Shown one piece after another: positions 1 through 64,000 of a DNA stretch of 64,000 nt. The translations under genes and the position numbers were made by a program. The stretch is taken from contig NC_010718.1 in NCBI RefSeq assembly GCF_000020005.1, forward strand, positions 439,001 to 503,000, given 5' to 3'. How positions within the stretch are numbered: position 1 is the first letter of the stretch; every line of letters starts with the position of its first letter. The stretch comes from Natranaerobius thermophilus JW/NM-WN-LF (GTDB lineage: Bacteria > Bacillota > Natranaerobiia > Natranaerobiales > Natranaerobiaceae). The notes under the pieces were generated by a model. That model saw nothing but the letters and a program-made list of their open reading frames with translations, ran no database searches and was not told the origin of the DNA.

Positions 1-2
1 AT

Positions 3-389
3 GATAATGTGTATGCAATTGGTGTAGACGACAACCAGAACCATATTCAGCCTGGTCATATTATAGCTAGTATGCTTAAGCGCGTTGATGTAGCTGTTTA
101 TGAAACTGTTCAGAGAGTTGTTGAAGATGAGTTCGAAGGTGGAATCACTCGCGAATTCAGCTTAGAAGATGATGGTGTAGGACTATCCAGCTTAGATGAA
201 CTAGATGTACAAGAGAAAGAAGCAGTAGAACTAGATGCAATCACTGAAGAAGAACTTGAATTGATTAAAGAAATGAAAGAAGAGATAACTGCTGAACATG
301 CTGACCAAATAGAGCAAATCAAGCAAGATATTATCGATGATGAAATCGAAGTCGAAGATTGGATGGAAACTGGAAGACAGGATTATTAA
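3..389 (+). CDS. BMP-family (PnrA-like) substrate-binding lipoprotein, C-terminal part
   Basis: This is the 3' end of a gene whose start lies outside the window; the frame is open from base 3 and ends with TAA at 387-389. The visible 128 residues begin DNVYAIGVDDNQ and continue with a HIIASMLKRVDVAVYE segment. Both are typical of the C-terminal lobe of basic-membrane-protein (BMP/Med) binding proteins, which capture purine nucleosides at the cell surface. An acidic stretch of about 35 residues follows the usual GVGL motif, longer than I would expect for the family. The next three genes are the matching ATPase and two permeases, so it is most likely the importer's binding subunit. A terminator separates it from them, consistent with higher expression of the binding protein. 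Confidence 0.85.
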   Translation, partial: DNVYAIGVDDNQNHIQPGHIIASMLKRVDVAVYETVQRVVEDEFEGGITREFSLEDDGVGLSSLDELDVQEKEAVELDAITEEELELIKEMKEEITAEHADQIEQIKQDIIDDEIEVEDWMETGRQDY

Positions 390-415
390 TTTCGTAATGG
401 ATAATAAATTTCAAA

Positions 416-452
416 CTTCAGGCGCGTAATAGCGCCTGAAGGTTTCTTTTTT
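416..452 (+). terminator. Intrinsic terminator after the BMP binding protein
   Basis: A perfect 10-bp stem, CTTCAGGCGC (416-425) with GCGCCTGAAG (432-441), has a 6-nt loop and is followed by a T-rich run (443-452). Confidence 0.85.
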
Positions 453-494
453 GTCTTTTTATTATTTCATAAAAGCTGTTATATTTAGTTGTCG

Positions 495-546
495 AAACTG
501 TAAAATTGAAATTTTACAGTTATTAATATTCAACTTTAATACAGCC
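495..546 (-). repeat. Dispersed repeat, copy A (reverse orientation)
   Basis: On the minus strand this reads GGCTGTATTAAAGTTGAAT, a short AT-rich spacer, then the near-palindrome CTGTAAAATTTCAATTTTAC. Copies in the opposite orientation lie at 19509-19572 and 29967-30020. All three are intergenic. This copy sits between a terminator and the ribosome binding site of the ABC ATPase gene. Confidence 0.7.
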
Positions 547-592
547 ATTTTCATAAGAAATGAGAAGGCCTAAAGGAGGATTGAAAATTTCC

Positions 593-2125
593 ATGGCTGA
601 GAATATTTTAGAAATGCGCAATATCACAAAAGTTTTCCCTGGGGTTAAAGCCAACGATAATGTTAATTTGCAGGTTCGTAAGGGGGAAATCCATGCCCTT
701 GTAGGTGAGAATGGTGCAGGGAAGTCAACTTTAATGAACATCCTTTACGGCCTTTATGCTCCAGATGAAGGAGATATTCTTTATAATGGTGAAAAAGTGG
801 ATCTTAATGATCCTATGAAAGCAATTGAACTGGGTATCGGAATGGTACATCAGCACTTTAAACTTGTAGACCCCTTAACTGTAGTGGAGAACATTATCCT
901 TGGGAGTGAACCCAGGAAAAATACACTGTTTATTGACAAAAAGTCAGCCACGAAAGAAGTGCAAGAAATTTCCGACAAATACGGGTTAAGAGTTGATCCT
1001 AATTCTAGGATAGAAAATGTTTCAGTTGGTATGCAGCAGAGAGTAGAAATAGTTAAAATTTTGTATAGGGGCGCTGAATTATTAATTTTTGATGAACCTA
1101 CTGCTGTACTCACTCCACAAGAAATCGAAGAACTTTTTGAGATTTTTCGGTCATTGAAAGAACAGGGGAAAACCATCATATTTATTACTCACAAATTAGG
1201 AGAAGTTAAAGAAATCTCAGATAGATTAACTGTTTTGCGAAATGGTCAATCAGTGGGTACTGTTGAAACTTCAACAGTATCAAAGGAAGAAGTAGCCAAA
1301 ATGATGGTTGGAAGAGAAGTTTTATTACGAGTTGATAAAGACGTGGCCAAACCGAAGGATGTTGTTTTAAAGGTAGATGGATTATCAGCCAAAGACAGTC
1401 GTGGAGTGCCCATTGTAAAGGATATCTCCTTGGATGTGAGAGGAGGAGAAATTCTAGGAATAGCTGGTGTTGAAGGAAATGGACAAACAGAACTGATTGA
1501 GGTTTTAACTGGCCTTAGACAAGCTACAAATGGTAATATTTTTTTCAGTGGACAAGATATAACTGGTTTGACTCCTCGTCAAATAAAAGAACACAAAATA
1601 GGCCATATTCCTGAAGACCGGCAAAAAAGAGGTTTAGTTCTGGATTTTGACTTAGCAGAAAATATGATTTTAGGTTATCATTATCAAAAACCTTTTGCTT
1701 CTAATTATAGAATGAACTACAATCATATAATTGACTATACAAAAGAATTAATTTCAGAATATGATGTTCGCACCCCAGGCTATCATGTCCAAGCCAGGTC
1801 CCTTTCTGGTGGTAATCAGCAAAAAGTGATAATTGCACGAGAGTTTTCACAAGAACCTGAACTATTAATTGCGTCACAGCCAACCAGGGGTGTTGACATA
1901 GGAGCCATTGAGTTCATTCATCAAAACTTAATAGAGCAGAGGGATCAAGGAAAAGCAATTTTAGTTGTTTCGGCAGATTTAAATGAAATTATGTCTCTCA
2001 GTGACAGAATAGCTGTCATCTATGATGGTAGTATTGTAGATGTAGTTAATTCAGAAGAAGTTGATGAATATCAGTTAGGAGCATTGATGACGGGGTCTAA
2101 TTTAGAGAAGGAGGCTTCTAAATGA
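593..2125 (+). CDS. Nucleoside-type ABC transporter, double ATP-binding protein
   Basis: A 510-residue protein with two ABC domains in tandem, the architecture of ribose/nucleoside importer ATPases (YufO/RbsA type). The first domain has Walker [10 protein letters not shown] and signature VGMQQR followed by LLIFDEPT. The second has a degenerate P-loop (GVEGNGQTE), the signature SGGNQQK and a degenerate Walker B region ([12 protein letters not shown]). It would energise import together with the two permeases that follow. The start is ATG 593, 13 nt downstream of AAAGGAGG (572-579); upstream in-frame starts lie in or before that site. Its stop overlaps the next gene's ATG (ATGA), indicating translational coupling. 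Purine nucleosides are the likely substrate by family; the sequence does not prove it. Confidence 0.9.
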
Positions 2126-3297
2126 CGCAGCCGAAAAATAAAATTAACGAAAGTGTTAATAATGCTATGGAAAAAGTTAGAGGCGCTGTCATGTCTAGTC
2201 AGAATGTCCGTTCTACCGCATCTGAACTAATTATGTCCCTGGCATCGATATTGGTTGCTTTATTAGTAGGAGTTATATTTATTTTAATTGCGGAACAATC
2301 ACCAATAGATGCTTACTATGCCTTATTTGACGGAGCCTTTGGTTCATTTACGAATTTCATGGGAACTTTACACCGATCTACGCCATTAATTTTAACAGGA
2401 CTGGCTGTAGCTTTTTCTTTTAGGACAGGCCTATTCAATATAGGTGCCGAAGGGCAGCTATTAATGGGTGGATTTATTGCTGGTTTAGTCGGATTTTACT
2501 TTGAAGGTCTTCCCACAATAATACATTTGCCACTGACGGTCTTAGCTGGAATGTTGGCAGGGGGTATTTGGGCAGGTATACCCGGTATATTAAAAGCTAA
2601 ACTAGGGGTTCATGAAGTTATAAATACCATTATGCTAAACCACATTGCCATTCACATTACTATTTACTATGGTATAAACCGTTTTAGAGAAGGAGGCCGT
2701 CAGGCTACTCCTTATGTTCAGGAAACCGCTGAACTATTCCAATTTAATCAAATGCCTGAACACCCTATTTTACAGCATTTACCATTTGTTAATTTCTTTG
2801 ACCATACTAGTATAAATTTACACAGTGGCTTTTTAATTGCTTTAATTGTTGCTGTAATAGTCTGGTATATACTCTGGAAAACCACATTGGGTTATGAGAT
2901 CAGGGCAGTTGGATTAAACTCCCCTGCTGCCGAATACGGTGGTATAAACGTGTCTCAGAAAATTGTAGTTGCCATGTTAATCAGTGGTGGCATTGCAGGC
3001 TTGGCAGGAATAAGTGAAACCCTTGGGACCCATCAAAGTTTTGTGGAGGGTATGGATGCCGGCCATGGTTTTACGGGAATTGCCGTGGCATTATTAGGTA
3101 GAAACCATCCTGTAGGTGTTATCCTAGGGGGATTACTATTTGGTGCTCTTTCTCAGGGAGGACTGCAAATGCAGTTTGCAGGTGTTCCAAGGGAAATTGT
3201 AATAATTATTCAGGCTCTAGTGATATTCTTTGTAGCAAGTTTCCAGATGTTTAAGATATTCATTGCCAGAAGAAAAGCTAAAGGGGAGGCTAAATAA
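2122..3297 (+). CDS. Nucleoside-type ABC transporter permease (YufP-like)
   Basis: A 391-residue integral membrane protein of the BPD_transp_2 family used by BMP-dependent nucleoside importers. It starts with a hydrophilic N-terminus of about 30 residues and then has multiple hydrophobic segments, including LAVAFSFRTGLFNIGAEGQL and a conserved cytoplasmic segment (GYEIRAVGLNSPAAEYGGI) that contacts the ATPase in this family. The ATG overlaps the ATPase stop by 4 nt, and its own stop overlaps the next permease start. It is expected to form a heterodimeric pore with the following gene product. Confidence 0.88.
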   Translation: MTQPKNKINESVNNAMEKVRGAVMSSQNVRSTASELIMSLASILVALLVGVIFILIAEQSPIDAYYALFDGAFGSFTNFMGTLHRSTPLILTGLAVAFSFRTGLFNIGAEGQLLMGGFIAGLVGFYFEGLPTIIHLPLTVLAGMLAGGIWAGIPGILKAKLGVHEVINTIMLNHIAIHITIYYGINRFREGGRQATPYVQETAELFQFNQMPEHPILQHLPFVNFFDHTSINLHSGFLIALIVAVIVWYILWKTTLGYEIRAVGLNSPAAEYGGINVSQKIVVAMLISGGIAGLAGISETLGTHQSFVEGMDAGHGFTGIAVALLGRNHPVGVILGGLLFGALSQGGLQMQFAGVPREIVIIIQALVIFFVASFQMFKIFIARRKAKGEAK

Positions 3298-4199
3298 TGG
3301 AATTATTAGGTGAAATTTTTAATATTCCCATATTAATTGCCAGTTTTAGACTTGCCACACCCCTTCTACTAGCGGCGCTAGGTGGGATTTTTTCCGAGCG
3401 ATCGGGTGTTATTAATATTGCTTTAGAAGGTATGATGTTGTTTGGCGCATTTGCAGCTGTTTATGGTACTGCCCTTACCGGTAGTCCGTGGATTGGTATG
3501 ATTTACGGTATTATAGCCGGCATGTTGCTAGCAGCTCTTCACGCTTTAGTATCTGTACAATTTAAAGCAGACCAAATTATAAGTGCTACAGGTATAAATA
3601 TTTTTGCTACTGGAATCACCTTATTTTTATTACAGGTAATTTTTGAAGTTTCCGGTACTTCACCAGGTGTACCAAGATTTCCAGCCTGGGTACTGTTCGA
3701 TGTAATTCGTTTTCCGCCCACAACTTACTTTGCATTAATTTTAGTTCCTATAACTTGGATTTTGTTTTTTAAGACTCCCTGGGGGCTCAGAATTCGAGCA
3801 ATTGGAGAACATCCTGAAGCTGCAGATACTTTAGGTGTTAATGTAAACATGTGGCGATTTATCTGTGTTGTTATTAGCGGTGCCTTAGCCGGTTTAGCTG
3901 GTGCACATCTTTCTTTGGGTGTAACAGGTTCTTTTGTACGTGAAATGACTGCTGGTCGTGGTTTCATCGCTTTAGCTGCCATGATTTTTGGTAAGTGGAA
4001 TCCCTTTGGAGCTTTAGGTGCTGCCCTATTATTCGGTTTTGCTGATGCTATTGCTATTAGGGTGGACATTCCATACATTCCTTCTGAACTAATTGGAGCT
4101 ATTCCTTATGTAGTAACAATAATCGTCTTGGCAGGGCTTATTGGTCGGGCTACACCACCGAGGGCCGTTGGTAAACCATACTATAAAGGTGGTAAATAA
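3297..4199 (+). CDS. Nucleoside-type ABC transporter permease (YufQ-like)
   Basis: A 300-residue membrane protein and the second permease of the importer. It shows the family's glycine-rich first segments (ATPLLLAALGGIFSERSGVINIALEGMML) and the coupling segment GLRIRAIGEHPEAADTLGVNV. The start codon shares bases with the stop of the preceding permease (TAATG), so the two are probably translated in equal amounts. A strong terminator follows at 4266-4308, closing the transport operon. Substrate specificity for purine nucleosides is inferred from the BMP binding protein. Confidence 0.88.
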   Translation: MELLGEIFNIPILIASFRLATPLLLAALGGIFSERSGVINIALEGMMLFGAFAAVYGTALTGSPWIGMIYGIIAGMLLAALHALVSVQFKADQIISATGINIFATGITLFLLQVIFEVSGTSPGVPRFPAWVLFDVIRFPPTTYFALILVPITWILFFKTPWGLRIRAIGEHPEAADTLGVNVNMWRFICVVISGALAGLAGAHLSLGVTGSFVREMTAGRGFIALAAMIFGKWNPFGALGAALLFGFADAIAIRVDIPYIPSELIGAIPYVVTIIVLAGLIGRATPPRAVGKPYYKGGK

Positions 4200-4265
4200 C
4201 TTGAATCTACAATAGACTTGATTGAGTCTGTGGTAAGAGTTAAGGTAAAAGTTAGATCTTTCCCT

Positions 4266-4308
4266 AAAAATAACTATAAGCCACATAGTGTGGCTTATAG
4301 TTATTTTT
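4266..4308. terminator. Long perfect hairpin with A- and T-flanks (bidirectional terminator type)
   Basis: Twenty bases from 4266 to 4285 (ending TAAGCCACA) are perfectly complementary to 4289-4308 across a 3-nt loop TAG. The flanks provide a T-run on either strand. The hairpin ends only 6 nt before the ribosome binding site of the next gene. Confidence 0.8.
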
Positions 4309-4332
4309 ACGCAGAAAGGAGGCGCTCTGTTA

Positions 4333-5490
4333 GTGACTAAGAATTTTATCCTCTTACTAGTAGTAGCATTATTGGTTTTTATTAATTTCTTTTCATTTGT
4401 AGTAGTAATTCCTCTTTATGTCATAGATTTAAATGGCAGTGAATTTCATGTTGGTTTTCAAAATGCATTGTTTTATATATCGGCTATCTTGTTTAGAGGT
4501 TACTTCGGTCCTTTGGCCGATGTAAAAGGGCGGCGGCTCCCTTTGTTTATAGGTATACTAGCTTTTTCAGGAGCTTCAGCTCTATTTTTGATCAGCAATA
4601 ATTTGTGGCATATTTATGGTATCAGGATATTCCAATCTATAGGATTAGCTGCATTTTTCTCAACTGGAGGTTCTCTAGTTGGTGACATGGCTCCTCCAGG
4701 TAAAAGTGGTGTTTATATGGGTGGATATCGCTTAATAAATACTTTAGCCCTGTTACTGGGTCCCTGGATTGCCATTTCAACAATCAATAGCTTTAACTAC
4801 CAGGCTTGGTTCACTTTAGGAGCTATAATTGGTTTGCTTGCTCTTGTTATCGCATGCTTCATAGAAATACCAACAATTTCATCCCAGGGATCCGAAGGAA
4901 ATGTTGATACAACATTTATTGATAGATTTAAGAATGCTTTCCAAATGGAAAATGCTCGAGTTATTTTTTTAGGAACTGGAATCATTGCCTGTTCCCTTGG
5001 TATTTTACAGACTTTTGCGTCTGTGTACACTGAAAAAGTAACTGAAATAGCCAACCCCGGACTTTACTTCACTATCTTTGGAATTGCTGGAATTATAGCA
5101 AATGTGTTATCAGGATATCTAACAGATAATTGGGGAAGAAGTAAAGTGCCATGGCCATTTCTTACCTTAATGGGACTAGGTTTATTTATCTTTGCCCTGC
5201 TTCCTTATAATGAAATTTTCTTCTTGCTAAGTAGCTTGATTGCTGGCTTTGGTTTTGGAGGCGGAATAACTGCTCTGTTTACATGGACGATTGAAGTTTC
5301 TGGAGAGCAGCTACGAGCTACAGCTCTAAGCATCCAAGAGAGTGCCATAGATATATCAATTGCCATGGGTTCTTTTATCTTTGGGATATTGGTAGCGATG
5401 ATCGATTATAGTATATCTTTTGTATTTGTAGGTTTTGTGACTGTAGTTTTGGGAGTAATCTTGATGCGAAAATACTCCTTTTCAAATTAG
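4333..5490 (+). CDS. Major facilitator superfamily transporter
   Basis: A 385-residue protein, hydrophobic throughout, with the twelve-segment pattern of MFS carriers. The motif-A-like cytoplasmic loop GPLADVKGRRLP follows the second segment, and a second loop GYLTDNWGRSK sits in the C-terminal half. It is probably a drug or metabolite exporter of the inner membrane; the substrate cannot be read from the sequence. An in-frame ATG at 4288 lies inside the preceding terminator hairpin and is unlikely to be used. GTG 4333, 10 nt after AAAGGAGG (4315-4322), is the better start. How it is transcribed is unclear because the hairpin immediately precedes the ribosome binding site. Confidence 0.82.
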   Translation: MTKNFILLLVVALLVFINFFSFVVVIPLYVIDLNGSEFHVGFQNALFYISAILFRGYFGPLADVKGRRLPLFIGILAFSGASALFLISNNLWHIYGIRIFQSIGLAAFFSTGGSLVGDMAPPGKSGVYMGGYRLINTLALLLGPWIAISTINSFNYQAWFTLGAIIGLLALVIACFIEIPTISSQGSEGNVDTTFIDRFKNAFQMENARVIFLGTGIIACSLGILQTFASVYTEKVTEIANPGLYFTIFGIAGIIANVLSGYLTDNWGRSKVPWPFLTLMGLGLFIFALLPYNEIFFLLSSLIAGFGFGGGITALFTWTIEVSGEQLRATALSIQESAIDISIAMGSFIFGILVAMIDYSISFVFVGFVTVVLGVILMRKYSFSN

Positions 5491-5575
5491 ATATTCATTT
5501 AGTATAATATTATAAAGTTTCTACACTCGAAATAATTTATATATAAGAACCTTAAAAAGGAAGGCTTTGATTTGT

Positions 5576-6316
5576 ATGAAAACTGAGAAAATAAGTGGTT
5601 GTCAAAATATCATAAAAGATCCCGCATTTAAAAAACTGCTTAAAAAAATGCCCATGTTATTTCTTGGGTTCGTATTATTTGCAATAGGAATATTACTGAC
5701 ACTTTATGCTGACCTGGGAATGGGTCCTTGGGACGTTTTTCATAAGGGGGTTAGCCATCATATCCCTCTGACACTGGGCCAGGTAATGCAGGTGACGGGA
5801 GTTATGCTACTGGTTATTTCCTATTTCTTAGGTGAAAAACCCGGTCTTGGAAGTATTTTTAATATGTATTTTATTGGTTTATTTGTAGATATAATAGACG
5901 GTTTTGGTATATTTTTTACTCCTGAAAACCTGTTACTTCAATTTATTATGTTAATACTAGGGATTCAGGCCATAGGGTGGGCGACTTATTGTTATTTAAG
6001 AGTCCAGTTGGGTGCTGGCCCCAGGGATGGTTTGATGGTAGGAATAGTTAAGCATACCAACAAACCTGTTTGGTTAATTAGAGGTATTATTGAGACTACT
6101 GTCTTGATTATTGGCTATTTTTTGGGAGGACCTGTGGGGATTGGCACAGTAATTATAGCACTTACTATTGGTTTTTCTGTACAATTAGCCTTTAAGATAG
6201 GGGGGTATAATGCTAAAAAGGTTAGACATCAGAATTTGGTTGAACTACTCAATGAGTTGAGAAGGAGGAAATCTTCATCTTCCTCTTCTTCAGAAAAAAC
6301 AAGCTATGGAGGTTAA
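5576..6316 (+). CDS. YczE/YyaS-type integral membrane protein
   Basis: A 246-residue membrane protein. After a short cytoplasmic N-terminus it carries about five hydrophobic segments with the conserved pattern YADLGMGPWDVFHKGVSHH and later VQLGAGPRDGLMVGI. These are the paired GxGPWD/GAGPRDG motifs of the YczE/YitT-related family (COG2364). The C-terminus is a serine-rich basic tail. The function of the family is not established; some members affect lipopeptide production. ATG 5576 is 11 nt after AAGGAAGG and is preferred to the TTG at 5567, which lies too close to that site. The next gene follows after 3 nt, so the two are probably co-transcribed. Confidence 0.75.
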   Translation: MKTEKISGCQNIIKDPAFKKLLKKMPMLFLGFVLFAIGILLTLYADLGMGPWDVFHKGVSHHIPLTLGQVMQVTGVMLLVISYFLGEKPGLGSIFNMYFIGLFVDIIDGFGIFFTPENLLLQFIMLILGIQAIGWATYCYLRVQLGAGPRDGLMVGIVKHTNKPVWLIRGIIETTVLIIGYFLGGPVGIGTVIIALTIGFSVQLAFKIGGYNAKKVRHQNLVELLNELRRRKSSSSSSSEKTSYGG

Positions 6317-6319
6317 AAA

Positions 6320-7939
6320 ATGAGTGAAATCCTTTTAAAGAATTGTCGTGTGTATACCATGGACGAATCTGTACCTTATGCAGAGCAAATATTGTTAAAA
6401 AACGGAAAAATAGCTCAACTAGGTACTAGAGATGATAATTTAGCTTCCAATAATAGTGTCCAGGAAATGGACTTAGGTGGTCAGACGGTTTTACCTGGTT
6501 TGAATGATAGTCACTTACATCTTCTTAGTTATGGGATGGCTCTTTCAACTGTAGATTTAAGTGATGTCAGTTCATTCAGAGAATTAATTGCTAAAGTTCA
6601 AAATTATATAGACAATAACAATATTCCAAAACATGAATGGGTAATCGGACAGGGATTTGATGAAGAAAATTTACAAGAAAAAGATTTCCCTACTCGAGAG
6701 ATATTGGATCAAATTTCACAATGTCATCCAGTGATAGTGAAGCGAAAGTGTACTCATGTAAGTGGAGTAAATAGCTATGCGTTGGATTTAGCAGGGATCA
6801 CCGCTGAAGATAACGAGAAAATTGAGGGTGGGAAAGTTTATTTAGACCAAGATGGGAAACCTAATGGAGTTTTGGCAGAAAATGCCCAAAACTTGTTATC
6901 ACATATCCTACCTTCTTATTCGGAAAAAGACCTGGAGAAATATATCAAGTTGGCTGGGGAAGCTTTTATTGATAAGGGTTTGACTTCTGTCCAATCTGAT
7001 GATTTAAAGGCGATTCCAGGTGGCGAAGATATGATTATGAATGCTTACCTTTCCCTGGCGGAAAAAGGAGAACTCCCCGTAAAGGTGAATTTACAACTTC
7101 AATTATCTTCTGAAGAAGAAATAACTACTTTTATACAAAAGTATAGTCCTTATTTCCAAAGTTCAGTTACAGATTATTTAAATTTTGGTCCTTTAAAAGT
7201 TTTATTAGATGGTTCTCTTGGAGGAAAGACTGCAGCACTTAGACAACCCTATTTAGGCGATCAAGAAAATTTCGGTATTGTAACCTATACTCCGGAAAGT
7301 CTTGATTCCCTCTTGGATTGTGCAGCACGTCATCATTTACAAATTGCATGTCATGGTATTGGTGATTACGCTATTGAGCTATTTTTAGACTCCATTGATA
7401 AAATCCAGGCTAAATTTGGTGGAGATTATCGTCATCGAATAATTCATTGTCAATTGACAGATTTGGATCTGATTAATCGAATTGCTCGTCAAAACATTTC
7501 AGTAGATGCTCAACCTGATTTTGTTGGAAGTGATTATGGACTATTAGAAGAGCGCCTAGGCTTTGCTCGCAGTATTAACACCTATGCCTGGAAAACTATG
7601 TTGGATAAGGGGATCAATGTATCTGGGAGTTCAGACTGTCCTGTTGAACCTTTTGACCCGAGACTAGGAATTAAGGCAGCAGTTACCAGACAAGACGCTA
7701 ATAATAATCCCTGTGGAGGATGGCATCCCTGGGAAAAAGTGTCAGTTTTTGAAGCCCTTAAGATGTATACTGTAAATTCTGCTTATGCCACCTTTGAGGA
7801 ACAGGTCAAAGGAAAGCTAGCACCTGGTTATTGTGCAGATATGGTGGTCCTGGAGGAGGATCCTTATAGCACTCCTCCCCAAGAACTTGATTCCCTTTCT
7901 GTAAATAAAGTCTTTATTAACGGCAAAATAGTCAAGTAA
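6320..7939 (+). CDS. YtcJ-type metal-dependent amidohydrolase
   Basis: A 539-residue amidohydrolase-superfamily enzyme of the YtcJ/AepA subgroup. Metal-ligand motifs appear in order: PGLNDSHLHL (HxH, about residue 65), CHGIGDYA, HRIIHCQLT, and GSSDCPVEPFDPRLGI near the C-terminus with the catalytic Asp. The composite beta-sandwich that frames the barrel is seen at both ends (ILLKNGKIAQLG; LAPGYCADMVVLEEDP). The family hydrolyses amide or formamide bonds; the substrate is unknown. GGAGG 6 nt upstream supports ATG 6320. It lies 3 nt after the YczE-like gene and converges on the flavoenzyme gene after a 1-nt gap. Confidence 0.85.
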   Translation: MSEILLKNCRVYTMDESVPYAEQILLKNGKIAQLGTRDDNLASNNSVQEMDLGGQTVLPGLNDSHLHLLSYGMALSTVDLSDVSSFRELIAKVQNYIDNNNIPKHEWVIGQGFDEENLQEKDFPTREILDQISQCHPVIVKRKCTHVSGVNSYALDLAGITAEDNEKIEGGKVYLDQDGKPNGVLAENAQNLLSHILPSYSEKDLEKYIKLAGEAFIDKGLTSVQSDDLKAIPGGEDMIMNAYLSLAEKGELPVKVNLQLQLSSEEEITTFIQKYSPYFQSSVTDYLNFGPLKVLLDGSLGGKTAALRQPYLGDQENFGIVTYTPESLDSLLDCAARHHLQIACHGIGDYAIELFLDSIDKIQAKFGGDYRHRIIHCQLTDLDLINRIARQNISVDAQPDFVGSDYGLLEERLGFARSINTYAWKTMLDKGINVSGSSDCPVEPFDPRLGIKAAVTRQDANNNPCGGWHPWEKVSVFEALKMYTVNSAYATFEEQVKGKLAPGYCADMVVLEEDPYSTPPQELDSLSVNKVFINGKIVK

Positions 7940-7940
7940 A

Positions 7941-9311
7941 TTAAGACTTTTGTGATTGCTTTCGTGCTACCCGTCCCGCTAAAACAACGGGATCATATAC
8001 GGGGGAAAAGGGTGGTGCATAAGACAAATCTAAATGATATATATCATCTACTGTGGCACCTGTTTGCGTTAAGACTGCAAAGGTGTCAATTTTTTTGGCA
8101 TCTTCTATTGGACCAATTAATTGAGCTCCCAGAAGTTTGCCGGTTTTAGATTCAAACACAATTACTGTTTTCAACTTCCTACTACCGGGATAATAACCCG
8201 GTTTATTAGGTGAATCTATTACTATCGTCTCTGCATTGAATCCTTCCTGATTAGCTTCATTTTCCGTCAAACCAGTCCGTGCTATTCCCGTATTGAAAAG
8301 TTTTAATATAGAAGTCTTTAATACACCTGGAAACTTTTCAACATGTGCCTCAGCTGCAATATTACTACCGGCAATACTACCTTCTTTATTTGCTTTTAGT
8401 GCTAGAGGTGAGAAAACAGACTTTTGGGTGACTAAATTTACGGTTTCGGCTACATCCCCAGCAGCATAAATATTTGAATAATTAGTTTGCATATATCTAG
8501 AAGTTTTAATGGTGTCATTAACGCCTAGCTCTATTCCTGATTCTTTCAAAAAACTGGTGTTGGGACGGACTCCGATAGCAGTTATGATCATATCAAATTC
8601 CAACGAATTACCACTCTCTGTAGTAACTGCAACTTTATTATTCGATTTATCTTCAATTTTCGTAACCTCAGTATTTAAAAGCAAATTGACATTATTTTGT
8701 TCTAAAACTTGTAAAGCTTCCTGAGATATATCTGGCATAAAAGCCCTATTCAGCTGATCTCTACGGTGAATAAAATAAGTGTCTAAACCTAAATTTTTGA
8801 GAGATTCAGCCATTTCTAAGGCGATGTAACCGCCTCCTATTACTGCAACTTTTTTAGGAGTTTGTTGTTTTAGATAATTTTTTATTCTAACCCCATCTCC
8901 AACGTATTTAACAGAAAAAACTTTATCCGAATTTATAGTTATTCCCTTGGAATCTGGAGAAGTTCCTGTAGCAATTAATAAATAATCATAGCTTTCTTCT
9001 AAAAGATTATTTTGACAATCTTTCGAATTGTATATAACTTTATTATCCTCGGGGTTAATTTTCATGATTTCTGTATGAAGACGAAGGTCAATTCCCCTGT
9101 CCTGTTTAAGTTTATTTGCACTTAAAGCGTATAAATTACTAGAATCTGTTACCTGTTCCTGAATATAATATGGAATGCCGCAACTGGCATAGGAAACTTC
9201 ATCAGTTCTTTCAAAGACAATGGTATCCCAGTGTGGATTTTGACGTTTAATTTGACTGGCTGCACTCAATCCCGCTGCATTTCCCCCAATGATAATAACT
9301 TTTTTAGCCAC
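7941..9311 (-). CDS. CoA-disulfide reductase / NADH oxidase-like flavoprotein
   Basis: A 456-residue pyridine nucleotide-disulfide oxidoreductase. The FAD-binding N-terminus reads IIIGGNAAGLSAASQIKR. It is followed by ASCGIPYYI with the single redox cysteine typical of CoA-disulfide reductase and NADH oxidase/peroxidase relatives, rather than the CxxxxC of dithiol enzymes. A central NAD(P)-binding motif VIGGGYIALEMAE and the FAD-closing motif IYAAGDVAE follow, then the C-terminal dimerisation domain. The start is GTG 9311 behind GGAGG. The likely role is thiol redox balance or peroxide/oxygen defence; CoA disulfide, polysulfide and oxygen are all possible substrates. Confidence 0.85.
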   Translation of the reverse strand: MAKKVIIIGGNAAGLSAASQIKRQNPHWDTIVFERTDEVSYASCGIPYYIQEQVTDSSNLYALSANKLKQDRGIDLRLHTEIMKINPEDNKVIYNSKDCQNNLLEESYDYLLIATGTSPDSKGITINSDKVFSVKYVGDGVRIKNYLKQQTPKKVAVIGGGYIALEMAESLKNLGLDTYFIHRRDQLNRAFMPDISQEALQVLEQNNVNLLLNTEVTKIEDKSNNKVAVTTESGNSLEFDMIITAIGVRPNTSFLKESGIELGVNDTIKTSRYMQTNYSNIYAAGDVAETVNLVTQKSVFSPLALKANKEGSIAGSNIAAEAHVEKFPGVLKTSILKLFNTGIARTGLTENEANQEGFNAETIVIDSPNKPGYYPGSRKLKTVIVFESKTGKLLGAQLIGPIEDAKKIDTFAVLTQTGATVDDIYHLDLSYAPPFSPVYDPVVLAGRVARKQSQKS

Positions 9312-9422
9312 AAATATTCCTCCTTCAGTATATTTTAAAATAATTAATAATGATAATAACTAATAACTATTTCTATTTTGCTATAAAAATGTCCTTTTAT
9401 TATTTAACATAAATTATGGACG

Positions 9423-9441
9423 TACCAAAATATGGTATGAT
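9423..9441 (+). promoter_or_regulatory. Probable -10 region with overlapping inverted repeat upstream of the cyclodeaminase-family gene
   Basis: TATGAT (9436-9441) is a reasonable -10. It overlaps the small inverted repeat TACCA-N5-TGGTA (9423-9437). No good -35 is visible (TTATGG at 9414 is weak). The same string ATATGGTATGATA recurs at the asparagine-synthetase-like promoter near 28411. Confidence 0.35.
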
Positions 9442-9479
9442 AATTTATTATATAGAGCTATTAATAAGGAGGGATTTGG

Positions 9480-10118
9480 ATGTCTTTAACTGAAAAGACA
9501 GTGGAGGAGTTTTTGGAGGTGCTATCAAGTAAAGAACCAGCACCGGGGGGAGGCAGTGTTAGTGCCTTAGCTGGAAGCCTGGGAAGTTGTTTAACCACTA
9601 TGGTAGGTAATTTAACAATTGGAAAAAAGAGATATCGAAATTTGGATGAAGCAGAGCAACGCGAATTAGACGAAAAATTTGAACAAGTTCAAAAAATAAA
9701 AACTAATTTGGATAATTTAATTGATAGGGATAAAGAAGCCTTTGATGAGGTGATGGCTGCTGTAAAAATGCCCAAAGAAACTGAAGAGGAAAAAGCCAAG
9801 AGAAGGGAAGCTCTTCAAAAAGCAACTCAAACAGCTCTTGAGGTTCCCTTAGAAACTGCTAGGGAATGCTTGAAGGTCTTGCAGTTACAGGAAGCCTTTG
9901 CTAGGAATGGGAATCCAAATGCAATAACTGATGTTGGTGTAGGAGCATTAATGGCTTATGCGGGTATTGAAGGTGCTATCTACAATGTAAAAATAAATTT
10001 GAGTGATTTAAAAGATGAAAATTACAAGAAGCAAGTGGAGCAAGAGGTGGAAAAACTTCTTACTGAAGGTCAACAGTTGAAAGAAAAAATTCAGAGTATG
10101 GTCGACGAAAAAATGTAG
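9480..10118 (+). CDS. Cyclodeaminase/cyclohydrolase (FTCD_C) family protein
   Basis: A 212-residue all-helical protein matching the formiminotransferase-cyclodeaminase C-terminal family. The N-terminal TVEEFLEVLSSKEPAPGGGS motif forms the folate site in this family, followed by AGSLGSCLTTMVGNLTIGKKRY and a long charged helical pair. In anaerobes, stand-alone members (FchA) hydrolyse methenyl-tetrahydrofolate to formyl-tetrahydrofolate. Others act on formimino-tetrahydrofolate during glycine or purine breakdown. A folate one-carbon role fits the 5-formyl-THF cyclo-ligase and glycine reductase elsewhere in the window. AAGGAGGG precedes ATG 9480, and a terminator follows at 10145. Confidence 0.85.
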   Translation: MSLTEKTVEEFLEVLSSKEPAPGGGSVSALAGSLGSCLTTMVGNLTIGKKRYRNLDEAEQRELDEKFEQVQKIKTNLDNLIDRDKEAFDEVMAAVKMPKETEEEKAKRREALQKATQTALEVPLETARECLKVLQLQEAFARNGNPNAITDVGVGALMAYAGIEGAIYNVKINLSDLKDENYKKQVEQEVEKLLTEGQQLKEKIQSMVDEKM

Positions 10119-10144
10119 CTATCCTGATGAATACATGGTATGTT

Positions 10145-10182
10145 AATAAGGGAGCGAGCCAGTCTGCTCCCTTATTATTTAT
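10145..10182. terminator. Terminator shared by converging genes
   Basis: Stem AATAAGGGAGC (10145-10155) pairs with GCTCCCTTATT (10166-10176) and is followed by a T-rich tract. It overlaps the last codons of the small minus-strand gene. Confidence 0.75.
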
Positions 10183-10420
10183 CTTTTTCTAAGTCATATA
10201 AAATTTTGTCTAAATACCATTCTTCAGATTTTCCGGGATGTTTTTCTTTTTGTCTTTCAATTAAACGATCTAAAGTGTCATCTGCTTCTTCAGGAGGTAA
10301 ATTCAACAAAGCTTTGCATTTTTTACGAAGTTGATTTTCTTTAGAGGTTACACTGCTCTTTTGGCGAATAAAGTATATTATAATACCAATTACAATTAAT
10401 CCAATAATCAGAAATTCCAT
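10175..10420 (-). CDS. Small single-span membrane protein, unknown function
   Basis: An 81-residue protein. It opens with one hydrophobic segment (MEFLIIGLIVIGIIIYFI) and continues as a charged, probably cytoplasmic tail rich in Lys/Glu (LRKKCKALLNLPPEEADDTLDRLIERQKEKHPGKSEEWYLDKILYDLEKDK in part). The start is the ATG at 10420, 9 nt after GAGGTG; the GTG inside that site at 10432 is less likely. The gene is alone on its strand between two plus-strand genes and ends inside their shared terminator. I do not recognise the family. The EEWYLDKILYDLEKDK-like end suggests a protein-interaction helix. Confidence 0.7.
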   Translation of the reverse strand: MEFLIIGLIVIGIIIYFIRQKSSVTSKENQLRKKCKALLNLPPEEADDTLDRLIERQKEKHPGKSEEWYLDKILYDLEKDK

Positions 10421-10510
10421 GTTAAGATTCACCTCGTTTACCTATTTTATGAATCAATCACTAAAATTGTATCATATACCTTGTATTTTGATAATAGGAG
10501 GAAAATAAAT

Positions 10511-11407
10511 ATGTTTTTGATTGTTTATAATCCCAAGGCTGGTCATGTCCAAAGTCAAAACTTATCGGACTTGACGAGGAAAATTAAAGAAAGAAATTTT
10601 CAAGTTAAATCAATAGCCTTAACTGAGACAGATTTTTATGAACAACTGATGGATAATTTGACAAAGACTCGATGGCTAATATCTTTTGGCGGTGATGGGA
10701 CTTTAAATACATTGATAAGTTATTTGTCACCTTTAGCTGATGAGAAATTGCCTGTATTGATTCCCTATCCTTCTGGAACAGCTAATGATTTTTCCTATCA
10801 GTTATATGGGGGTACTCCAGAAATAGAGCAAATTTTAACCGCTGTGGAAAGGGAAGAATATTGTTATTTAGATGTGGGGAAAGTCAATGACAATTATTTT
10901 ATTAATGTTCTTGGTGCGGGAATTTTTGTTGATGTAGCTTATAAAACAGATTCAGCTTTGAAACAACGGATCGGCATGTGGGCGTATTGGTTCGAAGCTA
11001 TTAAGCAAATTCCTAATTTTAAACCTATAACATTTTTTATAGATGATGGGGTTAATTGTCAAGAAATTGAAGGTTATTTGCTTCTTGTACTAAACGGGAA
11101 AGGAGCCGGGGGCTTTAAAAGCCTAGCACCTGAATCTTCTCTGAGAGACGGTAAATTGGATCTGGTTGTAATTAAGGAATCAAGAACTTTATTATCCCTT
11201 GCCTCTTTATTCCCTAAAATATTACGAGGTGATCATCTGGATGATCATCGGGTTACTTATATACAAAAAAACACTTTTAAAATTAAATTAGATAATAAAA
11301 CCGATAGTGATGTTGTTTGTGTTGTAGATGGTGAAAAGGGACCCGATTTTCCTTTGGAAGTACAGGTTTTAAATCAGAAGTTACCCTTTTTGCATTGTCA
11401 ATATTAA
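10511..11407 (+). CDS. YegS/DagK-type lipid kinase
   Basis: A 298-residue diacylglycerol-kinase catalytic-domain protein. The nucleotide-binding motif SFGGDGTLN lies near residue 64, preceded by VYNPKAGH and followed by PYPSGTANDFSYQL, the conserved GTxNDF segment. A beta-rich C-terminal domain follows (LRDGKLDLVVI). Members phosphorylate diacylglycerol, sphingoid bases or related lipids at the membrane. The start is ATG 10511, 9 nt after AGGAGG. It is monocistronic, converging on the oxidoreductase gene with only 5 nt between stops. The exact lipid substrate is not determined. Confidence 0.85.
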   Translation: MFLIVYNPKAGHVQSQNLSDLTRKIKERNFQVKSIALTETDFYEQLMDNLTKTRWLISFGGDGTLNTLISYLSPLADEKLPVLIPYPSGTANDFSYQLYGGTPEIEQILTAVEREEYCYLDVGKVNDNYFINVLGAGIFVDVAYKTDSALKQRIGMWAYWFEAIKQIPNFKPITFFIDDGVNCQEIEGYLLLVLNGKGAGGFKSLAPESSLRDGKLDLVVIKESRTLLSLASLFPKILRGDHLDDHRVTYIQKNTFKIKLDNKTDSDVVCVVDGEKGPDFPLEVQVLNQKLPFLHCQY

Positions 11408-11412
11408 AGTAA

Positions 11413-12663
11413 TTAATATTTTAACTGTCTCCTTAAGTTATTTATTTCAACAGTTTTTCCAGTAATTCTTGATTGTTCTGCCGCAAAAGCTGTAATATGG
11501 CTTTCTATGGATTCTTCTAGAGTGGAAGCATCTTTCGATAGATTTCCTCCCTTAATAAAGCCATCAAAATGTTCCATTAACCCCAAATCTCCTCCTCCGT
11601 GGGCTCCAGCTTTTTTAGTTACTTCAAAAGTCTTTTCTTGACCTCTGAAAGGCATTAGTCGTATTTGACTATGAGCAAAATCTGCTCTTAGCTCTCCCTT
11701 AGTTCCAAAGATAGTGGTTGTTCTATTCATTTCTTTTGATAGACCTGTGAGGGTAAAACTGACCTGGATATTGTCTTCATAATTTAAAGATGCAGTTAAA
11801 ATTTCGGGCATAGTATTATCACATTGATACACGCATTTCCCCAGATTGGTAAACCGGACTCCTAAATAGCGCTGATATCTAGGTGGCATGGAATCAATTA
11901 TTTCTTGAGGCCAGGGTAGATGTTTATCTAAATAGATATGTCTGGCGGAATAAGGACAGTTACTTTCAGCTTGACATTTGAAACAGCGCTTTCCTGCCTT
12001 CTCAGGCGAATTTTCCCTAGTAAAATATTGTTGTTCTCCTTGAGCATAAACCGTTAAGCTTTTTCTATCTAAAAGCCATGAAAACAAATCGAAGTCGTGG
12101 GAGCTTTTTGCTAAAAACAGTGGTGCCGAAACTTGTTCATTGCGCCAATTACCTCTTACATAACTATGTGCGAAATGGAAATAACCCACATTTTCTATAT
12201 GTTGAATACTTTTTATTTTTCCAATTGTACCATCTGTCAGCAATTGCTTTAGTTTTTGATAAAAAGGAGTATATCGCAGTACATGGGCAACTAAGATATC
12301 TGCCTTGGTGGCAAAAGCTTTATTAACAATATCTGTAAATTCATGAAAATTGGGTGCTATAGGCTTTTCCACCAGAATTTTATATCCACTGTCAATACCT
12401 TTCATAACCGGCTTATAATGATCGTGATCCATTGTAGTAATAAGTAAAGCATCGGCAAGTTTATTTTGAGATAGTAGCTTATCATAGGAGTGAAATTGAT
12501 TTTGTGAAGGTACTTGATGTTCTCTAGCCACTAGTTTTCTTTTATATAAATTGGGTTCAGCCACTGCAGTAATTTTTAATTGGGGACAGTGGTTTTTTAT
12601 AAACTTGCCGTAGATATCTTTTCCTCGGTGTCCTGCTCCAATTAAGGCTATGCTGTAAGACAT
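11413..12663 (-). CDS. Gfo/Idh/MocA-family oxidoreductase
   Basis: A 416-residue NAD(P)-dependent dehydrogenase. The N-terminal Rossmann motif IALIGAGHRGKDIYG is followed by DALLITTMDHDHYKP and the catalytic-region motif ILVEKPIAP (EKP at about residue 98). The C-terminal half holds the usual large beta-sheet domain, plus a cysteine-rich insert (RCFKCQAESNCPYSA, then CVYQC), as in the subset of Gfo/Idh/MocA proteins that carry a four-cysteine metal-like site. The substrate is probably a sugar or inositol derivative, not determinable here. It is divergent from the amidohydrolase gene at 12891, with a palindrome between them. Confidence 0.82.
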   Translation of the reverse strand: MSYSIALIGAGHRGKDIYGKFIKNHCPQLKITAVAEPNLYKRKLVAREHQVPSQNQFHSYDKLLSQNKLADALLITTMDHDHYKPVMKGIDSGYKILVEKPIAPNFHEFTDIVNKAFATKADILVAHVLRYTPFYQKLKQLLTDGTIGKIKSIQHIENVGYFHFAHSYVRGNWRNEQVSAPLFLAKSSHDFDLFSWLLDRKSLTVYAQGEQQYFTRENSPEKAGKRCFKCQAESNCPYSARHIYLDKHLPWPQEIIDSMPPRYQRYLGVRFTNLGKCVYQCDNTMPEILTASLNYEDNIQVSFTLTGLSKEMNRTTTIFGTKGELRADFAHSQIRLMPFRGQEKTFEVTKKAGAHGGGDLGLMEHFDGFIKGGNLSKDASTLEESIESHITAFAAEQSRITGKTVEINNLRRQLKY

Positions 12664-12709
12664 TGAATCATTCCTTCCTCTTTTTTCGATTAGGTAGCGT
12701 TTATTAATC

Positions 12710-12731
12710 TCTCATGAGTAAAGTCATGAGA
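12710..12731. promoter_or_regulatory. Palindrome in a divergent intergenic region (operator candidate)
   Basis: TCTCATGA (12710-12717) and TCATGAGA (12724-12731) form a perfect 8-bp inverted repeat with a 6-nt spacer. It sits between the divergently transcribed oxidoreductase and amidohydrolase genes, as a repressor operator would. No regulator gene is adjacent. Confidence 0.35.
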
Positions 12732-12890
12732 ATGCGTGATGACTGGTTCAATTCAATATTATCATAAGTTAATAAACAAACAAAAATACAACGTCTAAAA
12801 GTATCCTTGAAAAAATTTGCTGAACTTATTAAAATTTACTTTGGAATACACTCCCAAATTTCTGGCATGAGGCATAAAGGAGGGGGTTGT

Positions 12891-14156
12891 ATGACTAAAA
12901 TTCTAGCTTGTGGCAAAGTATTCACTGGAGAAACTAACAAGGTCTTTTCCAGGGGTGCAGTGGCTGTACAAGATAATGAGATTATAGATATAGATGTGGA
13001 CAGCCAAAATCCTGGAGAAGAACTAAAGAAAAAATACCCTGAGGCCGAATACTATGATCTGAGTGGGCATACTGTGTTACCGGGATTGATAGATAGTCAT
13101 ATTCATCTGGATTTACACGGGATGGCTGATACCTTTGATGAAAACTTCGTTGAGGACAAGTTAAGGTCGATTAGGGCCTCTAGAGCTATGGAGGACACCT
13201 TGTTTTCAGGTTTTACTACTGTGAGAAATTGTGGTTCAGTTAACTGGATAGATATCAGTGTAAAAGAAGCTGTTAGACGGGGAATAATTAACGGGCCCCG
13301 GATTTTAACCAGTGGTAAAATCTTATCTATTACCAGCCCAGGAAGTGAGTACTTTTACGGTTTATATCGGGAAGCCGATGGTTATGATGGTTTTAAGCTG
13401 GCTGCCAGAGAACAGCTAAAGATGGGTGCAGATTTACTAAAGTTAATGGCAACTGGAGCTATTATGAACCCTGGTGGGGTTCCAGGAGCTACTCAACCTG
13501 ACGAAAAAGAAATTAAAGCTATAGTTAGAGAAGCTAAAAAACTGAATAAAAAAGTAGCAGCTCATGCTCATGGTGCCGAAGGAATTAAAAACGCTGTTAG
13601 AGCAGGAGTTGACACCATAGAACATGGAACATTTGCCGATAATGAATCCCATGAATTAATGGTAGAATACGGTGTTTATTTAGTACCTACTCTTGCTCCC
13701 GATTACTTTATGAGTAAACATGGTAAAGAGGGTGGTGTAGCTTCATTCATAGTGGATAAATTGAAAAAGAAAAGGGAAGCACGACTAGAAGCTCTCGATA
13801 GAGCTATTGAAACTGGAGTTAAAATAGCTTGTGGCTCGGATGCGGGCACTCCATATAATTATCACGAAAACAATGCTCAAGAATTAAAAGTTCTTGTAAG
13901 TGAAGGGCTGCTGAGTCCCGGTGAGGCCATTAGAAGTGCCACTCAGTATTCCGCTGAAGCTTGTGGCTTATTAGACGAACTAGGTACTATCTCCCAGGAA
14001 AAGAAAGCAGATATTATAGCAGTTGACGGGGATCCAACTGAAAATATAGATGTATTAACAGATAAAGATAATATTAGATTTGTAATGAAAGATGGAGAGA
14101 TAGTCAAAGATCAACGAAGCGGAAAACACAGCAGCATTTCATCCCAGTCGGCATAA
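12891..14156 (+). CDS. Imidazolonepropionase-like amidohydrolase (prolidase-type)
   Basis: A 421-residue amidohydrolase-superfamily protein. The metal-ligand motifs are GLIDSHIHLDLHG (HxH near residue 65), LLKLMATGA with the bridging lysine, AAHAHGAEGIKNAV (His), TIEHGTF (His) and ACGSDAGTPY (Asp). This order is typical of the group annotated as imidazolonepropionase-like or Xaa-Pro/Xaa-Arg dipeptidase. ATG 12891 follows AAAGGAGGGGG by 7 nt; upstream in-frame codons are not needed. Its stop codon lies at the foot of the structured leader of the next gene, so transcription may continue into it. The substrate is unknown; a dipeptidase is a reasonable guess. Confidence 0.82.
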   Translation: MTKILACGKVFTGETNKVFSRGAVAVQDNEIIDIDVDSQNPGEELKKKYPEAEYYDLSGHTVLPGLIDSHIHLDLHGMADTFDENFVEDKLRSIRASRAMEDTLFSGFTTVRNCGSVNWIDISVKEAVRRGIINGPRILTSGKILSITSPGSEYFYGLYREADGYDGFKLAAREQLKMGADLLKLMATGAIMNPGGVPGATQPDEKEIKAIVREAKKLNKKVAAHAHGAEGIKNAVRAGVDTIEHGTFADNESHELMVEYGVYLVPTLAPDYFMSKHGKEGGVASFIVDKLKKKREARLEALDRAIETGVKIACGSDAGTPYNYHENNAQELKVLVSEGLLSPGEAIRSATQYSAEACGLLDELGTISQEKKADIIAVDGDPTENIDVLTDKDNIRFVMKDGEIVKDQRSGKHSSISSQSA

Positions 14157-14267
14157 TAATCGCTCCTTAGTATATAATTACCTTGAATAAGGTCAGGAAG
14201 GATAGCTTTAAAATCCTTTGAACTTGGCTCAACAAGGTGCCAGAAGATCCACTAAGGAGGTGATTAT
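14156..14267 (+). promoter_or_regulatory. Structured leader that buries the ribosome binding site of the ATP-grasp gene
   Basis: Bases 14156-14171 (ATAATCGCTCCTTAGT) pair with 14251-14267 (ACTAAGGAGGTGATTAT). This makes 6 + 9 Watson-Crick pairs around a one- or two-base irregularity and encloses the Shine-Dalgarno AAGGAGG (14254-14260), one base before the ATG. Inside the closing stem lie ACCTT/AAGGT (14180-14193), AAGGAT/ATCCTT (14198-14218) and a weaker TGGC/GCCA hairpin (14225-14242), giving a multi-branch shape. There is no T-run, so control would be at translation. I could not match it to a known riboswitch class. Confidence 0.5.
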
Positions 14268-15548
14268 ATGTCCAAGAAATTTAATGTTTTAATTCTATGT
14301 GGGGAGAAAGAAGTGCCAATTATACAAGAAAACATTAAGTATCTTGAAAACTACAATGTTGAAACAGAAACTTCAGACAAAATACTTCAAATGGGTACCC
14401 AAAAATATTTAGAAGAAATGATAGAACTGTTAAATCAGGAGCCTGAGAGATATCATGGAATTATAGGAACAAGGGATATGACAAGTGTATTTGCCAATGT
14501 AATTGCTGAAAAGACTGGTAAAATGTGTACTTCAGTTGAAAGTATGATTAACTGCCAGAACAAGTATATTTCTAGAAAACTACAGCAAAAATATGTCCCA
14601 GAGGCTACACCCAGATTTTGGTTGGATTCATACTTCTTAAAAGAATTCCCCATTAAACCACCCTATTTTGTCAAACCTGTTAGGGCTAATATGTCCTATT
14701 CCAGTAAAAAACTTAATTCTTATGATGATTTGAGAGAACTTATTAAGGACAGGACTCAAGAGCTCACTTCTTATAATAAATACTATTTAGATGCAATCCA
14801 TGTAGCTTCTCATTTAAAAAACCAGGAAAACTTAGATACTTGTAATAAGTTTATCTGTGAGGAGCTCATACCAGGTGAACAGGTGACTGTTAACGGATAT
14901 ATTTTTCAAGGGAAAGTCAAAATTTACGGTTTAGTTAAAGCGGCTTTTTGGGATGAGAAAATCAGTTTCAGCCATCATGAATATCCCTATGAACTACCGG
15001 AAGAACTAGATACAAAAGTAAAAAATGTAGTAGAACAAGCAGTAAAAGGACTTGGTTTGGATAATACATTCTTCAATGTAGAATTAAGAATTGATCAAGA
15101 TAAAAAACAGGTATATATTATTGAAGTTAATTCAAGAATGGCATTTCAATTTGCGAAAATGATTGAATCTGTAGAGGGAGTTAATTTAGTTAAGTCCCTT
15201 TGTGATCTCGCAGTAGGCAAACAACCTGATGAAGAACAAACAAATATTGAAAGAAGATACAAGTATTGTTTCAACTTTGAATTGAGAGAGTTTGCAGATA
15301 GAAATATAGTTAGAATTCCAATGGAAAGAAACTTGAAAGAGATAAATGAATTGTATCCCGAAGTAACAGTTAAGAATTTGGTTGATGCGAATAGCAAGTT
15401 ATCTGATTATAAACAAAACCTAGAAAGCTTTAGATACGCTATCATTGATGTCCCTGGTAATTCTAGAGATGAAATAATGGAAAAATACAGAGACATAAAA
15501 TCCAGATTAGGTTATGAATTCGATAGTGAACTTAAAGAAGCCAATTAA
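14268..15548 (+). CDS. ATP-grasp domain protein, probable carboxylate-amine ligase
   Basis: A 426-residue protein with an ATP-grasp core. After an N-terminal Rossmann-like region (FNVLILCGEKEVPIIQ...YHGIIGTRD) come CQNKYISRKLQQKYVPEATP, PPYFVKPVRANMSYSSKKL (ATP-binding Lys), CEELIPGEQVTVNGY and FNVELRIDQDKKQVYIIEVNSRMA, the acidic/Asn metal site. This matches ligases that join carboxylates to amino groups by acyl phosphates (BtrJ/D-Ala ligase/carbamoyl-phosphate-like families). The substrate is unknown. It follows a ribosome-binding-site-occluding leader and is closed by a terminator at 15556, so it is controlled as its own unit. The preceding amidohydrolase could act on related peptides. Confidence 0.78.
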   Translation: MSKKFNVLILCGEKEVPIIQENIKYLENYNVETETSDKILQMGTQKYLEEMIELLNQEPERYHGIIGTRDMTSVFANVIAEKTGKMCTSVESMINCQNKYISRKLQQKYVPEATPRFWLDSYFLKEFPIKPPYFVKPVRANMSYSSKKLNSYDDLRELIKDRTQELTSYNKYYLDAIHVASHLKNQENLDTCNKFICEELIPGEQVTVNGYIFQGKVKIYGLVKAAFWDEKISFSHHEYPYELPEELDTKVKNVVEQAVKGLGLDNTFFNVELRIDQDKKQVYIIEVNSRMAFQFAKMIESVEGVNLVKSLCDLAVGKQPDEEQTNIERRYKYCFNFELREFADRNIVRIPMERNLKEINELYPEVTVKNLVDANSKLSDYKQNLESFRYAIIDVPGNSRDEIMEKYRDIKSRLGYEFDSELKEAN

Positions 15549-15555
15549 TGAAATA

Positions 15556-15591
15556 AAACAGCACCTGCTTTTAGCAGGTGCTGTTTTTATC
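15556..15591 (+). terminator. Intrinsic terminator after the ATP-grasp gene
   Basis: Stem AACAGCACCTGC (15558-15569) pairs with GCAGGTGCTGTT (15574-15585), loop TTTT, followed by a T-run. Confidence 0.88.
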
Positions 15592-15633
15592 TAATTACAT
15601 TTAGGCTACATTTATGAATCAGTTCTGTGTGTA

Positions 15634-16782
15634 TCAGTCTACAGTATAAGTTTGGATCTCTAGTTCTTTGTGATCTTTAAAATCCGTATTTAACTCTTCT
15701 TTCAGTTCTTGAGGAATAGTAATAGTATCGGGATTGCCATCACTCACATATCTTTTTTCCGGGTTGTTTTCATAGTATGATAACCATTGGTCCATGCGCT
15801 TTTGATCTGCCCTGACCCTGGGTAAATCCAGGGGATCAAAATCCTTATGGAAAGGGGAGTTAGCTGGCTCTGCCCCGACATTTAAAACCGCATTATGTTC
15901 GTATTCAATATCTTCGTATTCACCTGAGTATACAAATTCTTTTAGATCATCTTGACCAGGCCAAGCTCCGAAGGCCAAGGCTAAACTTTCTAACTGGTAT
16001 TCAGGTATAATATTTTCGGTAATTTTATGGGGTCGTCCCAATTCTTCTTGAATTTCCTGGGCATCTAAATCTTTAAGATTTAGATGATTATATCCATGGT
16101 TTCCGATTTCAAATCCTAGCTCATCCAGATGAGCTATTTTTTCTTCGTATAATTCCTTGTCCCTGAAAGGGACAGGTATATAATTGACGTAAAAGGTACC
16201 TCCTATAGTAAAATCATCGTATTTTTCTTTCATTTCTAGGATAATTCCAACAGCTGTATCAGGGTCGATGGTTTTTTCACCATCCTCCTCAATATAACCA
16301 AATTGTCCCTTTGAAGCATCGTCAAATGTTAATACTACCGGAGTTTTTCCCGGTGGCAGATCAATATTTCCGTTAACAACATCCATTAAGTTTACCAGTC
16401 GATAATCTTTTTCGTATAAACGTTCCAGGTCTTCTCTGAAATTTTCGCGAGTTCTTTGCCAGGTGTCTTCTTCATCACCAATTTGATGATACATTAAAAT
16501 CATCACATCTCCCAGTTCATTGGGTTGAACCTCTTGAAAGTCTATGGTTTCTTCAGGGTTCTCCTCGTTTTCATCTGTTTGTGATTCATCTTTTTCTTTA
16601 TTATCTTCAGATTCAGATTTTTCATCTTTTTCTGTTGTTTCTTCTTGTGACTCCTTTGGAGATTTTGTTTCTTCATCCTGACATCCTATCAAAGGAATTG
16701 CCAGTACTGTAATCATACTTAAGCAGAAAATTACTGTTAATAAGTTTGAAAATGACTTGGTTTGAAAAGTTTTTTTAGTCAT
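15634..16782 (-). CDS. Lipoprotein polysaccharide deacetylase (NodB domain)
   Basis: A 382-residue exported enzyme. The N-terminus has a basic start, a hydrophobic stretch and the lipobox LIGC (Cys about residue 34), then a 45-residue Glu/Asp/Lys/Ser-rich linker. The NodB domain follows, with VVLTFDDAS (catalytic and metal Asp) and EIGNHGYNHLNL (HxxxH metal ligands). Such enzymes remove acetyl groups from cell-wall or extracellular polysaccharides. The domain begins with VMILMYHQIG, common in Firmicute surface deacetylases. ATG 16782 lies behind AGGAGG. It is monocistronic, divergent from proS. The very acidic linker is in keeping with a salt-adapted surface protein. Confidence 0.85.
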   Translation of the reverse strand: MTKKTFQTKSFSNLLTVIFCLSMITVLAIPLIGCQDEETKSPKESQEETTEKDEKSESEDNKEKDESQTDENEENPEETIDFQEVQPNELGDVMILMYHQIGDEEDTWQRTRENFREDLERLYEKDYRLVNLMDVVNGNIDLPPGKTPVVLTFDDASKGQFGYIEEDGEKTIDPDTAVGIILEMKEKYDDFTIGGTFYVNYIPVPFRDKELYEEKIAHLDELGFEIGNHGYNHLNLKDLDAQEIQEELGRPHKITENIIPEYQLESLALAFGAWPGQDDLKEFVYSGEYEDIEYEHNAVLNVGAEPANSPFHKDFDPLDLPRVRADQKRMDQWLSYYENNPEKRYVSDGNPDTITIPQELKEELNTDFKDHKELEIQTYTVD

Positions 16783-16896
16783 CTGTTAAAAGCCTCCTAT
16801 TTTTGGAATTTATCTTAGTTTGAATTGCCTTGTATATCAATGAAAATATTCTCTGTTAAGAGTCTAAATACCTGCTGAAATCATAATCTGTTAAAA

Positions 16897-16926
16897 TTGA
16901 CCGTAACTATAAAATTATGCTATAAT
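16897..16926 (+). promoter_or_regulatory. Sigma-A promoter of the proS T-box leader
   Basis: TTGACC (16897-16902) and TATAAT (16921-16926) are separated by 18 nt, placing transcription start just ahead of the T-box leader. Confidence 0.75.
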
Positions 16927-16944
16927 ACTTTTAAATCTTGTGAT

Positions 16945-17166
16945 AATCGGTATACTCCTCAGTGTTGGGAAATAGTAGAGGATTTTCGACAGGTACAGAG
17001 AGAAGACTAATAGCTGAGAAGTCTTTCCTGTTCGTCCCTTGAACCCGTCCTAACGAGTAAACTGGGGAGCGGGTCAATCCGTTATTAATTAAGAGGGTCC
17101 CTTGTGGCCAAACCGGGTGGTACCGCGGAAGAAATCCTTTCGTCCTGGAGGGCGAGGGATTTTTTT
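16945..17166 (+). promoter_or_regulatory. T-box riboswitch (tRNA-Pro sensing) with terminator
   Basis: The hallmark T-box sequence GGGTGGTACCGCG is at 17115-17127. It is followed by a terminator hairpin built from AAATCCTTTCGTCCT and AGGGCGAGGGATTT and a T-run (to 17166). Stem I shows the AGTA motif (about 16974) and the apical AGAGAGAAG segment. By analogy with the GAA-N-specifier pattern of tyrS and glyQS leaders, the specifier is CCG at 17045-17047, a proline codon that matches the downstream gene. Uncharged tRNA-Pro would stabilise the antiterminator and switch on proS. Confidence 0.92.
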
Positions 17167-17274
17167 AATTTATGGAGTTAGTATTCTGAAGTTGATAACT
17201 CTAAATCTAAGTTATCAACAATCAACTGAAACAAAGTTTAAATTTATAAGACTTTGAAACTAAGGAGGGATCAT

Positions 17275-18726
17275 ATGTCTAAAAACAATGAGGAATTCGT
17301 TAAAGAAATAACCCCTCAATCTGAAGACTATTCCCAGTGGTATCTGGATGTGATTAAAAAGACTAAACTTGTGGATTACGCTCCTGTAAAAGGTTGTATG
17401 GTGATTAGACCCTATGGTTATGCAATTTGGGAAAAAATGAAGGAAGGCCTAGATCGTAGAATCAAAGAGACGGGTCACGAAAATGCTTATTTTCCGTTAT
17501 TTATTCCAGAATCTTTACTACAAAAGGAAGCAGATCACGTAGAAGGGTTTGCTCCTGAAGTTGCCTGGATTACTAAAGGTGGAGATGAAGAACTATCAGA
17601 GTCTTTAGCTGTCAGGCCTACTTCGGAAGCTATGTTTGGTGAAATGTACAGCGATTGGATTCAATCATGGAGAGACCTGCCTGTATTAATAAATCAGTGG
17701 GCCAATGTGGTTCGCTGGGAAAAATCCACAAAACCTTTCTTGAGAACTTCTGAATTCCTATGGCAAGAAGGACATACCGCCCATAGAACTGAAGAAGACG
17801 CTGAAGAAGAAGCTTTACAAATGCTTGATGTATATAAGGATTTTGTTGAAAATGACATGGCAATTCCTGTGTTAAATGGCTTGAAATCGGAAAAAGAAAA
17901 GTTTGCTGGAGCTCTGCGAACTTTCTGTATTGAGGCCTTGATGTCAGATGGTAGAGCTTTACAAGCCGGTACCAGTCACAATTTGGGTCAACACTTTGCT
18001 AAGGTATTCGATATCACCTTCTTAGATCAGGATGATGAGCGGAAATATGTTTGGCAGACTTCATGGGGTGTTTCAACCAGGTTAATAGGTGCATTGATTA
18101 TGGTACATGGTGATAACCGTGGCCTAAAAATTCCACCAAAAGTAGCACCACACCAGCTGGTAATGGTTCCAATTACACCTAAAAAACAGCGTGAACAGGT
18201 ATTGGAAGAAAGCGATAAACTATATCAAGAGCTTAAAGATAAATTCCGAGTTAAATTAGATAACAGAGAAGAACATACTCCTGGTTGGAAATTCAATGAA
18301 TGGGAAATGAAAGGAGTACCTATCAGGCTTGAAATTGGACCTAAAGACATAGAAAAAGATCAAGTTGTCCTTGTAAGACGGGATACAGATGAAAAAATGT
18401 TTGTTAAACGTGATGAACTAATAGATAAACTTGAGGAATTAATTGAGGATATTCAAAACAAAATGCTTCAAACAGCTAAGAACTTTTTAGAAGAAAATAC
18501 CCATACAGCTTCGAGTTTAGATGAACTAGGACAAATTCTGGAACAAAAACGAGGAATGATTAAGGCTTATTGGTGTGGAAATCAAGCATGTGAAGAAAAG
18601 GTTAAAGATGATACCAAAGCCACAATAAGAGTTATTCCTTTTGAGGCTGAAACAGGGGGTAGCTGTATCGCATGTGGCTATCATAATGACGATAATAAGG
18701 AAGTGTTTTTTGCCAGGGCATATTAA
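17275..18726 (+). CDS. proS: Prolyl-tRNA synthetase, type 3 (archaeal/eukaryote-like)
   Basis: A 483-residue class II aminoacyl-tRNA synthetase. Motif 1/2 regions are visible as YFPLFIPESLL and RWEKSTKPFLRTSEFLWQEGHTAH, and motif 3 as TSWGVSTRLIGALIMVHGD. There is no inserted editing domain. The C-terminal anticodon-binding and zinc-like domain has WCGNQACEEK and GGSCIACG cysteines and ends in Tyr, the features of the short type-3 enzyme. It charges tRNA-Pro with proline. ATG 17275 sits 5 nt after AAGGAGGG. The T-box leader directly upstream explains its regulation. A terminator follows at 18800. Confidence 0.95.
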   Translation: MSKNNEEFVKEITPQSEDYSQWYLDVIKKTKLVDYAPVKGCMVIRPYGYAIWEKMKEGLDRRIKETGHENAYFPLFIPESLLQKEADHVEGFAPEVAWITKGGDEELSESLAVRPTSEAMFGEMYSDWIQSWRDLPVLINQWANVVRWEKSTKPFLRTSEFLWQEGHTAHRTEEDAEEEALQMLDVYKDFVENDMAIPVLNGLKSEKEKFAGALRTFCIEALMSDGRALQAGTSHNLGQHFAKVFDITFLDQDDERKYVWQTSWGVSTRLIGALIMVHGDNRGLKIPPKVAPHQLVMVPITPKKQREQVLEESDKLYQELKDKFRVKLDNREEHTPGWKFNEWEMKGVPIRLEIGPKDIEKDQVVLVRRDTDEKMFVKRDELIDKLEELIEDIQNKMLQTAKNFLEENTHTASSLDELGQILEQKRGMIKAYWCGNQACEEKVKDDTKATIRVIPFEAETGGSCIACGYHNDDNKEVFFARAY

Positions 18727-18799
18727 GTCAAAACACTTGATAACTAATAGACTTAATAACTAATAACTATGATCTTAGGGATTTTAAAACAGTGATGAT

Positions 18800-18841
18800 G
18801 GGGAAGTCCTACTAAATATAATAAGGGCTTCCCCTTTTTTT
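18800..18841 (+). terminator. Intrinsic terminator after proS
   Basis: GGGGAAG (18800-18806) pairs with CTTCCCC (18828-18834), with extra AGTCCT/AGGGCT pairing towards the loop, then a run of T. Confidence 0.8.
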
Positions 18842-18875
18842 AACTTTATACTATATTATTTGAAGGGGTGATAAT

Positions 18876-19481
18876 TTGGGAAAAGAAGTTAAAGCAAAGT
18901 TAAGAAAACAAATGACTTCCAAAAGAAAAAGTATAACAGAAAAATTTCGCAGATCTGCCAGTGATAAAATTATTAATACTTTAATAACTAAATTTTTAAC
19001 TGATGACATAGCTATGATAATGACTTACATAGCTACAAAAGGAGAAGTAGACACTTACCCATTAATTAAATATGGACTAGACAAAGGTGTAGGTATCTGT
19101 GTTCCCAGAACTTTTAAACAGACTAATGAGATGGAGCCTGTAAGAATAAATGATTTAGATAGAGATTTACAACCAGGTTCTTATGGCATTCCTGAACCTG
19201 TAACTGAGCTTACAAAATCAGTCTCTATTTCTGATATCGATATTGTAATAGTACCGGGAGTAGCCTTTGATGAGTCTGGGTATCGCCTGGGTTTTGGTGG
19301 CGGATATTATGATAAATTTATTAATAGTTTAGCACCTAGCACAAAAAATATAGCCCTGGCTTATGAATTTCAGATTTTTGAAAAACTTCCACGCGATTCA
19401 TGGGATAAGCCAGTACATGCAATCATAACGGAAAAACAAACTCGATTTATTAATAAATCGTTTCCAGGGCAAAGAGAATAA
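18876..19481 (+). CDS. 5-formyltetrahydrofolate cyclo-ligase
   Basis: A 201-residue protein of the 5-FTHF cyclo-ligase family (MTHFS/YgfA). This enzyme converts 5-formyl-tetrahydrofolate with ATP to methenyl-tetrahydrofolate in the cytoplasm. The N-terminal basic helix (KAKLRKQMTSKRKSI), the middle GVGICVPRT and the signature VPGVAFDESGYRLGFGGGYYDKF (phosphate/ATP loop, about residues 128-150) are all present. The start is a TTG at 18876 behind AGGGGTGAT. It lies after the proS terminator with a short AT-rich region. It could feed one-carbon units to the purine genes and the cyclodeaminase-family enzyme at 9480. Confidence 0.9.
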   Translation: MGKEVKAKLRKQMTSKRKSITEKFRRSASDKIINTLITKFLTDDIAMIMTYIATKGEVDTYPLIKYGLDKGVGICVPRTFKQTNEMEPVRINDLDRDLQPGSYGIPEPVTELTKSVSISDIDIVIVPGVAFDESGYRLGFGGGYYDKFINSLAPSTKNIALAYEFQIFEKLPRDSWDKPVHAIITEKQTRFINKSFPGQRE

Positions 19482-19508
19482 GTCAATTATTTTGTAGCAT
19501 TAAAGTAA

Positions 19509-19572
19509 GGCTGTTTTAAAGTTGAATGTTGTTAGCTGTAAAATTTCAATTTCACTTATAAAATTTTACAGT
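19509..19572 (+). repeat. Dispersed repeat, copy B
   Basis: It begins GGCTGTTTTAAAGTTGAATG and contains CTGTAAAATTTCAATTTCAC followed by ATAAAATTTTACAGT. The closing arm is displaced by about 12 nt relative to the compact copies at 495-546 and 29967-30020, as if a small insertion had occurred. Confidence 0.65.
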
Positions 19573-19600
19573 ATCACGCCTAGAGAAGGGGTGAAGGATT

Positions 19601-20848
19601 TTGGAAGTAGCCGGTGTTTTATTAGGACTTGTCGTAATTATGTCACTAACTTACAGAAGAGTGCCCATAGGAGCTTCAATGTTAATAGCATCTGCGGTAA
19701 TTGCTATCATGGCTAAAATGCCTTTAAGTACAGTGAGAGGAACTTTGCTAGCTGCTATCAAGGATGATATGACTATAAAATTGGTATTAATTGTGTTTTT
19801 AATCGGCATTTTAGGTAGCTTACTTAAAGAAACTGGTAGCTTGGATATTATGTTGAATAAATTAGGAGGACTGATTAAAGATATTAGGATCTTGATAGTA
19901 CTCCTTCCCTCATTAATTGGTTTACTAACAGTACCAGGTGGAGCGGTATTGTCAGCTCCTATGGTTGAGAAAGCTGGTGACAAGATAAATATTTCCCGGG
20001 AAAAGTTATGTGCAGCTAATATTGTTTTCCGTCATTTATGGTATTTTGTATTTCCCCTTTATCCAACGTTGATTTTAGTAACAGAAATGGGAGATATAGA
20101 AATGCATCAATTTTTACTGTTTAATTTACCAATAGTAATAATAGTTTTCCTAGTCAGCTTTTATTATCTTTTTTATGGTGTTACTGATTACAAACAAAAA
20201 TCTGATTCCAGTAGTAGTTCACGAATTCGTGATTTTACCAGTTTTATCAGAAGCATTTCACCTATTCTAGTAGCAGTATTTATGGCAATGTTTTTTGATA
20301 TATACTTGCCAATTGCACTACTTTTAGGAACTATTTTGGCTTTTATAAATTATTTGGAAACTAAAGAAGGTCAACAATATATAATGGAACAAATCAGGAA
20401 TCGTTTTAAATATGTAAAAGCAGGAATGAACTTTAATATGGTTCTTGCAATAATTGGAATTATGGTATTTAAAGATTTTGTTGAAGCTTCGGGTGCTATA
20501 AATTTGATTGCAAATTGGATGGTATCCTTGGGAGTTAGTTTAGAAATTTTAATTTTGGCTGCTACTTTTGTGACGGGATTTTTAACTGCAAATCATATTG
20601 CGGGAGTTGGTATTATCTATCCTGTGTTAAGCCCTCTCTTTCCTGCCGCTGAATACGTTCCACTTATGGGATTGTTATTTGCCGGTGGTGTAACTGGTTA
20701 TTTGATATCACCTATGCATTTGTGTTTAATATTAACGCGTGAATATTTTGAGGTAGCCTTTTTTAGAATGTATTTACATGTAGTGCCATTGATTCTTATG
20801 ATGCTTCTTGGAGCAGGCTTAACAGCTTTTTTCTGGCAACTTTTTTAA
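19601..20848 (+). CDS. DUF401 family integral membrane protein (first copy)
   Basis: A 415-residue polytopic membrane protein of the DUF401 family. It has about ten hydrophobic segments and the conserved motifs LLPSLIGLLTVPGGAVLSAPM, KDFVEASGAI and GYLISPMHLCLILTREYF. The PGGAVLSAP and SPxHLCLxLT motifs in paired half-domains resemble anion transporters of the gluconate/C4-dicarboxylate kind, but the substrate is unknown. A homologue sharing these motifs is encoded on the other strand at 54668-55945. The start is TTG 19601 after GAAGG. It stands between the formyl-THF ligase and the MoxR cluster with no clear operon partner. Confidence 0.8.
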   Translation: MEVAGVLLGLVVIMSLTYRRVPIGASMLIASAVIAIMAKMPLSTVRGTLLAAIKDDMTIKLVLIVFLIGILGSLLKETGSLDIMLNKLGGLIKDIRILIVLLPSLIGLLTVPGGAVLSAPMVEKAGDKINISREKLCAANIVFRHLWYFVFPLYPTLILVTEMGDIEMHQFLLFNLPIVIIVFLVSFYYLFYGVTDYKQKSDSSSSSRIRDFTSFIRSISPILVAVFMAMFFDIYLPIALLLGTILAFINYLETKEGQQYIMEQIRNRFKYVKAGMNFNMVLAIIGIMVFKDFVEASGAINLIANWMVSLGVSLEILILAATFVTGFLTANHIAGVGIIYPVLSPLFPAAEYVPLMGLLFAGGVTGYLISPMHLCLILTREYFEVAFFRMYLHVVPLILMMLLGAGLTAFFWQLF

Positions 20849-20923
20849 AGGAATTATGTTATAAGTGCAGAACTACATTAATAAAGGATTGCTTCTGCCA
20901 CCATTTTTAAAAGGAGTTTTTAC

Positions 20924-21874
20924 ATGGATTCCTCTGATAAACTGGAAAATTTAATTGATAGCTTGTCTCAGGCCATTCTGGGGAAACGGGAAATAATTAG
21001 ACAACTGGTTATTGGTATTTCCTCTAATGGGCACATCTTATTTGAAGATGTGCCTGGAGTAGGAAAAACCACACTAGTAAAGGGTCTGGCTAAAGCCATT
21101 GGTTTTCGATTCAGAAGAGTACAATGTACCCCGGATCTACTTCCGGCAGATATCACAGGAGTAACAGTTTACAATAATAAAACTGGTGAATGGGACTTTC
21201 AAGCAGGCCCTATATTCACCCAAATTTTACTGGCTGATGAAATTAATAGAACCTCACCTAAAACCCAATCAGCTCTTCTTGAAGCCATGGAAGAGCAACA
21301 AGTTACAGTAGATGGGACCACTCGTTATCTGACTGAACCGTTTTTTGTATTGGCAACTCAAAACCCACAAGAGTATGAAGGCACATTTCCCTTGCCCGAA
21401 TCTCAACTTGACCGTTTTGCCATGAAGCTTACTTTAGGATATCCGCCAAAGCATGAAGAAAAAAGTCTTTTAAATAAATTTACTTATTATGAGCCATTAA
21501 ATTATGTTGAAAATATCATGAATCCTGAAGAGTTATTAAAAATTCAACGAGAAATTGAGCAGGTTTACGTTGATGACAGTATATTAGAATATGCAACTGA
21601 GTTATCTCGTGAAAGTAGAGAGCATCAACAAATTGAATTGGGAATTAGCCCCAGAGGAACTTTACACTTAATCAAATCTGCCAAAGCAACTGCTTGTCTT
21701 GCAGGCCGTAATTTTGTTCTTCCCGATGATATTCAAGAGATGATTTATCCAGTTTATAGTCATAGACTTGTAATAAATCAAGCAGCCCTGTTGGAAAGAT
21801 TAGAAAACGAGGAGGTTATACAAGATATAATTAATAAAGTTAGGGTGCCTGGTAATACCGGAAGGTTTAGGTGA
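20924..21874 (+). CDS. MoxR-family AAA+ ATPase
   Basis: A 316-residue AAA ATPase of the MoxR family. Walker A is EDVPGVGKTT, Walker B LADEINRTSPKTQSALLEAMEE with the MoxR-specific insert, sensor 1 VLATQNPQEYEGTFPLPESQLDRFAMK, and a C-terminal lid with RGTLHLIKSAKA. MoxR proteins act as chaperones that mature partner complexes. The partners are usually encoded next door, here a DUF58 protein and a transglutaminase-like membrane protein. GGAG precedes ATG 20924. It is the first gene of a three-gene operon with a 5-nt gap to DUF58. Confidence 0.92.
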   Translation: MDSSDKLENLIDSLSQAILGKREIIRQLVIGISSNGHILFEDVPGVGKTTLVKGLAKAIGFRFRRVQCTPDLLPADITGVTVYNNKTGEWDFQAGPIFTQILLADEINRTSPKTQSALLEAMEEQQVTVDGTTRYLTEPFFVLATQNPQEYEGTFPLPESQLDRFAMKLTLGYPPKHEEKSLLNKFTYYEPLNYVENIMNPEELLKIQREIEQVYVDDSILEYATELSRESREHQQIELGISPRGTLHLIKSAKATACLAGRNFVLPDDIQEMIYPVYSHRLVINQAALLERLENEEVIQDIINKVRVPGNTGRFR

Positions 21875-21879
21875 TTTAA

Positions 21880-23157
21880 GTGGAAGAATTTAAGGTAAGA
21901 TTTATAAAAAAACAAGTGTTTTTTATTCCTGTACCAGTGTTGATTTTAGCATTTATATCTGGTGTATCGGTTTATTGGATTTTATTTTGGTTTATAGTAT
22001 TATGGTTGGGGGGTTCCCTAGCTTGGCTCTTATATACTGCTTGGAATTTGGAACTAGATATAGAATTGAAGGATCAGGTCATGATCAGGAAAGAGTCTAC
22101 CAGTATTAAAATAAGGCTCTTTAACGAATCTTTTCTACCTTTTCCCTATGGTGAATTATTAACAAATAACTGGAGTTATCGTGATATGTCGGGCGCAAAC
22201 CAAAAGCTATTTGATCAAGATCAGAAACAAGATGATAATCATACCAGAATATTTCAATTTTTCTTCAATGATAGGCAAGTTGATAGTTGGGTTGAAGTTA
22301 CTGATATTAATCCACTAGGGGGGTGGCAACGTGTATTTGATGTGAAGTGTTATACTAGAGGAAAGTTTTATATAGGACCTATGAAAATTAGAATTTTTTC
22401 TCCTTTTAGTGTCTTTTTGGTGGAGAAAAAGTTTGATGAAAAAGAATTAGTTACCGTACAACCCCGCTTGTTGTCTTTTATAGGTCAATTCGATGCTAGC
22501 GGTAGTGATCCCCAGGGAATTACTAGGAAAAAAAATACTTTTTTTCAGCCCATGGATTACATGGAAGTCCATGACTTACGACCCTTTGTATCAGGAGATC
22601 CACTCAAATTAATTAACTGGAAAGTTTCGGCCCGGCAAGGGGAGTTGTATGTAAAAAGGATTGAAAATACTGGTGATGAGCGGTTATTATTATGCGTTGA
22701 ATTTTCAAAAAAGTATTACTATTCGCGGGAACAACAGGATCTGTTATTGGAAAAAGCCTTATCAGTAGTGAAATATTTTTCTGATAACAACATTCAACTG
22801 GGGATTCTAACTATTGATGATAATTTAAGATATTTACCGCCCTCTTCAGGCAGAAATCAGTGGCAATTGGCCCGAAAATTGTTTACCGATTTAAAAAGAA
22901 ATACCAGCGAAAACCTGCCTAGCTACTTCCAGAGGACTTCTCAAACTATGAAAGGTAACAAGATCTTGTGGTTGACCCCTTATTTAGATAGGCATTATAA
23001 GCAGGGATTAAAAACACTGGCTTCCGGTGGGACACAGATAACTTTGCTAATAGACCAGAAAGGCAAAAATATTGATATAAAAGATTTAACAATTCCTGCT
23101 TATCAATTGAACTATTACAGGGGTCAAGTTGCAATTAAGGAGGTGTTCACCTCTTGA
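21880..23157 (+). CDS. DUF58 domain protein
   Basis: A 425-residue protein. Two adjacent hydrophobic segments near the N-terminus (FFIPVPVLILAFISGVSVYW and following) anchor it in the membrane. The DUF58 core appears at about residues 225-260, where MEVHDLRPFVSGDPLKLINWKVSARQGELYVK shows the conserved D-x-R-x-Y/F-x-x-G-D-x-x-x-x-I-x-W motif. A vWA-like fold follows. DUF58 proteins occur with MoxR and transglutaminase-like proteins. The likely setting is a cell-envelope or peptide maturation complex, but no activity is proven. GTG 21880 is the start, and the gene overlaps the next by 4 nt. Confidence 0.88.
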   Translation: MEEFKVRFIKKQVFFIPVPVLILAFISGVSVYWILFWFIVLWLGGSLAWLLYTAWNLELDIELKDQVMIRKESTSIKIRLFNESFLPFPYGELLTNNWSYRDMSGANQKLFDQDQKQDDNHTRIFQFFFNDRQVDSWVEVTDINPLGGWQRVFDVKCYTRGKFYIGPMKIRIFSPFSVFLVEKKFDEKELVTVQPRLLSFIGQFDASGSDPQGITRKKNTFFQPMDYMEVHDLRPFVSGDPLKLINWKVSARQGELYVKRIENTGDERLLLCVEFSKKYYYSREQQDLLLEKALSVVKYFSDNNIQLGILTIDDNLRYLPPSSGRNQWQLARKLFTDLKRNTSENLPSYFQRTSQTMKGNKILWLTPYLDRHYKQGLKTLASGGTQITLLIDQKGKNIDIKDLTIPAYQLNYYRGQVAIKEVFTS

Positions 23158-25400
23158 CCAAGAGCGGTGAAGGCGGTGGATACTTAGAGTTTATCTTATT
23201 ACTAATTACTAATTGCTTTTTGGTTTCATCCTTTGTTGACTTTTTTGGATATTCTCCTCAATGGACATGGCTAGTAGTTGCTGGAGCTATTGCTTTGATG
23301 GTGTTTTATTTTCCTAAAGTCAGTGGAATAAGTATTTTAGTAGCTATCTCGTTTATATGCATAATGGTGTATTTTTCAGACCCCATCAGAGAGTTGTTTA
23401 TCCAGGTAGGGGGAGATTTTTTAACAGAAACAGCAGTTTGGATTAACCATGGAATTGCTGGAACTTCAGTTGCTACAGGGATTAGTGTTTTGGTATTGTT
23501 TGGATTAATGTTAATACAGCTGATTTTTATTAATAGAGGAAAGACGAATTTTCACCTGGTGATAGTTGGTTCACTTGCTTATATAGGTTTATGGTTTCAA
23601 CATTATCCAAGGGCCGAACAAGAATTGATTTTATTTTTATTATTGGCTGTTCCCACTTCAGCCCTATTTCATTTGAGAACTAAATCATATTCCTATGCTA
23701 AATTGTCTTATAAGATTGGAATTTTAATTTTGGGTCTGATTACATCATTAGTAGTAGCTGCATTTCCAAAAGATATGGGTCCAGTTACTTTTGAAACTGG
23801 TTATCGCTTTGTTGAAACATATTTTCCCTTTTTGCAGGAACTACGAAGTGCCGAAACCAATGGCGAAATAACAGTAGGTGAGGGGGAAGAAGAGGAACAA
23901 TTAGAAGATGAAAAAAATGTTGAAAAAACCGAGGATACGGAAGTCGAGCGGGAAGTAGGTTATCAGCCAGGTGGTGATTTGGGTGGAGCCCTAACTACTT
24001 CTACCGATATTGTAGCTGAAATAATTTTAGAATCAGGGTCATTTCCTATAGCCTTATACTTAAGAGGACAGGGGAATGATTATTACGATGGTTCTTCATG
24101 GGATGCGGTTCAATCTGAGGATAGTGAAGACTTGGAGGAAGCTTTTCGATATGTAGATGTTTATCAAGAAGAACTGGAAGTAACTGTGTCTTATAAACAA
24201 GGTGAACAAGACATTTTTGGTTTATTTCCGACTAACAATGTAGAGCTTGGAAAAGAGCAGGAATATTATAACTTAGAGATAGATAGTTATGGGAACATGA
24301 CTTATTCCGAAGGGAAATTTAAGGGTGATTACAAACTGAAAGGGAAAATAATCAGTGATGTAAATCTGGATAATATTGAACCTCAAGAGGAACTTGAAAA
24401 AAGCATTGTAAACCTTTTTCCATATATTCAACTTCCAGAACACTTACCAGAGCGAGTTAAACAACTTTCTAATGAAATTACGGAAGAAGCTGAAAATAAT
24501 TTGGAAAAAGCTCGGCTTGTTGAGAACTATTTAAGCACGGAATATTCATACGAAACTGATATGCCGGAACATCCGCCTAAAGAAGACTTCGTAGATAAAT
24601 TTTTATTTGAGCATGAAAAAGGTTATTGTACTTATTTTGCCTCTGCCATGGCTGTTTTGCTAAGGGTACAAGATGTTCCTACGAGATATGTAGAAGGATA
24701 TAGAGTTCCTCTCTATCCGGAAGATGAAGATTTGATAGATGCCGAAATAGCAGATACAATTGAAACTGATCGCATGTTAGCACAAAGCAATCATGCCCAT
24801 GCTTGGGTAGAAGTATTTTTGGATGGTTACGGGTGGGTTGTTTTTGAATCAACTCAACCTTATGAAATTACTACTGGTTTAATAGATCAAGAAGAACATC
24901 TAGAGGACACAGAATCTGAAAAAGATGAGGATGAAATTGTCCAACCTAGAGAAAAACAGCCTGTTTTTGTTGAACCACTCTGGTTTTCCTTGTTTATAAT
25001 TCCGGTGGCAATCTTAGGCGGTGGTACATTAGTCGTAATAACTAATCTTTCCCAAGTTAAAGATCCTATAGATTTGTATGAAAAGATGATACTTTTGAGA
25101 AAACTATACTATAAAGAACCTAAACCTGATGAAACCCCAGCTAAAATTATTTCCCAGTACCAGGTCGAGATTCCCGAGTTAGCAAAAGATATGGATGATT
25201 TGAAAAGATATTACGAAATCAGTTATTATTCTTCTAATAGTGATATAGTAATAAGTAAAAGATTTAAAGAAACGGAACTAAATAAACTACCTCTAAAAAC
25301 TGCAAAAGTTTATTTATCTAGGGTTGGACTGTTGAGATTTTCTATAGGAATTATTAGGCTTGGTATTAAATTATTATTGTCTAAACTAACAGGAGTGTGA
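23154..25400 (+). CDS. Transglutaminase-like membrane protein (TgpA type)
   Basis: A 748-residue protein with about six N-terminal membrane segments, then a large extracytoplasmic part with an acidic linker (residues about 240-265). It contains a transglutaminase-like cysteine protease domain: GYCTYFASAMAVLLR (catalytic Cys), SNHAHAWVEVFLDGYGWVVFEST (His and Asp). A further membrane segment near residue 610 precedes a cytoplasmic tail (DUF4129-like position). TTG 23154 overlaps the DUF58 stop. With MoxR and DUF58 it forms the common TgpA cluster; the substrate is unknown, peptide cross-linking or proteolysis at the surface being likely. Confidence 0.88.
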   Translation: MTKSGEGGGYLEFILLLITNCFLVSSFVDFFGYSPQWTWLVVAGAIALMVFYFPKVSGISILVAISFICIMVYFSDPIRELFIQVGGDFLTETAVWINHGIAGTSVATGISVLVLFGLMLIQLIFINRGKTNFHLVIVGSLAYIGLWFQHYPRAEQELILFLLLAVPTSALFHLRTKSYSYAKLSYKIGILILGLITSLVVAAFPKDMGPVTFETGYRFVETYFPFLQELRSAETNGEITVGEGEEEEQLEDEKNVEKTEDTEVEREVGYQPGGDLGGALTTSTDIVAEIILESGSFPIALYLRGQGNDYYDGSSWDAVQSEDSEDLEEAFRYVDVYQEELEVTVSYKQGEQDIFGLFPTNNVELGKEQEYYNLEIDSYGNMTYSEGKFKGDYKLKGKIISDVNLDNIEPQEELEKSIVNLFPYIQLPEHLPERVKQLSNEITEEAENNLEKARLVENYLSTEYSYETDMPEHPPKEDFVDKFLFEHEKGYCTYFASAMAVLLRVQDVPTRYVEGYRVPLYPEDEDLIDAEIADTIETDRMLAQSNHAHAWVEVFLDGYGWVVFESTQPYEITTGLIDQEEHLEDTESEKDEDEIVQPREKQPVFVEPLWFSLFIIPVAILGGGTLVVITNLSQVKDPIDLYEKMILLRKLYYKEPKPDETPAKIISQYQVEIPELAKDMDDLKRYYEISYYSSNSDIVISKRFKETELNKLPLKTAKVYLSRVGLLRFSIGIIRLGIKLLLSKLTGV

Positions 25401-25404
25401 TTAC

Positions 25405-26184
25405 ATGAAAATGACCAAAGCTTTTATGCTTAGAGTATTGGGTAGATATGCTCCCTTTCCTGCTAAAAATAGTAACTGTTCAGGTTATCTACTAACAGCG
25501 GGGGAGGATAACTTTTTATTTGATTGTGGTAATGGGGTTTTGAGTAATTTGCAGAACTATCTGGATCTATCTCAATTATCCGCTTTATTTATAACTCATC
25601 ATCACAGTGATCATGTTGCAGACTTAATAGCACTGCGACATGCCTATGAAGACCTGCAAAGCAGAGGGGAAGTAACAAGCAAATTGCCGGTATACACTCC
25701 CCCTTACCCCCAAGATACAGTGGCTGAATTAGAAGAATATCCTGGCTTTGATATTAAGTTTTTAGCTGAGGGAGAAGATATTATTATAGAAGATAAAAAA
25801 ATTTCTTGGTCTGTCACAAACCATTTTTTATATTGTGCGGCTTACCGTGTTGAATACAAAGAAAAAGCTTTTGTGTATACAGGGGATAATGCTTATGACA
25901 ACGAAACTATTGAAGATAACTCAACTGCAGACATTATTAACTTGTCAAAAGGAGCGGATTTGCTGCTAACTGAAGCAAGCCTAGAAGAAGAATGGAAAAA
26001 AGAACCAGAAAAGAGACATATGAGTGCAAGAGATGCCGCCAGTTTAGCCAAAGAGGCCCAGGTAAAGCATATGGTGATATCGCATTTCCATCCAAGGGCT
26101 GATTTGAGAAAGCTATTGCGGGAATCTAAACAGATACATCCTAATACTTCTCTGGCTGTAGAAGGAACGTCATATTTAGTATGA
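25405..26184 (+). CDS. Metallo-beta-lactamase fold hydrolase (RNase Z-like/phosphodiesterase type)
   Basis: A 259-residue MBL-fold protein. The metal ligands are in the motif LFITHHHSDHVADL (HxHxDH near residue 55), the later Asp in FVYTGDNAY and the final His in MVISHFHPRADL. The N-terminus LRVLGRYAPFPAKNSNCSGYLLT is typical of cytosolic RNase Z-related or cyclic-phosphodiesterase-like hydrolases. It starts 4 nt after the transglutaminase gene, so it may be read with that operon. The natural substrate is not determinable; no exosite arm of true tRNase Z is apparent. Confidence 0.85.
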   Translation: MKMTKAFMLRVLGRYAPFPAKNSNCSGYLLTAGEDNFLFDCGNGVLSNLQNYLDLSQLSALFITHHHSDHVADLIALRHAYEDLQSRGEVTSKLPVYTPPYPQDTVAELEEYPGFDIKFLAEGEDIIIEDKKISWSVTNHFLYCAAYRVEYKEKAFVYTGDNAYDNETIEDNSTADIINLSKGADLLLTEASLEEEWKKEPEKRHMSARDAASLAKEAQVKHMVISHFHPRADLRKLLRESKQIHPNTSLAVEGTSYLV

Positions 26185-26217
26185 TTTTCTGTCCATTTTT
26201 TCTGGGGAAGTGATTTT

Positions 26218-27003
26218 ATGGAAATCATTGATTTTAAACAAAGTAATCTGAATCGGGTTTACAAATATAATGAGGAGTTAAAAAAAACACAAAGTAACTT
26301 CAAGCAGTTAAAAAGTAGACTTTTAAAGAAACAACTGTTAAAAATAATAACTTTTAACAAATCAAAAAAGCGACAAATACAAGAGAATATATGCTATGAT
26401 AAAACTGAACTGGACAAGCTTGAACAGCAAATATTTAGACTTACAGAAAAGATAACAGCTCTTGAAAAGGGTGTAGCAGGTGAAAAATTAGTAAGAGAAC
26501 ATCTTAAGGAGCAATTATCTGACAGCTATTACTTAATAAATAACTTTTATTTTTTTAATAATTCGCCCTGTGAAATAGATCATATTATTGTTGGTCCAGC
26601 GGGTTTTGTGATAGTTGAGACAAAACATTTGGGAGGAAAACTATTTGTTCATCCTTGTCATTATAAATGGTTGCGGGCACCTTTGAATAACCCTGATGCT
26701 ATTAAAAAACCTATGAAAAATCCATTAAAACAATTGGAGAGAAATGTGGCGGAGTTTAAGAGTTTATTATCAGAAGCCGAAATGGGAGAACTACCCGTGC
26801 AAGGGGTCTTGGTCTTTCCAAGAAACAGTTGTTTGCTGTCAAATCGAGGATGTGGTGAAGAATTTCCTGTATTATATCATGATGAATTAATAGAGTATAT
26901 CGATAGTTTAGAAAAATTAGACCATTTAAGTGATATCAGCAGGCTAAATTGTTTGGTTGACAACTTAATTGATTTAGCTAATCAAAAAAATAAACGAACA
27001 TAA
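26218..27003 (+). CDS. NERD (nuclease-related) domain protein
   Basis: A 261-residue protein. A basic, lysine-rich coiled-coil N-terminus (about residues 15-90) leads into the NERD domain: GVAGEKLVREHLKEQL, then EIDHIIVGPAGFVIVETKHLGGKLF. This is the D-x(n)-ExK nuclease-like core, with Asp in EIDH and Glu-x-Lys as ETK. NERD proteins are proposed DNA-processing enzymes; function is not established. The gene starts 33 nt after the MBL gene. Its stop codon overlaps the poly-U end of the minus-strand structured RNA that follows, so the two transcripts converge. Confidence 0.82.
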   Translation: MEIIDFKQSNLNRVYKYNEELKKTQSNFKQLKSRLLKKQLLKIITFNKSKKRQIQENICYDKTELDKLEQQIFRLTEKITALEKGVAGEKLVREHLKEQLSDSYYLINNFYFFNNSPCEIDHIIVGPAGFVIVETKHLGGKLFVHPCHYKWLRAPLNNPDAIKKPMKNPLKQLERNVAEFKSLLSEAEMGELPVQGVLVFPRNSCLLSNRGCGEEFPVLYHDELIEYIDSLEKLDHLSDISRLNCLVDNLIDLANQKNKRT

Positions 27004-27413
27004 AAAAGAGCCCACAATGACCTGCGGTCGGGCCAGTGTAGATTCTATGTTAGCCCTGTGCAACCTCTCGGGTACACAGGACCATGTCAGAACCTACACT
27101 AGCCGTTTCCCCAACCGTGATGGATCCCTTTCCAAAGAGCTATAAGAAATCTCTCGACCCCTTATAACCCCTTAAGGAACCCATCACGATTTTGGCTCGA
27201 TCCCTACAGATCTCAGGTGACCTCTAAATAGTAGTTCCGACTATTCAGAAGCCAGTAATTGACCTGTAGGGATCTTCCCTCCGGCCGATGCCAGGCCTTA
27301 AAAAAGACCCAGCATCGACCTTCGGCCGGCCGCTTAGGAGCCTTATCCTGTAAGACCCCTAAGCGACCTTGGCTCGGTCATTGCGAACCCTCATTACTTA
27401 ATATGGACACATT
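27002..27413 (-). ncRNA. Candidate large structured noncoding RNA with a closing stem and five arms
   Basis: No gene is seen here, base composition is clearly more GC-rich than the surroundings, and nearly every base can pair. A 13-pair closing stem joins 27378-27392 with 27008-27020. Within it are five arms, read on the minus strand: 27365-27331 (15 pairs, loop CAGGA), 27316-27287 (11 pairs), 27274-27199 (14 pairs plus an inner 15-pair helix), 27188-27116 (15 + 13 pairs, GAGA tetraloop) and 27100-27035 (12 pairs plus inner helix). Over twenty positions are G-U on the minus strand and would be A-C on the plus strand, so the minus strand is the transcribed one. Six U residues (27007-27002) end it. 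The RNA class is unknown to me. Confidence 0.75.
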
Positions 27414-27426
27414 TTAAGTAATTATA
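27393..27426 (-). promoter_or_regulatory. Promoter -10 and inverted repeat ahead of the structured RNA
   Basis: On the minus strand TATAAT occupies 27426-27421, about 30 nt before the closing stem, with an AT-rich tract upstream but no good -35. The 9-bp inverted repeat ATTACTTAA/TTAAGTAAT (27393-27401 and 27414-27422) overlaps the presumed start site and could be an operator or a 5' hairpin. The binding protein gene starts divergently at 27470. Confidence 0.45.
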
Positions 27427-27469
27427 CAAATTTTTAATAAAAAAATTTAAAAAGTTGGGTGAATCTACT

Positions 27470-28291
27470 ATGACTCGAATTGAATTAGCTATGTTTTTAT
27501 TAATTACCTTAGTTTTTATGAGTGTTCTAACTGCTTGTCAACAAAATGAGGATAAAGATTTGATTATGGCAACTACTACAAGCGTCTATGACTCTAACTT
27601 AATAGAGACTTTAATGGATGAATACTATGAGCAAGAAGGAGTAAAGGTTCAGATTACAGCTAGAGGAACTGGTGCTTCTTTGGATTTAGGGAAACGGGGT
27701 GATGTAGATCTCGTGCTGGTTCATGACCCGAAACAGGAAATTGAAATGCTTGAACAAGGGTATTTTATTGAGAGACATGAGTTAATGGAAAATGACTTTA
27801 TAATTGTAGGCCCAGCAAATGACCCTGCGGGAATTAGTGAAGTAAAGGAGGTAGATGAAGCTTTACAAGCCATCATAGAATCTGAACAAGAGTTTATCTC
27901 GCGTGGGGATGATTCAGGGACCCATAGAAGGGAACGCCAGTTATTTGAGGACTTAGGTGAATTTCCTGAAGAAGATAAGTATTTATCCGTTGGGCAAGGG
28001 ATGGGTGAAACTTTGAGAACTGCTGAAGAAAAGCAAGCCTATACCCTGTCAGATAATGCAACCTATACATCTTTACAAGCAAGTAATGAGAATTTCGAGC
28101 TAGAAGTGTTATATGAGGGAAATGGTAAACTAGAAAATATTTATAGTATACTTATACCGCAAATTGATGATTTACCTGAAACTAGAACAGAAAAAATTGA
28201 AAATCTAGTAGAATTTTTATTGTCAGAAGAGGGGGAAAAGATTATTTCTCAATACCAAAAAAATAATAATGTCTTATTCCGTCCCAAGTAG
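27470..28291 (+). CDS. Tungstate-type ABC transporter substrate-binding lipoprotein (TupA-like)
   Basis: A 273-residue exported protein with a signal peptide ending in the lipobox LTAC (Cys about residue 23). The mature start LIMATTTSVYDSNLIETLMDEY and the motif TARGTGASLDLGKRGDVDLVLVHDP match TupA tungstate-binding proteins; EQEFISRGDDSGTHRRE is also typical. TupA captures tungstate or molybdate for the TupB/TupC permease and ATPase. Neither is adjacent, so the importer must be completed elsewhere. ATG 27470 is chosen over an upstream TTG because it begins a normal signal peptide. The cofactor genes from 30190 make a tungsten/molybdenum role sensible. Confidence 0.85.
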   Translation: MTRIELAMFLLITLVFMSVLTACQQNEDKDLIMATTTSVYDSNLIETLMDEYYEQEGVKVQITARGTGASLDLGKRGDVDLVLVHDPKQEIEMLEQGYFIERHELMENDFIIVGPANDPAGISEVKEVDEALQAIIESEQEFISRGDDSGTHRRERQLFEDLGEFPEEDKYLSVGQGMGETLRTAEEKQAYTLSDNATYTSLQASNENFELEVLYEGNGKLENIYSILIPQIDDLPETRTEKIENLVEFLLSEEGEKIISQYQKNNNVLFRPK

Positions 28292-28394
28292 CAGTTTGTG
28301 GAAGCTATATCTAATATAACTAAAACAAATACTGGTAATATGGATACAGCTTTCCTTAGTTGATTACAAAGTCTTTTAACTAAAATTAGTCAAC

Positions 28395-28422
28395 TTGAGT
28401 TGTTTACTGCATATGGTATGAT
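28395..28422 (+). promoter_or_regulatory. Promoter of the asparagine-synthetase-like gene
   Basis: TTGAGT (28395-28400) and TATGAT (28417-28422) are separated by 16 nt; the gene starts about 67 nt downstream. Confidence 0.5.
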
Positions 28423-28488
28423 AGAGAGTGACTAGCACAAAATTAAAAATCCTTTAACGAACTCTAAAAGAGGTGATAATTTAATTTT

Positions 28489-29937
28489 ATGAGCGGTATT
28501 GTAGCTTTACAAGGTGATTTGAAAGATTCTGAGAAGTTAGAGACCATGTTGAGTAAATTAGAACACAGAGGGCCTGATGCTAGGGAAACTTATACCATGG
28601 CCGATTCTTTCCTAGGACAGGTCAAAAGCCAAGGGGAGCCTTCTTTTACAAAAAAAAGAGCAGCCACCCTGGTTTTAGATGGTCAGCCAAGTTATCTAGG
28701 GAAACAAATCAGCAGAGAAGAGCTGTTAAATCTTTATCTAGAAAAAGGTACCAAGTTTATCAAACAATTGGGTGATGCCTTTACCTTTATTCTTTCAGAT
28801 GGAGATGAACTAGTGGCTGCAAGGGACACCTTTGGTGCTAGGCCGTTATACTATGTAAACTGTGAAAATGGCTTAATGTTTGCTTCAGAAATTAAAGCTT
28901 TAGAAGAGTTGAACCCGGATGCAGAAATCAAAATCTTTCCACCAGGGACTTACTATTCTTCAACTGAGGGTTTCTCAACTTTTAAAAAGATACCTGGTTT
29001 CCAAGCAAATATACACGCTTCTCCAGGAAGCCAGCGCTATAACCAGAAAGCTGAAGAATTAAATAGATTACTTATTGAAGCAGTTAGAAAAAATGTAACA
29101 GATCAAGAGAATATTGGTGTATTTCTAAGCGGGGGAGTAGATAGCTCCATTATTGCAGCGGCCCTTGATAAGATTACTGATAAACCAATTAAAACTTTTG
29201 CAGTTGGTGTTGCAGGTAGCGATGATGTGATGAAAGCCCGTAAAGTTGCCGAATTTTTAAATAGCGAGCATAAAGAATACACATATGATTATGACGACAT
29301 GATGAAAGTGCTTCCGGAAGTAATATATTATCTAGAATCCTTTGATGTAGAATTGGTCAATAGTTCAATTGCCAATTTTCTAGTTGCATACTTAGCTAAG
29401 GAATCCGGAATGGAAGTAGTGCTGTCAGGGGAAGGAGCGGATGAACTCTTTGGTGGGTATCACCATCTTAAGGATTGTTCAACGGACAGTGAATTGAACA
29501 GGGAATTGGAACATTTGTTGAAGGGACTTCACAATGGAGGGCTACAGCGGGTAGATAGAATGACAAAGGCCCATGCTTTAGACTGTCGTATGCCTTTTTT
29601 TGATAAAGATGTTATAGATTTTGCTAGGGTGATACCCTGTAACTGGAAAATTACTGATGAAGGTATGGAAAAACTCATTTTAAGGCAGGCCTTTGATGGC
29701 ATGTTACCAGAAGAGGTACTATGGCGTAAAAAAGTACAATTTGGAATAGGATCTGGCAATGAAGGTGTTATGGAGGAGAAGATTAAAAACCAAATTACAG
29801 ATAAGGAATATAGAAATGCCCAGAAGAATACGAGCTTTACTTTTAAATCTAAAATCGAATATTACTATTATAAAATCTTTAAAGAAAAACATCCATTAAA
29901 AGGAATAGAAAGTACCGTTAATAGATGGCTTGCGTAG
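28489..29937 (+). CDS. Asparagine synthetase-like protein lacking the glutaminase cysteine
   Basis: A 482-residue AsnB-family protein. The C-terminal synthetase domain is intact: PP-loop GVFLSGGVDSSIIAAAL (about residues 210-226), LSGEGADELFGGYHH and RVDRMTKAHALDCRMPFFD. The N-terminal class II amidotransferase domain is altered: it begins MSGIV rather than MCGIV, so the nucleophilic Cys2 is Ser, and the usual NGEIYN oxyanion segment is replaced (around LVLDGQPSY). The LEHRGPDA motif remains. It probably uses free ammonia, or serves a non-standard amide or adenylate reaction. Aspartate to asparagine is the default guess. It is monocistronic with its own promoter and terminator. Confidence 0.82.
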   Translation: MSGIVALQGDLKDSEKLETMLSKLEHRGPDARETYTMADSFLGQVKSQGEPSFTKKRAATLVLDGQPSYLGKQISREELLNLYLEKGTKFIKQLGDAFTFILSDGDELVAARDTFGARPLYYVNCENGLMFASEIKALEELNPDAEIKIFPPGTYYSSTEGFSTFKKIPGFQANIHASPGSQRYNQKAEELNRLLIEAVRKNVTDQENIGVFLSGGVDSSIIAAALDKITDKPIKTFAVGVAGSDDVMKARKVAEFLNSEHKEYTYDYDDMMKVLPEVIYYLESFDVELVNSSIANFLVAYLAKESGMEVVLSGEGADELFGGYHHLKDCSTDSELNRELEHLLKGLHNGGLQRVDRMTKAHALDCRMPFFDKDVIDFARVIPCNWKITDEGMEKLILRQAFDGMLPEEVLWRKKVQFGIGSGNEGVMEEKIKNQITDKEYRNAQKNTSFTFKSKIEYYYYKIFKEKHPLKGIESTVNRWLA

Positions 29938-29966
29938 AATTGTGTTATTTAACAATATTAAAAAAA

Positions 29967-30020
29967 GGCTGTATAAAAGTTAATATTAATGCTGTAAAAT
30001 TTTAATTTTACAGCATTAAC
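29967..30020 (+). repeat. Dispersed repeat, copy C
   Basis: GGCTGTATAAAAGTTAATAT is followed by a perfect palindrome-like hairpin, GCTGTAAAATT/AATTTTACAGC (29991-30014). It matches the copies at 495-546 (reversed) and 19509-19572 and lies between the synthetase gene and its terminator. Confidence 0.7.
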
Positions 30021-30043
30021 AACTAAATATAAGCGCTAAAAAT

Positions 30044-30082
30044 AAAAAGAAGGTTGTAGCAAAGCTACAACCTTCTTTTTTT
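30044..30082. terminator. Strong intrinsic terminator
   Basis: AAAAAGAAGGTTGTAGC (30044-30060) pairs perfectly with GCTACAACCTTCTTTTT across a 3-nt AAA loop and runs into T7. Confidence 0.88.
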
Positions 30083-30189
30083 GCAGGGAAAACGACAATT
30101 TATGAGGAATATATACATGAGGATAATAACTTAAAGTATTATGAACTGAGAATTGGGAATTGTAAATTTTTACAGAGGAGGGTTTTTTT

Positions 30190-30372
30190 ATGGGCGAAAA
30201 AAAACGGTCTGAATTAGAAAATATGCTAAAAAGTGAAGCAGTTGATGGAAGAATTTCCTGCGCCAAGTGTACTGAAATAGCGGAAAAGACTAACTGTGCT
30301 TTAAGTGAAGTAGGGGAAGTTGCTGATGAATTAAAATTAAAAATTGTTAAATGTCAGCTAGGTTGTTTTTAA
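30190..30372 (+). CDS. Small cysteine-containing protein of the Mo/W cofactor cluster, unknown function
   Basis: A 60-residue protein starting at ATG 30190 behind GAGGAGGG. It has a charged helix, then GRISCAKCTEIAEKTNC (CxxC) and a helix-turn-like stretch, and ends LKIVKCQLGCF. The KIV-x-CQLGCF ending is one I recall in small proteins near molybdopterin genes in other anaerobes, but no function is known to me. Cysteines at about 24, 27, 36, 55 and 59 could bind a metal or cluster. It lies 42 nt upstream of moeA in the same direction and is probably co-transcribed. Confidence 0.7.
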   Translation: MGEKKRSELENMLKSEAVDGRISCAKCTEIAEKTNCALSEVGEVADELKLKIVKCQLGCF

Positions 30373-30413
30373 TAACAAGTAGTTAATGGATTAAGTTTAA
30401 GGAGTGGATACAA

Positions 30414-31655
30414 TTGTTCCAGGTCATATCAGTAGAAGAAGCTATTTCGAAAGTCACTGCAAATATAGATAAGTATTTTGAAGGTCTTGAGTCAGAGCAA
30501 ATCAAGTCAGAAAATGCCTTAGGAAGGGTGTTAGCTCAAGATATAAAAGCTCCCAGTGACTTACCTCCTTTTTCTAGGTCCACCGTAGATGGTTATGTAG
30601 TCAAGGCTAAAGATACCTTTGGTGTTTCGGAATCTTTACCTGCGGTGTTATTTAATAAAGGTAAGATAGAAATGGGAGAAGAGCCCCATAAAACTTTGAA
30701 TCAAGATGAAACTATGGAAATTTCTACAGGAGGTATGCTTCCTTCAGGTGGAGATGCTGTAGTTATGCTTGAGGATGTGGAGACCTTCGATGATAATTCT
30801 ATCATTGTTAACAAATCCGTAGCTAGAGGCGAAAATGTCATCGAAAAAGGGGAAGATACTCAAGAAGGTGTCACTGTATTACGAAAAGGGCATAGACTAA
30901 GATCTCAAGATATAGGTGCTTTAGCTGCCTTAGGAATTTTAGAAATATCTGTTTATCATCAACCTGTAATAGGAATAATCTCAACGGGGGATGAATTAAT
31001 ACCACCTGAAAAACCTCTATCTGGCGGTAAAATTAGAGATATCAATTCCTGGGCTTTAAGTGCTGCTGTCACAAAACTAGGTGGAAAACCTATACAGTAC
31101 GGAATAATACAAGATGAGCCACAATATTTTCGAGAAAGCTTTGACAAGGCAGTTACTCAATGTGATATGGTGATTTTATCTGGGGGCAGTTCTGTTGGCA
31201 CTCGTGATCTGACAGCTAAGACCATAGACTTGGGAGAACCAGGCATTATTTTTCATGGTGTTTCAGTTAAACCTGGTAAGCCAACTATATTTGGAATCGT
31301 TGATAATGTCCCTGTATTTGGCTTATCGGGAAATCCCGTCAGCGCTATGGTTACCTTTGATTTATTTGTTAAACCTGCCATTTATGGAATATCGGGTGTT
31401 GCTAATTTTGGTAGAGACTGGTTTGAAAATATAACTAAGGCCAGATTGGCTCGTAATATATCTTCAAAAGGTGGTAGAGAAGACTTTGTCAGAGTTTCAT
31501 TAAAAGGTGAACCAGGAGAGTTTCCGGAAGCTTTCCCAGTGTTAGGAGAATCGGGTTTAATTTTTACACTTGTCGAAGCTGATGGATTGGTGCGCATTCC
31601 CCAAAACACTGAAGGTTATTCTCAAGGTGAAATAATAGAAGTGATCAAGTGTTAA
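30414..31655 (+). CDS. moeA: Molybdopterin molybdenumtransferase MoeA
   Basis: A 413-residue MoeA-family protein, which inserts molybdenum or tungsten into adenylated molybdopterin. Recognisable segments in order are ALGRVLAQDIKAPSDLPPFSRSTVDGYVVKA (domain I/II junction), EISTGGMLPSGGDAVVMLED, GIISTGDEL, SGGSSVGTRDLT (MPT-binding loop), VKPGKPTIFG and GLSGNPVSAMVTFD, then a C-terminal beta domain. The TTG start at 30414 follows AAGGAGTGG. A second MoeA homologue follows after 15 nt, then a MoaB/Mog protein, forming a cofactor-finishing operon. Two MoeA paralogues are often linked to separate Mo and W use, but this is not proven here. Confidence 0.92.
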   Translation: MFQVISVEEAISKVTANIDKYFEGLESEQIKSENALGRVLAQDIKAPSDLPPFSRSTVDGYVVKAKDTFGVSESLPAVLFNKGKIEMGEEPHKTLNQDETMEISTGGMLPSGGDAVVMLEDVETFDDNSIIVNKSVARGENVIEKGEDTQEGVTVLRKGHRLRSQDIGALAALGILEISVYHQPVIGIISTGDELIPPEKPLSGGKIRDINSWALSAAVTKLGGKPIQYGIIQDEPQYFRESFDKAVTQCDMVILSGGSSVGTRDLTAKTIDLGEPGIIFHGVSVKPGKPTIFGIVDNVPVFGLSGNPVSAMVTFDLFVKPAIYGISGVANFGRDWFENITKARLARNISSKGGREDFVRVSLKGEPGEFPEAFPVLGESGLIFTLVEADGLVRIPQNTEGYSQGEIIEVIKC

Positions 31656-31670
31656 TGAGAGGTGATGAAC

Positions 31671-33599
31671 ATGAAAAAAAATAAAAAAAGGAAAGTTTAT
31701 CTAGATAACACCCCTTTAGATGAGGCCTTAGAGACTTTTTTCAATGCTCTTTCTGAGGTGGAAGCGGATACTTTAGCAGGAGAAACTATTCTAACTGAGA
31801 ATGCCCATGGACGAATTACAAAAGAACCTGTCTTTGCAAAGGTTTCTTCACCCCATTATCATGCTTCAGCTATGGATGGAATAGCCGTTGATTCTAAAAA
31901 AACTCAAGGGGCTTCATTGAGAAACCCAAAGATATTAACAACCCCTCAAGATGCAGAATTAGTTGATACTGGATCACCTATACCTCATGATAAAAATGCT
32001 GTCATTATGATCGAGGACGTTGACTGGGCTGGCAGGAATGAGGTGGAAATTGTCGAGTCGGTGGCGCCTTGGCAGCATGTTAGGACTATAGGGGAAGATC
32101 TGGTAGCTACCGAATTAATTGTTCCGGCTGGGCAAAAACTTCGTCCTGTTGATATTGGGGCGATACTGGCTGGAGGTGTGACAGAAGTAACTGTTGAACC
32201 TAAACCTCGAGTTGCTGTAGTACCTACTGGTACTGAACTTGTTGAACCAGGAGAAAGATTAAAACCAGGGGATGTAGTTGAATTTAACTCTCGAGTTTTA
32301 TCAGGTTTAGTTTCTCAATGGGGTGGTAAACCTTCTAAGGAAGATAAACTACCCGATGATTACGATTTAATTGTGGAAACAATAAAAAGTTTATTACCGC
32401 AGAATGATTTGATTATAGTAAATGCAGGCTCTTCAGCGGGGGCACAAGATTATACCTATCAAGCTATTAAAGATATGGGAGAAGTGATTTCCCATGGTGT
32501 GGCGATAAAACCAGGAAAACCAGTGATTCTTGGTATCATTGATAAAACTCCTGTCATCGGTATTCCCGGCTATCCGGTATCTGCTGTGCTTGCCATGGAG
32601 TTATTCGTTAAACCTTTGCTGTATAAATGGCAAAACAAATCGGTACCCAAACAGGAAGAAATAACGGCTAAAATATCTAGGAGGGTAGTATCTTCTTTTA
32701 ATGCCCAAGAGTACCTCAGAGTGAAAGTTGGAAAAGTAGGGGATAAGTTTGTAGCGACTCCTTTAGGAAGAGGAGCTAGTATGATCATGTCTCTGGTTAA
32801 ATCCGATGGTATGATTGTAATTCCCCAGATGCGAGAAGGTTTGGAAAAAGGTGAAGAGATAGATGTCAAGCTCCACAGGTCAAAAGAAAATATCGAAAGT
32901 ACAATTGTAGGAATAGGAAGTCATGATATCTCCTTAGACATTTTATCCAATGAACTGTCCAAAAGGTACCCGCCTTATACTTTATCTTCAGCCCATGTCG
33001 GTAGCATGGGTGGGCTTATGGCTTTAAAACGTGGTGAGGCTCATATGGCAGGAGTACACCTGTTAGACCCAGAAACTGGAGAATACAATATCCCTCATAT
33101 AAAAAAATACCTGTCCGATCAAGATATTATACTGGTTAATTTAGCTTATAGAGAACAAGGATTATTGGTAGCTAAGGATAATCCCAAGAACATTTACGGC
33201 CTGGAGGATTTAAAAAGAGAAGATGTAAAAATGGTTAATCGTCAAAAAGGGGCAGGCACTAGAATATTACTTGATTATAAGTTAGAGGAACTAGGCATCT
33301 CTTCTGAACAACTTACAGGTTATGATAGAGAGGAAGTTAATCACCTATCTGTGGCAGCTGCTGTCAATGGAGGTACTGCGGATTGCGGTCTAGGAATTAG
33401 AGCAGCTGCAGAAGCTTTAGATTTGGACTTTATACCTGTATCCAAAGAACGTTATGACATCGCAATTCCTCGTGATTTTTGGGATTGGGAAGGTATCCAA
33501 CATATACTGAAGGTGATTAGAAGTGAGGAGTTCAAGCACTCTATTGATGAATTGTCGGGATATGATCTATCTGCAAGTGGTGAGATATTACACTGTTAA
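31671..33599 (+). CDS. MoeA homologue fused to a periplasmic-binding-like domain
   Basis: A 642-residue two-part protein. Residues about 1-405 are a complete MoeA: SPHYHASAMDGIAV, PTGTELVEPGERLKPGDVVEFNSRVL, NAGSSAGAQDYTY and VKPGKPVILGIIDKTPVIGIPGYPVSAV. Residues about 420-642 form a substrate-binding-like domain (GIGSHDISLDILSNEL, SSAHVGSMGGLMALKRGEAHMAGVHL, VNRQKGAGTRILLDYKL, AAVNGGTADCGLGIRAAA) without a signal peptide. The same fusion is known in other anaerobes and is thought to sense or present an oxyanion or cofactor. ATG 31671 follows GAGGTGA. It sits between moeA and the MoaB/Mog gene. Confidence 0.9.
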   Translation: MKKNKKRKVYLDNTPLDEALETFFNALSEVEADTLAGETILTENAHGRITKEPVFAKVSSPHYHASAMDGIAVDSKKTQGASLRNPKILTTPQDAELVDTGSPIPHDKNAVIMIEDVDWAGRNEVEIVESVAPWQHVRTIGEDLVATELIVPAGQKLRPVDIGAILAGGVTEVTVEPKPRVAVVPTGTELVEPGERLKPGDVVEFNSRVLSGLVSQWGGKPSKEDKLPDDYDLIVETIKSLLPQNDLIIVNAGSSAGAQDYTYQAIKDMGEVISHGVAIKPGKPVILGIIDKTPVIGIPGYPVSAVLAMELFVKPLLYKWQNKSVPKQEEITAKISRRVVSSFNAQEYLRVKVGKVGDKFVATPLGRGASMIMSLVKSDGMIVIPQMREGLEKGEEIDVKLHRSKENIESTIVGIGSHDISLDILSNELSKRYPPYTLSSAHVGSMGGLMALKRGEAHMAGVHLLDPETGEYNIPHIKKYLSDQDIILVNLAYREQGLLVAKDNPKNIYGLEDLKREDVKMVNRQKGAGTRILLDYKLEELGISSEQLTGYDREEVNHLSVAAAVNGGTADCGLGIRAAAEALDLDFIPVSKERYDIAIPRDFWDWEGIQHILKVIRSEEFKHSIDELSGYDLSASGEILHC

Positions 33600-33613
33600 G
33601 TGAGGTGAATGGG

Positions 33614-34126
33614 ATGACTTTGTATAAAGCAGGGATAATTACTGCTAGTGATAGTGGTGCTCAAGGAAAACGCGTTGATGAGAGTGGCAAGCTATTAAAG
33701 CAGTATTTAGAAAATAGCGATATCGGCATTAATGTGGAAGAATATCAGATTGTTCCAGATGATCGCAAAAAACTTGGATCTCTAATGGAAGATTGGGTTA
33801 GACAAGGTATAGATCTGATTCTTACAACTGGAGGAACAGGTTTAAGCCCTAGAGATTTTACACCTGAAGCTACAGAGGATGTAATTGATAAACAGGTGCC
33901 TGGTTTTCAAGAAGAGATGAGGCGTATGAGTATCGAAAAAACACCTCATGGAATGTTGAGTAGAGGGGTTGCCGGTATAAGAAACCAAACGCTGATTATA
34001 AATTTCCCAGGAAGCCCAAAGGCTGTCACCGAGTGTTTTAATACTGTTAAACCTGCCTTATCCCATGCCTTAGAAACGTTAACAGGCCAAGCTAAAAACT
34101 GTGCCCAAAAAAATAATGCAAATTAA
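33614..34126 (+). CDS. Molybdopterin adenylyltransferase-type protein (MoaB/Mog)
   Basis: A 170-residue protein of the MoaB/Mog family, which adenylates molybdopterin before metal insertion by MoeA. The fold's landmarks are AGIITASDSGAQGKRVDESG, the loop LILTTGGTGLSPRDFTPEAT (about residues 68-87) and NFPGSPKAVTECF. ATG 33614 lies 5-6 nt after GAGGTGA; the GTG overlapping that site at 33605 is unlikely. It is the last gene of the cofactor cluster. The 185-nt region after it contains an imperfect inverted repeat and then the groES promoter. Confidence 0.9.
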   Translation: MTLYKAGIITASDSGAQGKRVDESGKLLKQYLENSDIGINVEEYQIVPDDRKKLGSLMEDWVRQGIDLILTTGGTGLSPRDFTPEATEDVIDKQVPGFQEEMRRMSIEKTPHGMLSRGVAGIRNQTLIINFPGSPKAVTECFNTVKPALSHALETLTGQAKNCAQKNNAN

Positions 34127-34189
34127 TGGTATAAAATTGAAAATATAGGCAAGAATAATGATTGTGGGCGAATGGTTGTCTAAAAAAAT

Positions 34190-34284
34190 GTTTAGTGGAG
34201 CTAAAATGAGGAAGTGAGAGATAATTAGATCTGAGCGCTTATATTTACTTGCAATTTTTTCAAAATCCTCTTGCTTCACTAAAC
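34190..34284. repeat. Long imperfect inverted repeat upstream of groES
   Basis: GTTTAGTGGAGC (34190-34201) pairs with GCTTCACTAAAC (34273-34284) with one G-U. The helix can continue inward with GAGGA/TCCTC (34208-34212, 34266-34270) and AAGTGA/TTACTT. The 3' arm overlaps the presumed groES -35. It could be the end of the cofactor transcript, a small RNA or a regulator site. Confidence 0.4.
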
Positions 34285-34302
34285 TACATCTATTAATATA
34301 AT
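34271..34302 (+). promoter_or_regulatory. Promoter of groES-groEL
   Basis: TATAAT at 34297-34302 is a full consensus -10. The -35 is either TTGCTT (34271, 20-nt spacing) or TTCACT (34275, 16-nt spacing). CIRCE begins 9 nt downstream, covering the start site. Confidence 0.65.
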
Positions 34303-34310
34303 AAATGTGA

Positions 34311-34337
34311 TTAGCACTCGACATTAGTGAGTGCTAA
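34311..34337 (+). promoter_or_regulatory. CIRCE element (HrcA operator)
   Basis: TTAGCACTC (34311-34319), 9-nt spacer, GAGTGCTAA (34329-34337) is an exact match to the CIRCE consensus. It should be bound by the HrcA repressor, giving heat-inducible groESL. Confidence 0.97.
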
Positions 34338-34383
34338 TAAAATGTTTGATATACATAAATACAACATAAAAGGAGGGTTCAAG

Positions 34384-34671
34384 ATGAACTTAAAACCGCT
34401 GGGAGATCGTATTGTAATTAAAATCTTGGAAGCCGAAGAAAAAACAGAAAGTGGAATCGTACTTCCCGAAAAGGCTAAAGAAAAGCCCCAAGAAGGCGAA
34501 GTAGTTGCGGTTGGAAGCGGTAAAACGCTGGATGATGGAAGCAAAGTGGAACCCGAAGTAAAAGCAGGCGATAAAGTGGTTTATTCCAAATTCGCTGGAA
34601 ATGAAGTTGAGGTTGATGGTGAAGAATACTTAATCATGCGCCAGGATGATATCTTGGCGGTTATAGAATAA
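34384..34671 (+). CDS. groES: Co-chaperonin GroES
   Basis: A 95-residue GroES that caps the GroEL ring. It shows [35 protein letters not shown], with the mobile loop that docks on GroEL, and a closing beta strand ([15 protein letters not shown]). ATG 34384 follows AAAAGGAGGG by 7 nt. The family length is normal. It is transcribed with groEL under CIRCE/HrcA control. Confidence 0.97.
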
Positions 34672-34691
34672 AACCCACATAAAGGAGGTAA

Positions 34692-36344
<1,653 letters not shown>

Positions 36345-36376
36345 GCCCATTCCCCTAATAGGTAATTAGAAATTAG

Positions 36377-36413
36377 AGACCCCGGTCCCCTTTAAAGGAC
36401 CGGGGTCTTTTGT
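36377..36413 (+). terminator. Intrinsic terminator after groEL
   Basis: AGACCCCGGTCC (36377-36388) pairs perfectly with GGACCGGGGTCT (36397-36408), followed by T-rich sequence. Confidence 0.92.
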
Positions 36414-36442
36414 TTGACATTGCATTTAGCAAGCTATATAAT
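36414..36442 (+). promoter_or_regulatory. Consensus sigma-A promoter of the TPR gene
   Basis: TTGACA (36414-36419), 17-nt spacer, TATAAT (36437-36442): both hexamers match the consensus exactly, so strong expression of the following gene, and perhaps guaA, is likely. Confidence 0.9.
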
Positions 36443-36494
36443 TTATTAAGCAAGAATATAAAAATAGTATTAAATAGAAGGGGAGTTAGTTAAT

Positions 36495-37250
36495 ATGAGT
36501 TTTTTCATGAAACCGAAGAAAAAGGCTTTGAAAAACATTGCTTTTGTTGCGGCGGGATTATTTATTGCTTCGGTAGTGTTAGGAGCTGGCGCAGGAGCTC
36601 TCGGATTTTTAGATGGGGGTCAACAAGCTGATTTAAGTGCTATGGAAGAGCAAGTTGACCATTTAAGAGCTGAAGTAGAAGCTGACCCAGAAAATGTCAC
36701 AGCTTTGAGAAACCTAGGTAATGCTAAGATGCAAGTAGCTATTCAAATGGAACAAGAAGGTGAAGAAGGAGCTATCGAATACTACGAAAAAGCCTTGGAG
36801 AACTTCGAATCAGCCGTTGAACTTGATGAAGATAATCCAGAATTATTAGTGGACAAAGCAACTGCTGCGTATACTACTCAAAATACTGAAAAAGCGGAAG
36901 AATCTATTGAAAAAGCTCTTGAATTAGATCCTGAAAATGTAAATGCCTTACACATCTCTGCCTTTATGATGTTAAATGAAGGGGAATATGATGAGGCAAT
37001 AGATAAATGGGATAAAATTTTAGATAAGGACCAATTGGCTGAACAAGAACGGGAGCAATTTGAGACATTGATAGCTCAGGCAGAACAACTGAAGGAAATT
37101 GAAGAGATGGATCCAAAAGAGGACTTGGATAAGGAAGAATGGGAAGAAGAATTTGAGGAAGAATATCTAGATGAAAAAGATAATGAAAAAGAAGTAAAAA
37201 AAGAAGATGAAGATGTAGATGAAAACAATGATGAAAAAGAGGATAATTAA
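36495..37250 (+). CDS. Membrane-anchored TPR protein with acidic tail
   Basis: A 251-residue protein. A short basic N-terminus precedes one membrane segment (about residues 14-37: IAFVAAGLFIASVVLGAGAGALGFL). A TPR region follows (about residues 50-195), with repeats such as NVTALRNLGNAKMQVAIQ, GAIEYYEKALENFESAVELD and AEESIEKALELDPENVNALHISA. The last 50 residues are almost all Glu, Asp and Lys. TPRs mediate protein contacts, and the anchor puts them outside the membrane. The partner is unknown. It has a consensus promoter and lies 45 nt before guaA. Confidence 0.8.
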   Translation: MSFFMKPKKKALKNIAFVAAGLFIASVVLGAGAGALGFLDGGQQADLSAMEEQVDHLRAEVEADPENVTALRNLGNAKMQVAIQMEQEGEEGAIEYYEKALENFESAVELDEDNPELLVDKATAAYTTQNTEKAEESIEKALELDPENVNALHISAFMMLNEGEYDEAIDKWDKILDKDQLAEQEREQFETLIAQAEQLKEIEEMDPKEDLDKEEWEEEFEEEYLDEKDNEKEVKKEDEDVDENNDEKEDN

Positions 37251-37295
37251 AATTGGCCAGTCAATAAATAGTGGATTAATTAAGGAGGGAACAGC

Positions 37296-38828
37296 TTGTC
37301 AAGGGAACTTGTGATTGTTTTAGATTTTGGAGGACAATATAGTCGACTAATAGCTAGAAGGATCAGAGAACACAATGTTTATTGTGAAATTTATCCTTAC
37401 AATATTTCTATTAATAAATTGAAGCAATTATCCCCTGCTGCCATAGTACTTTCAGGTGGACCAAGTAGTGTTTATCAAGAGGGTTCGCCTGATTTAGATA
37501 CAGAAATTTTTGAGATTGGAATTCCTGTGCTAGGTATTTGTTATGGAATGCAGTTAATGGCCAAGAAACTTGGTGGAACAGTTACTGGATCCACTAAAAG
37601 AGAGTACGGTAAAGCTTTACTAGAAATAGAAAATCCGAATCTTCTTACAGAAGGTGTGTCTAGTGATTTACTAGTTTGGATGAGCCATGGAGATTCAGTC
37701 GAACAAGTCCCTCCTGGCTTTAAAGTTATGGGAAAGACTGAAAACACTCCTATTGCAGGTCTCTTTAACCCGGATAAAAACCTTTACGGAGTTCAATTTC
37801 ACCTGGAAGTTATGCATACACCAAAGGGTCGTGAAATGTTAAAAAATTTCTTATTTAATATAGCAGATTTATCAGCCGATTGGACTATGGGATCTTATAT
37901 AGAAGAAACTGTTGAACAAATCAAAACAGAAGCCCAGGGTAGAAAAGCAGTCTGCGGTTTATCTGGTGGAATTGATTCTACAGTGGCTGCTCTACTTGTT
38001 CAAAAGGCTATCGGTGATGATTTGACCTGTATTTTTGTCAATCATGGGTTATTGAGAAAAAATGAACAAGACCAAGTTAGGGAATTGTTTGAACAAGAAT
38101 TTGATATCAATTTGGTTTATGTTGATGCTAGTGATAGGTTTTTAAATAAGCTCCAGGGTGTTACTGATCCAGAGCAAAAGAGAAAAATTATTGGGGAAGA
38201 ATTTATTAGGGTTTTTGAAGAAGAAGCCCGTAAAATAGGCGATGTGGACTTTTTAGTTCAAGGTACCTTATATACCGATGTGGTAGAAAGTGGGACTGAG
38301 ACAGCTAGTGTGATTAAATCACATCATAATGTGGGCGGTTTGCCTGAGAAAATGGATTTATCTTTAATCGAACCATTGAATTCCCTTTTCAAAGACGAAG
38401 TGCGTCAAGTTGCAAGAGAACTGGGACTTCATCGTGAAATTGTGGAAAGACATCCATTTCCAGGACCAGGCCTGGCTATTAGGGTTTTAGGAGAGATTAC
38501 TAAAGAAAAACTAGACATTTTACGAGAAGCAGATGCTGTTGTTTCTGATGAGTTGAAAAAAATTGGACTCTATCATGATATCTGGCAGCTATTTACCGTC
38601 TTACCAGATATAAAAACTGTTGGGGTAAAAGGTGACGAACGATCTTACGATTATCCAATTATACTTCGGGCTGTAAATAGTGAAGATGGAATGACTGCAG
38701 ATTGGTATCGTTTTTCAAATGATGTGTTAGAAAGACTTTCTAATAGAGTAGTTAACGAAGTGGATGGAGTCAATAGGTTTATTTACGATATTACATCAAA
38801 ACCCCCGGCAACCATTGAGTGGGAGTAA
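37296..38828 (+). CDS. guaA: GMP synthase (glutamine-hydrolysing)
   Basis: A 510-residue GMP synthase converting XMP, glutamine and ATP to GMP. The N-terminal class I amidotransferase domain has [17 protein letters not shown] (nucleophile Cys about residue 83) and the His/Glu in [10 protein letters not shown]. The ATP pyrophosphatase domain has [17 protein letters not shown], and the C-terminal dimerisation domain ends KPPATIEWE. The triad motif reads QFHLEV where QFHPEV is usual, a Pro to Leu change beside the catalytic residues. TTG 37296 follows AAGGAGGG. It lies directly upstream of the purine riboswitch-controlled operon. Confidence 0.96.
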
Positions 38829-38884
38829 CTTTACAATTTTGACCGGAACTGTTATTATATTAATATACGAACTTAAACCGTAAA

Positions 38885-38955
38885 CTCTCGTATATTTTCG
38901 GGAATAAGGCCCGAAAGTTTCTACCTAATGACCGAGAATCATTTGGCTACGAGAG
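38885..38955 (+). promoter_or_regulatory. Guanine (purine-class) riboswitch aptamer
   Basis: P1 is CTCTCGTA (38885-38892) with TACGAGAG (38948-38955). P2 is TTCGGG/CCCGAA with loop AATAAGG. The conserved core GTTTCTACC is at 38917-38925. P3 is AATGA/TCATT around CCGAGAA. The ligand-pairing base in GGCTACGAG is C (38947), which selects guanine or hypoxanthine rather than adenine. It lies upstream of purK and immediately before a second aptamer. Confidence 0.9.
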
Positions 38956-39071
38956 AGAAAGGGTATCTAGGGTTCCGGGGGTGTCAAAACCAAACCTGAC
39001 CGGACCGAGTGGTACTCACCCATTAAGGGTACACCGAAGGGATAAAAGCCCAGGCGGGTAGGTTTCTCTCG
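38953..39071 (+). promoter_or_regulatory. ykkC subtype 2 riboswitch aptamer, probably PRPP-sensing
   Basis: The ykkC-class signature is clear: TCTAGGGTTCCG (38966-38977), GGACCGAGTGG (39002-39012), then ACACCGAAGGGATAAAAGCCC. A closing stem pairs GAGAGAAA (38953-38960) with TTTCTCTC (39063-39070). The class includes guanidine, ppGpp and PRPP binders. Position behind a guanine aptamer and ahead of de novo purine genes points to PRPP (known tandem guanine-PRPP arrangement). Its first bases overlap the guanine P1 strand. Confidence 0.88.
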
Positions 39072-39095
39072 ATTCCTACTTGCCTGGGTTTTTTT
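39049..39095 (+). terminator. Regulated terminator of the pur operon riboswitch
   Basis: CCCAGGCGGGTAGG (39049-39062) pairs with CCTACTTGCCTGGG (39075-39088), with two G-T pairs, followed by T7. Its left arm includes the end of the ykkC aptamer core, so aptamer folding and termination exclude each other. Confidence 0.88.
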
Positions 39096-39121
39096 GAAAT
39101 ATTTTAATGGAGGGTTGTTGT

Positions 39122-40285
39122 ATGTACTCCCTGTATTCACCTGAACTAACTTTGGGAATAGTTGGTGGCGGACAACTTGGTAGAATGATGACCTTTGAAG
39201 CAAAAAAACTTGGCTTAAAAGTTGTGGTTTTGGACCCAACAGAACAATCTCCAGCTGCCCAAGTTGCTGATGAACAGATTGTCTCATCCTTTGATGATCT
39301 AGATGGTTATCGTACTCTGGCCAAACTTAGTGATATTATCACATACGAATTTGAACATATCCATGTGTCTGGATTACAAGAAATTGAAGCAGCAGGGGTG
39401 CCAGTTAGACCAGGAAGCGCTACTTTAGCTTCAATTCAACATAAAGGAAAACAAAAAGAGCTGTTAAGAACACACGGGATAGCTGTGCCGTCTTTTCAGT
39501 ATGCCAAAGGATATCAACAAGCTGCCTCAGAACTTAATAAATTCAAATTTCCAGTGATGGCTAAATTATGCCATGGTGGATACGATGGAAAAGGTAATAT
39601 CTTACTTGAAAATGAATCTGATTTACGGAAATTAGAGACTATGGCAGGAGAAAATCGGGAATTAATGTTGGAAAAATACTTAAGATTTGATAAAGAACTG
39701 TCTGTTATGGCTGCCAAAAGCGCCAATGGTGATACAGCAGTTTTTCCTGTAGTAGAAAATGTTCACAAAGATGAGATATTACATTTAACCAAAGCTCCAG
39801 CTGATATCAGTTCATATGCAAGAGATCAATTAATAAGTACTGCCGAAAAAATCCTTGAAATATTTTCAGAACCAGGTATCTATGGAATAGAGTTTTTTCT
39901 TCTCGAAGATGACAGCATCATGGTAAATGAAATCGCACCCAGGGTACATAACTCGGGCCATTACACTATAGAAGCTTGTAATTTATGTCAATTTGCTGTT
40001 CATTTAAGAAGTATTCTCGGTCTACCTTTAATTCATCCTAAACTAGAAAAGAACGCTGTGATGATCAATTTACTGGGAAGTGAGCAGGGAGAACTACCCA
40101 TTACCAATTATGATTCACTTCTGACCCACGAAGGTGTTTACTTACATCTGTACGGTAAACAAGAAACTCGTCCTGGAAGGAAAATGGGTCATATCACAAT
40201 TACTGGACAAAATGAACAGGACCTTGTATCTAAAGTCAATAACTTGGAAATTATTGATAAAAGGGGGATCTTGGATGAATTATAA
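39122..40285 (+). CDS. purK: 5-(carboxyamino)imidazole ribonucleotide synthase
   Basis: A 387-residue ATP-grasp enzyme that carboxylates AIR to N5-CAIR with ATP and bicarbonate. The N-terminal [20 protein letters not shown] is diagnostic. The ATP-grasp core is seen in [17 protein letters not shown] and [20 protein letters not shown]. The start is ATG 39122 behind GGAGGG; the ATG at 39107 lies before that site. It is the first gene of the riboswitch-controlled operon and overlaps purE by 11 nt. PurK before PurE is the reverse of the usual Bacillus order. Confidence 0.94.
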
Positions 40286-40799
40286 AGTTGGAGTGATAAT
40301 GGGAAGTGATTCTGATCTACCTGTTTTACAAGATGCCTGTGATGTTTTGGAAGAATTTCAAATTCCCTACGAGGTAGATATAGTTTCCGCTCACAGGACC
40401 CCGGAAAAAATGTATCAATACGCACAAGAAGCCAAGAATAGAGGAATCAAAGTTATTATAGCCGGAGCTGGAGGTGCTGCTCACTTACCCGGGATGGTAG
40501 CTTCTTTGACGGAACTTCCTGTTATAGGTGTTCCGATTAAGACTCGTTCCTTGAGTGGAATGGATTCACTATATTCCATTGTTCAAATGCCAGCAGGAGT
40601 TCCAGTGGCAACAGTGGCTATTAACGGTGCTAAAAATGCTGCCCTATTAGCTGCAAGAATGATAGGAAGTTATGAAGAGAGGGTGTCCCAGGCCTTGAAT
40701 GATTATCAAGAACAAAATCGTCAAAAGGTTTTAGAGAAGGGGCAAGAGTTACAAAAAATAGGTCACGAACAATATTTGAAAAGAAAGGAAGAAAGCTGA
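40275..40799 (+). CDS. purE: N5-CAIR mutase
   Basis: A 174-residue class I PurE, which converts N5-CAIR to CAIR, the step after PurK. The N-terminal [16 protein letters not shown] forms the phosphate site, followed by [14 protein letters not shown] (active-site His), [15 protein letters not shown] and [26 protein letters not shown] 40275 begins inside the end of purK and follows AAGGGGG. The stop overlaps the start of purB. The length is normal for the bacterial octameric enzyme. Confidence 0.95.
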
Positions 40800-42091
40800 T
40801 GATAGAGCGTTATCAAAGGCCGGAAATGAAGCAGTTATGGAGCTTGGAAAATAAATTTAAGAAATGGTTGCAGGTGGAGATCTATTCATGTGAAGCCTTT
40901 TCTGAACTAGGAGAAGTCCCTGGGGAAGCAGTAGATAAAATTAAATCCAATGCCTACTTTGATACACAAAGAGTACTTGAATTGGAAAAGGAGACGCGCC
41001 ATGATGTGATTGCCTTTACGCGCGCAGTATCTGAAACTTTAGGACCAGAAAAAAAATATGTTCATTACGGTCTTACATCTTCAGATGTTGTTGATACAGC
41101 ACTATCATCTTTGATTAGAGATGCTTTGACATTGATAGAGCAAGAACTTGACAGGGTGCTCCAGATTTTGCGAGACCAGGCCCGGAAATACAAAGATTAT
41201 CCTATTATAGGAAGAACCCACGGTGTCCATGCTGAACCTACAACCTTGGGTCTGAAATTTGCTTTGTTCTACGATGAATTGTCACGATCTAGAAAAAGAC
41301 TAGATAGGGCTAAAGAAAATATCAGTGTTGGTAAAATTTCGGGAGCTGTGGGAACTTATGCTAATGTCTCTCCCTATGTCGAGGAATATGTGTGCCATAA
41401 ATTAGGCTTACAACCAGCTTTAACTTCTACACAAATTTTGCAAAGGGACAGACATGCAGAATTAATGTCAACTCTCGCAATTCTTGCGGGAACTATGGAT
41501 AAAATAGCAACTGAAATTAGAAATCTACAGAAAACGGAAGTTCGAGAAGTTGAAGAACCTTTTTATAAAGGTCAAAAGGGATCATCCGCCATGCCCCACA
41601 AGAGAAATCCTGTTAATTGTGAAAAAATTTCAGGTCTAAGTAGGGTTATCAGGAGTAATGCCCAGGCAGCCTTTGAAAATCAACCTCTATGGCATGAACG
41701 AGATATTTCACACTCATCTGTGGAAAGGTTAATTATTCCCGATAGTACTACTTTATCTCATTATTTACTCAATCTTTTGGCTAAAGTATTGGAAAACTTG
41801 CATGTGTATCCAGACAACATGGAACAAAATTTAAAGACCACTAATGGATTGATATACAGTCAAAGAGTGTTACTTAACTTGATTGATAAAGGTTTATCTC
41901 GAGAGAAGGCCTATGATTTAATTCAAGAATTGGCAATGAAGTCGTGGGAAGGTGACGAAAATTTCCAAGAGCTGTTAAAACAAGATTCCAGGGTATTGGA
42001 GATTCTCGATAAAGAAGAAATAGATAATTGTTTCGACCCTACTTATTATACCAGAAACGTGGATTATATTTTTGAGAGATTAGGTATCTAA
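40799..42091 (+). CDS. purB: Adenylosuccinate lyase
   Basis: A 430-residue fumarase-superfamily lyase. It removes fumarate from SAICAR and from adenylosuccinate, so it acts in both IMP and AMP synthesis. The signatures are YVHYGLTSSDVVDTA, GRTHGVHAEPTTLGLKFA (catalytic His), ISGAVGTYANVSP and the superfamily loop KGSSAMPHKRNPVNCEKI (about residue 262). ATG 40799 shares a base with the purE stop. The next gene in the usual order, purC, is not present here. Confidence 0.95.
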   Translation: MIERYQRPEMKQLWSLENKFKKWLQVEIYSCEAFSELGEVPGEAVDKIKSNAYFDTQRVLELEKETRHDVIAFTRAVSETLGPEKKYVHYGLTSSDVVDTALSSLIRDALTLIEQELDRVLQILRDQARKYKDYPIIGRTHGVHAEPTTLGLKFALFYDELSRSRKRLDRAKENISVGKISGAVGTYANVSPYVEEYVCHKLGLQPALTSTQILQRDRHAELMSTLAILAGTMDKIATEIRNLQKTEVREVEEPFYKGQKGSSAMPHKRNPVNCEKISGLSRVIRSNAQAAFENQPLWHERDISHSSVERLIIPDSTTLSHYLLNLLAKVLENLHVYPDNMEQNLKTTNGLIYSQRVLLNLIDKGLSREKAYDLIQELAMKSWEGDENFQELLKQDSRVLEILDKEEIDNCFDPTYYTRNVDYIFERLGI

Positions 42092-42125
42092 TTTATATTT
42101 GAGGATTAAGAAGGAGGGGACTTCT

Positions 42126-43208
42126 TTGACTGGAAATAGTTATCGTAAAGCTGGTGTGGATGTGGACAAGGGAAATAAAATAGCGGAAAACATAAAAGAG
42201 TTAACTTCCTCAGAAGCATCAGGACATGTTATATCAGGTGTAGGTGGATTTGGAGCTCTTTTTCAACCCAAAGGTGAATATAATGATCCTGTATACATTG
42301 CAGCCACTGATGGAGTTGGTACAAAATTAAAATTAGCTAGACTGGCAAACAAATTTGATACTATCGGAATAGATTTGGTAGCTATGTGTGTTAATGATGT
42401 ACTGGCTCAAGGTGGCCAACCGTTGATATTCTTGGATTATCTTGCCATGGATAGTTTAGAAGAGGATTTGATTCAGGACATAATCCAGGGAATAGTTGCC
42501 GGTTGTCATCAATCTGACTGCAGCCTGGTTGGTGGAGAAACGGCGGAAATGCCAGGTTTTTATCAGAATGGCCTATTTGATCTGGCTGGTTTTTGTGTTG
42601 GGGTAGTTGAAAAAGATAATATTGTGGATGGTTCATCAATAAAAGAAACAGATCAAGTAATAGGGATTTCGTCTTCAGGAGTACACAGTAATGGTCTTTC
42701 TTTAGTCCGAAAGACCCTAATTAAAGAAGAAGGTGGTCAATATGAACTGGACGAAACTCCTTCAAACTTAGAAACTAACTTGGGAGAAGAACTGTTAAAA
42801 CCGACTAAGATATATGTAAAGCCCGTTTTGAGCTTAATGGAAAAGTTTTCAGTAGCGGGTATGGCTCATATTACCGGAGGCGGCCTTCCTGATAATCTGA
42901 GCAGAATAGTGCCTGATAATTTATCTTTTTCCCTTGATTTACAAAAACTGCAAAAGATGGTGTTACCTGTATTTTCATTAATTCAAACAACTGGAGATAT
43001 ACCTGATCACGATATGTGGAGAACCTTTAATATGGGAATTGGATTTACAGTAGTATTACCTGCCGAAGAAGCTCAGCAAGCCTGCGAATTTCTTAGAGAG
43101 CAGGGAGAAAAGGCTGAAATTATTGGGACGGTAGAACAACTATCCCAACAACAGGGTGATGGTGTTCAGAGTGGAGAAAGGGTGATGTTTGTAAATGGAG
43201 ATAAATAA
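42126..43208 (+). CDS. purM: Phosphoribosylformylglycinamidine cyclo-ligase (AIR synthetase)
   Basis: A 360-residue AIR synthetase using ATP to close the imidazole ring of FGAM. Family motifs are SYRKAGVDVDKGNKIAENI, ISGVGGFGALF, ATDGVGTKLKLA, GIDLVAMCVNDVLAQGGQPLIFLDYLA and HITGGGLPDNLSRI. The N-terminal start is TTG 42126, 6 nt after AAGGAGGGG. It follows purB after 34 nt without purC, purS, purQ, purL or purF between them. Its end overlaps purN. Confidence 0.95.
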   Translation: MTGNSYRKAGVDVDKGNKIAENIKELTSSEASGHVISGVGGFGALFQPKGEYNDPVYIAATDGVGTKLKLARLANKFDTIGIDLVAMCVNDVLAQGGQPLIFLDYLAMDSLEEDLIQDIIQGIVAGCHQSDCSLVGGETAEMPGFYQNGLFDLAGFCVGVVEKDNIVDGSSIKETDQVIGISSSGVHSNGLSLVRKTLIKEEGGQYELDETPSNLETNLGEELLKPTKIYVKPVLSLMEKFSVAGMAHITGGGLPDNLSRIVPDNLSFSLDLQKLQKMVLPVFSLIQTTGDIPDHDMWRTFNMGIGFTVVLPAEEAQQACEFLREQGEKAEIIGTVEQLSQQQGDGVQSGERVMFVNGDK

Positions 43209-43818
43209 AGATCCTAGATATGCTGTATTAGCCTCAGGATCGGGAACAATTTTTCAATCTATAATTGATGCTCAAAAGCGAGGAGATATTCCCGGGGAAC
43301 TGGCTCTTTTTTTGACCGATAAACAAGATTGTCAAGCAAAAACGAGGGCAGAAAAAGCTGGGATTGAGACCAGAGTGTTTCAACCTAAAAATTATACAAG
43401 TAAACAGGCTATGGAAGAGGAAATGTTGGCAGTGTTAACTGCTCAAGAAATAGATTATGTAGTTTTAGCTGGTTATTTAAGAATCTTATCTCCTGAATTC
43501 ATTAGGAACTTTCGCCATCGGATTATCAATACTCATCCTTCGTTATTACCTGCATTTAAAGGGCTTGATGCCGTAAAGCAAGCCTACGATCACGGTGTTA
43601 AAGTAACTGGCTGTACTGTGCATTTAGTTACAGAAGAATTGGATTCAGGTCCTATATTACTTCAGGAAGAAGTAAAAGTTCAACGACATGATAGTTTGGA
43701 TGAGCTCAGGGAAAAGATAAAAAATAAAGAAAGACGGTTAATTATAACTGCCATAAGAGCGCTTTTAAAAGGTGAAGTTATTGTAGACAATCACAAAAGG
43801 TGGGTGGTGGAAAATTGA
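43195..43818 (+). CDS. purN: Phosphoribosylglycinamide formyltransferase
   Basis: A 207-residue GAR transformylase that takes the formyl group from 10-formyl-tetrahydrofolate. The catalytic set is present: INTHPSLLPAFKGLDA (Asn and His) and ELDSGPILLQEEV (Asp), with VVLAGYLRILSPEF for folate binding. The N-terminal phosphate loop reads ASGSGTIFQSI, where GSGSNFQ/GNGSNLQ is common, so the usual Asn is Ile. Its ATG overlaps the purM end, and the stop overlaps the purH start. No strong ribosome binding site is seen, consistent with coupling. Confidence 0.92.
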   Translation: MEINKDPRYAVLASGSGTIFQSIIDAQKRGDIPGELALFLTDKQDCQAKTRAEKAGIETRVFQPKNYTSKQAMEEEMLAVLTAQEIDYVVLAGYLRILSPEFIRNFRHRIINTHPSLLPAFKGLDAVKQAYDHGVKVTGCTVHLVTEELDSGPILLQEEVKVQRHDSLDELREKIKNKERRLIITAIRALLKGEVIVDNHKRWVVEN

Positions 43819-45344
43819 CTATCCAAAAAATAAACAGGGTTTTATTAAGTGTATATGATAAAACCGGCCTAATAACTCTTGCACAGGAATTGAAAGACAT
43901 GGGGGTAGAACTTGTTTCTACGGGAGGTACTTTGCGTCATTTACAAACCCATGGAATTCCAGTCTATTCAGTGGAAGAAGTAACCGGTTTTCCAGAAATA
44001 TTATCAGGTCGAGTAAAAACTCTTCACCCTAAGATTCACGGCGGTATCCTGGCTAAAAATAGAGAAAATGAAGAATTATCGTCATTGGATATTAAAACTT
44101 TTGATCTAGTAATTGTCAATTTATACCCTTTTGAGCAAGTAATGCAAAAAGCTGAAGCTACTGAAGAAGAAGTGATGGAAAATATTGATATTGGTGGACC
44201 TACTATGATAAGAGCTGCTGCTAAAAATTGGTATCGAGTTGGTGTATGCGTTGATCCTACTGATTATGAAGTGCTAACACAGCAACTAAAACAATATCAT
44301 GGATTAACAGATGAATTCAGAAAAACTTTGGCCAGGAAAGCATTTAAACATACAGCTCAATATGACAAAGCTATTTTCAATTATTTTGAAAGTGTTGATA
44401 CTAACAAAGATGATGAAACGGAATTGAAATTTCCTGAATTTAATTTGTTAGAATCCCGGGAGCTACCTTATGGTGAAAATCCACATCAAAAGGCCAGCCT
44501 ATTAATGGAGAGTCAAAAATTTATCCAACATCAAGGTAAGGGTCTCTCTTACAACAATTTCCAGGACATAGATGCTGCCATAAAGTTAGTACATGAATTC
44601 CAAAAACCAGCAGTGGTAGCCGTCAAGCATACTAATCCTTGCGGTGTCGGAGTTTCAAATACTATTGAGGAAGCCTATGATAAAGCATACCAAGGTGATC
44701 CTGTGAGCATCTTTGGCGGAATAGTGGCATGTAATCGTCCTGTAACGGAAGAACTTGCTTCCAAGCTGACAGAAATTTTCTTGGATGTGATAATTGCACC
44801 AGAATTTGAGCCTCGCGCCCTAGAAAAATTGAAGTCAAAATCAGGTACTAAAGTTGTGGAGATGGATTTGGAAAAGATGGTTGGAAATAAAGTGGAGATA
44901 AAATCTACAACCTTTGGATATTTATGTCAAGAAGCTGATTATCATCATCCTCATCCCCAAAATTGGGATAGAGTTGCAGGGGAACAGGCTAAACCAGAAG
45001 AGATAGATGATTTGATAATTGCCGAAAAAATAGTCAAACATGTAAAATCTAATGCCATTGTAGTTGTAAAAGAGGGTCAATCTCTGGGAATAGGAGCAGG
45101 TCAAATGAACAGGGTAGGGGCTTCTAGAATCGCCTTAGAAAATGCCGGTAAGGAATCCCAAAACAGTGTTTTGGCATCAGATGCCTTTTTCCCATTTAAT
45201 GATGTTGTGAAATTATGCAGTCAGTACGGTGTCTCCGCTATTGTACAGCCGGGAGGTTCGAAAAGAGATCAAGATTCAATTGATCTTGCTCAAGAAACAG
45301 GAATCACCATGTATTTTACAGGTATACGTCATTTTAAACATTAA
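43815..45344 (+). CDS. purH: Bifunctional AICAR transformylase / IMP cyclohydrolase
   Basis: A 509-residue two-domain enzyme for the last two steps to IMP. The N-terminal IMP cyclohydrolase has VLLSVYDKTGLITLAQELKDMGVELVSTGGT, FPEILSGRVKTLHPKIHGGIL and IDIGGPTMIRAAAKN. The C-terminal AICAR transformylase has ELPYGENPHQKASL, AVKHTNPCGVGV and GQMNRVGASRIA. TTG 43815, 10 nt after AAAGGTGG, overlaps the purN stop. It uses 10-formyl-tetrahydrofolate, linking it to the folate genes. Confidence 0.95.
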   Translation: MTIQKINRVLLSVYDKTGLITLAQELKDMGVELVSTGGTLRHLQTHGIPVYSVEEVTGFPEILSGRVKTLHPKIHGGILAKNRENEELSSLDIKTFDLVIVNLYPFEQVMQKAEATEEEVMENIDIGGPTMIRAAAKNWYRVGVCVDPTDYEVLTQQLKQYHGLTDEFRKTLARKAFKHTAQYDKAIFNYFESVDTNKDDETELKFPEFNLLESRELPYGENPHQKASLLMESQKFIQHQGKGLSYNNFQDIDAAIKLVHEFQKPAVVAVKHTNPCGVGVSNTIEEAYDKAYQGDPVSIFGGIVACNRPVTEELASKLTEIFLDVIIAPEFEPRALEKLKSKSGTKVVEMDLEKMVGNKVEIKSTTFGYLCQEADYHHPHPQNWDRVAGEQAKPEEIDDLIIAEKIVKHVKSNAIVVVKEGQSLGIGAGQMNRVGASRIALENAGKESQNSVLASDAFFPFNDVVKLCSQYGVSAIVQPGGSKRDQDSIDLAQETGITMYFTGIRHFKH

Positions 45345-45372
45345 TTTTAAACTGAAAGCTGGGGGGTTTAAG

Positions 45373-46662
45373 GTGAAAGTTCTGGTAATTGGTTCAGGAG
45401 GGCGTGAACATGCCCTGGTTAAAAAAATAGCAGAAAGTAGTCGGGTGACTGATTTATATGTAGCTCCTGGGAATCACGGTATAGCGAAAGATGCGGAGTG
45501 TATTGATATTAAGGAAACTGACATTAACAAACTAGCTGATTTAGCAATCCAAAAAGATATAGATTTAACGATTGTGGGACCAGAACAACCCCTTTCACAA
45601 GGAATAGTGGATCATTTTCAAAGTAAAGGTTTGAATATCTTTGGACCAAGTCAAAAAGCAGCTAAAATTGAGACTAGTAAATGGTTTGCTAAACAATTAA
45701 TGCAGACATATGGGATTCCTACGGGGAAAGCTGAATATATTGAAGGTGATGCAGGGCTAGACAATTTAGAAAAAGGTTTATCTGCACTGGAGGATATGTC
45801 ACCTCCTTTTGTGGTGAAAGCTGATGGATTATATGCCGGAAAAGGTGTGATTGTAACTGAAGAAATTTCGGAAGCTGAACAGGCAGTGGAAAACTTTTTG
45901 TCAGAACATACCAGTATATTAATCGAGGAATATCTAGAAGGAGAAGAACTGTCTCTATTAGCTTTTAGTGATGGCCATAAAGTACTTCCATTAATACCTA
46001 GCCAGGATTATAAAAGAGCTTATGACAATGATCAAGGTCCTAATACGGGAGGAATGGGTTCTTATGCCCCTGTACCATCAATTTCTCAGGAACAGCTAGA
46101 ATGGATTGTTGATAACATTATGCAGCCAACTATTACAGCTTTAAAGAAACAAGGTGTTACATACCAAGGTATTCTGTACGCAGGTTTAATTTTGACGGAT
46201 TCCGGGCCAAAAGTATTAGAGTTTAATGCCAGGTTTGGAGACCCTGAAACCCAGGCAATTTTGCCATTACTAAAAACGGACATATTAGAACCTATAATGG
46301 GGGTAGTAGCTGGAAATTTAGAAACTGAATTAAAGGAGCCTTTGAAGGATGCATTGTCCTGGAAAGCTGAAAAAGCTGTTTGTGTAGTACTAGCTTCAGG
46401 GGGATATCCTAAAGAGTATCAAAAAGGTTTTCCTATAAAAATCCCTCAAGAATTATTGACTTGGAATAATGTTAATCTTTATTACGCCGGTGTAGCCAGT
46501 GAAAATGGAACACCTGTAACTGCCGGAGGCAGAGTTTTGAATGTGACGGGTATTGGTGAATCATGGAAGGAAGCCCGAGAAAATGCATACGAAGGCGTAA
46601 GTACCGTTGAATTTGATGGAAAACATTTCCGCAATGATATTGCCCTACAGACTTTAAAATGA
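45373..46662 (+). CDS. purD: Phosphoribosylamine-glycine ligase
   Basis: A 429-residue ATP-grasp enzyme joining glycine to phosphoribosylamine. The N-terminal KVLVIGSGGREHALVKKIAES, the central VVKADGLYAGKGVIV (ATP site), PNTGGMGSYAPVP and LEFNARFGDPETQAILPLL (metal site) are diagnostic. The start is GTG 45373 in KVLVIGSGG; a long in-frame extension upstream lies inside purH and is not expected to be used. The stop overlaps an ATG for the YerC-like gene. This closes the pur genes. Confidence 0.94.
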   Translation: MKVLVIGSGGREHALVKKIAESSRVTDLYVAPGNHGIAKDAECIDIKETDINKLADLAIQKDIDLTIVGPEQPLSQGIVDHFQSKGLNIFGPSQKAAKIETSKWFAKQLMQTYGIPTGKAEYIEGDAGLDNLEKGLSALEDMSPPFVVKADGLYAGKGVIVTEEISEAEQAVENFLSEHTSILIEEYLEGEELSLLAFSDGHKVLPLIPSQDYKRAYDNDQGPNTGGMGSYAPVPSISQEQLEWIVDNIMQPTITALKKQGVTYQGILYAGLILTDSGPKVLEFNARFGDPETQAILPLLKTDILEPIMGVVAGNLETELKEPLKDALSWKAEKAVCVVLASGGYPKEYQKGFPIKIPQELLTWNNVNLYYAGVASENGTPVTAGGRVLNVTGIGESWKEARENAYEGVSTVEFDGKHFRNDIALQTLK

Positions 46663-47027
46663 TAAAATACCAGTGGGACAACCAGGTAATATTTATCAGG
46701 GAAGAATTTCCTATTTTCTTCGGGGGTGATGTTATCCGAAATGTACAGGACGATTACATGGATCAGTTTTACAAGGCTATTTTGAGCCTTGAAACGCTTG
46801 AAGATTGTTACAGCTTTTTTGAAGACGTCGCCACTGTAACTGAAATCAAAGCACTTGCCCAGAGATTTCAAGTAGCAAAAATGTTGAAAGAAGGTTATAC
46901 TTATCAAGATATTGAGGAAAAAACTGGTGCCAGTACCGCAACTATTAGTCGAGTTAAAAGATTTCTCCACTATGGAGCTGGTGGATACGAAGTAGCTTTA
47001 AAAAAACTTAACCAAAAAGAACAGTAA
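46659..47027 (+). CDS. YerC/YecD (TrpR-like) DNA-binding protein
   Basis: Up to 122 residues, matching the YerC family of TrpR-fold regulators. The core is DQFYKAILSLETLEDCYSFFEDVATVTEIKALAQRFQVAKMLKEGYTYQDIEEKTGASTATISRVKRFLHYG, with a helix-turn-helix in the last part. YerC proteins are small and usually about 100 residues, so the first 30 residues from ATG 46659 (which overlaps the purD stop) may not be translated. A ribosome-binding-site-like GGGGGTGAT at 46722 has no standard in-frame start nearby before ATG 46758. Its target is unknown; its place after purD hints at a purine role. Confidence 0.75.
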   Translation: MIKYQWDNQVIFIREEFPIFFGGDVIRNVQDDYMDQFYKAILSLETLEDCYSFFEDVATVTEIKALAQRFQVAKMLKEGYTYQDIEEKTGASTATISRVKRFLHYGAGGYEVALKKLNQKEQ

Positions 47028-47040
47028 GTAACGCTGACAT

Positions 47041-47083
47041 TAGGAAGAGTAGTCCGAATATTTTGGATTACTCTTCCTAATTT
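47041..47083 (+). terminator. Hairpin, probable terminator of the pur operon
   Basis: TAGGAAGAGTAGTCC (47041-47055) pairs with GGATTACTCTTCCTA (47065-47079), with one G-T pair. The T-run afterwards is weak, so readthrough to pcrA is possible. Confidence 0.6.
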
Positions 47084-47102
47084 CGTTAAGGAAGGGTGGT
47101 AA

Positions 47103-51285
<4,183 letters not shown>

Positions 51286-51369
51286 AGGTATGACTGTAAG
51301 CCAGATAAGATAGAATATATAAAATTATTCAAACCAAATACTTGTTGTCTGATTAGGAGGTGAATTTTC

Positions 51370-51657
51370 ATGAAGGTTAGTAAAGAAGAGGTCCTTCACG
51401 TGGCCAAGCTAGGACAATTGGATCTTGACCAAGAGGAAGTCGAAATGTTTCAGGATAAGTTATCTCAAATTTTGGAGTGGCAGGAAAAACTTGATGAGCT
51501 GGATTTAGAAGGATTGGAACCAACGGCTCATGCTCTGGAAAGAAGAAATGTTACCAGAGAAGATCAAGTCCATAATTCATTAACCAATGATAAAGCTTTG
51601 GAAAATGCTCCTGAAACAGAAGGCAATTATTTTAAAGTTCCAAGAATAATTGAATAA
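51370..51657 (+). CDS. gatC: Aspartyl/glutamyl-tRNA amidotransferase subunit C
   Basis: A 95-residue GatC, the small subunit that clamps GatA and GatB together. It shows [50 protein letters not shown] and a C-terminal [18 protein letters not shown] precedes ATG 51370. It is followed after 17 nt by gatA. The complex amidates Glu-tRNA(Gln) and/or Asp-tRNA(Asn). Confidence 0.95.
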
Positions 51658-51674
51658 AGCGGGGGAGTGATAAA

Positions 51675-53150
51675 ATGAAACTTCATGAACTAACATTAAT
51701 GGAAGTAAAACGAGGCCTTGAACAAGGGGATTTTAGCTCGGAAGAATTGGTTACATCCGTTTATGACAGAATTGAAGAAACTGAAGACCATATAAAAGCT
51801 TATATAACTTTAACTAAGGAACAAGCCTTGGCTCAATCTAAAGAAATTGATTCTCAAAGGGCTAAGGGTGAAGAATTGGGTCCCCTTGCAGGTATTCCCG
51901 TTGCCATCAAAGACAATATTTGTACTAAGGATGTGACGACAAGCTGTGCTTCTAAAATTCTGGAAGATTTTGTGCCGCCCTATAATGCCACGGTTATATC
52001 AAAGCTAGCTGAAGCCGGTGCCATTATAGTTGGAAAGACTAATATGGATGAATTCGCCATGGGATCTTCTACTGAAAACTCGGCCTTTTTTGTAACCAGT
52101 AATCCTTGGGATACCGAGAGAGTTCCTGGAGGATCCAGTGGAGGTTCTGCCGCCAGTGTAGCTTCGGCACAAGTGCCTCTTGCTTTGGGTTCTGATACTG
52201 GGGGTTCTATCCGACAACCAGCTTCATTTTGCGGTGTAGTAGGTATGAAGCCTACATACGGAAGAGTTTCCCGTTATGGATTAGTAGCCTTTGCCTCATC
52301 ACTAGATCAGATAGGTCCACTATCCAAAAATGTCGAAGATACCGCGTTAGCTTTAGATATAATTAGTGGCCATGACCATATGGACTCTACTTCAGTGGAT
52401 TTAGAGGTTCCCAATCATACAGATTTCCTGAATCAAGATATTGATGAGTTAACTATTGGAATTCCAAAAGAATACTACGAATTAGTCGACAACGATGTTA
52501 AGAGCTTGGTAGAATCAAGTTTACAATCTATTGAGCCTGAGGCTGGTAATTACAGACAGGTGTCTTTGCCAACTACAGAACACGCTCTTAGTGCTTATTA
52601 CTTAATTGCTCCAGCTGAGGCTTCAAGTAATTTAGCCCGTTTTGATGGTGTTAGATATGGACAACGATTTGCAACAGATGACTTAAAAACCATGTATAAT
52701 CAAACACGCAAAGAAGGCTTTGGAAATGAAGTCAAACAAAGAGTGATGTTAGGTACTTATGCTCTTAGCGCAGGTTATTATGATGCCTTGTATTTAAAAG
52801 CATTAAAAGTTCGCAGTTTGATTAAACAAGAATTTGAACAGGTATTTTCTGAATGTGATGTACTGATTGCGCCAACTACTCCAACTGTCCCCTTCCGGGA
52901 AGGTGAGAATGTGGATGATCCTCTCACTATGTACAAAAACGATATTTGTACAGCACCTGTTAATCTAGCAGGACTGCCGTCCATTTCTATACCCTGTGGT
53001 TTTAGCAATGGATTGCCTGTAGGATTACAGGTTATCGGAAAGGCCTTTGATGAGGGTAAGGTTATTCAAGTTGCTCATAAAATTGAACAAATGTTACAGG
53101 TGTTTAAAAACGCACCCCAACAGGGATTAGATAATCAAGGGGGGAAATAA
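51675..53150 (+). CDS. gatA: Aspartyl/glutamyl-tRNA amidotransferase subunit A
   Basis: A 491-residue amidase-signature enzyme releasing ammonia from glutamine for the GatB subunit. The Ser-cis-Ser-Lys residues lie in [12 protein letters not shown] (Lys), [14 protein letters not shown] (cis-Ser) and [15 protein letters not shown] (nucleophile Ser). [21 protein letters not shown] is also typical. ATG 51675 is behind GGGGGAG. A gap of only 2 nt separates it from gatB. Length matches the family. Confidence 0.96.
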
Positions 53151-53152
53151 CG

Positions 53153-54586
53153 ATGGCAAATTACGAAACTGTTATTGGTCTCGAGGTGCATTCTGAATTA
53201 TTAACATCAACCAAGATTTTCTGTGGATGTTCAACTAGCTTTGGTGATGAGCCAAATTCAAATGTCTGTCCTATTTGTTTGGGAATGCCGGGCACTCTTC
53301 CTGTTCTAAATAACAGAGCATTGGAGCTAGCTGCTAAGGCAGGCCTGTCTCTGAATTGTGAAATTGCTGATTTTAGTAAATTTGACAGGAAAAACTATTT
53401 TTATCCAGATCTACCAAAAGCTTATCAGATTTCACAATTTGACTTGCCCATCGCCAAAAACGGATATTTAGATGTAACAGTTAATGGCGAAAAGAAACGC
53501 ATTAGAATTAACCGAATCCACATGGAAGAAGATGCCGGGAAACTTGTTCATTCGGAAAGAGGAGGCGGCTCACTGGTTGATTTTAACAGAACTGGAGTAC
53601 CTTTAATTGAAATCGTCACAGAACCCGATATAGGTTCTCCCGAAGAAGCTAAAGCCTTTTTAGAAGGATTAAAAGCGATTTTACAGTATACAGATGTTTC
53701 GGACTGTAAGATGGAAGAAGGAAGCTTAAGATGTGATGCCAATGTGTCTCTAAGACCAGTGGGTAGTACAGAATTTGGTACAAAAACTGAAGTTAAGAAT
53801 ATGAACTCCTTTAGAGCTGTAGAGAGGGCTCTTAACTATGAAGTGGAGCGACAAGCAGAAGCCCTTGAAGATGGTGAAGAAATTATCCAGGAGACTAGAC
53901 GGTGGGACGAAGATCGCGGCATCACCATCTCCATGCGGTCTAAAGAAGAAGCCCATGATTACAGATATTTCCCAGACCCTGATTTGGTTCCAGTAGTTAT
54001 GAAAGAAGAACAGATCGAAAAAGTACGTCAGGAAATTCCCGAACTTCCCAATGATAAGAAAGAAAGATTTATTAAAGACTTCAACTTATCAGAATATGAT
54101 GCCTCAGTTATAACTGCCGATAAATCCTTGGCTGAATTCTTTGATGAATGTGTTAAAACTTATGATGAACCAAAGAAAATAGCTAATTGGATAATGGGTG
54201 AGATTTCTCGAGTTTTAAATGAAGACCAGATCGGAATTGAAGACACTAATATTTCTCCTGAAAGATTGACAGAGCTTTTAAAGTTGGAAGATGAAGGAAC
54301 TATCAGTAATAAAATCGCCAAGGAAGTATTTGAAGATATGTATCAAAATGATAAATCACCAAAGCAAATTGTAGAAGAAAAAGGCCTTGTGCAAATAAGT
54401 GATACATCTGAATTGGAAGGAATTATTGATCAAGTAATTTCAGAAAACCCAAGTGCCGTAGAAGATTATCGCGGAGGAAAGAAAAAAGCTATGGGCTTTT
54501 TAGTGGGTCAGGTTATGAAGAAAACGAAAGGAAAAGCTAATCCACAAAAAGTTAATGAATTATTACAGGAGAAATTGGAGAACTAG
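53153..54586 (+). CDS. gatB: Aspartyl/glutamyl-tRNA amidotransferase subunit B
   Basis: A 477-residue GatB, the kinase/amidotransferase subunit that activates the mischarged tRNA and adds ammonia. It has [28 protein letters not shown] with [15 protein letters not shown] (zinc cysteines), [31 protein letters not shown] and a C-terminal YqeY-like tail domain ([28 protein letters not shown]). It ends the operon, with a terminator at 54621. Confidence 0.96.
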
Positions 54587-54620
54587 TCCATCTAATATAA
54601 TGTGATCCAATGGCTATGAC

Positions 54621-54657
54621 AAAAAGTTCTGCCCCTTGTTTGGGCAGAACTTTTTTA
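54621..54657. terminator. Intrinsic terminator shared by gatB and the DUF401 gene
   Basis: AAAAAGTTCTGCCC (54621-54634) pairs with GGGCAGAACTTTTT (54642-54655). A T-run follows on the plus strand, and the A-flank serves the minus strand. Confidence 0.88.
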
Positions 54658-54667
54658 AGGTCTAATA

Positions 54668-55945
54668 TTAACTTAATACTCCCCAGAAAACACCTACAAT
54701 GATACCACCTATTAACATAAAACTTGCCGGTAATATTAATTCGCGATACAGACTATTAAAGGTAGTTTGAAAATACTCTTTAGTTAAAATTAGACAAAGA
54801 TGAAATGGGGATAAAAAATAGCCAAATACGCTGGCAGCATAAAATATCCCTAAAAGAGCTAAATTACCATCATGAGGATTCATTAAGGGTGCCATAATTG
54901 GATAACTTATCCCAAGGGCTGCCGAGTTAACTCCAGTAATAGCAGCTGTAATAAGTGGCACTAAAAGTACAAGAAAAATAGAAGGAATTCCTGAAGCTAA
55001 TAAGGACTCGGTCATGGTTTCCACAGCTCCAGAAGCCTCTACAAAATCTTTAAAAATCATAATTCCTAAAATAGTTAGCACCATACCATATTTAGATTGT
55101 TTAATTGAATATATTATTCTATTACGTATTTGAATTACAGGTTTTTCATTCCAATCTAAATAATTTAATGAAGCTAACAGGACACCGATTAATAATGACA
55201 CAGGTATATCCAAAGGAGAGAAAATTCCTAATCCTACTGCCAATATTAGAGGATAGATACTTTTGAGAAATGCTATTAAATTATTGTTTTCCTCATCACT
55301 ATCATAGTTTTGGGTAGTTTGATAAGATTGACTACTCTCTTCATGGGAGTAAAAGCTATGGCGATGATTTCTGAATAACCATTTAAAGCCGATTATAAAA
55401 GTGACTAAAAATATGGGTAAATTGAAAAGAATGAAAAACCTCAATGGAACCTGGCTTAATTCAGATATAAGTATTATACTGGGAATTAGAGGAAAAATTA
55501 AATGCCAAACGTGACGGTAAAACATGTTTGCGGCCGCTAGTTTAGCTTTGGATAGATTTATTTGGTCCCCAGCATTTTGTATCATAGGGGCGGACAATAC
55601 TGCACCACCGGGTACTGTTAGCATTCCTATTAAAGATGGAATGGTTACTAGTAAAATTCGTCTATCCGGCAATAATTTAGTTAAACTATTGAGCATAATG
55701 TCGAGACTATTAGTTTTTTTGAGCATAGTGCTGAAAATATTTATCATTAAAACAATCAGCATAATATTAACAGTAGTGGGGTGAGTGACACTATAAAATA
55801 AGGTATCAGCTTTTTCGGGTAAAGTCATTCCTGAAAAAATAGCAACTATTAAAGCACCTAAGGTCATGGCTCCCCCTAAATGCTTGTTCTTTCTAACAAG
55901 ATATATTATTGTAATGATTGCTATGAAAACACCTAAAATCTCCAT
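54668..55945 (-). CDS. DUF401 family integral membrane protein (second copy)
   Basis: A 425-residue polytopic membrane protein homologous to the one at 19601-20848. Shared motifs are PSLIGMLTVPGGAVLSAPM, ANMFYRHVWHLIFPL, MIFKDFVEASGAV and GYFLSPFHLCLILTKEYF. A hydrophilic loop in the middle (SHEESSQSYQTTQNYDSDEE) differs from the first copy. The conserved proline/glycine motifs in two halves suggest a transporter with re-entrant loops; the substrate is unknown. The ATG follows AAAAAGGGG. It is monocistronic, converging on gatB. Confidence 0.8.
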   Translation of the reverse strand: MEILGVFIAIITIIYLVRKNKHLGGAMTLGALIVAIFSGMTLPEKADTLFYSVTHPTTVNIMLIVLMINIFSTMLKKTNSLDIMLNSLTKLLPDRRILLVTIPSLIGMLTVPGGAVLSAPMIQNAGDQINLSKAKLAAANMFYRHVWHLIFPLIPSIILISELSQVPLRFFILFNLPIFLVTFIIGFKWLFRNHRHSFYSHEESSQSYQTTQNYDSDEENNNLIAFLKSIYPLILAVGLGIFSPLDIPVSLLIGVLLASLNYLDWNEKPVIQIRNRIIYSIKQSKYGMVLTILGIMIFKDFVEASGAVETMTESLLASGIPSIFLVLLVPLITAAITGVNSAALGISYPIMAPLMNPHDGNLALLGIFYAASVFGYFLSPFHLCLILTKEYFQTTFNSLYRELILPASFMLIGGIIVGVFWGVLS

Positions 55946-56085
55946 AATACAACTACCCCTTTTTATTTTAAAATTATATTTTATTGATTTGGATTCTAAT
56001 GATATAGTTTAACAAAGGGTTAACAAAATGAAAATAGTTAGGGACTAAAAATTTTTATATGGTAAAACAAAGGGGGTAATAAACT

Positions 56086-57450
56086 ATGCCAGATATTAGA
56101 CCTGTGAAGAAGGAAGAAAAACTAACTTTAACTATACATGACTTAAATCACCAGGGTGAAGGAGTAGGCAAGTATAGGAATTTCGCAATTTTTGTTCCTT
56201 TTGCCTTACCTGGTGAAAAAGTTAGAATAACCATTACAGAAGTTAAAAAAAATTATGCCAGAGGCCAAGTCCTGCAACATCAAGATCGCTCAAGCCAGCG
56301 AGTTAAGCCTCCTTGTCCGTTCTTTCAAGAATGTGGGGGATGTCAATTACAACACTTGTCTTATAAAGGTCAATTACAGTACAAAGAAAATTTAGTAGCT
56401 AATCAGATGAAAAAGGTAGCTGGTTTAAAAAATCCACGAGTTTTGCCTGCCATTGGAATGGAAAGTCCTTGGTATTACAGAAATAAATTTCAGATACCAG
56501 TGAAACCCATTGGTGGAAAACCAAGGCTTGGTTTATTTCAAAAAAGAAGCCAAAATTTAGTTGAAATTGACCACTGCATGATTCAGAAGCATGGAAACAA
56601 TGAAGTATTAGAAAAAATGCGTAATTTAGTAGACAGCTACGAAAAAGAATTTTATAACTGTGAGCTGAAACATATTATTTCTAGGGTGGGAGACAAAACT
56701 GATCAAGTGCAATTGACATTTGTAACAGGATCCGAAAAAATTGACAACAAACAAATGATTCTAGAGCCACTAAAGAATGGTATGGCTAACTTAGTCGGGA
56801 TAGTACAGAATATTAATAAGAAACCAAGAGGAAACGTCTTAGGCGATAGATTTAAGACCCTATGGGGTCGAGAGTATTTGATGGATAATTTGCTTGATAA
56901 AAAATTTCGTGTATCTGCTGGTGCTTTTTATCAGGTTAATCCCAGTCAAACAGAAGTACTCTATCAAAAAGTTTTTGAATTATGTAAACTCAAAGGTGTA
57001 GAGAATGTAATGGATATTTATTGTGGCATTGGAACCATCTCTTTACTTGCTGCTGAAAATGCAAGTAAGGTGGTGGGTATAGAGATAGCAGAGGAAGCAG
57101 TAAAGGATGCTAATATTAATAAGAATATCAATGGACAAGAGAATGCCTGGTTTTATCAGGCACGGGCGGAAGATGAAAAAACTGAATCCATAATTCAGGA
57201 TTATTCGCCTGAAATTGTGATTATGGACCCACCTAGAAAAGGATGTGATGAAAATCTGTTAACAAGCTTAGATTGGATCAGACCTGAAAAGATAGCTTAC
57301 GTTTCCTGTAACCCAGCTACTCTAGCTAGGGATGTAGGAAAATTGATTGAGTTTGGTTATTATCCGGAATTATTTCAACCAGTTGATATGTTTCCACAAA
57401 CCACTCATATAGAAGTGATTTGTATCCTAACTAAGATAGATTATCTATAA
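56086..57450 (+). CDS. 23S rRNA (uracil-5) methyltransferase, RlmD/RumA-like
   Basis: A 454-residue SAM-dependent RNA methyltransferase. An N-terminal TRAM domain (about residues 10-65: LTIHDLNHQGEGVGKYRNFAIFVPFALPGEKV) leads to an iron-sulfur cysteine set (CPFFQECGGCQLQHL plus a later Cys). The methyltransferase fold has MDIYCGIGTISLLAAENASKVVGIEI, the catalytic region IVMDPPRKGCD and AYVSCNPATLARDVGKL. It methylates a uridine of 23S rRNA; which one is not clear, so no symbol is given. GGGGG precedes ATG 56086. Its last 20 nt overlap the opposite Nudix gene. Confidence 0.9.
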   Translation: MPDIRPVKKEEKLTLTIHDLNHQGEGVGKYRNFAIFVPFALPGEKVRITITEVKKNYARGQVLQHQDRSSQRVKPPCPFFQECGGCQLQHLSYKGQLQYKENLVANQMKKVAGLKNPRVLPAIGMESPWYYRNKFQIPVKPIGGKPRLGLFQKRSQNLVEIDHCMIQKHGNNEVLEKMRNLVDSYEKEFYNCELKHIISRVGDKTDQVQLTFVTGSEKIDNKQMILEPLKNGMANLVGIVQNINKKPRGNVLGDRFKTLWGREYLMDNLLDKKFRVSAGAFYQVNPSQTEVLYQKVFELCKLKGVENVMDIYCGIGTISLLAAENASKVVGIEIAEEAVKDANINKNINGQENAWFYQARAEDEKTESIIQDYSPEIVIMDPPRKGCDENLLTSLDWIRPEKIAYVSCNPATLARDVGKLIEFGYYPELFQPVDMFPQTTHIEVICILTKIDYL

Positions 57451-58039
57451 AGTTTTTAATAATTCTGGCTGTAAACCCCCAGATAACGTAATCACCGTAA
57501 ATGTAAAAATAAGAGGGGTATTCCCCCTGTTTAAAGGGATAGTTCTTACCACCGGGCACCAAATTAAAAGGAAAATCATGGGGTGGTGTAATTCCCACTT
57601 GCATTCTATATTTATAAGGGTTTTCCTTGACAAAGAAATCTAGTGGGACGGTAAAAACTTCGGATACTTCCTGTAAGTTAATGTTAAAATCCTTTGGTAA
57701 TGTATGAATTTCTCCTATATAAGGTACAATCATCATATTAAAGGGGGTTACCAGTAGATCCAACTGTCCCCAAATGGAAATGGAATTAGTTTGAATGCCC
57801 AACTCTTCTGATGTCTCGCGAATAGCGGCATTACGTGAACTCTCGCCCGGTTCTATCTTCCCTCCAGGGAAAGAAATTTCGCCAGGCTGGGATTTTATTT
57901 GTTGAGACCGGACCTGAAATATCAATTGCCACTCTTGATTGATTGAAACTAAGGGAAGCAGGACAGAATTTTTGACTTTGATACCCATAATGGATGAACT
58001 GCGGTTATTAAATTTAGATATAATATCTGGTCTATTCAT
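57431..58039 (-). CDS. Nudix hydrolase (CoA pyrophosphatase-like)
   Basis: A 202-residue Nudix protein. The Nudix box is FPGGKIEPGESSRNAAIRETSEELGI (about residues 58-83), matching GX5EX7REUXEEXGU, and the upstream VRSQQIKSQPGEIS resembles the CoA-diphosphatase subgroup (NudL/YeaB). It would cleave CoA or acyl-CoA to phosphopantetheine and 3',5'-ADP. Downstream lies a PFKQGEYPSYFYIYGDYVIWGFTARII stretch, also typical. The ATG is behind AAAGGAG. It converges on and overlaps the rRNA methyltransferase gene by 20 nt. Confidence 0.85.
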   Translation of the reverse strand: MNRPDIISKFNNRSSSIMGIKVKNSVLLPLVSINQEWQLIFQVRSQQIKSQPGEISFPGGKIEPGESSRNAAIRETSEELGIQTNSISIWGQLDLLVTPFNMMIVPYIGEIHTLPKDFNINLQEVSEVFTVPLDFFVKENPYKYRMQVGITPPHDFPFNLVPGGKNYPFKQGEYPSYFYIYGDYVIWGFTARIIKNFIDNLS

Positions 58040-58114
58040 AGTTTAACTCCTTTCAAATGATTGAGGAATTAACTTATATAAAAATTTTAAAGCTATCCAC
58101 ATTCAACTTTGATA

Positions 58115-58157
58115 TAACCTTATCTAAACATAACTTTAATATTTAACCTTATCTAAA
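58115..58157. repeat. Short direct repeat
   Basis: TAACCTTATCTAAA occurs at 58115-58128 and again at 58144-58157, 29 nt apart, in the divergent region between the Nudix and DUF362 genes. The stretch just before it (ATTCAACTTTGATATAACC) weakly resembles the end of the dispersed repeat copy at 530-546. Confidence 0.4.
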
Positions 58158-58221
58158 TAAATTATAGGAAAGATCTTAAAAAAAAGAAAGCCTAATTTTA
58201 AAAAGGCAAAGGAGGTACAGG

Positions 58222-59343
58222 ATGAATAAAATTAACTCTCAAGCAATATACATAAGCTATGGAGACGATCCCAAATCCATGGTCAAGGAACTATTTGATA
58301 AGTATCCTCCTTTTCCCGAACTAAATTATAATGCAAAAATTGGTCTAAAGCCAAATCTGGTGCTTCCCAATTCTTCTGAATCGGGAGCTACTACTTCTCC
58401 AGAGCTAGTTAGTGGAATAGTAGAACATTTTTTATCCAGGGGGTTTAAAAAGCTAATCATAATGGAGAGCTCATGGGTAGGAGCTAGTACAGAAGCTTCT
58501 TTTGAGAAATGTGGTTACACTGCAATATCTAATAGGTATAATCTTCCCTTAGTTGATCTTAAAACAGTTCCAACTAAAGCCATTACATTCAAGGATCACA
58601 CTATAAAAATCGCAACTCCTCCTTTACAAGTTGACAGATTAGTAAATGTACCAGTATTAAAGGCACACTGTCAAACAGATGTAACATGCGCTCTCAAAAA
58701 CCTAAAAGGATGTCTTCCTGATAGTGAGAAACGCAATTTTCATATACAAGGTCTCGATCATTATATAGCTACTTTAAATCAAATTCTTTTCCCGGATTTA
58801 ACTATTGTTGATGCTATTTTAGGAGACTTGACTTTTGAAGAAGGCGGAAATCCTGTTAATATGGGTAGGATATTAATGGGAACTGATCCTGTCTTAATTG
58901 ATTCTTACGGAGCTCATTTACTTGGATATTCTAGTGATAAACTGCCTTCACATATTGAATTAGCAGGCCAGTCCGGGGTAGGTTCCGTATATCATCCAGA
59001 AAAACATGAGATAGTAGAACTAAATCGAAATAGACGGCAAATGGACTTCTTTAGGACAAGGGGACCTTTCTTGAATGAATTGAAAAGCTATTTGGAAGAG
59101 GATATGGCTTGTTCACCTTGTACAGGTTCAGTATACCAAGCATTAATGCGTTTAAAAGATGAAGGAAGTTTAAAAAAACTTAAAGTAAAAATTGCCCTTG
59201 GTCAAGGAGTGAATAAATGGACACGAGATTATATCGAAGGTCATTTGGGTGTAGGAGAGTGTACAAGGCACTGCTCTGACTATGTTTCTGGATGTCCTCC
59301 TAGAGCTGATAAGATTTTAAGCATGTTGAAAAATTACCTATAG
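58222..59343 (+). CDS. DUF362 domain protein
   Basis: A 373-residue protein of the DUF362 family. The N-terminal half has KIGLKPNLVLPNSSESGATTSPELVSGIVEHFLSRG, then VNVPVLKAHCQTDVTCALKNLKGCLPD and LTIVDAILGDLTFEEGGNPVNMGRILMGTDPVLIDSYGAHLLGY, the conserved core. The C-terminal part carries cysteines (MACSPCTGS; GVGECTRHCSDYVSGCPP) that could hold a metal or iron-sulfur cluster. No activity is established for the family. AAAGGAGG precedes ATG 58222. It stands alone upstream of the glycine reductase genes, with a 337-nt gap after it. Confidence 0.8.
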   Translation: MNKINSQAIYISYGDDPKSMVKELFDKYPPFPELNYNAKIGLKPNLVLPNSSESGATTSPELVSGIVEHFLSRGFKKLIIMESSWVGASTEASFEKCGYTAISNRYNLPLVDLKTVPTKAITFKDHTIKIATPPLQVDRLVNVPVLKAHCQTDVTCALKNLKGCLPDSEKRNFHIQGLDHYIATLNQILFPDLTIVDAILGDLTFEEGGNPVNMGRILMGTDPVLIDSYGAHLLGYSSDKLPSHIELAGQSGVGSVYHPEKHEIVELNRNRRQMDFFRTRGPFLNELKSYLEEDMACSPCTGSVYQALMRLKDEGSLKKLKVKIALGQGVNKWTRDYIEGHLGVGECTRHCSDYVSGCPPRADKILSMLKNYL

Positions 59344-59679
59344 ATAGTATAGATATTAGTAAATAATTATTTGAAAAATCCGAATAGACAGAAAACTGCA
59401 AAACTTAAAACTATTATTTTTTAGCAGGATTATCCATTTATGTATTGAATATATAAATAGACAGAAAATTTAAGCAAAATATTGGTTCGATTTTTTAAAA
59501 AAATATTAATTTTTCCATTACAAAAGATAGGTGAATTTAATGAGATATTTAGGGTATATTACATAAAGGCAACATAGGATAATTATAGAGTATCATTGGC
59601 ATTAATTGTCTGTGATGCTTTATTTTTCTGTTTTGGCTGTACAAGGCACGGTTTAAATTTATTTAGGGGAGGGAAATAT
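59344..59679. other. AT-rich gap upstream of the glycine reductase genes, with a 13-nt direct repeat
   Basis: No gene is seen in these 336 nt. AATAGACAGAAAA occurs at 59383-59395 and 59456-59468, exactly 73 nt (about seven helical turns) apart. A regulator binding site is possible. I could not identify a clear promoter or any glycine riboswitch motifs. Confidence 0.45.
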
Positions 59680-60909
59680 ATGTCTGATGTATTTGATGTT
59701 TTAATAATTGGTGGTGGCCCTGCTGGATTAACTGCCGGAATATATGCTTCCAGATCTAAGCTTAAAACAGCTATTTTAGAAAAGAAAAGGAAGCCCGGAG
59801 GACAAATGTCAACAACCTGGGAACTGGAGAATTACCCAGGTTTTAAAGAGGCCACAGGCCCTGATATTGCAAAAAGCTTATCGGAGCATGCGGAAAAATT
59901 TGGATGTGAGTTTTTAAAAGGAGAAGTAAAAGAAATTGACTTGCACTCTAATCCTAAGGTGGTAACTTCCAAAAAAGGCGAGGAATATCATGCTAAAAGT
60001 GTGATCATGGCAACTGGGGCAGAGCCTAGAACCCTTGGTTTACCAGGAGAACATGAATTTAGAGGATTAGGAGTTGGCTACTGTGCCACTTGTGATGCGG
60101 ATTTCTATACTGACCAAGAAGTTATCGTAATTGGAAGCGGAGATGCTGCTGTAGAAGAAGCTATTTACTTGACTCGTTTTGCCAAAAAAGTAACTATTGT
60201 AGTGGTTCATGAGGAAGGGAAAATGGATGCTACAAAAGTTATTCAGGAACGAGCCTTTGAAAATCCCAAAATAGATTATATTTGGAACTCGGTAGTTGAG
60301 GAAATTAAAGGAGATGAGCTGGTAGATCGCGTAGTAGTCAAAAACATAAAGACCGGTGAAACCAGTGAAGTCAAAACTGATGGTGTATTTATTTTTGTAG
60401 GGACAATACCAAAAACCGAGTTCATAGAAGGCCAGGTTGAGTTAACAGAACAAGGATATGTAAAAGTTAATGATCAGATGGAAACATCAGTACCAGGAGT
60501 TTACTCTGCAGGTGATGTTAATGATAAATTCCTGAGGCAAGTTGTAACAGCTTGTGCCGACGGAGCTATTGCAGCAACTGCTTGTGAAAGGTTTTTAGAG
60601 GAAAGGCAAGATATTGAAGAAAAAATAGAAGAGCCTTCCCAAGAAAAATCAGTTATAGTGGTGTTTTGGAGTCCTACAGTAAAAGAAAGTATGGAAGCTA
60701 TTTCTCAACTAGAGGAAGTAGTTGGGAATGATAATCAAGTTAAGATTGTCAACATTGACACCTATAAGAGCACTGGAATAGCTGATAATTATCAAATTAA
60801 TGAAATTCCATCAATTATTGCTGTCCGCAATAAAAAAGTGGTGGCTAGCTTAACAGGTAAAGAGGTTAATAAAGAAAAATTAGCCGATTTTTATCAAGAT
60901 CTTGTCTAA
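59680..60909 (+). CDS. trxB: Thioredoxin reductase with C-terminal thioredoxin-like domain
   Basis: A 409-residue flavoenzyme, about 90 residues longer than a normal TrxB. Residues 1-310 are a full NADPH-thioredoxin reductase: DVLIIGGGPAGLTAGIYASRS (FAD), GYCATCDADFY (redox CxxC near residue 135), VIGSGDAAVEEA (NADPH) and GVYSAGDVNDK. Residues about 323-409 have a thioredoxin-like fold pattern (SVIVVFWSPTVKESMEAISQLEE ... INEIPSIIAVRNKKVVASLTG), with SPTVKES where WCxxC would be, so it has no redox pair. ATG 59680 follows GGGGAGGG; a longer in-frame extension upstream is not supported. It supplies electrons to glycine reductase through TrxA. Confidence 0.9.
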   Translation: MSDVFDVLIIGGGPAGLTAGIYASRSKLKTAILEKKRKPGGQMSTTWELENYPGFKEATGPDIAKSLSEHAEKFGCEFLKGEVKEIDLHSNPKVVTSKKGEEYHAKSVIMATGAEPRTLGLPGEHEFRGLGVGYCATCDADFYTDQEVIVIGSGDAAVEEAIYLTRFAKKVTIVVVHEEGKMDATKVIQERAFENPKIDYIWNSVVEEIKGDELVDRVVVKNIKTGETSEVKTDGVFIFVGTIPKTEFIEGQVELTEQGYVKVNDQMETSVPGVYSAGDVNDKFLRQVVTACADGAIAATACERFLEERQDIEEKIEEPSQEKSVIVVFWSPTVKESMEAISQLEEVVGNDNQVKIVNIDTYKSTGIADNYQINEIPSIIAVRNKKVVASLTGKEVNKEKLADFYQDLV

Positions 60910-60985
60910 AAATTTTGATGATTAATGGATAGTGGTAAGTTATAAGTATAAACTATGTTAATAATATTAGGGAGGAGGTGGCATA

Positions 60986-61303
60986 ATGCAAGAAGTGGAT
61001 AAAAATAATTTTGAAGAAGAAGTTTTACAAGCAGAAGGAGTGGTAATGGTAGACTTTTTCAGTCCTAACTGTGAACCTTGTAATGAACTAAAACCAGAAA
61101 TTGAAGACATGGCTGAGAAATACAAGGATAAGATGAAATTTTGTGCCCTTGACATTAGTAAAAATAGAAGATTGGCAATTAATCAAAAAGTATTAAACCT
61201 ACCAACAATTGTATTTTACAAAGATGGAGAAAAAATCTCTACTCTAACAGGAGAAGATTTAGAAGCTGAAGAGATTGAAGATGAGGTAAAGAAGCATATT
61301 TAG
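60986..61303 (+). CDS. trxA: Thioredoxin of the glycine reductase system
   Basis: A 105-residue thioredoxin with the active site SPNCEPC (Cys29 and Cys32), in place of the common WCGPC. This altered motif is typical of thioredoxins dedicated to amino-acid reductases. The cis-proline loop is LNLPTIVFY. It passes electrons from TrxB to the selenoprotein A of glycine reductase. GGGAGGAGG precedes ATG 60986. It lies between trxB and grdE. Confidence 0.93.
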   Translation: MQEVDKNNFEEEVLQAEGVVMVDFFSPNCEPCNELKPEIEDMAEKYKDKMKFCALDISKNRRLAINQKVLNLPTIVFYKDGEKISTLTGEDLEAEEIEDEVKKHI

Positions 61304-61351
61304 TTGTTATGATTTTTGTGAAAAGTGAAGTTAATCAAGGAGGTGAATTGT

Positions 61352-62638
61352 GTGAGCCTGAGGCTTGAAAAGGTTAATGTTAAAGACGTGAAGTTGGGTA
61401 GTGAAACAAGTTATAAAAATGGAGTAGTCACTGTTAATAAGGATGAATTGATAGAAGAATTAAAACAAGACGATAGAATTGGCTCAATAGAAATAGAAGT
61501 TGTTAAGCCAGGGGAATCTGTTCGCATTATACCAGTTAAAGATGTTATAGAGCCTCGTATTAAAGTGGAGGGAGAAGGTGAATTATTCCCAGGCTTACTA
61601 GGAAAAGTTTCTACTGTAGGAAGTGGTACAACCAAAACCTTTAATGGCATGAGTGTAGTGACTACAGGGAAATTGGTAGGTTTCCAAGAGGGAATTATAG
61701 ACATGGATGGCCCAGGAGCTGACTACTCACCATTTTCTAAAACTCTAAACCTTGTTGTGAACTGTGAGCCAGTCAAGGGCTTGAAGAGCCATGAACATGA
61801 AGAAGCTCTTCGTTTAGCTGGATTGAAAGCTGCTCGCTATATTGCCGAAGCTTGTCAAGATGCACAAGCCGACGAACAAGAAGATTACGAAGCTTTGCCA
61901 GTGGAAGAAATGAAATCTAAGTATCCGAACTTGCCTAAAGTTGGGTATGTTTATATGCTTCAAAGTCAAGGTTTACTTCATGATACTTGGGTGTATGGTA
62001 TAGATGCAAAAGAAATTATTCCTACCTGCATCTATCCTACAGAAGTATTAGATGGGGCTATAGTTAGTGGTAACTGTGTATCAGCCTGCGACAAAAATAC
62101 TACTTACCATCATTTAAACAACCCAATAATTAAAGATCTATATGCCAGACATGGAAAGGATATAAATTTCTGTGGAGTAATTTTGACTAATGAAAACGTC
62201 ACTTTGGCTGCTAAGGAACGTTCTTCAGGATATACGGCTAAACTTGCTGAAATGTTAGGCCTTGACGGAGTCATTGTTTCTCAAGAAGGTTTTGGTAACC
62301 CCGATACAGACTTGATCATGAATTGTGTCAAGATTGAAGATAAGGGAATTAAGACAGTTTTAGTCACAGATGAGTATGCCGGTAGAGATGGGGCGTCTCA
62401 GTCCTTGGCTGACGCAGACCCTAAAGCTGATGCAGTTGTTACTGCAGGTAATGCCAATGAAACCATAGTACTGCCTCCTATGGATAAAGTTGTTGGCATC
62501 CTGGAGACTGCAGATTCTATTGCTGGTGGTTTTGAAGGGAGCTTAAGACACGACAAAAGTATTGAGGTGGAATTACAAACAATCACAGGTGCTACAAATC
62601 AACTTGGATTTAACAAGCTCGGAGCTATAGAAGCTTAA
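61352..62638 (+). CDS. grdE: Glycine reductase protein B, alpha/beta proprotein GrdE
   Basis: A 428-residue proprotein of the substrate-binding B complex. Cys242 lies in AIVSGNCVSACDKN; cleavage before this Cys is known to yield two subunits and a pyruvoyl group that binds glycine through a Schiff base. The start is GTG 61352 behind AAGGAGGTGAA, giving MSLRLEKVNVKDV. Other matching parts are GKVSTVGSGTTKTFNGMSVVTTG and GYTAKLAEMLGLDGVIVSQEGFGNPDTD. It follows trxA and precedes grdA, the common order in Stickland fermenters. Confidence 0.94.
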   Translation: MSLRLEKVNVKDVKLGSETSYKNGVVTVNKDELIEELKQDDRIGSIEIEVVKPGESVRIIPVKDVIEPRIKVEGEGELFPGLLGKVSTVGSGTTKTFNGMSVVTTGKLVGFQEGIIDMDGPGADYSPFSKTLNLVVNCEPVKGLKSHEHEEALRLAGLKAARYIAEACQDAQADEQEDYEALPVEEMKSKYPNLPKVGYVYMLQSQGLLHDTWVYGIDAKEIIPTCIYPTEVLDGAIVSGNCVSACDKNTTYHHLNNPIIKDLYARHGKDINFCGVILTNENVTLAAKERSSGYTAKLAEMLGLDGVIVSQEGFGNPDTDLIMNCVKIEDKGIKTVLVTDEYAGRDGASQSLADADPKADAVVTAGNANETIVLPPMDKVVGILETADSIAGGFEGSLRHDKSIEVELQTITGATNQLGFNKLGAIEA

Positions 62639-62695
62639 CTTTAAATTAACATATACCTGAATTTAAAGATATTACTATTAAGTGGAGGTGAGTTT

Positions 62696-63163
62696 ATGTT
62701 TGAAGGTAAAAAAGTAGTTATCTTAGGTGATCGCGATGGCATCCCTGGCCCTGCTATTGAAGAGTGCATCAAAACAACAGGAGCAGAAGTTGTATACAGC
62801 ACTACTGAATGTTTCGTCTGAACGTCCGCAGGTGCCATGGACCTTGAAAATCAAAAGCGGGTCAAAGAATTAACTGACAAACACGGTCCTGAAAACTTGA
62901 TTGTAATCATAGGAGGAGCAGATGCAGAAGGTTCAGGACTAGCAACTGAAACTGTTACTAATGGTGACCCAACTTTTGCAGGTCCATTGGCGGGAGTCCA
63001 GTTAGGACTCAAATGTTATCACATAGTAGAACCGGAAGTGAAGGAAGCTGTAGATTCTTCGGTGTACGAAGAACAGGTAGAAATGATGGAAATGGTACTT
63101 GAAGTTGATGAAATTATACAAGAGGTCAAAGAGTATCGGGAAAAGTATTGTAAGTTCTTGTAA
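62696..63163 (+). CDS. grdA: Glycine reductase selenoprotein A
   Basis: A 155-residue selenoprotein. It starts at ATG 62696 behind GGAGGTGA ([29 protein letters not shown]). Codon 42 is TGA (62819-62821), in the motif [16 protein letters not shown], which is the GrdA active-site pattern with Cys39 and Sec42. The frame continues to TAA at 63161-63163. It carries the carboxymethyl group as a selenoether from protein B to protein C, which forms acetyl phosphate. Automatic translation would cut it at the TGA and report only the last 108 residues. Confidence 0.95.
62819..62843 (+). promoter_or_regulatory. Candidate bacterial SECIS hairpin
   Basis: Directly after the TGA, GUCC (62824-62827) pairs with GGAC (62839-62842), and inner GC/GC closes an AGGU loop (62830-62833) with a CAU bulge. 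The G-U in the loop resembles SelB-binding hairpins. It is short, so the call is tentative. Confidence 0.5.
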
Positions 63164-63190
63164 TTTCCCCTGAAGAAAGGAGGGACGAAG

Positions 63191-64000
63191 GTGTCTAAAA
63201 AAATAGTCCATTATATAAACCAGTTCTTTGGCCAGATCGGTGGTGAGGAAAAGGCTGATACGGCGCCATTTGTGAAGGAAGAACCTGTTGGACCTGGAAC
63301 CGCTTTAAATGGTCAATTAGGAGATGAAGGTGAAATTGTTGCCACTATCATTTGTGGTGATGATTATTTCTCTTCTAATACCGAAGAGGCTAAAGAAGAA
63401 ATTCGTAAAGTCTTACGGGATTATGACCCTGATCTGGTAATTACTGGTCCAGCCTTTAATGCTGGGAGATATGGAACAGCAGCTGGCGGCGTTGCTGAAC
63501 TGGCTGCAACTGAGTTTGAACTACCTGTAGTTTCAGGTATGTATCCGGAGAACCCCGGTGTTGATATGTACAAAAAGTATGCCTATATAATTGAAACATC
63601 AGATTCCGCTGCTGGCATGAGAAAAGCTGCTCCAGCCATAGCCGAATTATCTAAGAAAATTCTTAGAGGCGAAGAACTGGGAACTCCTAAGGAAGAAGGT
63701 TATATCCCCCGAGGAATTCGCAAAAATGTCTTTTTTGAGGAGCGCGGTTCCAAACGGGGTGTGGATATGCTGGTTAAAAAACTTAATCAAGAGAAGTTCG
63801 ACACAGAATATCCCATGCCAGACTTTGATCGGGTTGATCCTCAACCTGCTATAAAAGATATGGCAAATGCTAAAATTGCCTTGGTAACTTCAGGTGGAAT
63901 TGTACCTAAAGGAAATCCCGATGGAATTGAGTCATCCAGTGCTTCTAAATATGGAAAATATGAATTAAAAGGCATGGATACTTTGACAGCAGAAAGCCAT
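63191..64000 (+). CDS. grdB: Glycine reductase protein B gamma subunit, N-terminal part
   Basis: The first 270 codons of GrdB; the gene runs past the window end. GTG 63191 follows AAGGAGGG by 6 nt. The visible protein begins MSKKIVHYINQFFGQIGGEEKADTAP and includes TIICGDDYFSSN, LVITGPAFNAGRYGTAAGGVAE, VSGMYPENPGVDMYKKYAYI and ALVTSGGIVPKGNPDGIESSSA, all characteristic of the glycine-specific selenoprotein B. The selenocysteine expected at about residue 350 is outside the window. With GrdE it forms the B complex that activates glycine. Confidence 0.93.
   Translation, partial: MSKKIVHYINQFFGQIGGEEKADTAPFVKEEPVGPGTALNGQLGDEGEIVATIICGDDYFSSNTEEAKEEIRKVLRDYDPDLVITGPAFNAGRYGTAAGGVAELAATEFELPVVSGMYPENPGVDMYKKYAYIIETSDSAAGMRKAAPAIAELSKKILRGEELGTPKEEGYIPRGIRKNVFFEERGSKRGVDMLVKKLNQEKFDTEYPMPDFDRVDPQPAIKDMANAKIALVTSGGIVPKGNPDGIESSSASKYGKYELKGMDTLTAESH

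Follow-up and report, generated by a model that had tools for sequence, protein, structure and literature searches.

A predicted stem joining the stop codon of an amidohydrolase gene to the start site of an ATP-grasp gene in Natranaerobius thermophilus: a candidate translational-coupling element

In ermC-type translation attenuators, which rely on a stalling leader peptide, the position of the ribosome picks between alternative pairings that sequester the Shine-Dalgarno (SD) sequence. For neighboring genes, the account of coupling given in a review describes the RNA-unfolding model, with the rpmI-rplT pair of E. coli and its gap of +52 nt, and reports several downstream genes that are shut by structure without being coupled (PMC12548453). 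In that account, the choice between unfolding and reinitiation is unsettled (PMC12548453). Termination-reinitiation coupling is reported to be nearly abolished by about 20 nt between genes (PMC10666635).

Our analysis concerns the leader between an amidohydrolase gene and the gene for an ATP-grasp ligase-like protein of N. thermophilus. Both lie in a window of 64,000 nt (NC_010718.1, positions 439,001 to 503,000) on the 3.17 Mb contig of a genome that has three contigs and 3.19 Mb in total. Based on its anatomy and on modelling, this leader most likely couples translation of the two genes by RNA unfolding, a reading to which we give about even confidence. Similar to rpmI-rplT, a predicted structure closes the downstream start until ribosomes of the upstream gene open it, and the gap fits both ribosomes (PMC12548453). 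Unlike rpmI-rplT, the gap between the amidohydrolase stop and the ATP-grasp ATG is 111 nt, the 5′ arm runs from the stop codon, a second arm competes for the same target and the genes are metabolic. That the gap exceeds the one in rpmI-rplT speaks against coupling. The limit of about 20 nt (PMC10666635) concerns reinitiation, a different mechanism; at 111 nt, only unfolding seems plausible. If true, this would be a clean long-gap case of RNA-unfolding coupling, with a stem from the stop codon and with reinitiation unlikely. Since the review's account treats the choice between the two mechanisms as unsettled (PMC12548453), a coupling pair of such layout could help to separate them. The leader also resembles SD-sequestering translational riboswitches in that its SD lies in a stem for which an alternative pairing is possible, but it differs from them in having no aptamer family, conserved core or relatives. 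Similar to ermC attenuators, ribosome position would select the SD-sequestering pairing in the proposed switch, although a full upstream gene would take the place of the stalling leader peptide.

The features of the locus are collected in Table 1. The amidohydrolase carries Pfam Amidohydro_1 (E 1.5e-54) and matches 3mtw, an L-Arg carboxypeptidase (E 5.4e-61), while its score against NCBIfam XaaProDiPepCaul (310 bits) is under the family cut-off of 500. The ATP-grasp gene product matches Pfam ATP-grasp_4 (E 3.4e-13) and PDB 3vot, an L-amino acid ligase (E 6.8e-05). A three-sequence alignment places its start codon at the same position as in a paralog and an ortholog, and its SD has a nine-base match to the ribosome. 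A shared transcript of both genes is probable. The promoter-like site upstream of the amidohydrolase is weak, because the scan gave 13 such sites where 10.6 were expected.

Table 1. Features of the amidohydrolase/ATP-grasp locus (positions within the window)
Feature	Position	Strand	Remarks
Promoter-like TTGAAA-17-TAAAAT	12807..12835	+	upstream of amidohydrolase; 10/12 matches
Amidohydrolase gene (Xaa-Pro/Arg carboxypeptidase-like)	12891..14156	+	upstream gene, ends TAA TAA
Arm 1, 5′ strand of closing stem (anti-SD arm)	14150..14171	+	22 nt, spans amidohydrolase stop codon; fold prediction
Amidohydrolase stop codon TAA	14154..14156	+	within 5′ arm; second in-frame TAA directly after
Arm 2, alternative anti-start arm	14172..14184	+	predicted to pair with 14257-14269; not noticed in first-pass annotation
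Inner fold (core), candidate aptamer in earlier reading	14179..14243	+	z -2.11; 16/500 shuffles as low
3′ strand of closing stem	14251..14272	+	22 nt, contains SD and ATG of ATP-grasp gene; fold prediction
SD AAGGAGG	14254..14260	+	for ATP-grasp gene
ATP-grasp ligase-like protein, 426 aa	14268..15548	+	downstream gene
Terminator-like hairpin	15555..15587	+	3′ of ATP-grasp gene; scan listed - strand; T run after stem on + strand

The first-pass annotation had proposed that the start of the leader pairs with the SD region and buries AAGGAGG, that this stem begins at the amidohydrolase stop codon and that no T-run is present. Folding confirmed the pairing and its position, and the predicted stem is longer than first thought, since it extends into the amidohydrolase coding sequence and beyond the ATG; a terminator scan of the leader likewise found no terminator-like site. 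The segment 14150-14275 has a minimum free energy (MFE) of -40.0 kcal/mol (z -4.29), and none of 200 shuffles was as low. Among 258 SD-bearing leaders from the window and 15 sampled stretches of the same genome, this leader has the lowest z (-5.70, 60 shuffles) and ranks 7th from the bottom in energy and 21st from the bottom in SD accessibility. In the folding models, the signal is carried by the outer stem and the core alone is ordinary: z was -1.56 for 14172-14250 (34/500 shuffles as low), -1.52 for 14179-14250 (44/500) and -0.13 for 14185-14250 (210/500). The two clear hairpins and the weaker one that had been described inside the stem are thus unremarkable against shuffles, and in the MFE structure the inner hairpins are merged in one long-range arm.

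The length of the stem was compared with chance in two ways. Gene pairs and SD-bearing leaders were taken from a crude gene finder (longest frames with little overlap, SD matches of 5 bases or more), and the counts of such pairs and leaders throughout depend on it. Stop-anchored stems scoring at least 34 occurred in 2 of 144 gene pairs, where swapping leaders between genes gave an expectation of 0.01. When the position was left free, 2 of 548 genes had a stem to the start region scoring at least 36, against expectations of 0.15 by shuffling and 0.45 by swapping leaders. The outer stem therefore exceeds chance at its stop-codon position, while a genome-wide search for free-position stems would return about one to two by chance, an extrapolation from these rates.

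RNA-unfolding coupling requires a structure over the downstream SD and start, which the predicted fold provides, and ribosomes that translate the upstream gene must be able to reach this structure. On a two-gene transcript, the stem would tie the end of the amidohydrolase frame to the ATP-grasp SD and start through 22 nt on either side, and the gene would be shut. A ribosome ending the amidohydrolase would cover the 5′ arm, its leading edge about 10 bases beyond the stop, and would break the closing stem. The AU-rich arm 2 would next compete for the same target, so that the SD core would be freed and the ATG held in a weaker helix; with arm 2 competing for the start region, the opening would be only partial. 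The finishing ribosome was modelled by barring from pairing all bases upstream of the stop codon and the first ten after it. At 37 C, freeing the SD-to-ATG region was predicted to cost 19.9 kcal/mol, and 9.9 kcal/mol with the ribosome in this position; at 53 C, the growth optimum given for N. thermophilus (PMC2764116), the two costs were 14.9 and 6.0 kcal/mol. This relief of 10.0 kcal/mol ranked second among 302 co-directional gene pairs with gaps of 60-250 nt (median 0.0, 99th percentile 6.8), and second again at 53 C (8.9 kcal/mol). As the blocked edge was shifted, the cost was 20.3 kcal/mol up to 14135, 9-10 at 14158-14171, and about 6 once arm 2 was covered too. In the model, then, a finishing ribosome lifts most but not all of the lock on the ATP-grasp start. 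The first-pass annotation had offered a coupling device as its second reading, and this reading fits both the anatomy, with a 5′ arm that spans the stop codon, and the modelled relief there; what stands is a prediction. On this reading, ribosomes would open the stem and thereby couple the ATP-grasp gene to amidohydrolase translation in the cell.

Arm 2 complicates this picture. The segments 14172-14183 and 14258-14269 form a 12-nt inverted repeat with 92% complementarity, and in folds with arm 1 blocked or left out, 14172-14184 is predicted to capture 14257-14269. Since arms 1 and 2 target the same bases, they are mutually exclusive. In the arm 2 pairing, the first SD bases are unpaired with probabilities of 0.85-1.0 once the block reaches 14165, and the start codon lies mostly in the new helix. 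With arm 2 held unpaired and the ribosome in place, the predicted opening cost was 5.6 kcal/mol; arm 2 thus works against coupling, because with it the cost stays at 9-10 kcal/mol at 37 C. By itself arm 2 is unstriking, with a score of about 24.5 (calculated by hand); by the shuffles, about 29 of 548 genes, or about 1 in 20, should have a stem of at least 24. It may be a brake or a mere coincidence.

Stems of this layout were sought elsewhere in the genome. In the first sample, which includes the ATP-grasp leader, stop-to-SD stems scoring at least 30 were present in 3 of 144 pairs. The scoring rule was then fixed and applied to 40 fresh stretches, where none of 158 pairs held a stem scoring at least 28 (0.21 expected). 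The stop-anchored layout is rare and, given this hold-out result, the stop-to-SD stem is no general device of the genome. The best example in the first sample precedes a pullulanase-like gene, so named from reading its sequence (L029 14561-14676, G000:C2:900001-920000). Its 17-bp stem pairs GTTATACCTTCAAAGTT with AACTTTGGAGGTATAAC, from near the upstream stop to the SD, and begins 3 nt past the first TAA of the tandem TAATAA ending a membrane-protein gene. Its arms are unrelated in sequence to those of the ATP-grasp leader, the modelled ribosome relief is 6.1 kcal/mol, and the shared layout may be coincidental.

The ATP-grasp protein has few close relatives (E<=1e-30). Among 398 genomes of the phylum, they were found only in the same genome (a paralog with 61% identity) and in a genome of the same order (G002, 59%); a genome of the same family (G001) had none. 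A set of 61 genomes gave weak partial-length matches in 7 others. No distant relatives were confirmed in genome_contigs, whether searched with the single sequence or the three-sequence alignment, and none were found in viral_contigs. With so few relatives, the leader alignment is limited to three rows. The ATP-grasp gene of G002 likewise follows an amidohydrolase gene (64% identical), a shared order that agrees with coupling. Its leader of about 89 nt has no stem (z -0.01; 94/200 shuffles as low) and carries TTGACT-17-TAAAAT right behind the stop codon, so the gene pair can do without the stem. The paralog leader has a z of -4.10, which comes partly from a terminator-like hairpin further up, and a promoter-like TTTACT-17-TAAAAT. 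Both leaders, of which only the ortholog's has the same gene order, are unrelated to the one in the window. A stem is also predicted near the start of the paralog (L002 2762-2862), with its 5′ arm over the first hexamer of the promoter-like site. Apart from this, the amidohydrolase in the window ends in a tail of about 12 residues not present in its G002 ortholog, so the two genomes differ in the gene end beside the stem.

These leaders bear on the explanations that compete with coupling. It is conceivable, though unlikely, that the stem silences read-through: a short mRNA made from a promoter inside the leader would be free of the 5′ arms and translated, and the long upstream transcript would be kept shut. 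The ortholog and paralog sites would suit such an arrangement, since both have TG before the second hexamer, and in the paralog the stem's own 5′ arm overlaps the first hexamer (judged by eye) and would therefore be absent from that promoter's transcript; a fold of the ATP-grasp leader starting at 14185 also leaves the SD partly open. However, whereas the ortholog and paralog leaders have one promoter-like site each, the scan found no plus-strand site with at least 9/12 matches in the ATP-grasp leader, a difference that also counts for coupling, and by eye no first hexamer goes with the TATAAT at 14173-14178. Promoter scans are in any case weak evidence, because one or two sites per region are close to the shuffle means (0.6 and 1.0). 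The other main rival, likewise unlikely, is that the stem has no function and is a neutral long inverted repeat from chance or drift. The free-position counts given above would allow for such a repeat, and the stem is not conserved, either in the ortholog leader or in model searches of the same genome, G001, G002 and the 398 genomes. Against this stand the expectation of 0.01 per 144 pairs for stop-anchored stems of such length, and the consideration that the stem would hardly be neutral, because it would keep shut a gene with so good an SD match to the ribosome. That the stem is an RNA thermometer opening near the growth temperature is very unlikely. The stem does sequester the SD and the host is probably a thermophile, but in the model the SD stays paired from 37 to 70 C and the start codon loosens only at 80 C; with no opening of the SD within the growth range, this explanation was rejected.

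As its first reading, the first-pass annotation had offered a possible new translational riboswitch. In such a switch, ligand binding to the core would decide how far arm 1 or arm 2 prevails. The presence of two anti-start arms that exclude each other, an alternative fold that shapes the core as a junction with two hairpins, and a buried SD with no terminator would agree with such a switch. Its core structure is near chance against shuffles, however, which argues against a folded aptamer, if weakly, because real aptamers can be thermodynamically plain. The annotation could not match the core to the purine, SAM, TPP, glycine, THF, ykkC or SRP consensus, and Rfam gave no match for the leader at the gathering score or at E<=10. 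A covariance model built from this leader alone (R1) found only itself, once, in the same genome, nothing in G001 or G002, and nothing but itself across the 398 genomes, where the stricter filters for large sets applied. The comparison of homologous leaders, named beforehand as the test against this reading, gave no conserved fold, with one ortholog (z -0.01, unrelated in sequence) and one paralog to compare. A riboswitch is therefore very improbable, and the leader should not be filed as one; in prediction it behaves like the coupling class and, if that reading is true, the list of candidate riboswitches also becomes shorter by one. Quite doubtful, but a little less so, is a tandem-arm latch with two positions, in which finishing ribosomes, or else ligand binding in the core, would choose whether 14150-14171 or 14172-14184 lies on the ATP-grasp start, giving a closed or half-open state of a putative dipeptide-ligase gene beside a dipeptidase-like gene.

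Literature searches found no description of the ATP-grasp leader, a statement that covers those searches and not the print record at large. Several smaller candidates were tried and set aside. A leader peptide was rejected, as the leader has no ATG and, by eye, a single TTG frame of 12 codons with no SD. Neither a repeat family nor a mobile element is supported, with only three short chance-like matches of 18-32 nt besides itself in the same genome. A 13-nt imperfect direct repeat (14107-14119/14244-14256) hinted at an insertion and was rejected, since 12 of 100 shuffles were as good.

Other RNA elements were seen along the way. Two leaders in the sampled stretches (L026 5977 and L028 6442, both on the plus strand) have a terminator-like hairpin whose 3′ arm is the SD (GAGGTGAT, then a T run and the start codon), and neither has an Rfam match at the gathering score. 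The window itself holds a purine riboswitch at 38868-38969 (81.7 bits, Rfam), and the sampled stretches of the same genome hold a glmS ribozyme and c-di-AMP and cobalamin riboswitches (L026 3764-3942, 14346-14507; L059 12479-12711).

Follow-up and report, generated by a model that had tools for sequence, protein, structure and literature searches.

In the 64,000-nt stretch of Natranaerobius thermophilus DNA that was analysed here as a whole (the window), a NERD-domain gene (26218–27003, +) and a gene for a TupA-like solute-binding protein (27455–28291, +) flank, on the 5′ and 3′ side respectively, a gap which carries on its minus strand the gene of a structured RNA, antisense to both neighbours (Table 1). 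As originally predicted, the gap contains no long open-reading frame and is GC-rich, with a G+C of ~0.50 compared with 0.26–0.40 in its surroundings. The extent first given to the RNA (27002–27413) holds at one end: the RNA itself runs from ~27392 to 27002, whilst 27393–27427 is occupied by its promoter. It is present as a single copy in the N. thermophilus genome, and the multiple dispersed near-identical copies of a repeat or transposon end are absent. Elsewhere in the window, a purine riboswitch (RF00167, 38868–38969, +, 81.7 bits) is the sole Rfam match, and downstream of the TupA-like gene, at 30414–33599 (+), two adjoining open-reading frames appear MoeA-like by eye, the second with an apparent fused C-terminal substrate-binding-like domain; with the TupA-like gene, these look like a molybdenum/tungsten cofactor neighbourhood.

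Table 1. Features of the structured RNA gene and its promoter (window coordinates).
Feature	Position	Strand	Basis
Structured RNA gene; transcript of ~390 nt predicted from the start of P1 to the U-tract	27002..27392	-	fold z −18; covariation, 74 sequences <85% identical; predicted start 5–9 nt past −10 box
−35 element GTATA, sigma-F/sigma-G type	27423..27427	-	family-wide GHATA box, fixed 14-nt spacing
−10 element GTCCATATTA, sigma-G type CATNHTA	27399..27408	-	aligned family flanks
P1 closing stem, 16 bp	27376..27391 (5′ strand) with 27007..27022 (3′ strand)	-	covariation
Linker J1/2 GAGCCAA	27369..27375	-	family consensus GAGCNAA
Arm P2 (27368–27354 with 27342–27328)	27328..27368	-	covariation
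Linker J2/3 GGCCGAA	27321..27327	-	family alignment
Arm P3 (27320–27306 with 27297–27283)	27283..27320	-	covariation
Linker J3/4 GGAGGGAA (family GCCGGMGGGMAGAT)	27275..27282	-	family alignment
Arm P4 with inner helix P4′ (27253–27240 with 27232–27219)	27199..27274	-	covariation
Linker J4/5 GAGCCAA	27192..27198	-	family alignment
Arm P5 with inner helix P5′ (27171–27156 with 27151–27136), GAGA tetraloop	27113..27191	-	covariation
Linker J5/6, diverged here (family GAGCAAA)	27105..27112	-	family alignment
Arm P6 with inner helix P6′ (27084–27071 with 27064–27051)	27031..27104	-	covariation
Linker J6/1 CGACCGCA (family GNAGCGNA)	27023..27030	-	family alignment
U6 tract at 3′ end, terminator-like	27002..27007	-	sequence

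The minus strand of 27002–27413 folds to −237.4 kcal/mol, against −133.6 ± 5.8 kcal/mol in dinucleotide shuffles (z −18, none of 100 as low), whereas the plus strand reaches only −135.6 kcal/mol (z −6.4) since G-U accounts for 31 of the 154 pairs; the strand asymmetry that had been claimed is real, and the wobble pairs are more numerous than the twenty-odd first counted. All five arms that had been described are present, with P4, P5 and P6 carrying inner helices (P4′, P5′ and P6′) for a total of nine helices, and the closing stem P1 was recognised correctly but is longer (16 bp) than the 13 pairs proposed. In most species a variable hairpin lies within P5, GNRA loops cap P5′ and P6′ in most sequences, and beyond P1 a further, separate hairpin with a T-run is present in many homologues.

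Relatives of the RNA were found by blastn in three other genomes at 80%, 67% and 72% nucleotide identity, and one relative (in genome G004) keeps the same plan with most arm sequences different. A covariance model of the 5′ third built from three sequences (R1) matched 140 of 398 genomes sampled from the host's phylum, Bacillota, and a second model built from 17 diverse sequences (R2) matched 154 of them. A DNA pattern search of 84,980 species genomes returned at least 119 stretches; pattern, closing stem or model score mark about 109 of the 119 matches listed as genuine, whilst ten scoring <20 bits were dropped as chance, and as these all fall outside the anaerobic spore-former groups (e.g. 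in Microbacterium, Nocardia and Paenibacillus) they double as a check on specificity. Carriers among the matches listed include Moorella, Desulfofundulus, Desulfotruncus, Pelotomaculum, Sporotomaculum, Carboxydocella, Fervidicola, Thermosediminibacter, Mahella, Acetivibrio and Anaerospora. About 107 full-length homologues were gathered, ranging from 305 to 526 nt: the 305-nt form (L100) is missing P4′ and P6′, the 315-nt form (L065) is missing P6, and in the ~520 nt Acetivibrio forms the variable parts are enlarged, with P1, P2, P3 and the linkers kept as a core across all size variants. A phage or plasmid origin was considered and blastn found no match; the only pattern match on a viral contig (L178) is a chance one (12.6 bits), and low-identity blastn matches in genomes G032 and G018 (L012, L013) are not the RNA, true copies of which lie elsewhere in those genomes.

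Some genomes hold several copies (L086, L102, L142, L110, L061), with four loci in the Pelotomaculum PtaB.Bin104 MAG, two copies ~510 nt apart in Sporotomaculum, two copies 2.6 kb apart in UBA2598 and up to six covariance model matches in G040. A genome of the same family as N. thermophilus (G001) has a decayed remnant (L010, 1501–1696) that has lost the 5′ third and most of P6; its matches are to 124–324 and 401–412, neither R1 nor R2 finds an intact copy in this genome, and SpoIVA is present. A c-di-GMP-I riboswitch (46.2 bits; L010, 1188–1270, −) adjoins the decayed copy, and two of the 20 loci scanned have a tRNA-Sec gene within a few kb of the RNA (L052, 747–843; L129, 7050–7145).

Covariation in related genomes confirmed the structure. 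In an alignment of the 107 full-length sequences, of which 74 share <85% identity with one another (mean 61%), an APC-corrected G statistic served to rank all 78,606 column pairs: the first 50 pairs all fall inside the consensus structure, 73 of the 141 structure pairs outrank every non-structural pair, and 96.7% of cells in the alignment are paired. As a check independent of the alignment's folding, 105 relatives of <70% identity (mean 58%) were compared with the minimum-energy fold computed from the N. thermophilus sequence only, and 93.8% of their cells were paired compared with 31–42% when the fold was slid. Both bases had changed in 4,789 of these cells and the pair was kept in 94.7% of them, so the changes between homologues do not break the helices. 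A control on the 17 diverse sequences gave 96.4% paired against 26–49% slid (0/500 shuffles). Covariation between helices, outside the secondary structure, was also observed (alignment columns 17/384, 17/352, 323/352 and 202/285), and possibly reflects tertiary contacts or clade effects. The central claim of the original prediction, an undescribed minus-strand structured RNA under selection, thus stands: it is without an Rfam match, in single copy, and its homologues keep the helices. The distribution, the wobble register and the forespore-type promoter lay beyond that prediction, in which the promoter was misread. The same data bear on whether the sequence is instead a mobile or selfish element, a palindromic MITE- or REP-like repeat with hairpins that mimic RNA. 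Such an element would account for the absence of synteny between genomes and for the multiple copies in the Pelotomaculum MAG and G040, but it is very improbable given that N. thermophilus has a single copy, that substitutions compensate each other at RNA pairs, that the conserved G-U pairs would not pair as DNA, and that the RNA has a dedicated promoter.

Consecutive helices are joined by linkers of 7–8 nt with the consensus GAGCNAA in J1/2, J4/5 and J5/6 and variants elsewhere, a family consensus which supports the early impression that the linkers had been duplicated. With pairs numbered from the junction, the six helices that radiate from it carry U-G at pair 3, G-U at pair 12 and U-G at pair 14 (less marked at pair 3 of P2 and at pair 14 of P4 and P5), whilst the inner helices exhibit a mirrored code of G-U at 2, U-G at 4 and G-U at 13, shifted by one in P5′. 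Taking a conserved wobble as G-U or U-G in ≥60% of sequences gives 25 such pairs, 22 of which keep to the 3/12/14 or 2/4/13 register (P 8e-18 by the hypergeometric test, to be read as a measure of tightness and not as an independent test, because the register was read from the same alignment); the other three, all in P5′, have the same spacing shifted by one. The spacing of 9 + 2 = 11 bp is one A-form turn. Wobbles arising from chance drift, or from the mere breaking of a DNA palindrome, would not hold fixed positions, and invariant wobbles one A-form turn apart in every helix are one of the rare cases in which three-dimensional helix packing or periodic minor-groove recognition can be read directly from sequence.

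The TATAAT upstream of the RNA, originally taken as its promoter box, is not a housekeeping −10: it overlaps GTATA (27427–27423), the −35 of a sporulation-type promoter. The N. thermophilus −10 is CATATTA (27405–27399) and the whole promoter, GTATA-N14-GTCCATATTA, is sigma-G-like with a modest match (score 7.8), as the second G is absent from its −10. Aligned flanks of the homologues show a conserved GG-N-CATAATA directly upstream of P1. Using the B. subtilis consensus sequences, the sigma-F −10 (GGNNANAMT) is present in 52 of 106 upstream flanks, where ~4.6 would be expected, whilst 47 of the 106 contain the sigma-G −10 (CATNHTA), against an expected 8.5. Flanks aligned on the −10 only exhibit a −35 ATA box (0.90/0.92/0.88) at a fixed 14-nt spacing and in a GYATA/GHATR register, and as the −10 mostly ends 5–9 nt ahead of P1, transcription should start at P1. 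A matrix trained on the promoters of the RNA scored ≥10 upstream of 16 of 30 SASP genes, a classical forespore class, in carrier genomes; shuffles gave 1.1 and randomly chosen positions 1.35. We strongly infer from these promoter motifs that the RNA is made in the forespore under sigma-F/sigma-G; SigF and SigG promoters overlap in C. difficile (PMC7438776).

The RNA is also almost confined to genomes that carry sporulation genes. SpoIVA is present in 336 of the 398 sampled genomes, in 137 of the 140 R1 carriers (the three exceptions are incomplete or contaminated) and in 150 of the 154 R2 carriers (Fisher P 7e-10, with the genomes not independent and the association partly phylogenetic); of the four R2 carriers that lack it, two have a completeness of 61–75%, a third is contaminated at 5%, and in the fourth the match is weak. 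About half of the genomes with SpoIVA (186 of 336) have no detectable copy of the RNA and the remnant in G001 is decayed, therefore the RNA, though probably useful to sporulation, is not required for it generally. In four genomes of two families (G045:C6, G363:C27, G299:C1 and G321:C45) the RNA lies ~1 kb from spoIVA on the opposite strand. A constitutive housekeeping ornate RNA, as OLE and raiA are, could carry a promoter that merely resembles the forespore type; many carriers are anaerobes typical of OLE too, and a TATAAT-like sequence occurs upstream in 21 of 106 flanks (8 expected). This is improbable, however, as the consensus of both boxes, the distance between them and their position relative to P1 all fit sigma-F/sigma-G, the same matrix finds SASP promoters, and almost all carriers have SpoIVA. 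A sigma-70 scan found no housekeeping promoter, and the TATAAT reading was dropped given the GG-N-CATAATA and GHATA boxes in the aligned flanks.

No gene is a conserved neighbour of the RNA, the commonest family (ileS) being found at 8 of ~100 homologous loci, probably through local synteny. The RNA should be its own transcription unit, since it is antisense to both neighbours in N. thermophilus and no neighbour family exceeds 8 of the ~100 loci. A cis-regulatory leader or riboswitch would be co-directional with, and upstream of, a conserved gene; here the orientation is antisense, and the ~100 loci hold no conserved neighbour.

We favour, at a probability of roughly 0.6, a trans-acting forespore ornate RNA of endospore-forming Bacillota, with a compact, G-U-packed body that would persist and act as the scaffold or store of a partner; both the packing of the helices and this role are put forward as a hypothesis. 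The RNA would be transcribed from its own gene in the forespore under sigma-F/sigma-G and would act in trans, with six equally built helices arranged around a single junction by GAGCNAA-type linkers and extended by three coaxial inner helices. Wobbles one helical turn apart would offer guanine amino groups to the minor groove at repeated positions, and the G-U-N-U-G elements may form two-fold symmetric minor-groove sites for docking between neighbouring helices or between copies of the RNA. Such docking would yield a compact, very stable particle, presumably acting as a long-lived scaffold or partner store during spore maturation or dormancy. More tentatively, the nine equal helices might form an RNA helix bundle, perhaps a homo-oligomer, through minor-groove G-U contacts and be kept through dormancy as a structural RNA of the endospore core, which, if true, would make a structural component of the core out of RNA, not protein.

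The main rival to the scaffold is a protein-binding array, or sponge, in which each helix binds a double-stranded-RNA-binding protein reading two successive minor grooves, or the linkers bind a small regulator (cf. CsrB/CsrA), with titration in the forespore; it predicts a multi-copy RNA-binding partner. Proteins of this kind have a two-minor-groove footprint, which is fitted by equal helices of 14–17 bp with conserved wobbles 9–11 bp apart, and the number of modules varies, the 305-nt forms being without inner helices and one 315-nt form without P6. We nevertheless consider an array rather unlikely, as the linkers and closing stem vary no more than the arms do, a constancy beyond what a string of beads needs, the linkers are without the repeated GGA of CsrA-type hairpin loops, and no partner gene is found nearby at ~100 loci. 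The many GGA hairpin loops of CsrB-type RNAs are likewise not found, the loops being variable or GNRA and the consensus without a repeated GGA loop. Less likely again is a forespore base-pairing sRNA whose linkers and loops pair with mRNAs (SASP, spo0A) and whose arms only stabilise it: the promoter is of the forespore type and there is a precedent in Bvs196, which is reported to bind the spo0A and sspN-tlp mRNAs and to affect heat and UV resistance (PMC9147052), but the present RNA is nearly all paired, its sole conserved single strands are the 7–8-nt linkers, and a seed regulator needs no nine helices with a fixed wobble register.

A large, ancient and highly ordered RNA is found in more than a third of the sampled genomes of the phylum, yet is absent from Rfam and the open-access literature searched. 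None of the families in Rfam 15, with tmRNA, RNase P, SRP, 6S, HEARO and T-box among those considered, reached its gathering threshold in the RNA of the window, and the Rfam 15 covariance models found no match to it in 23 homologous loci (the first three homologues and 20 further ones). The best sub-threshold match, Arrc08 (23.9 bits, E 2e-4, cut-off 219), reflects generic hairpins. The covariance models of OLE (presumably among the 4227 Rfam models scanned), raiA, ROOL and GOLLD matched none of the scanned loci, and open-access literature on 26 genomes, OLE, ornate RNAs and forespore sRNAs held nothing that matched (paywalled papers and preprints lie outside this scope). The RNA class is new by the measure of this open-access literature, and is set apart from Bvs196/S547 by description only. 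It represents a new ornate RNA with a predicted tie to a definite developmental stage, the forespore, and because of this tie its function and timing are directly testable in cultivable species.

Two forespore RNAs of other bacteria are the closest in expression. CsfG of Bacillaceae (ylbG-ylbH) is reported to be forespore-restricted, under sigma-F/sigma-G and conserved in endospore formers (PMC9147052, PMC3574147), with a length of 136 nt and conserved CU-rich loops and interhelical stretches (PMC3574147). The likeness lies in the sigma-F/sigma-G forespore promoter, judged for the present RNA from promoter sequence alone; in place of 136 nt and CU-rich loops the present RNA has ~390 nt (305–526 across the family), G/A-rich GAGCNAA linkers and G-U-marked helices. 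Bvs196/S547 of Bacillus is transcribed under sigma-F and mainly sigma-G, is 294 nt with a predicted −82 kcal/mol, and has conserved stems and variable loops within Bacillus (PMC9147052). Both it and, by predicted expression, the ~390 nt RNA are independently transcribed structured forespore RNAs, differing in length in a comparison made by description only. The raiA motif/ModT RNA, also a structured noncoding RNA widely conserved in Bacillota, belongs to another Rfam family that matches none of the scanned loci, and was examined in C. difficile in a paper largely concerned with sporulation (PMC11706538). ROOL and GOLLD assemble into RNA-only particles (PMC12286853). They resemble the present RNA as large ornate bacterial RNAs of unknown function, and are separate families, the present RNA having no Rfam match. 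To our knowledge, neither ROOL nor GOLLD has a periodic wobble code or a forespore promoter. OLE differs in being ~600 nt and membrane-linked with OapA/B/C partners, compared with ~390 nt and no OLE match here, but it too is a large ornate RNA of anaerobic or extremophilic Bacillota, and of the known structures its dimer, which cryo-EM work describes as a bundle of pipes (PMC12286853), offers the closest analogue.
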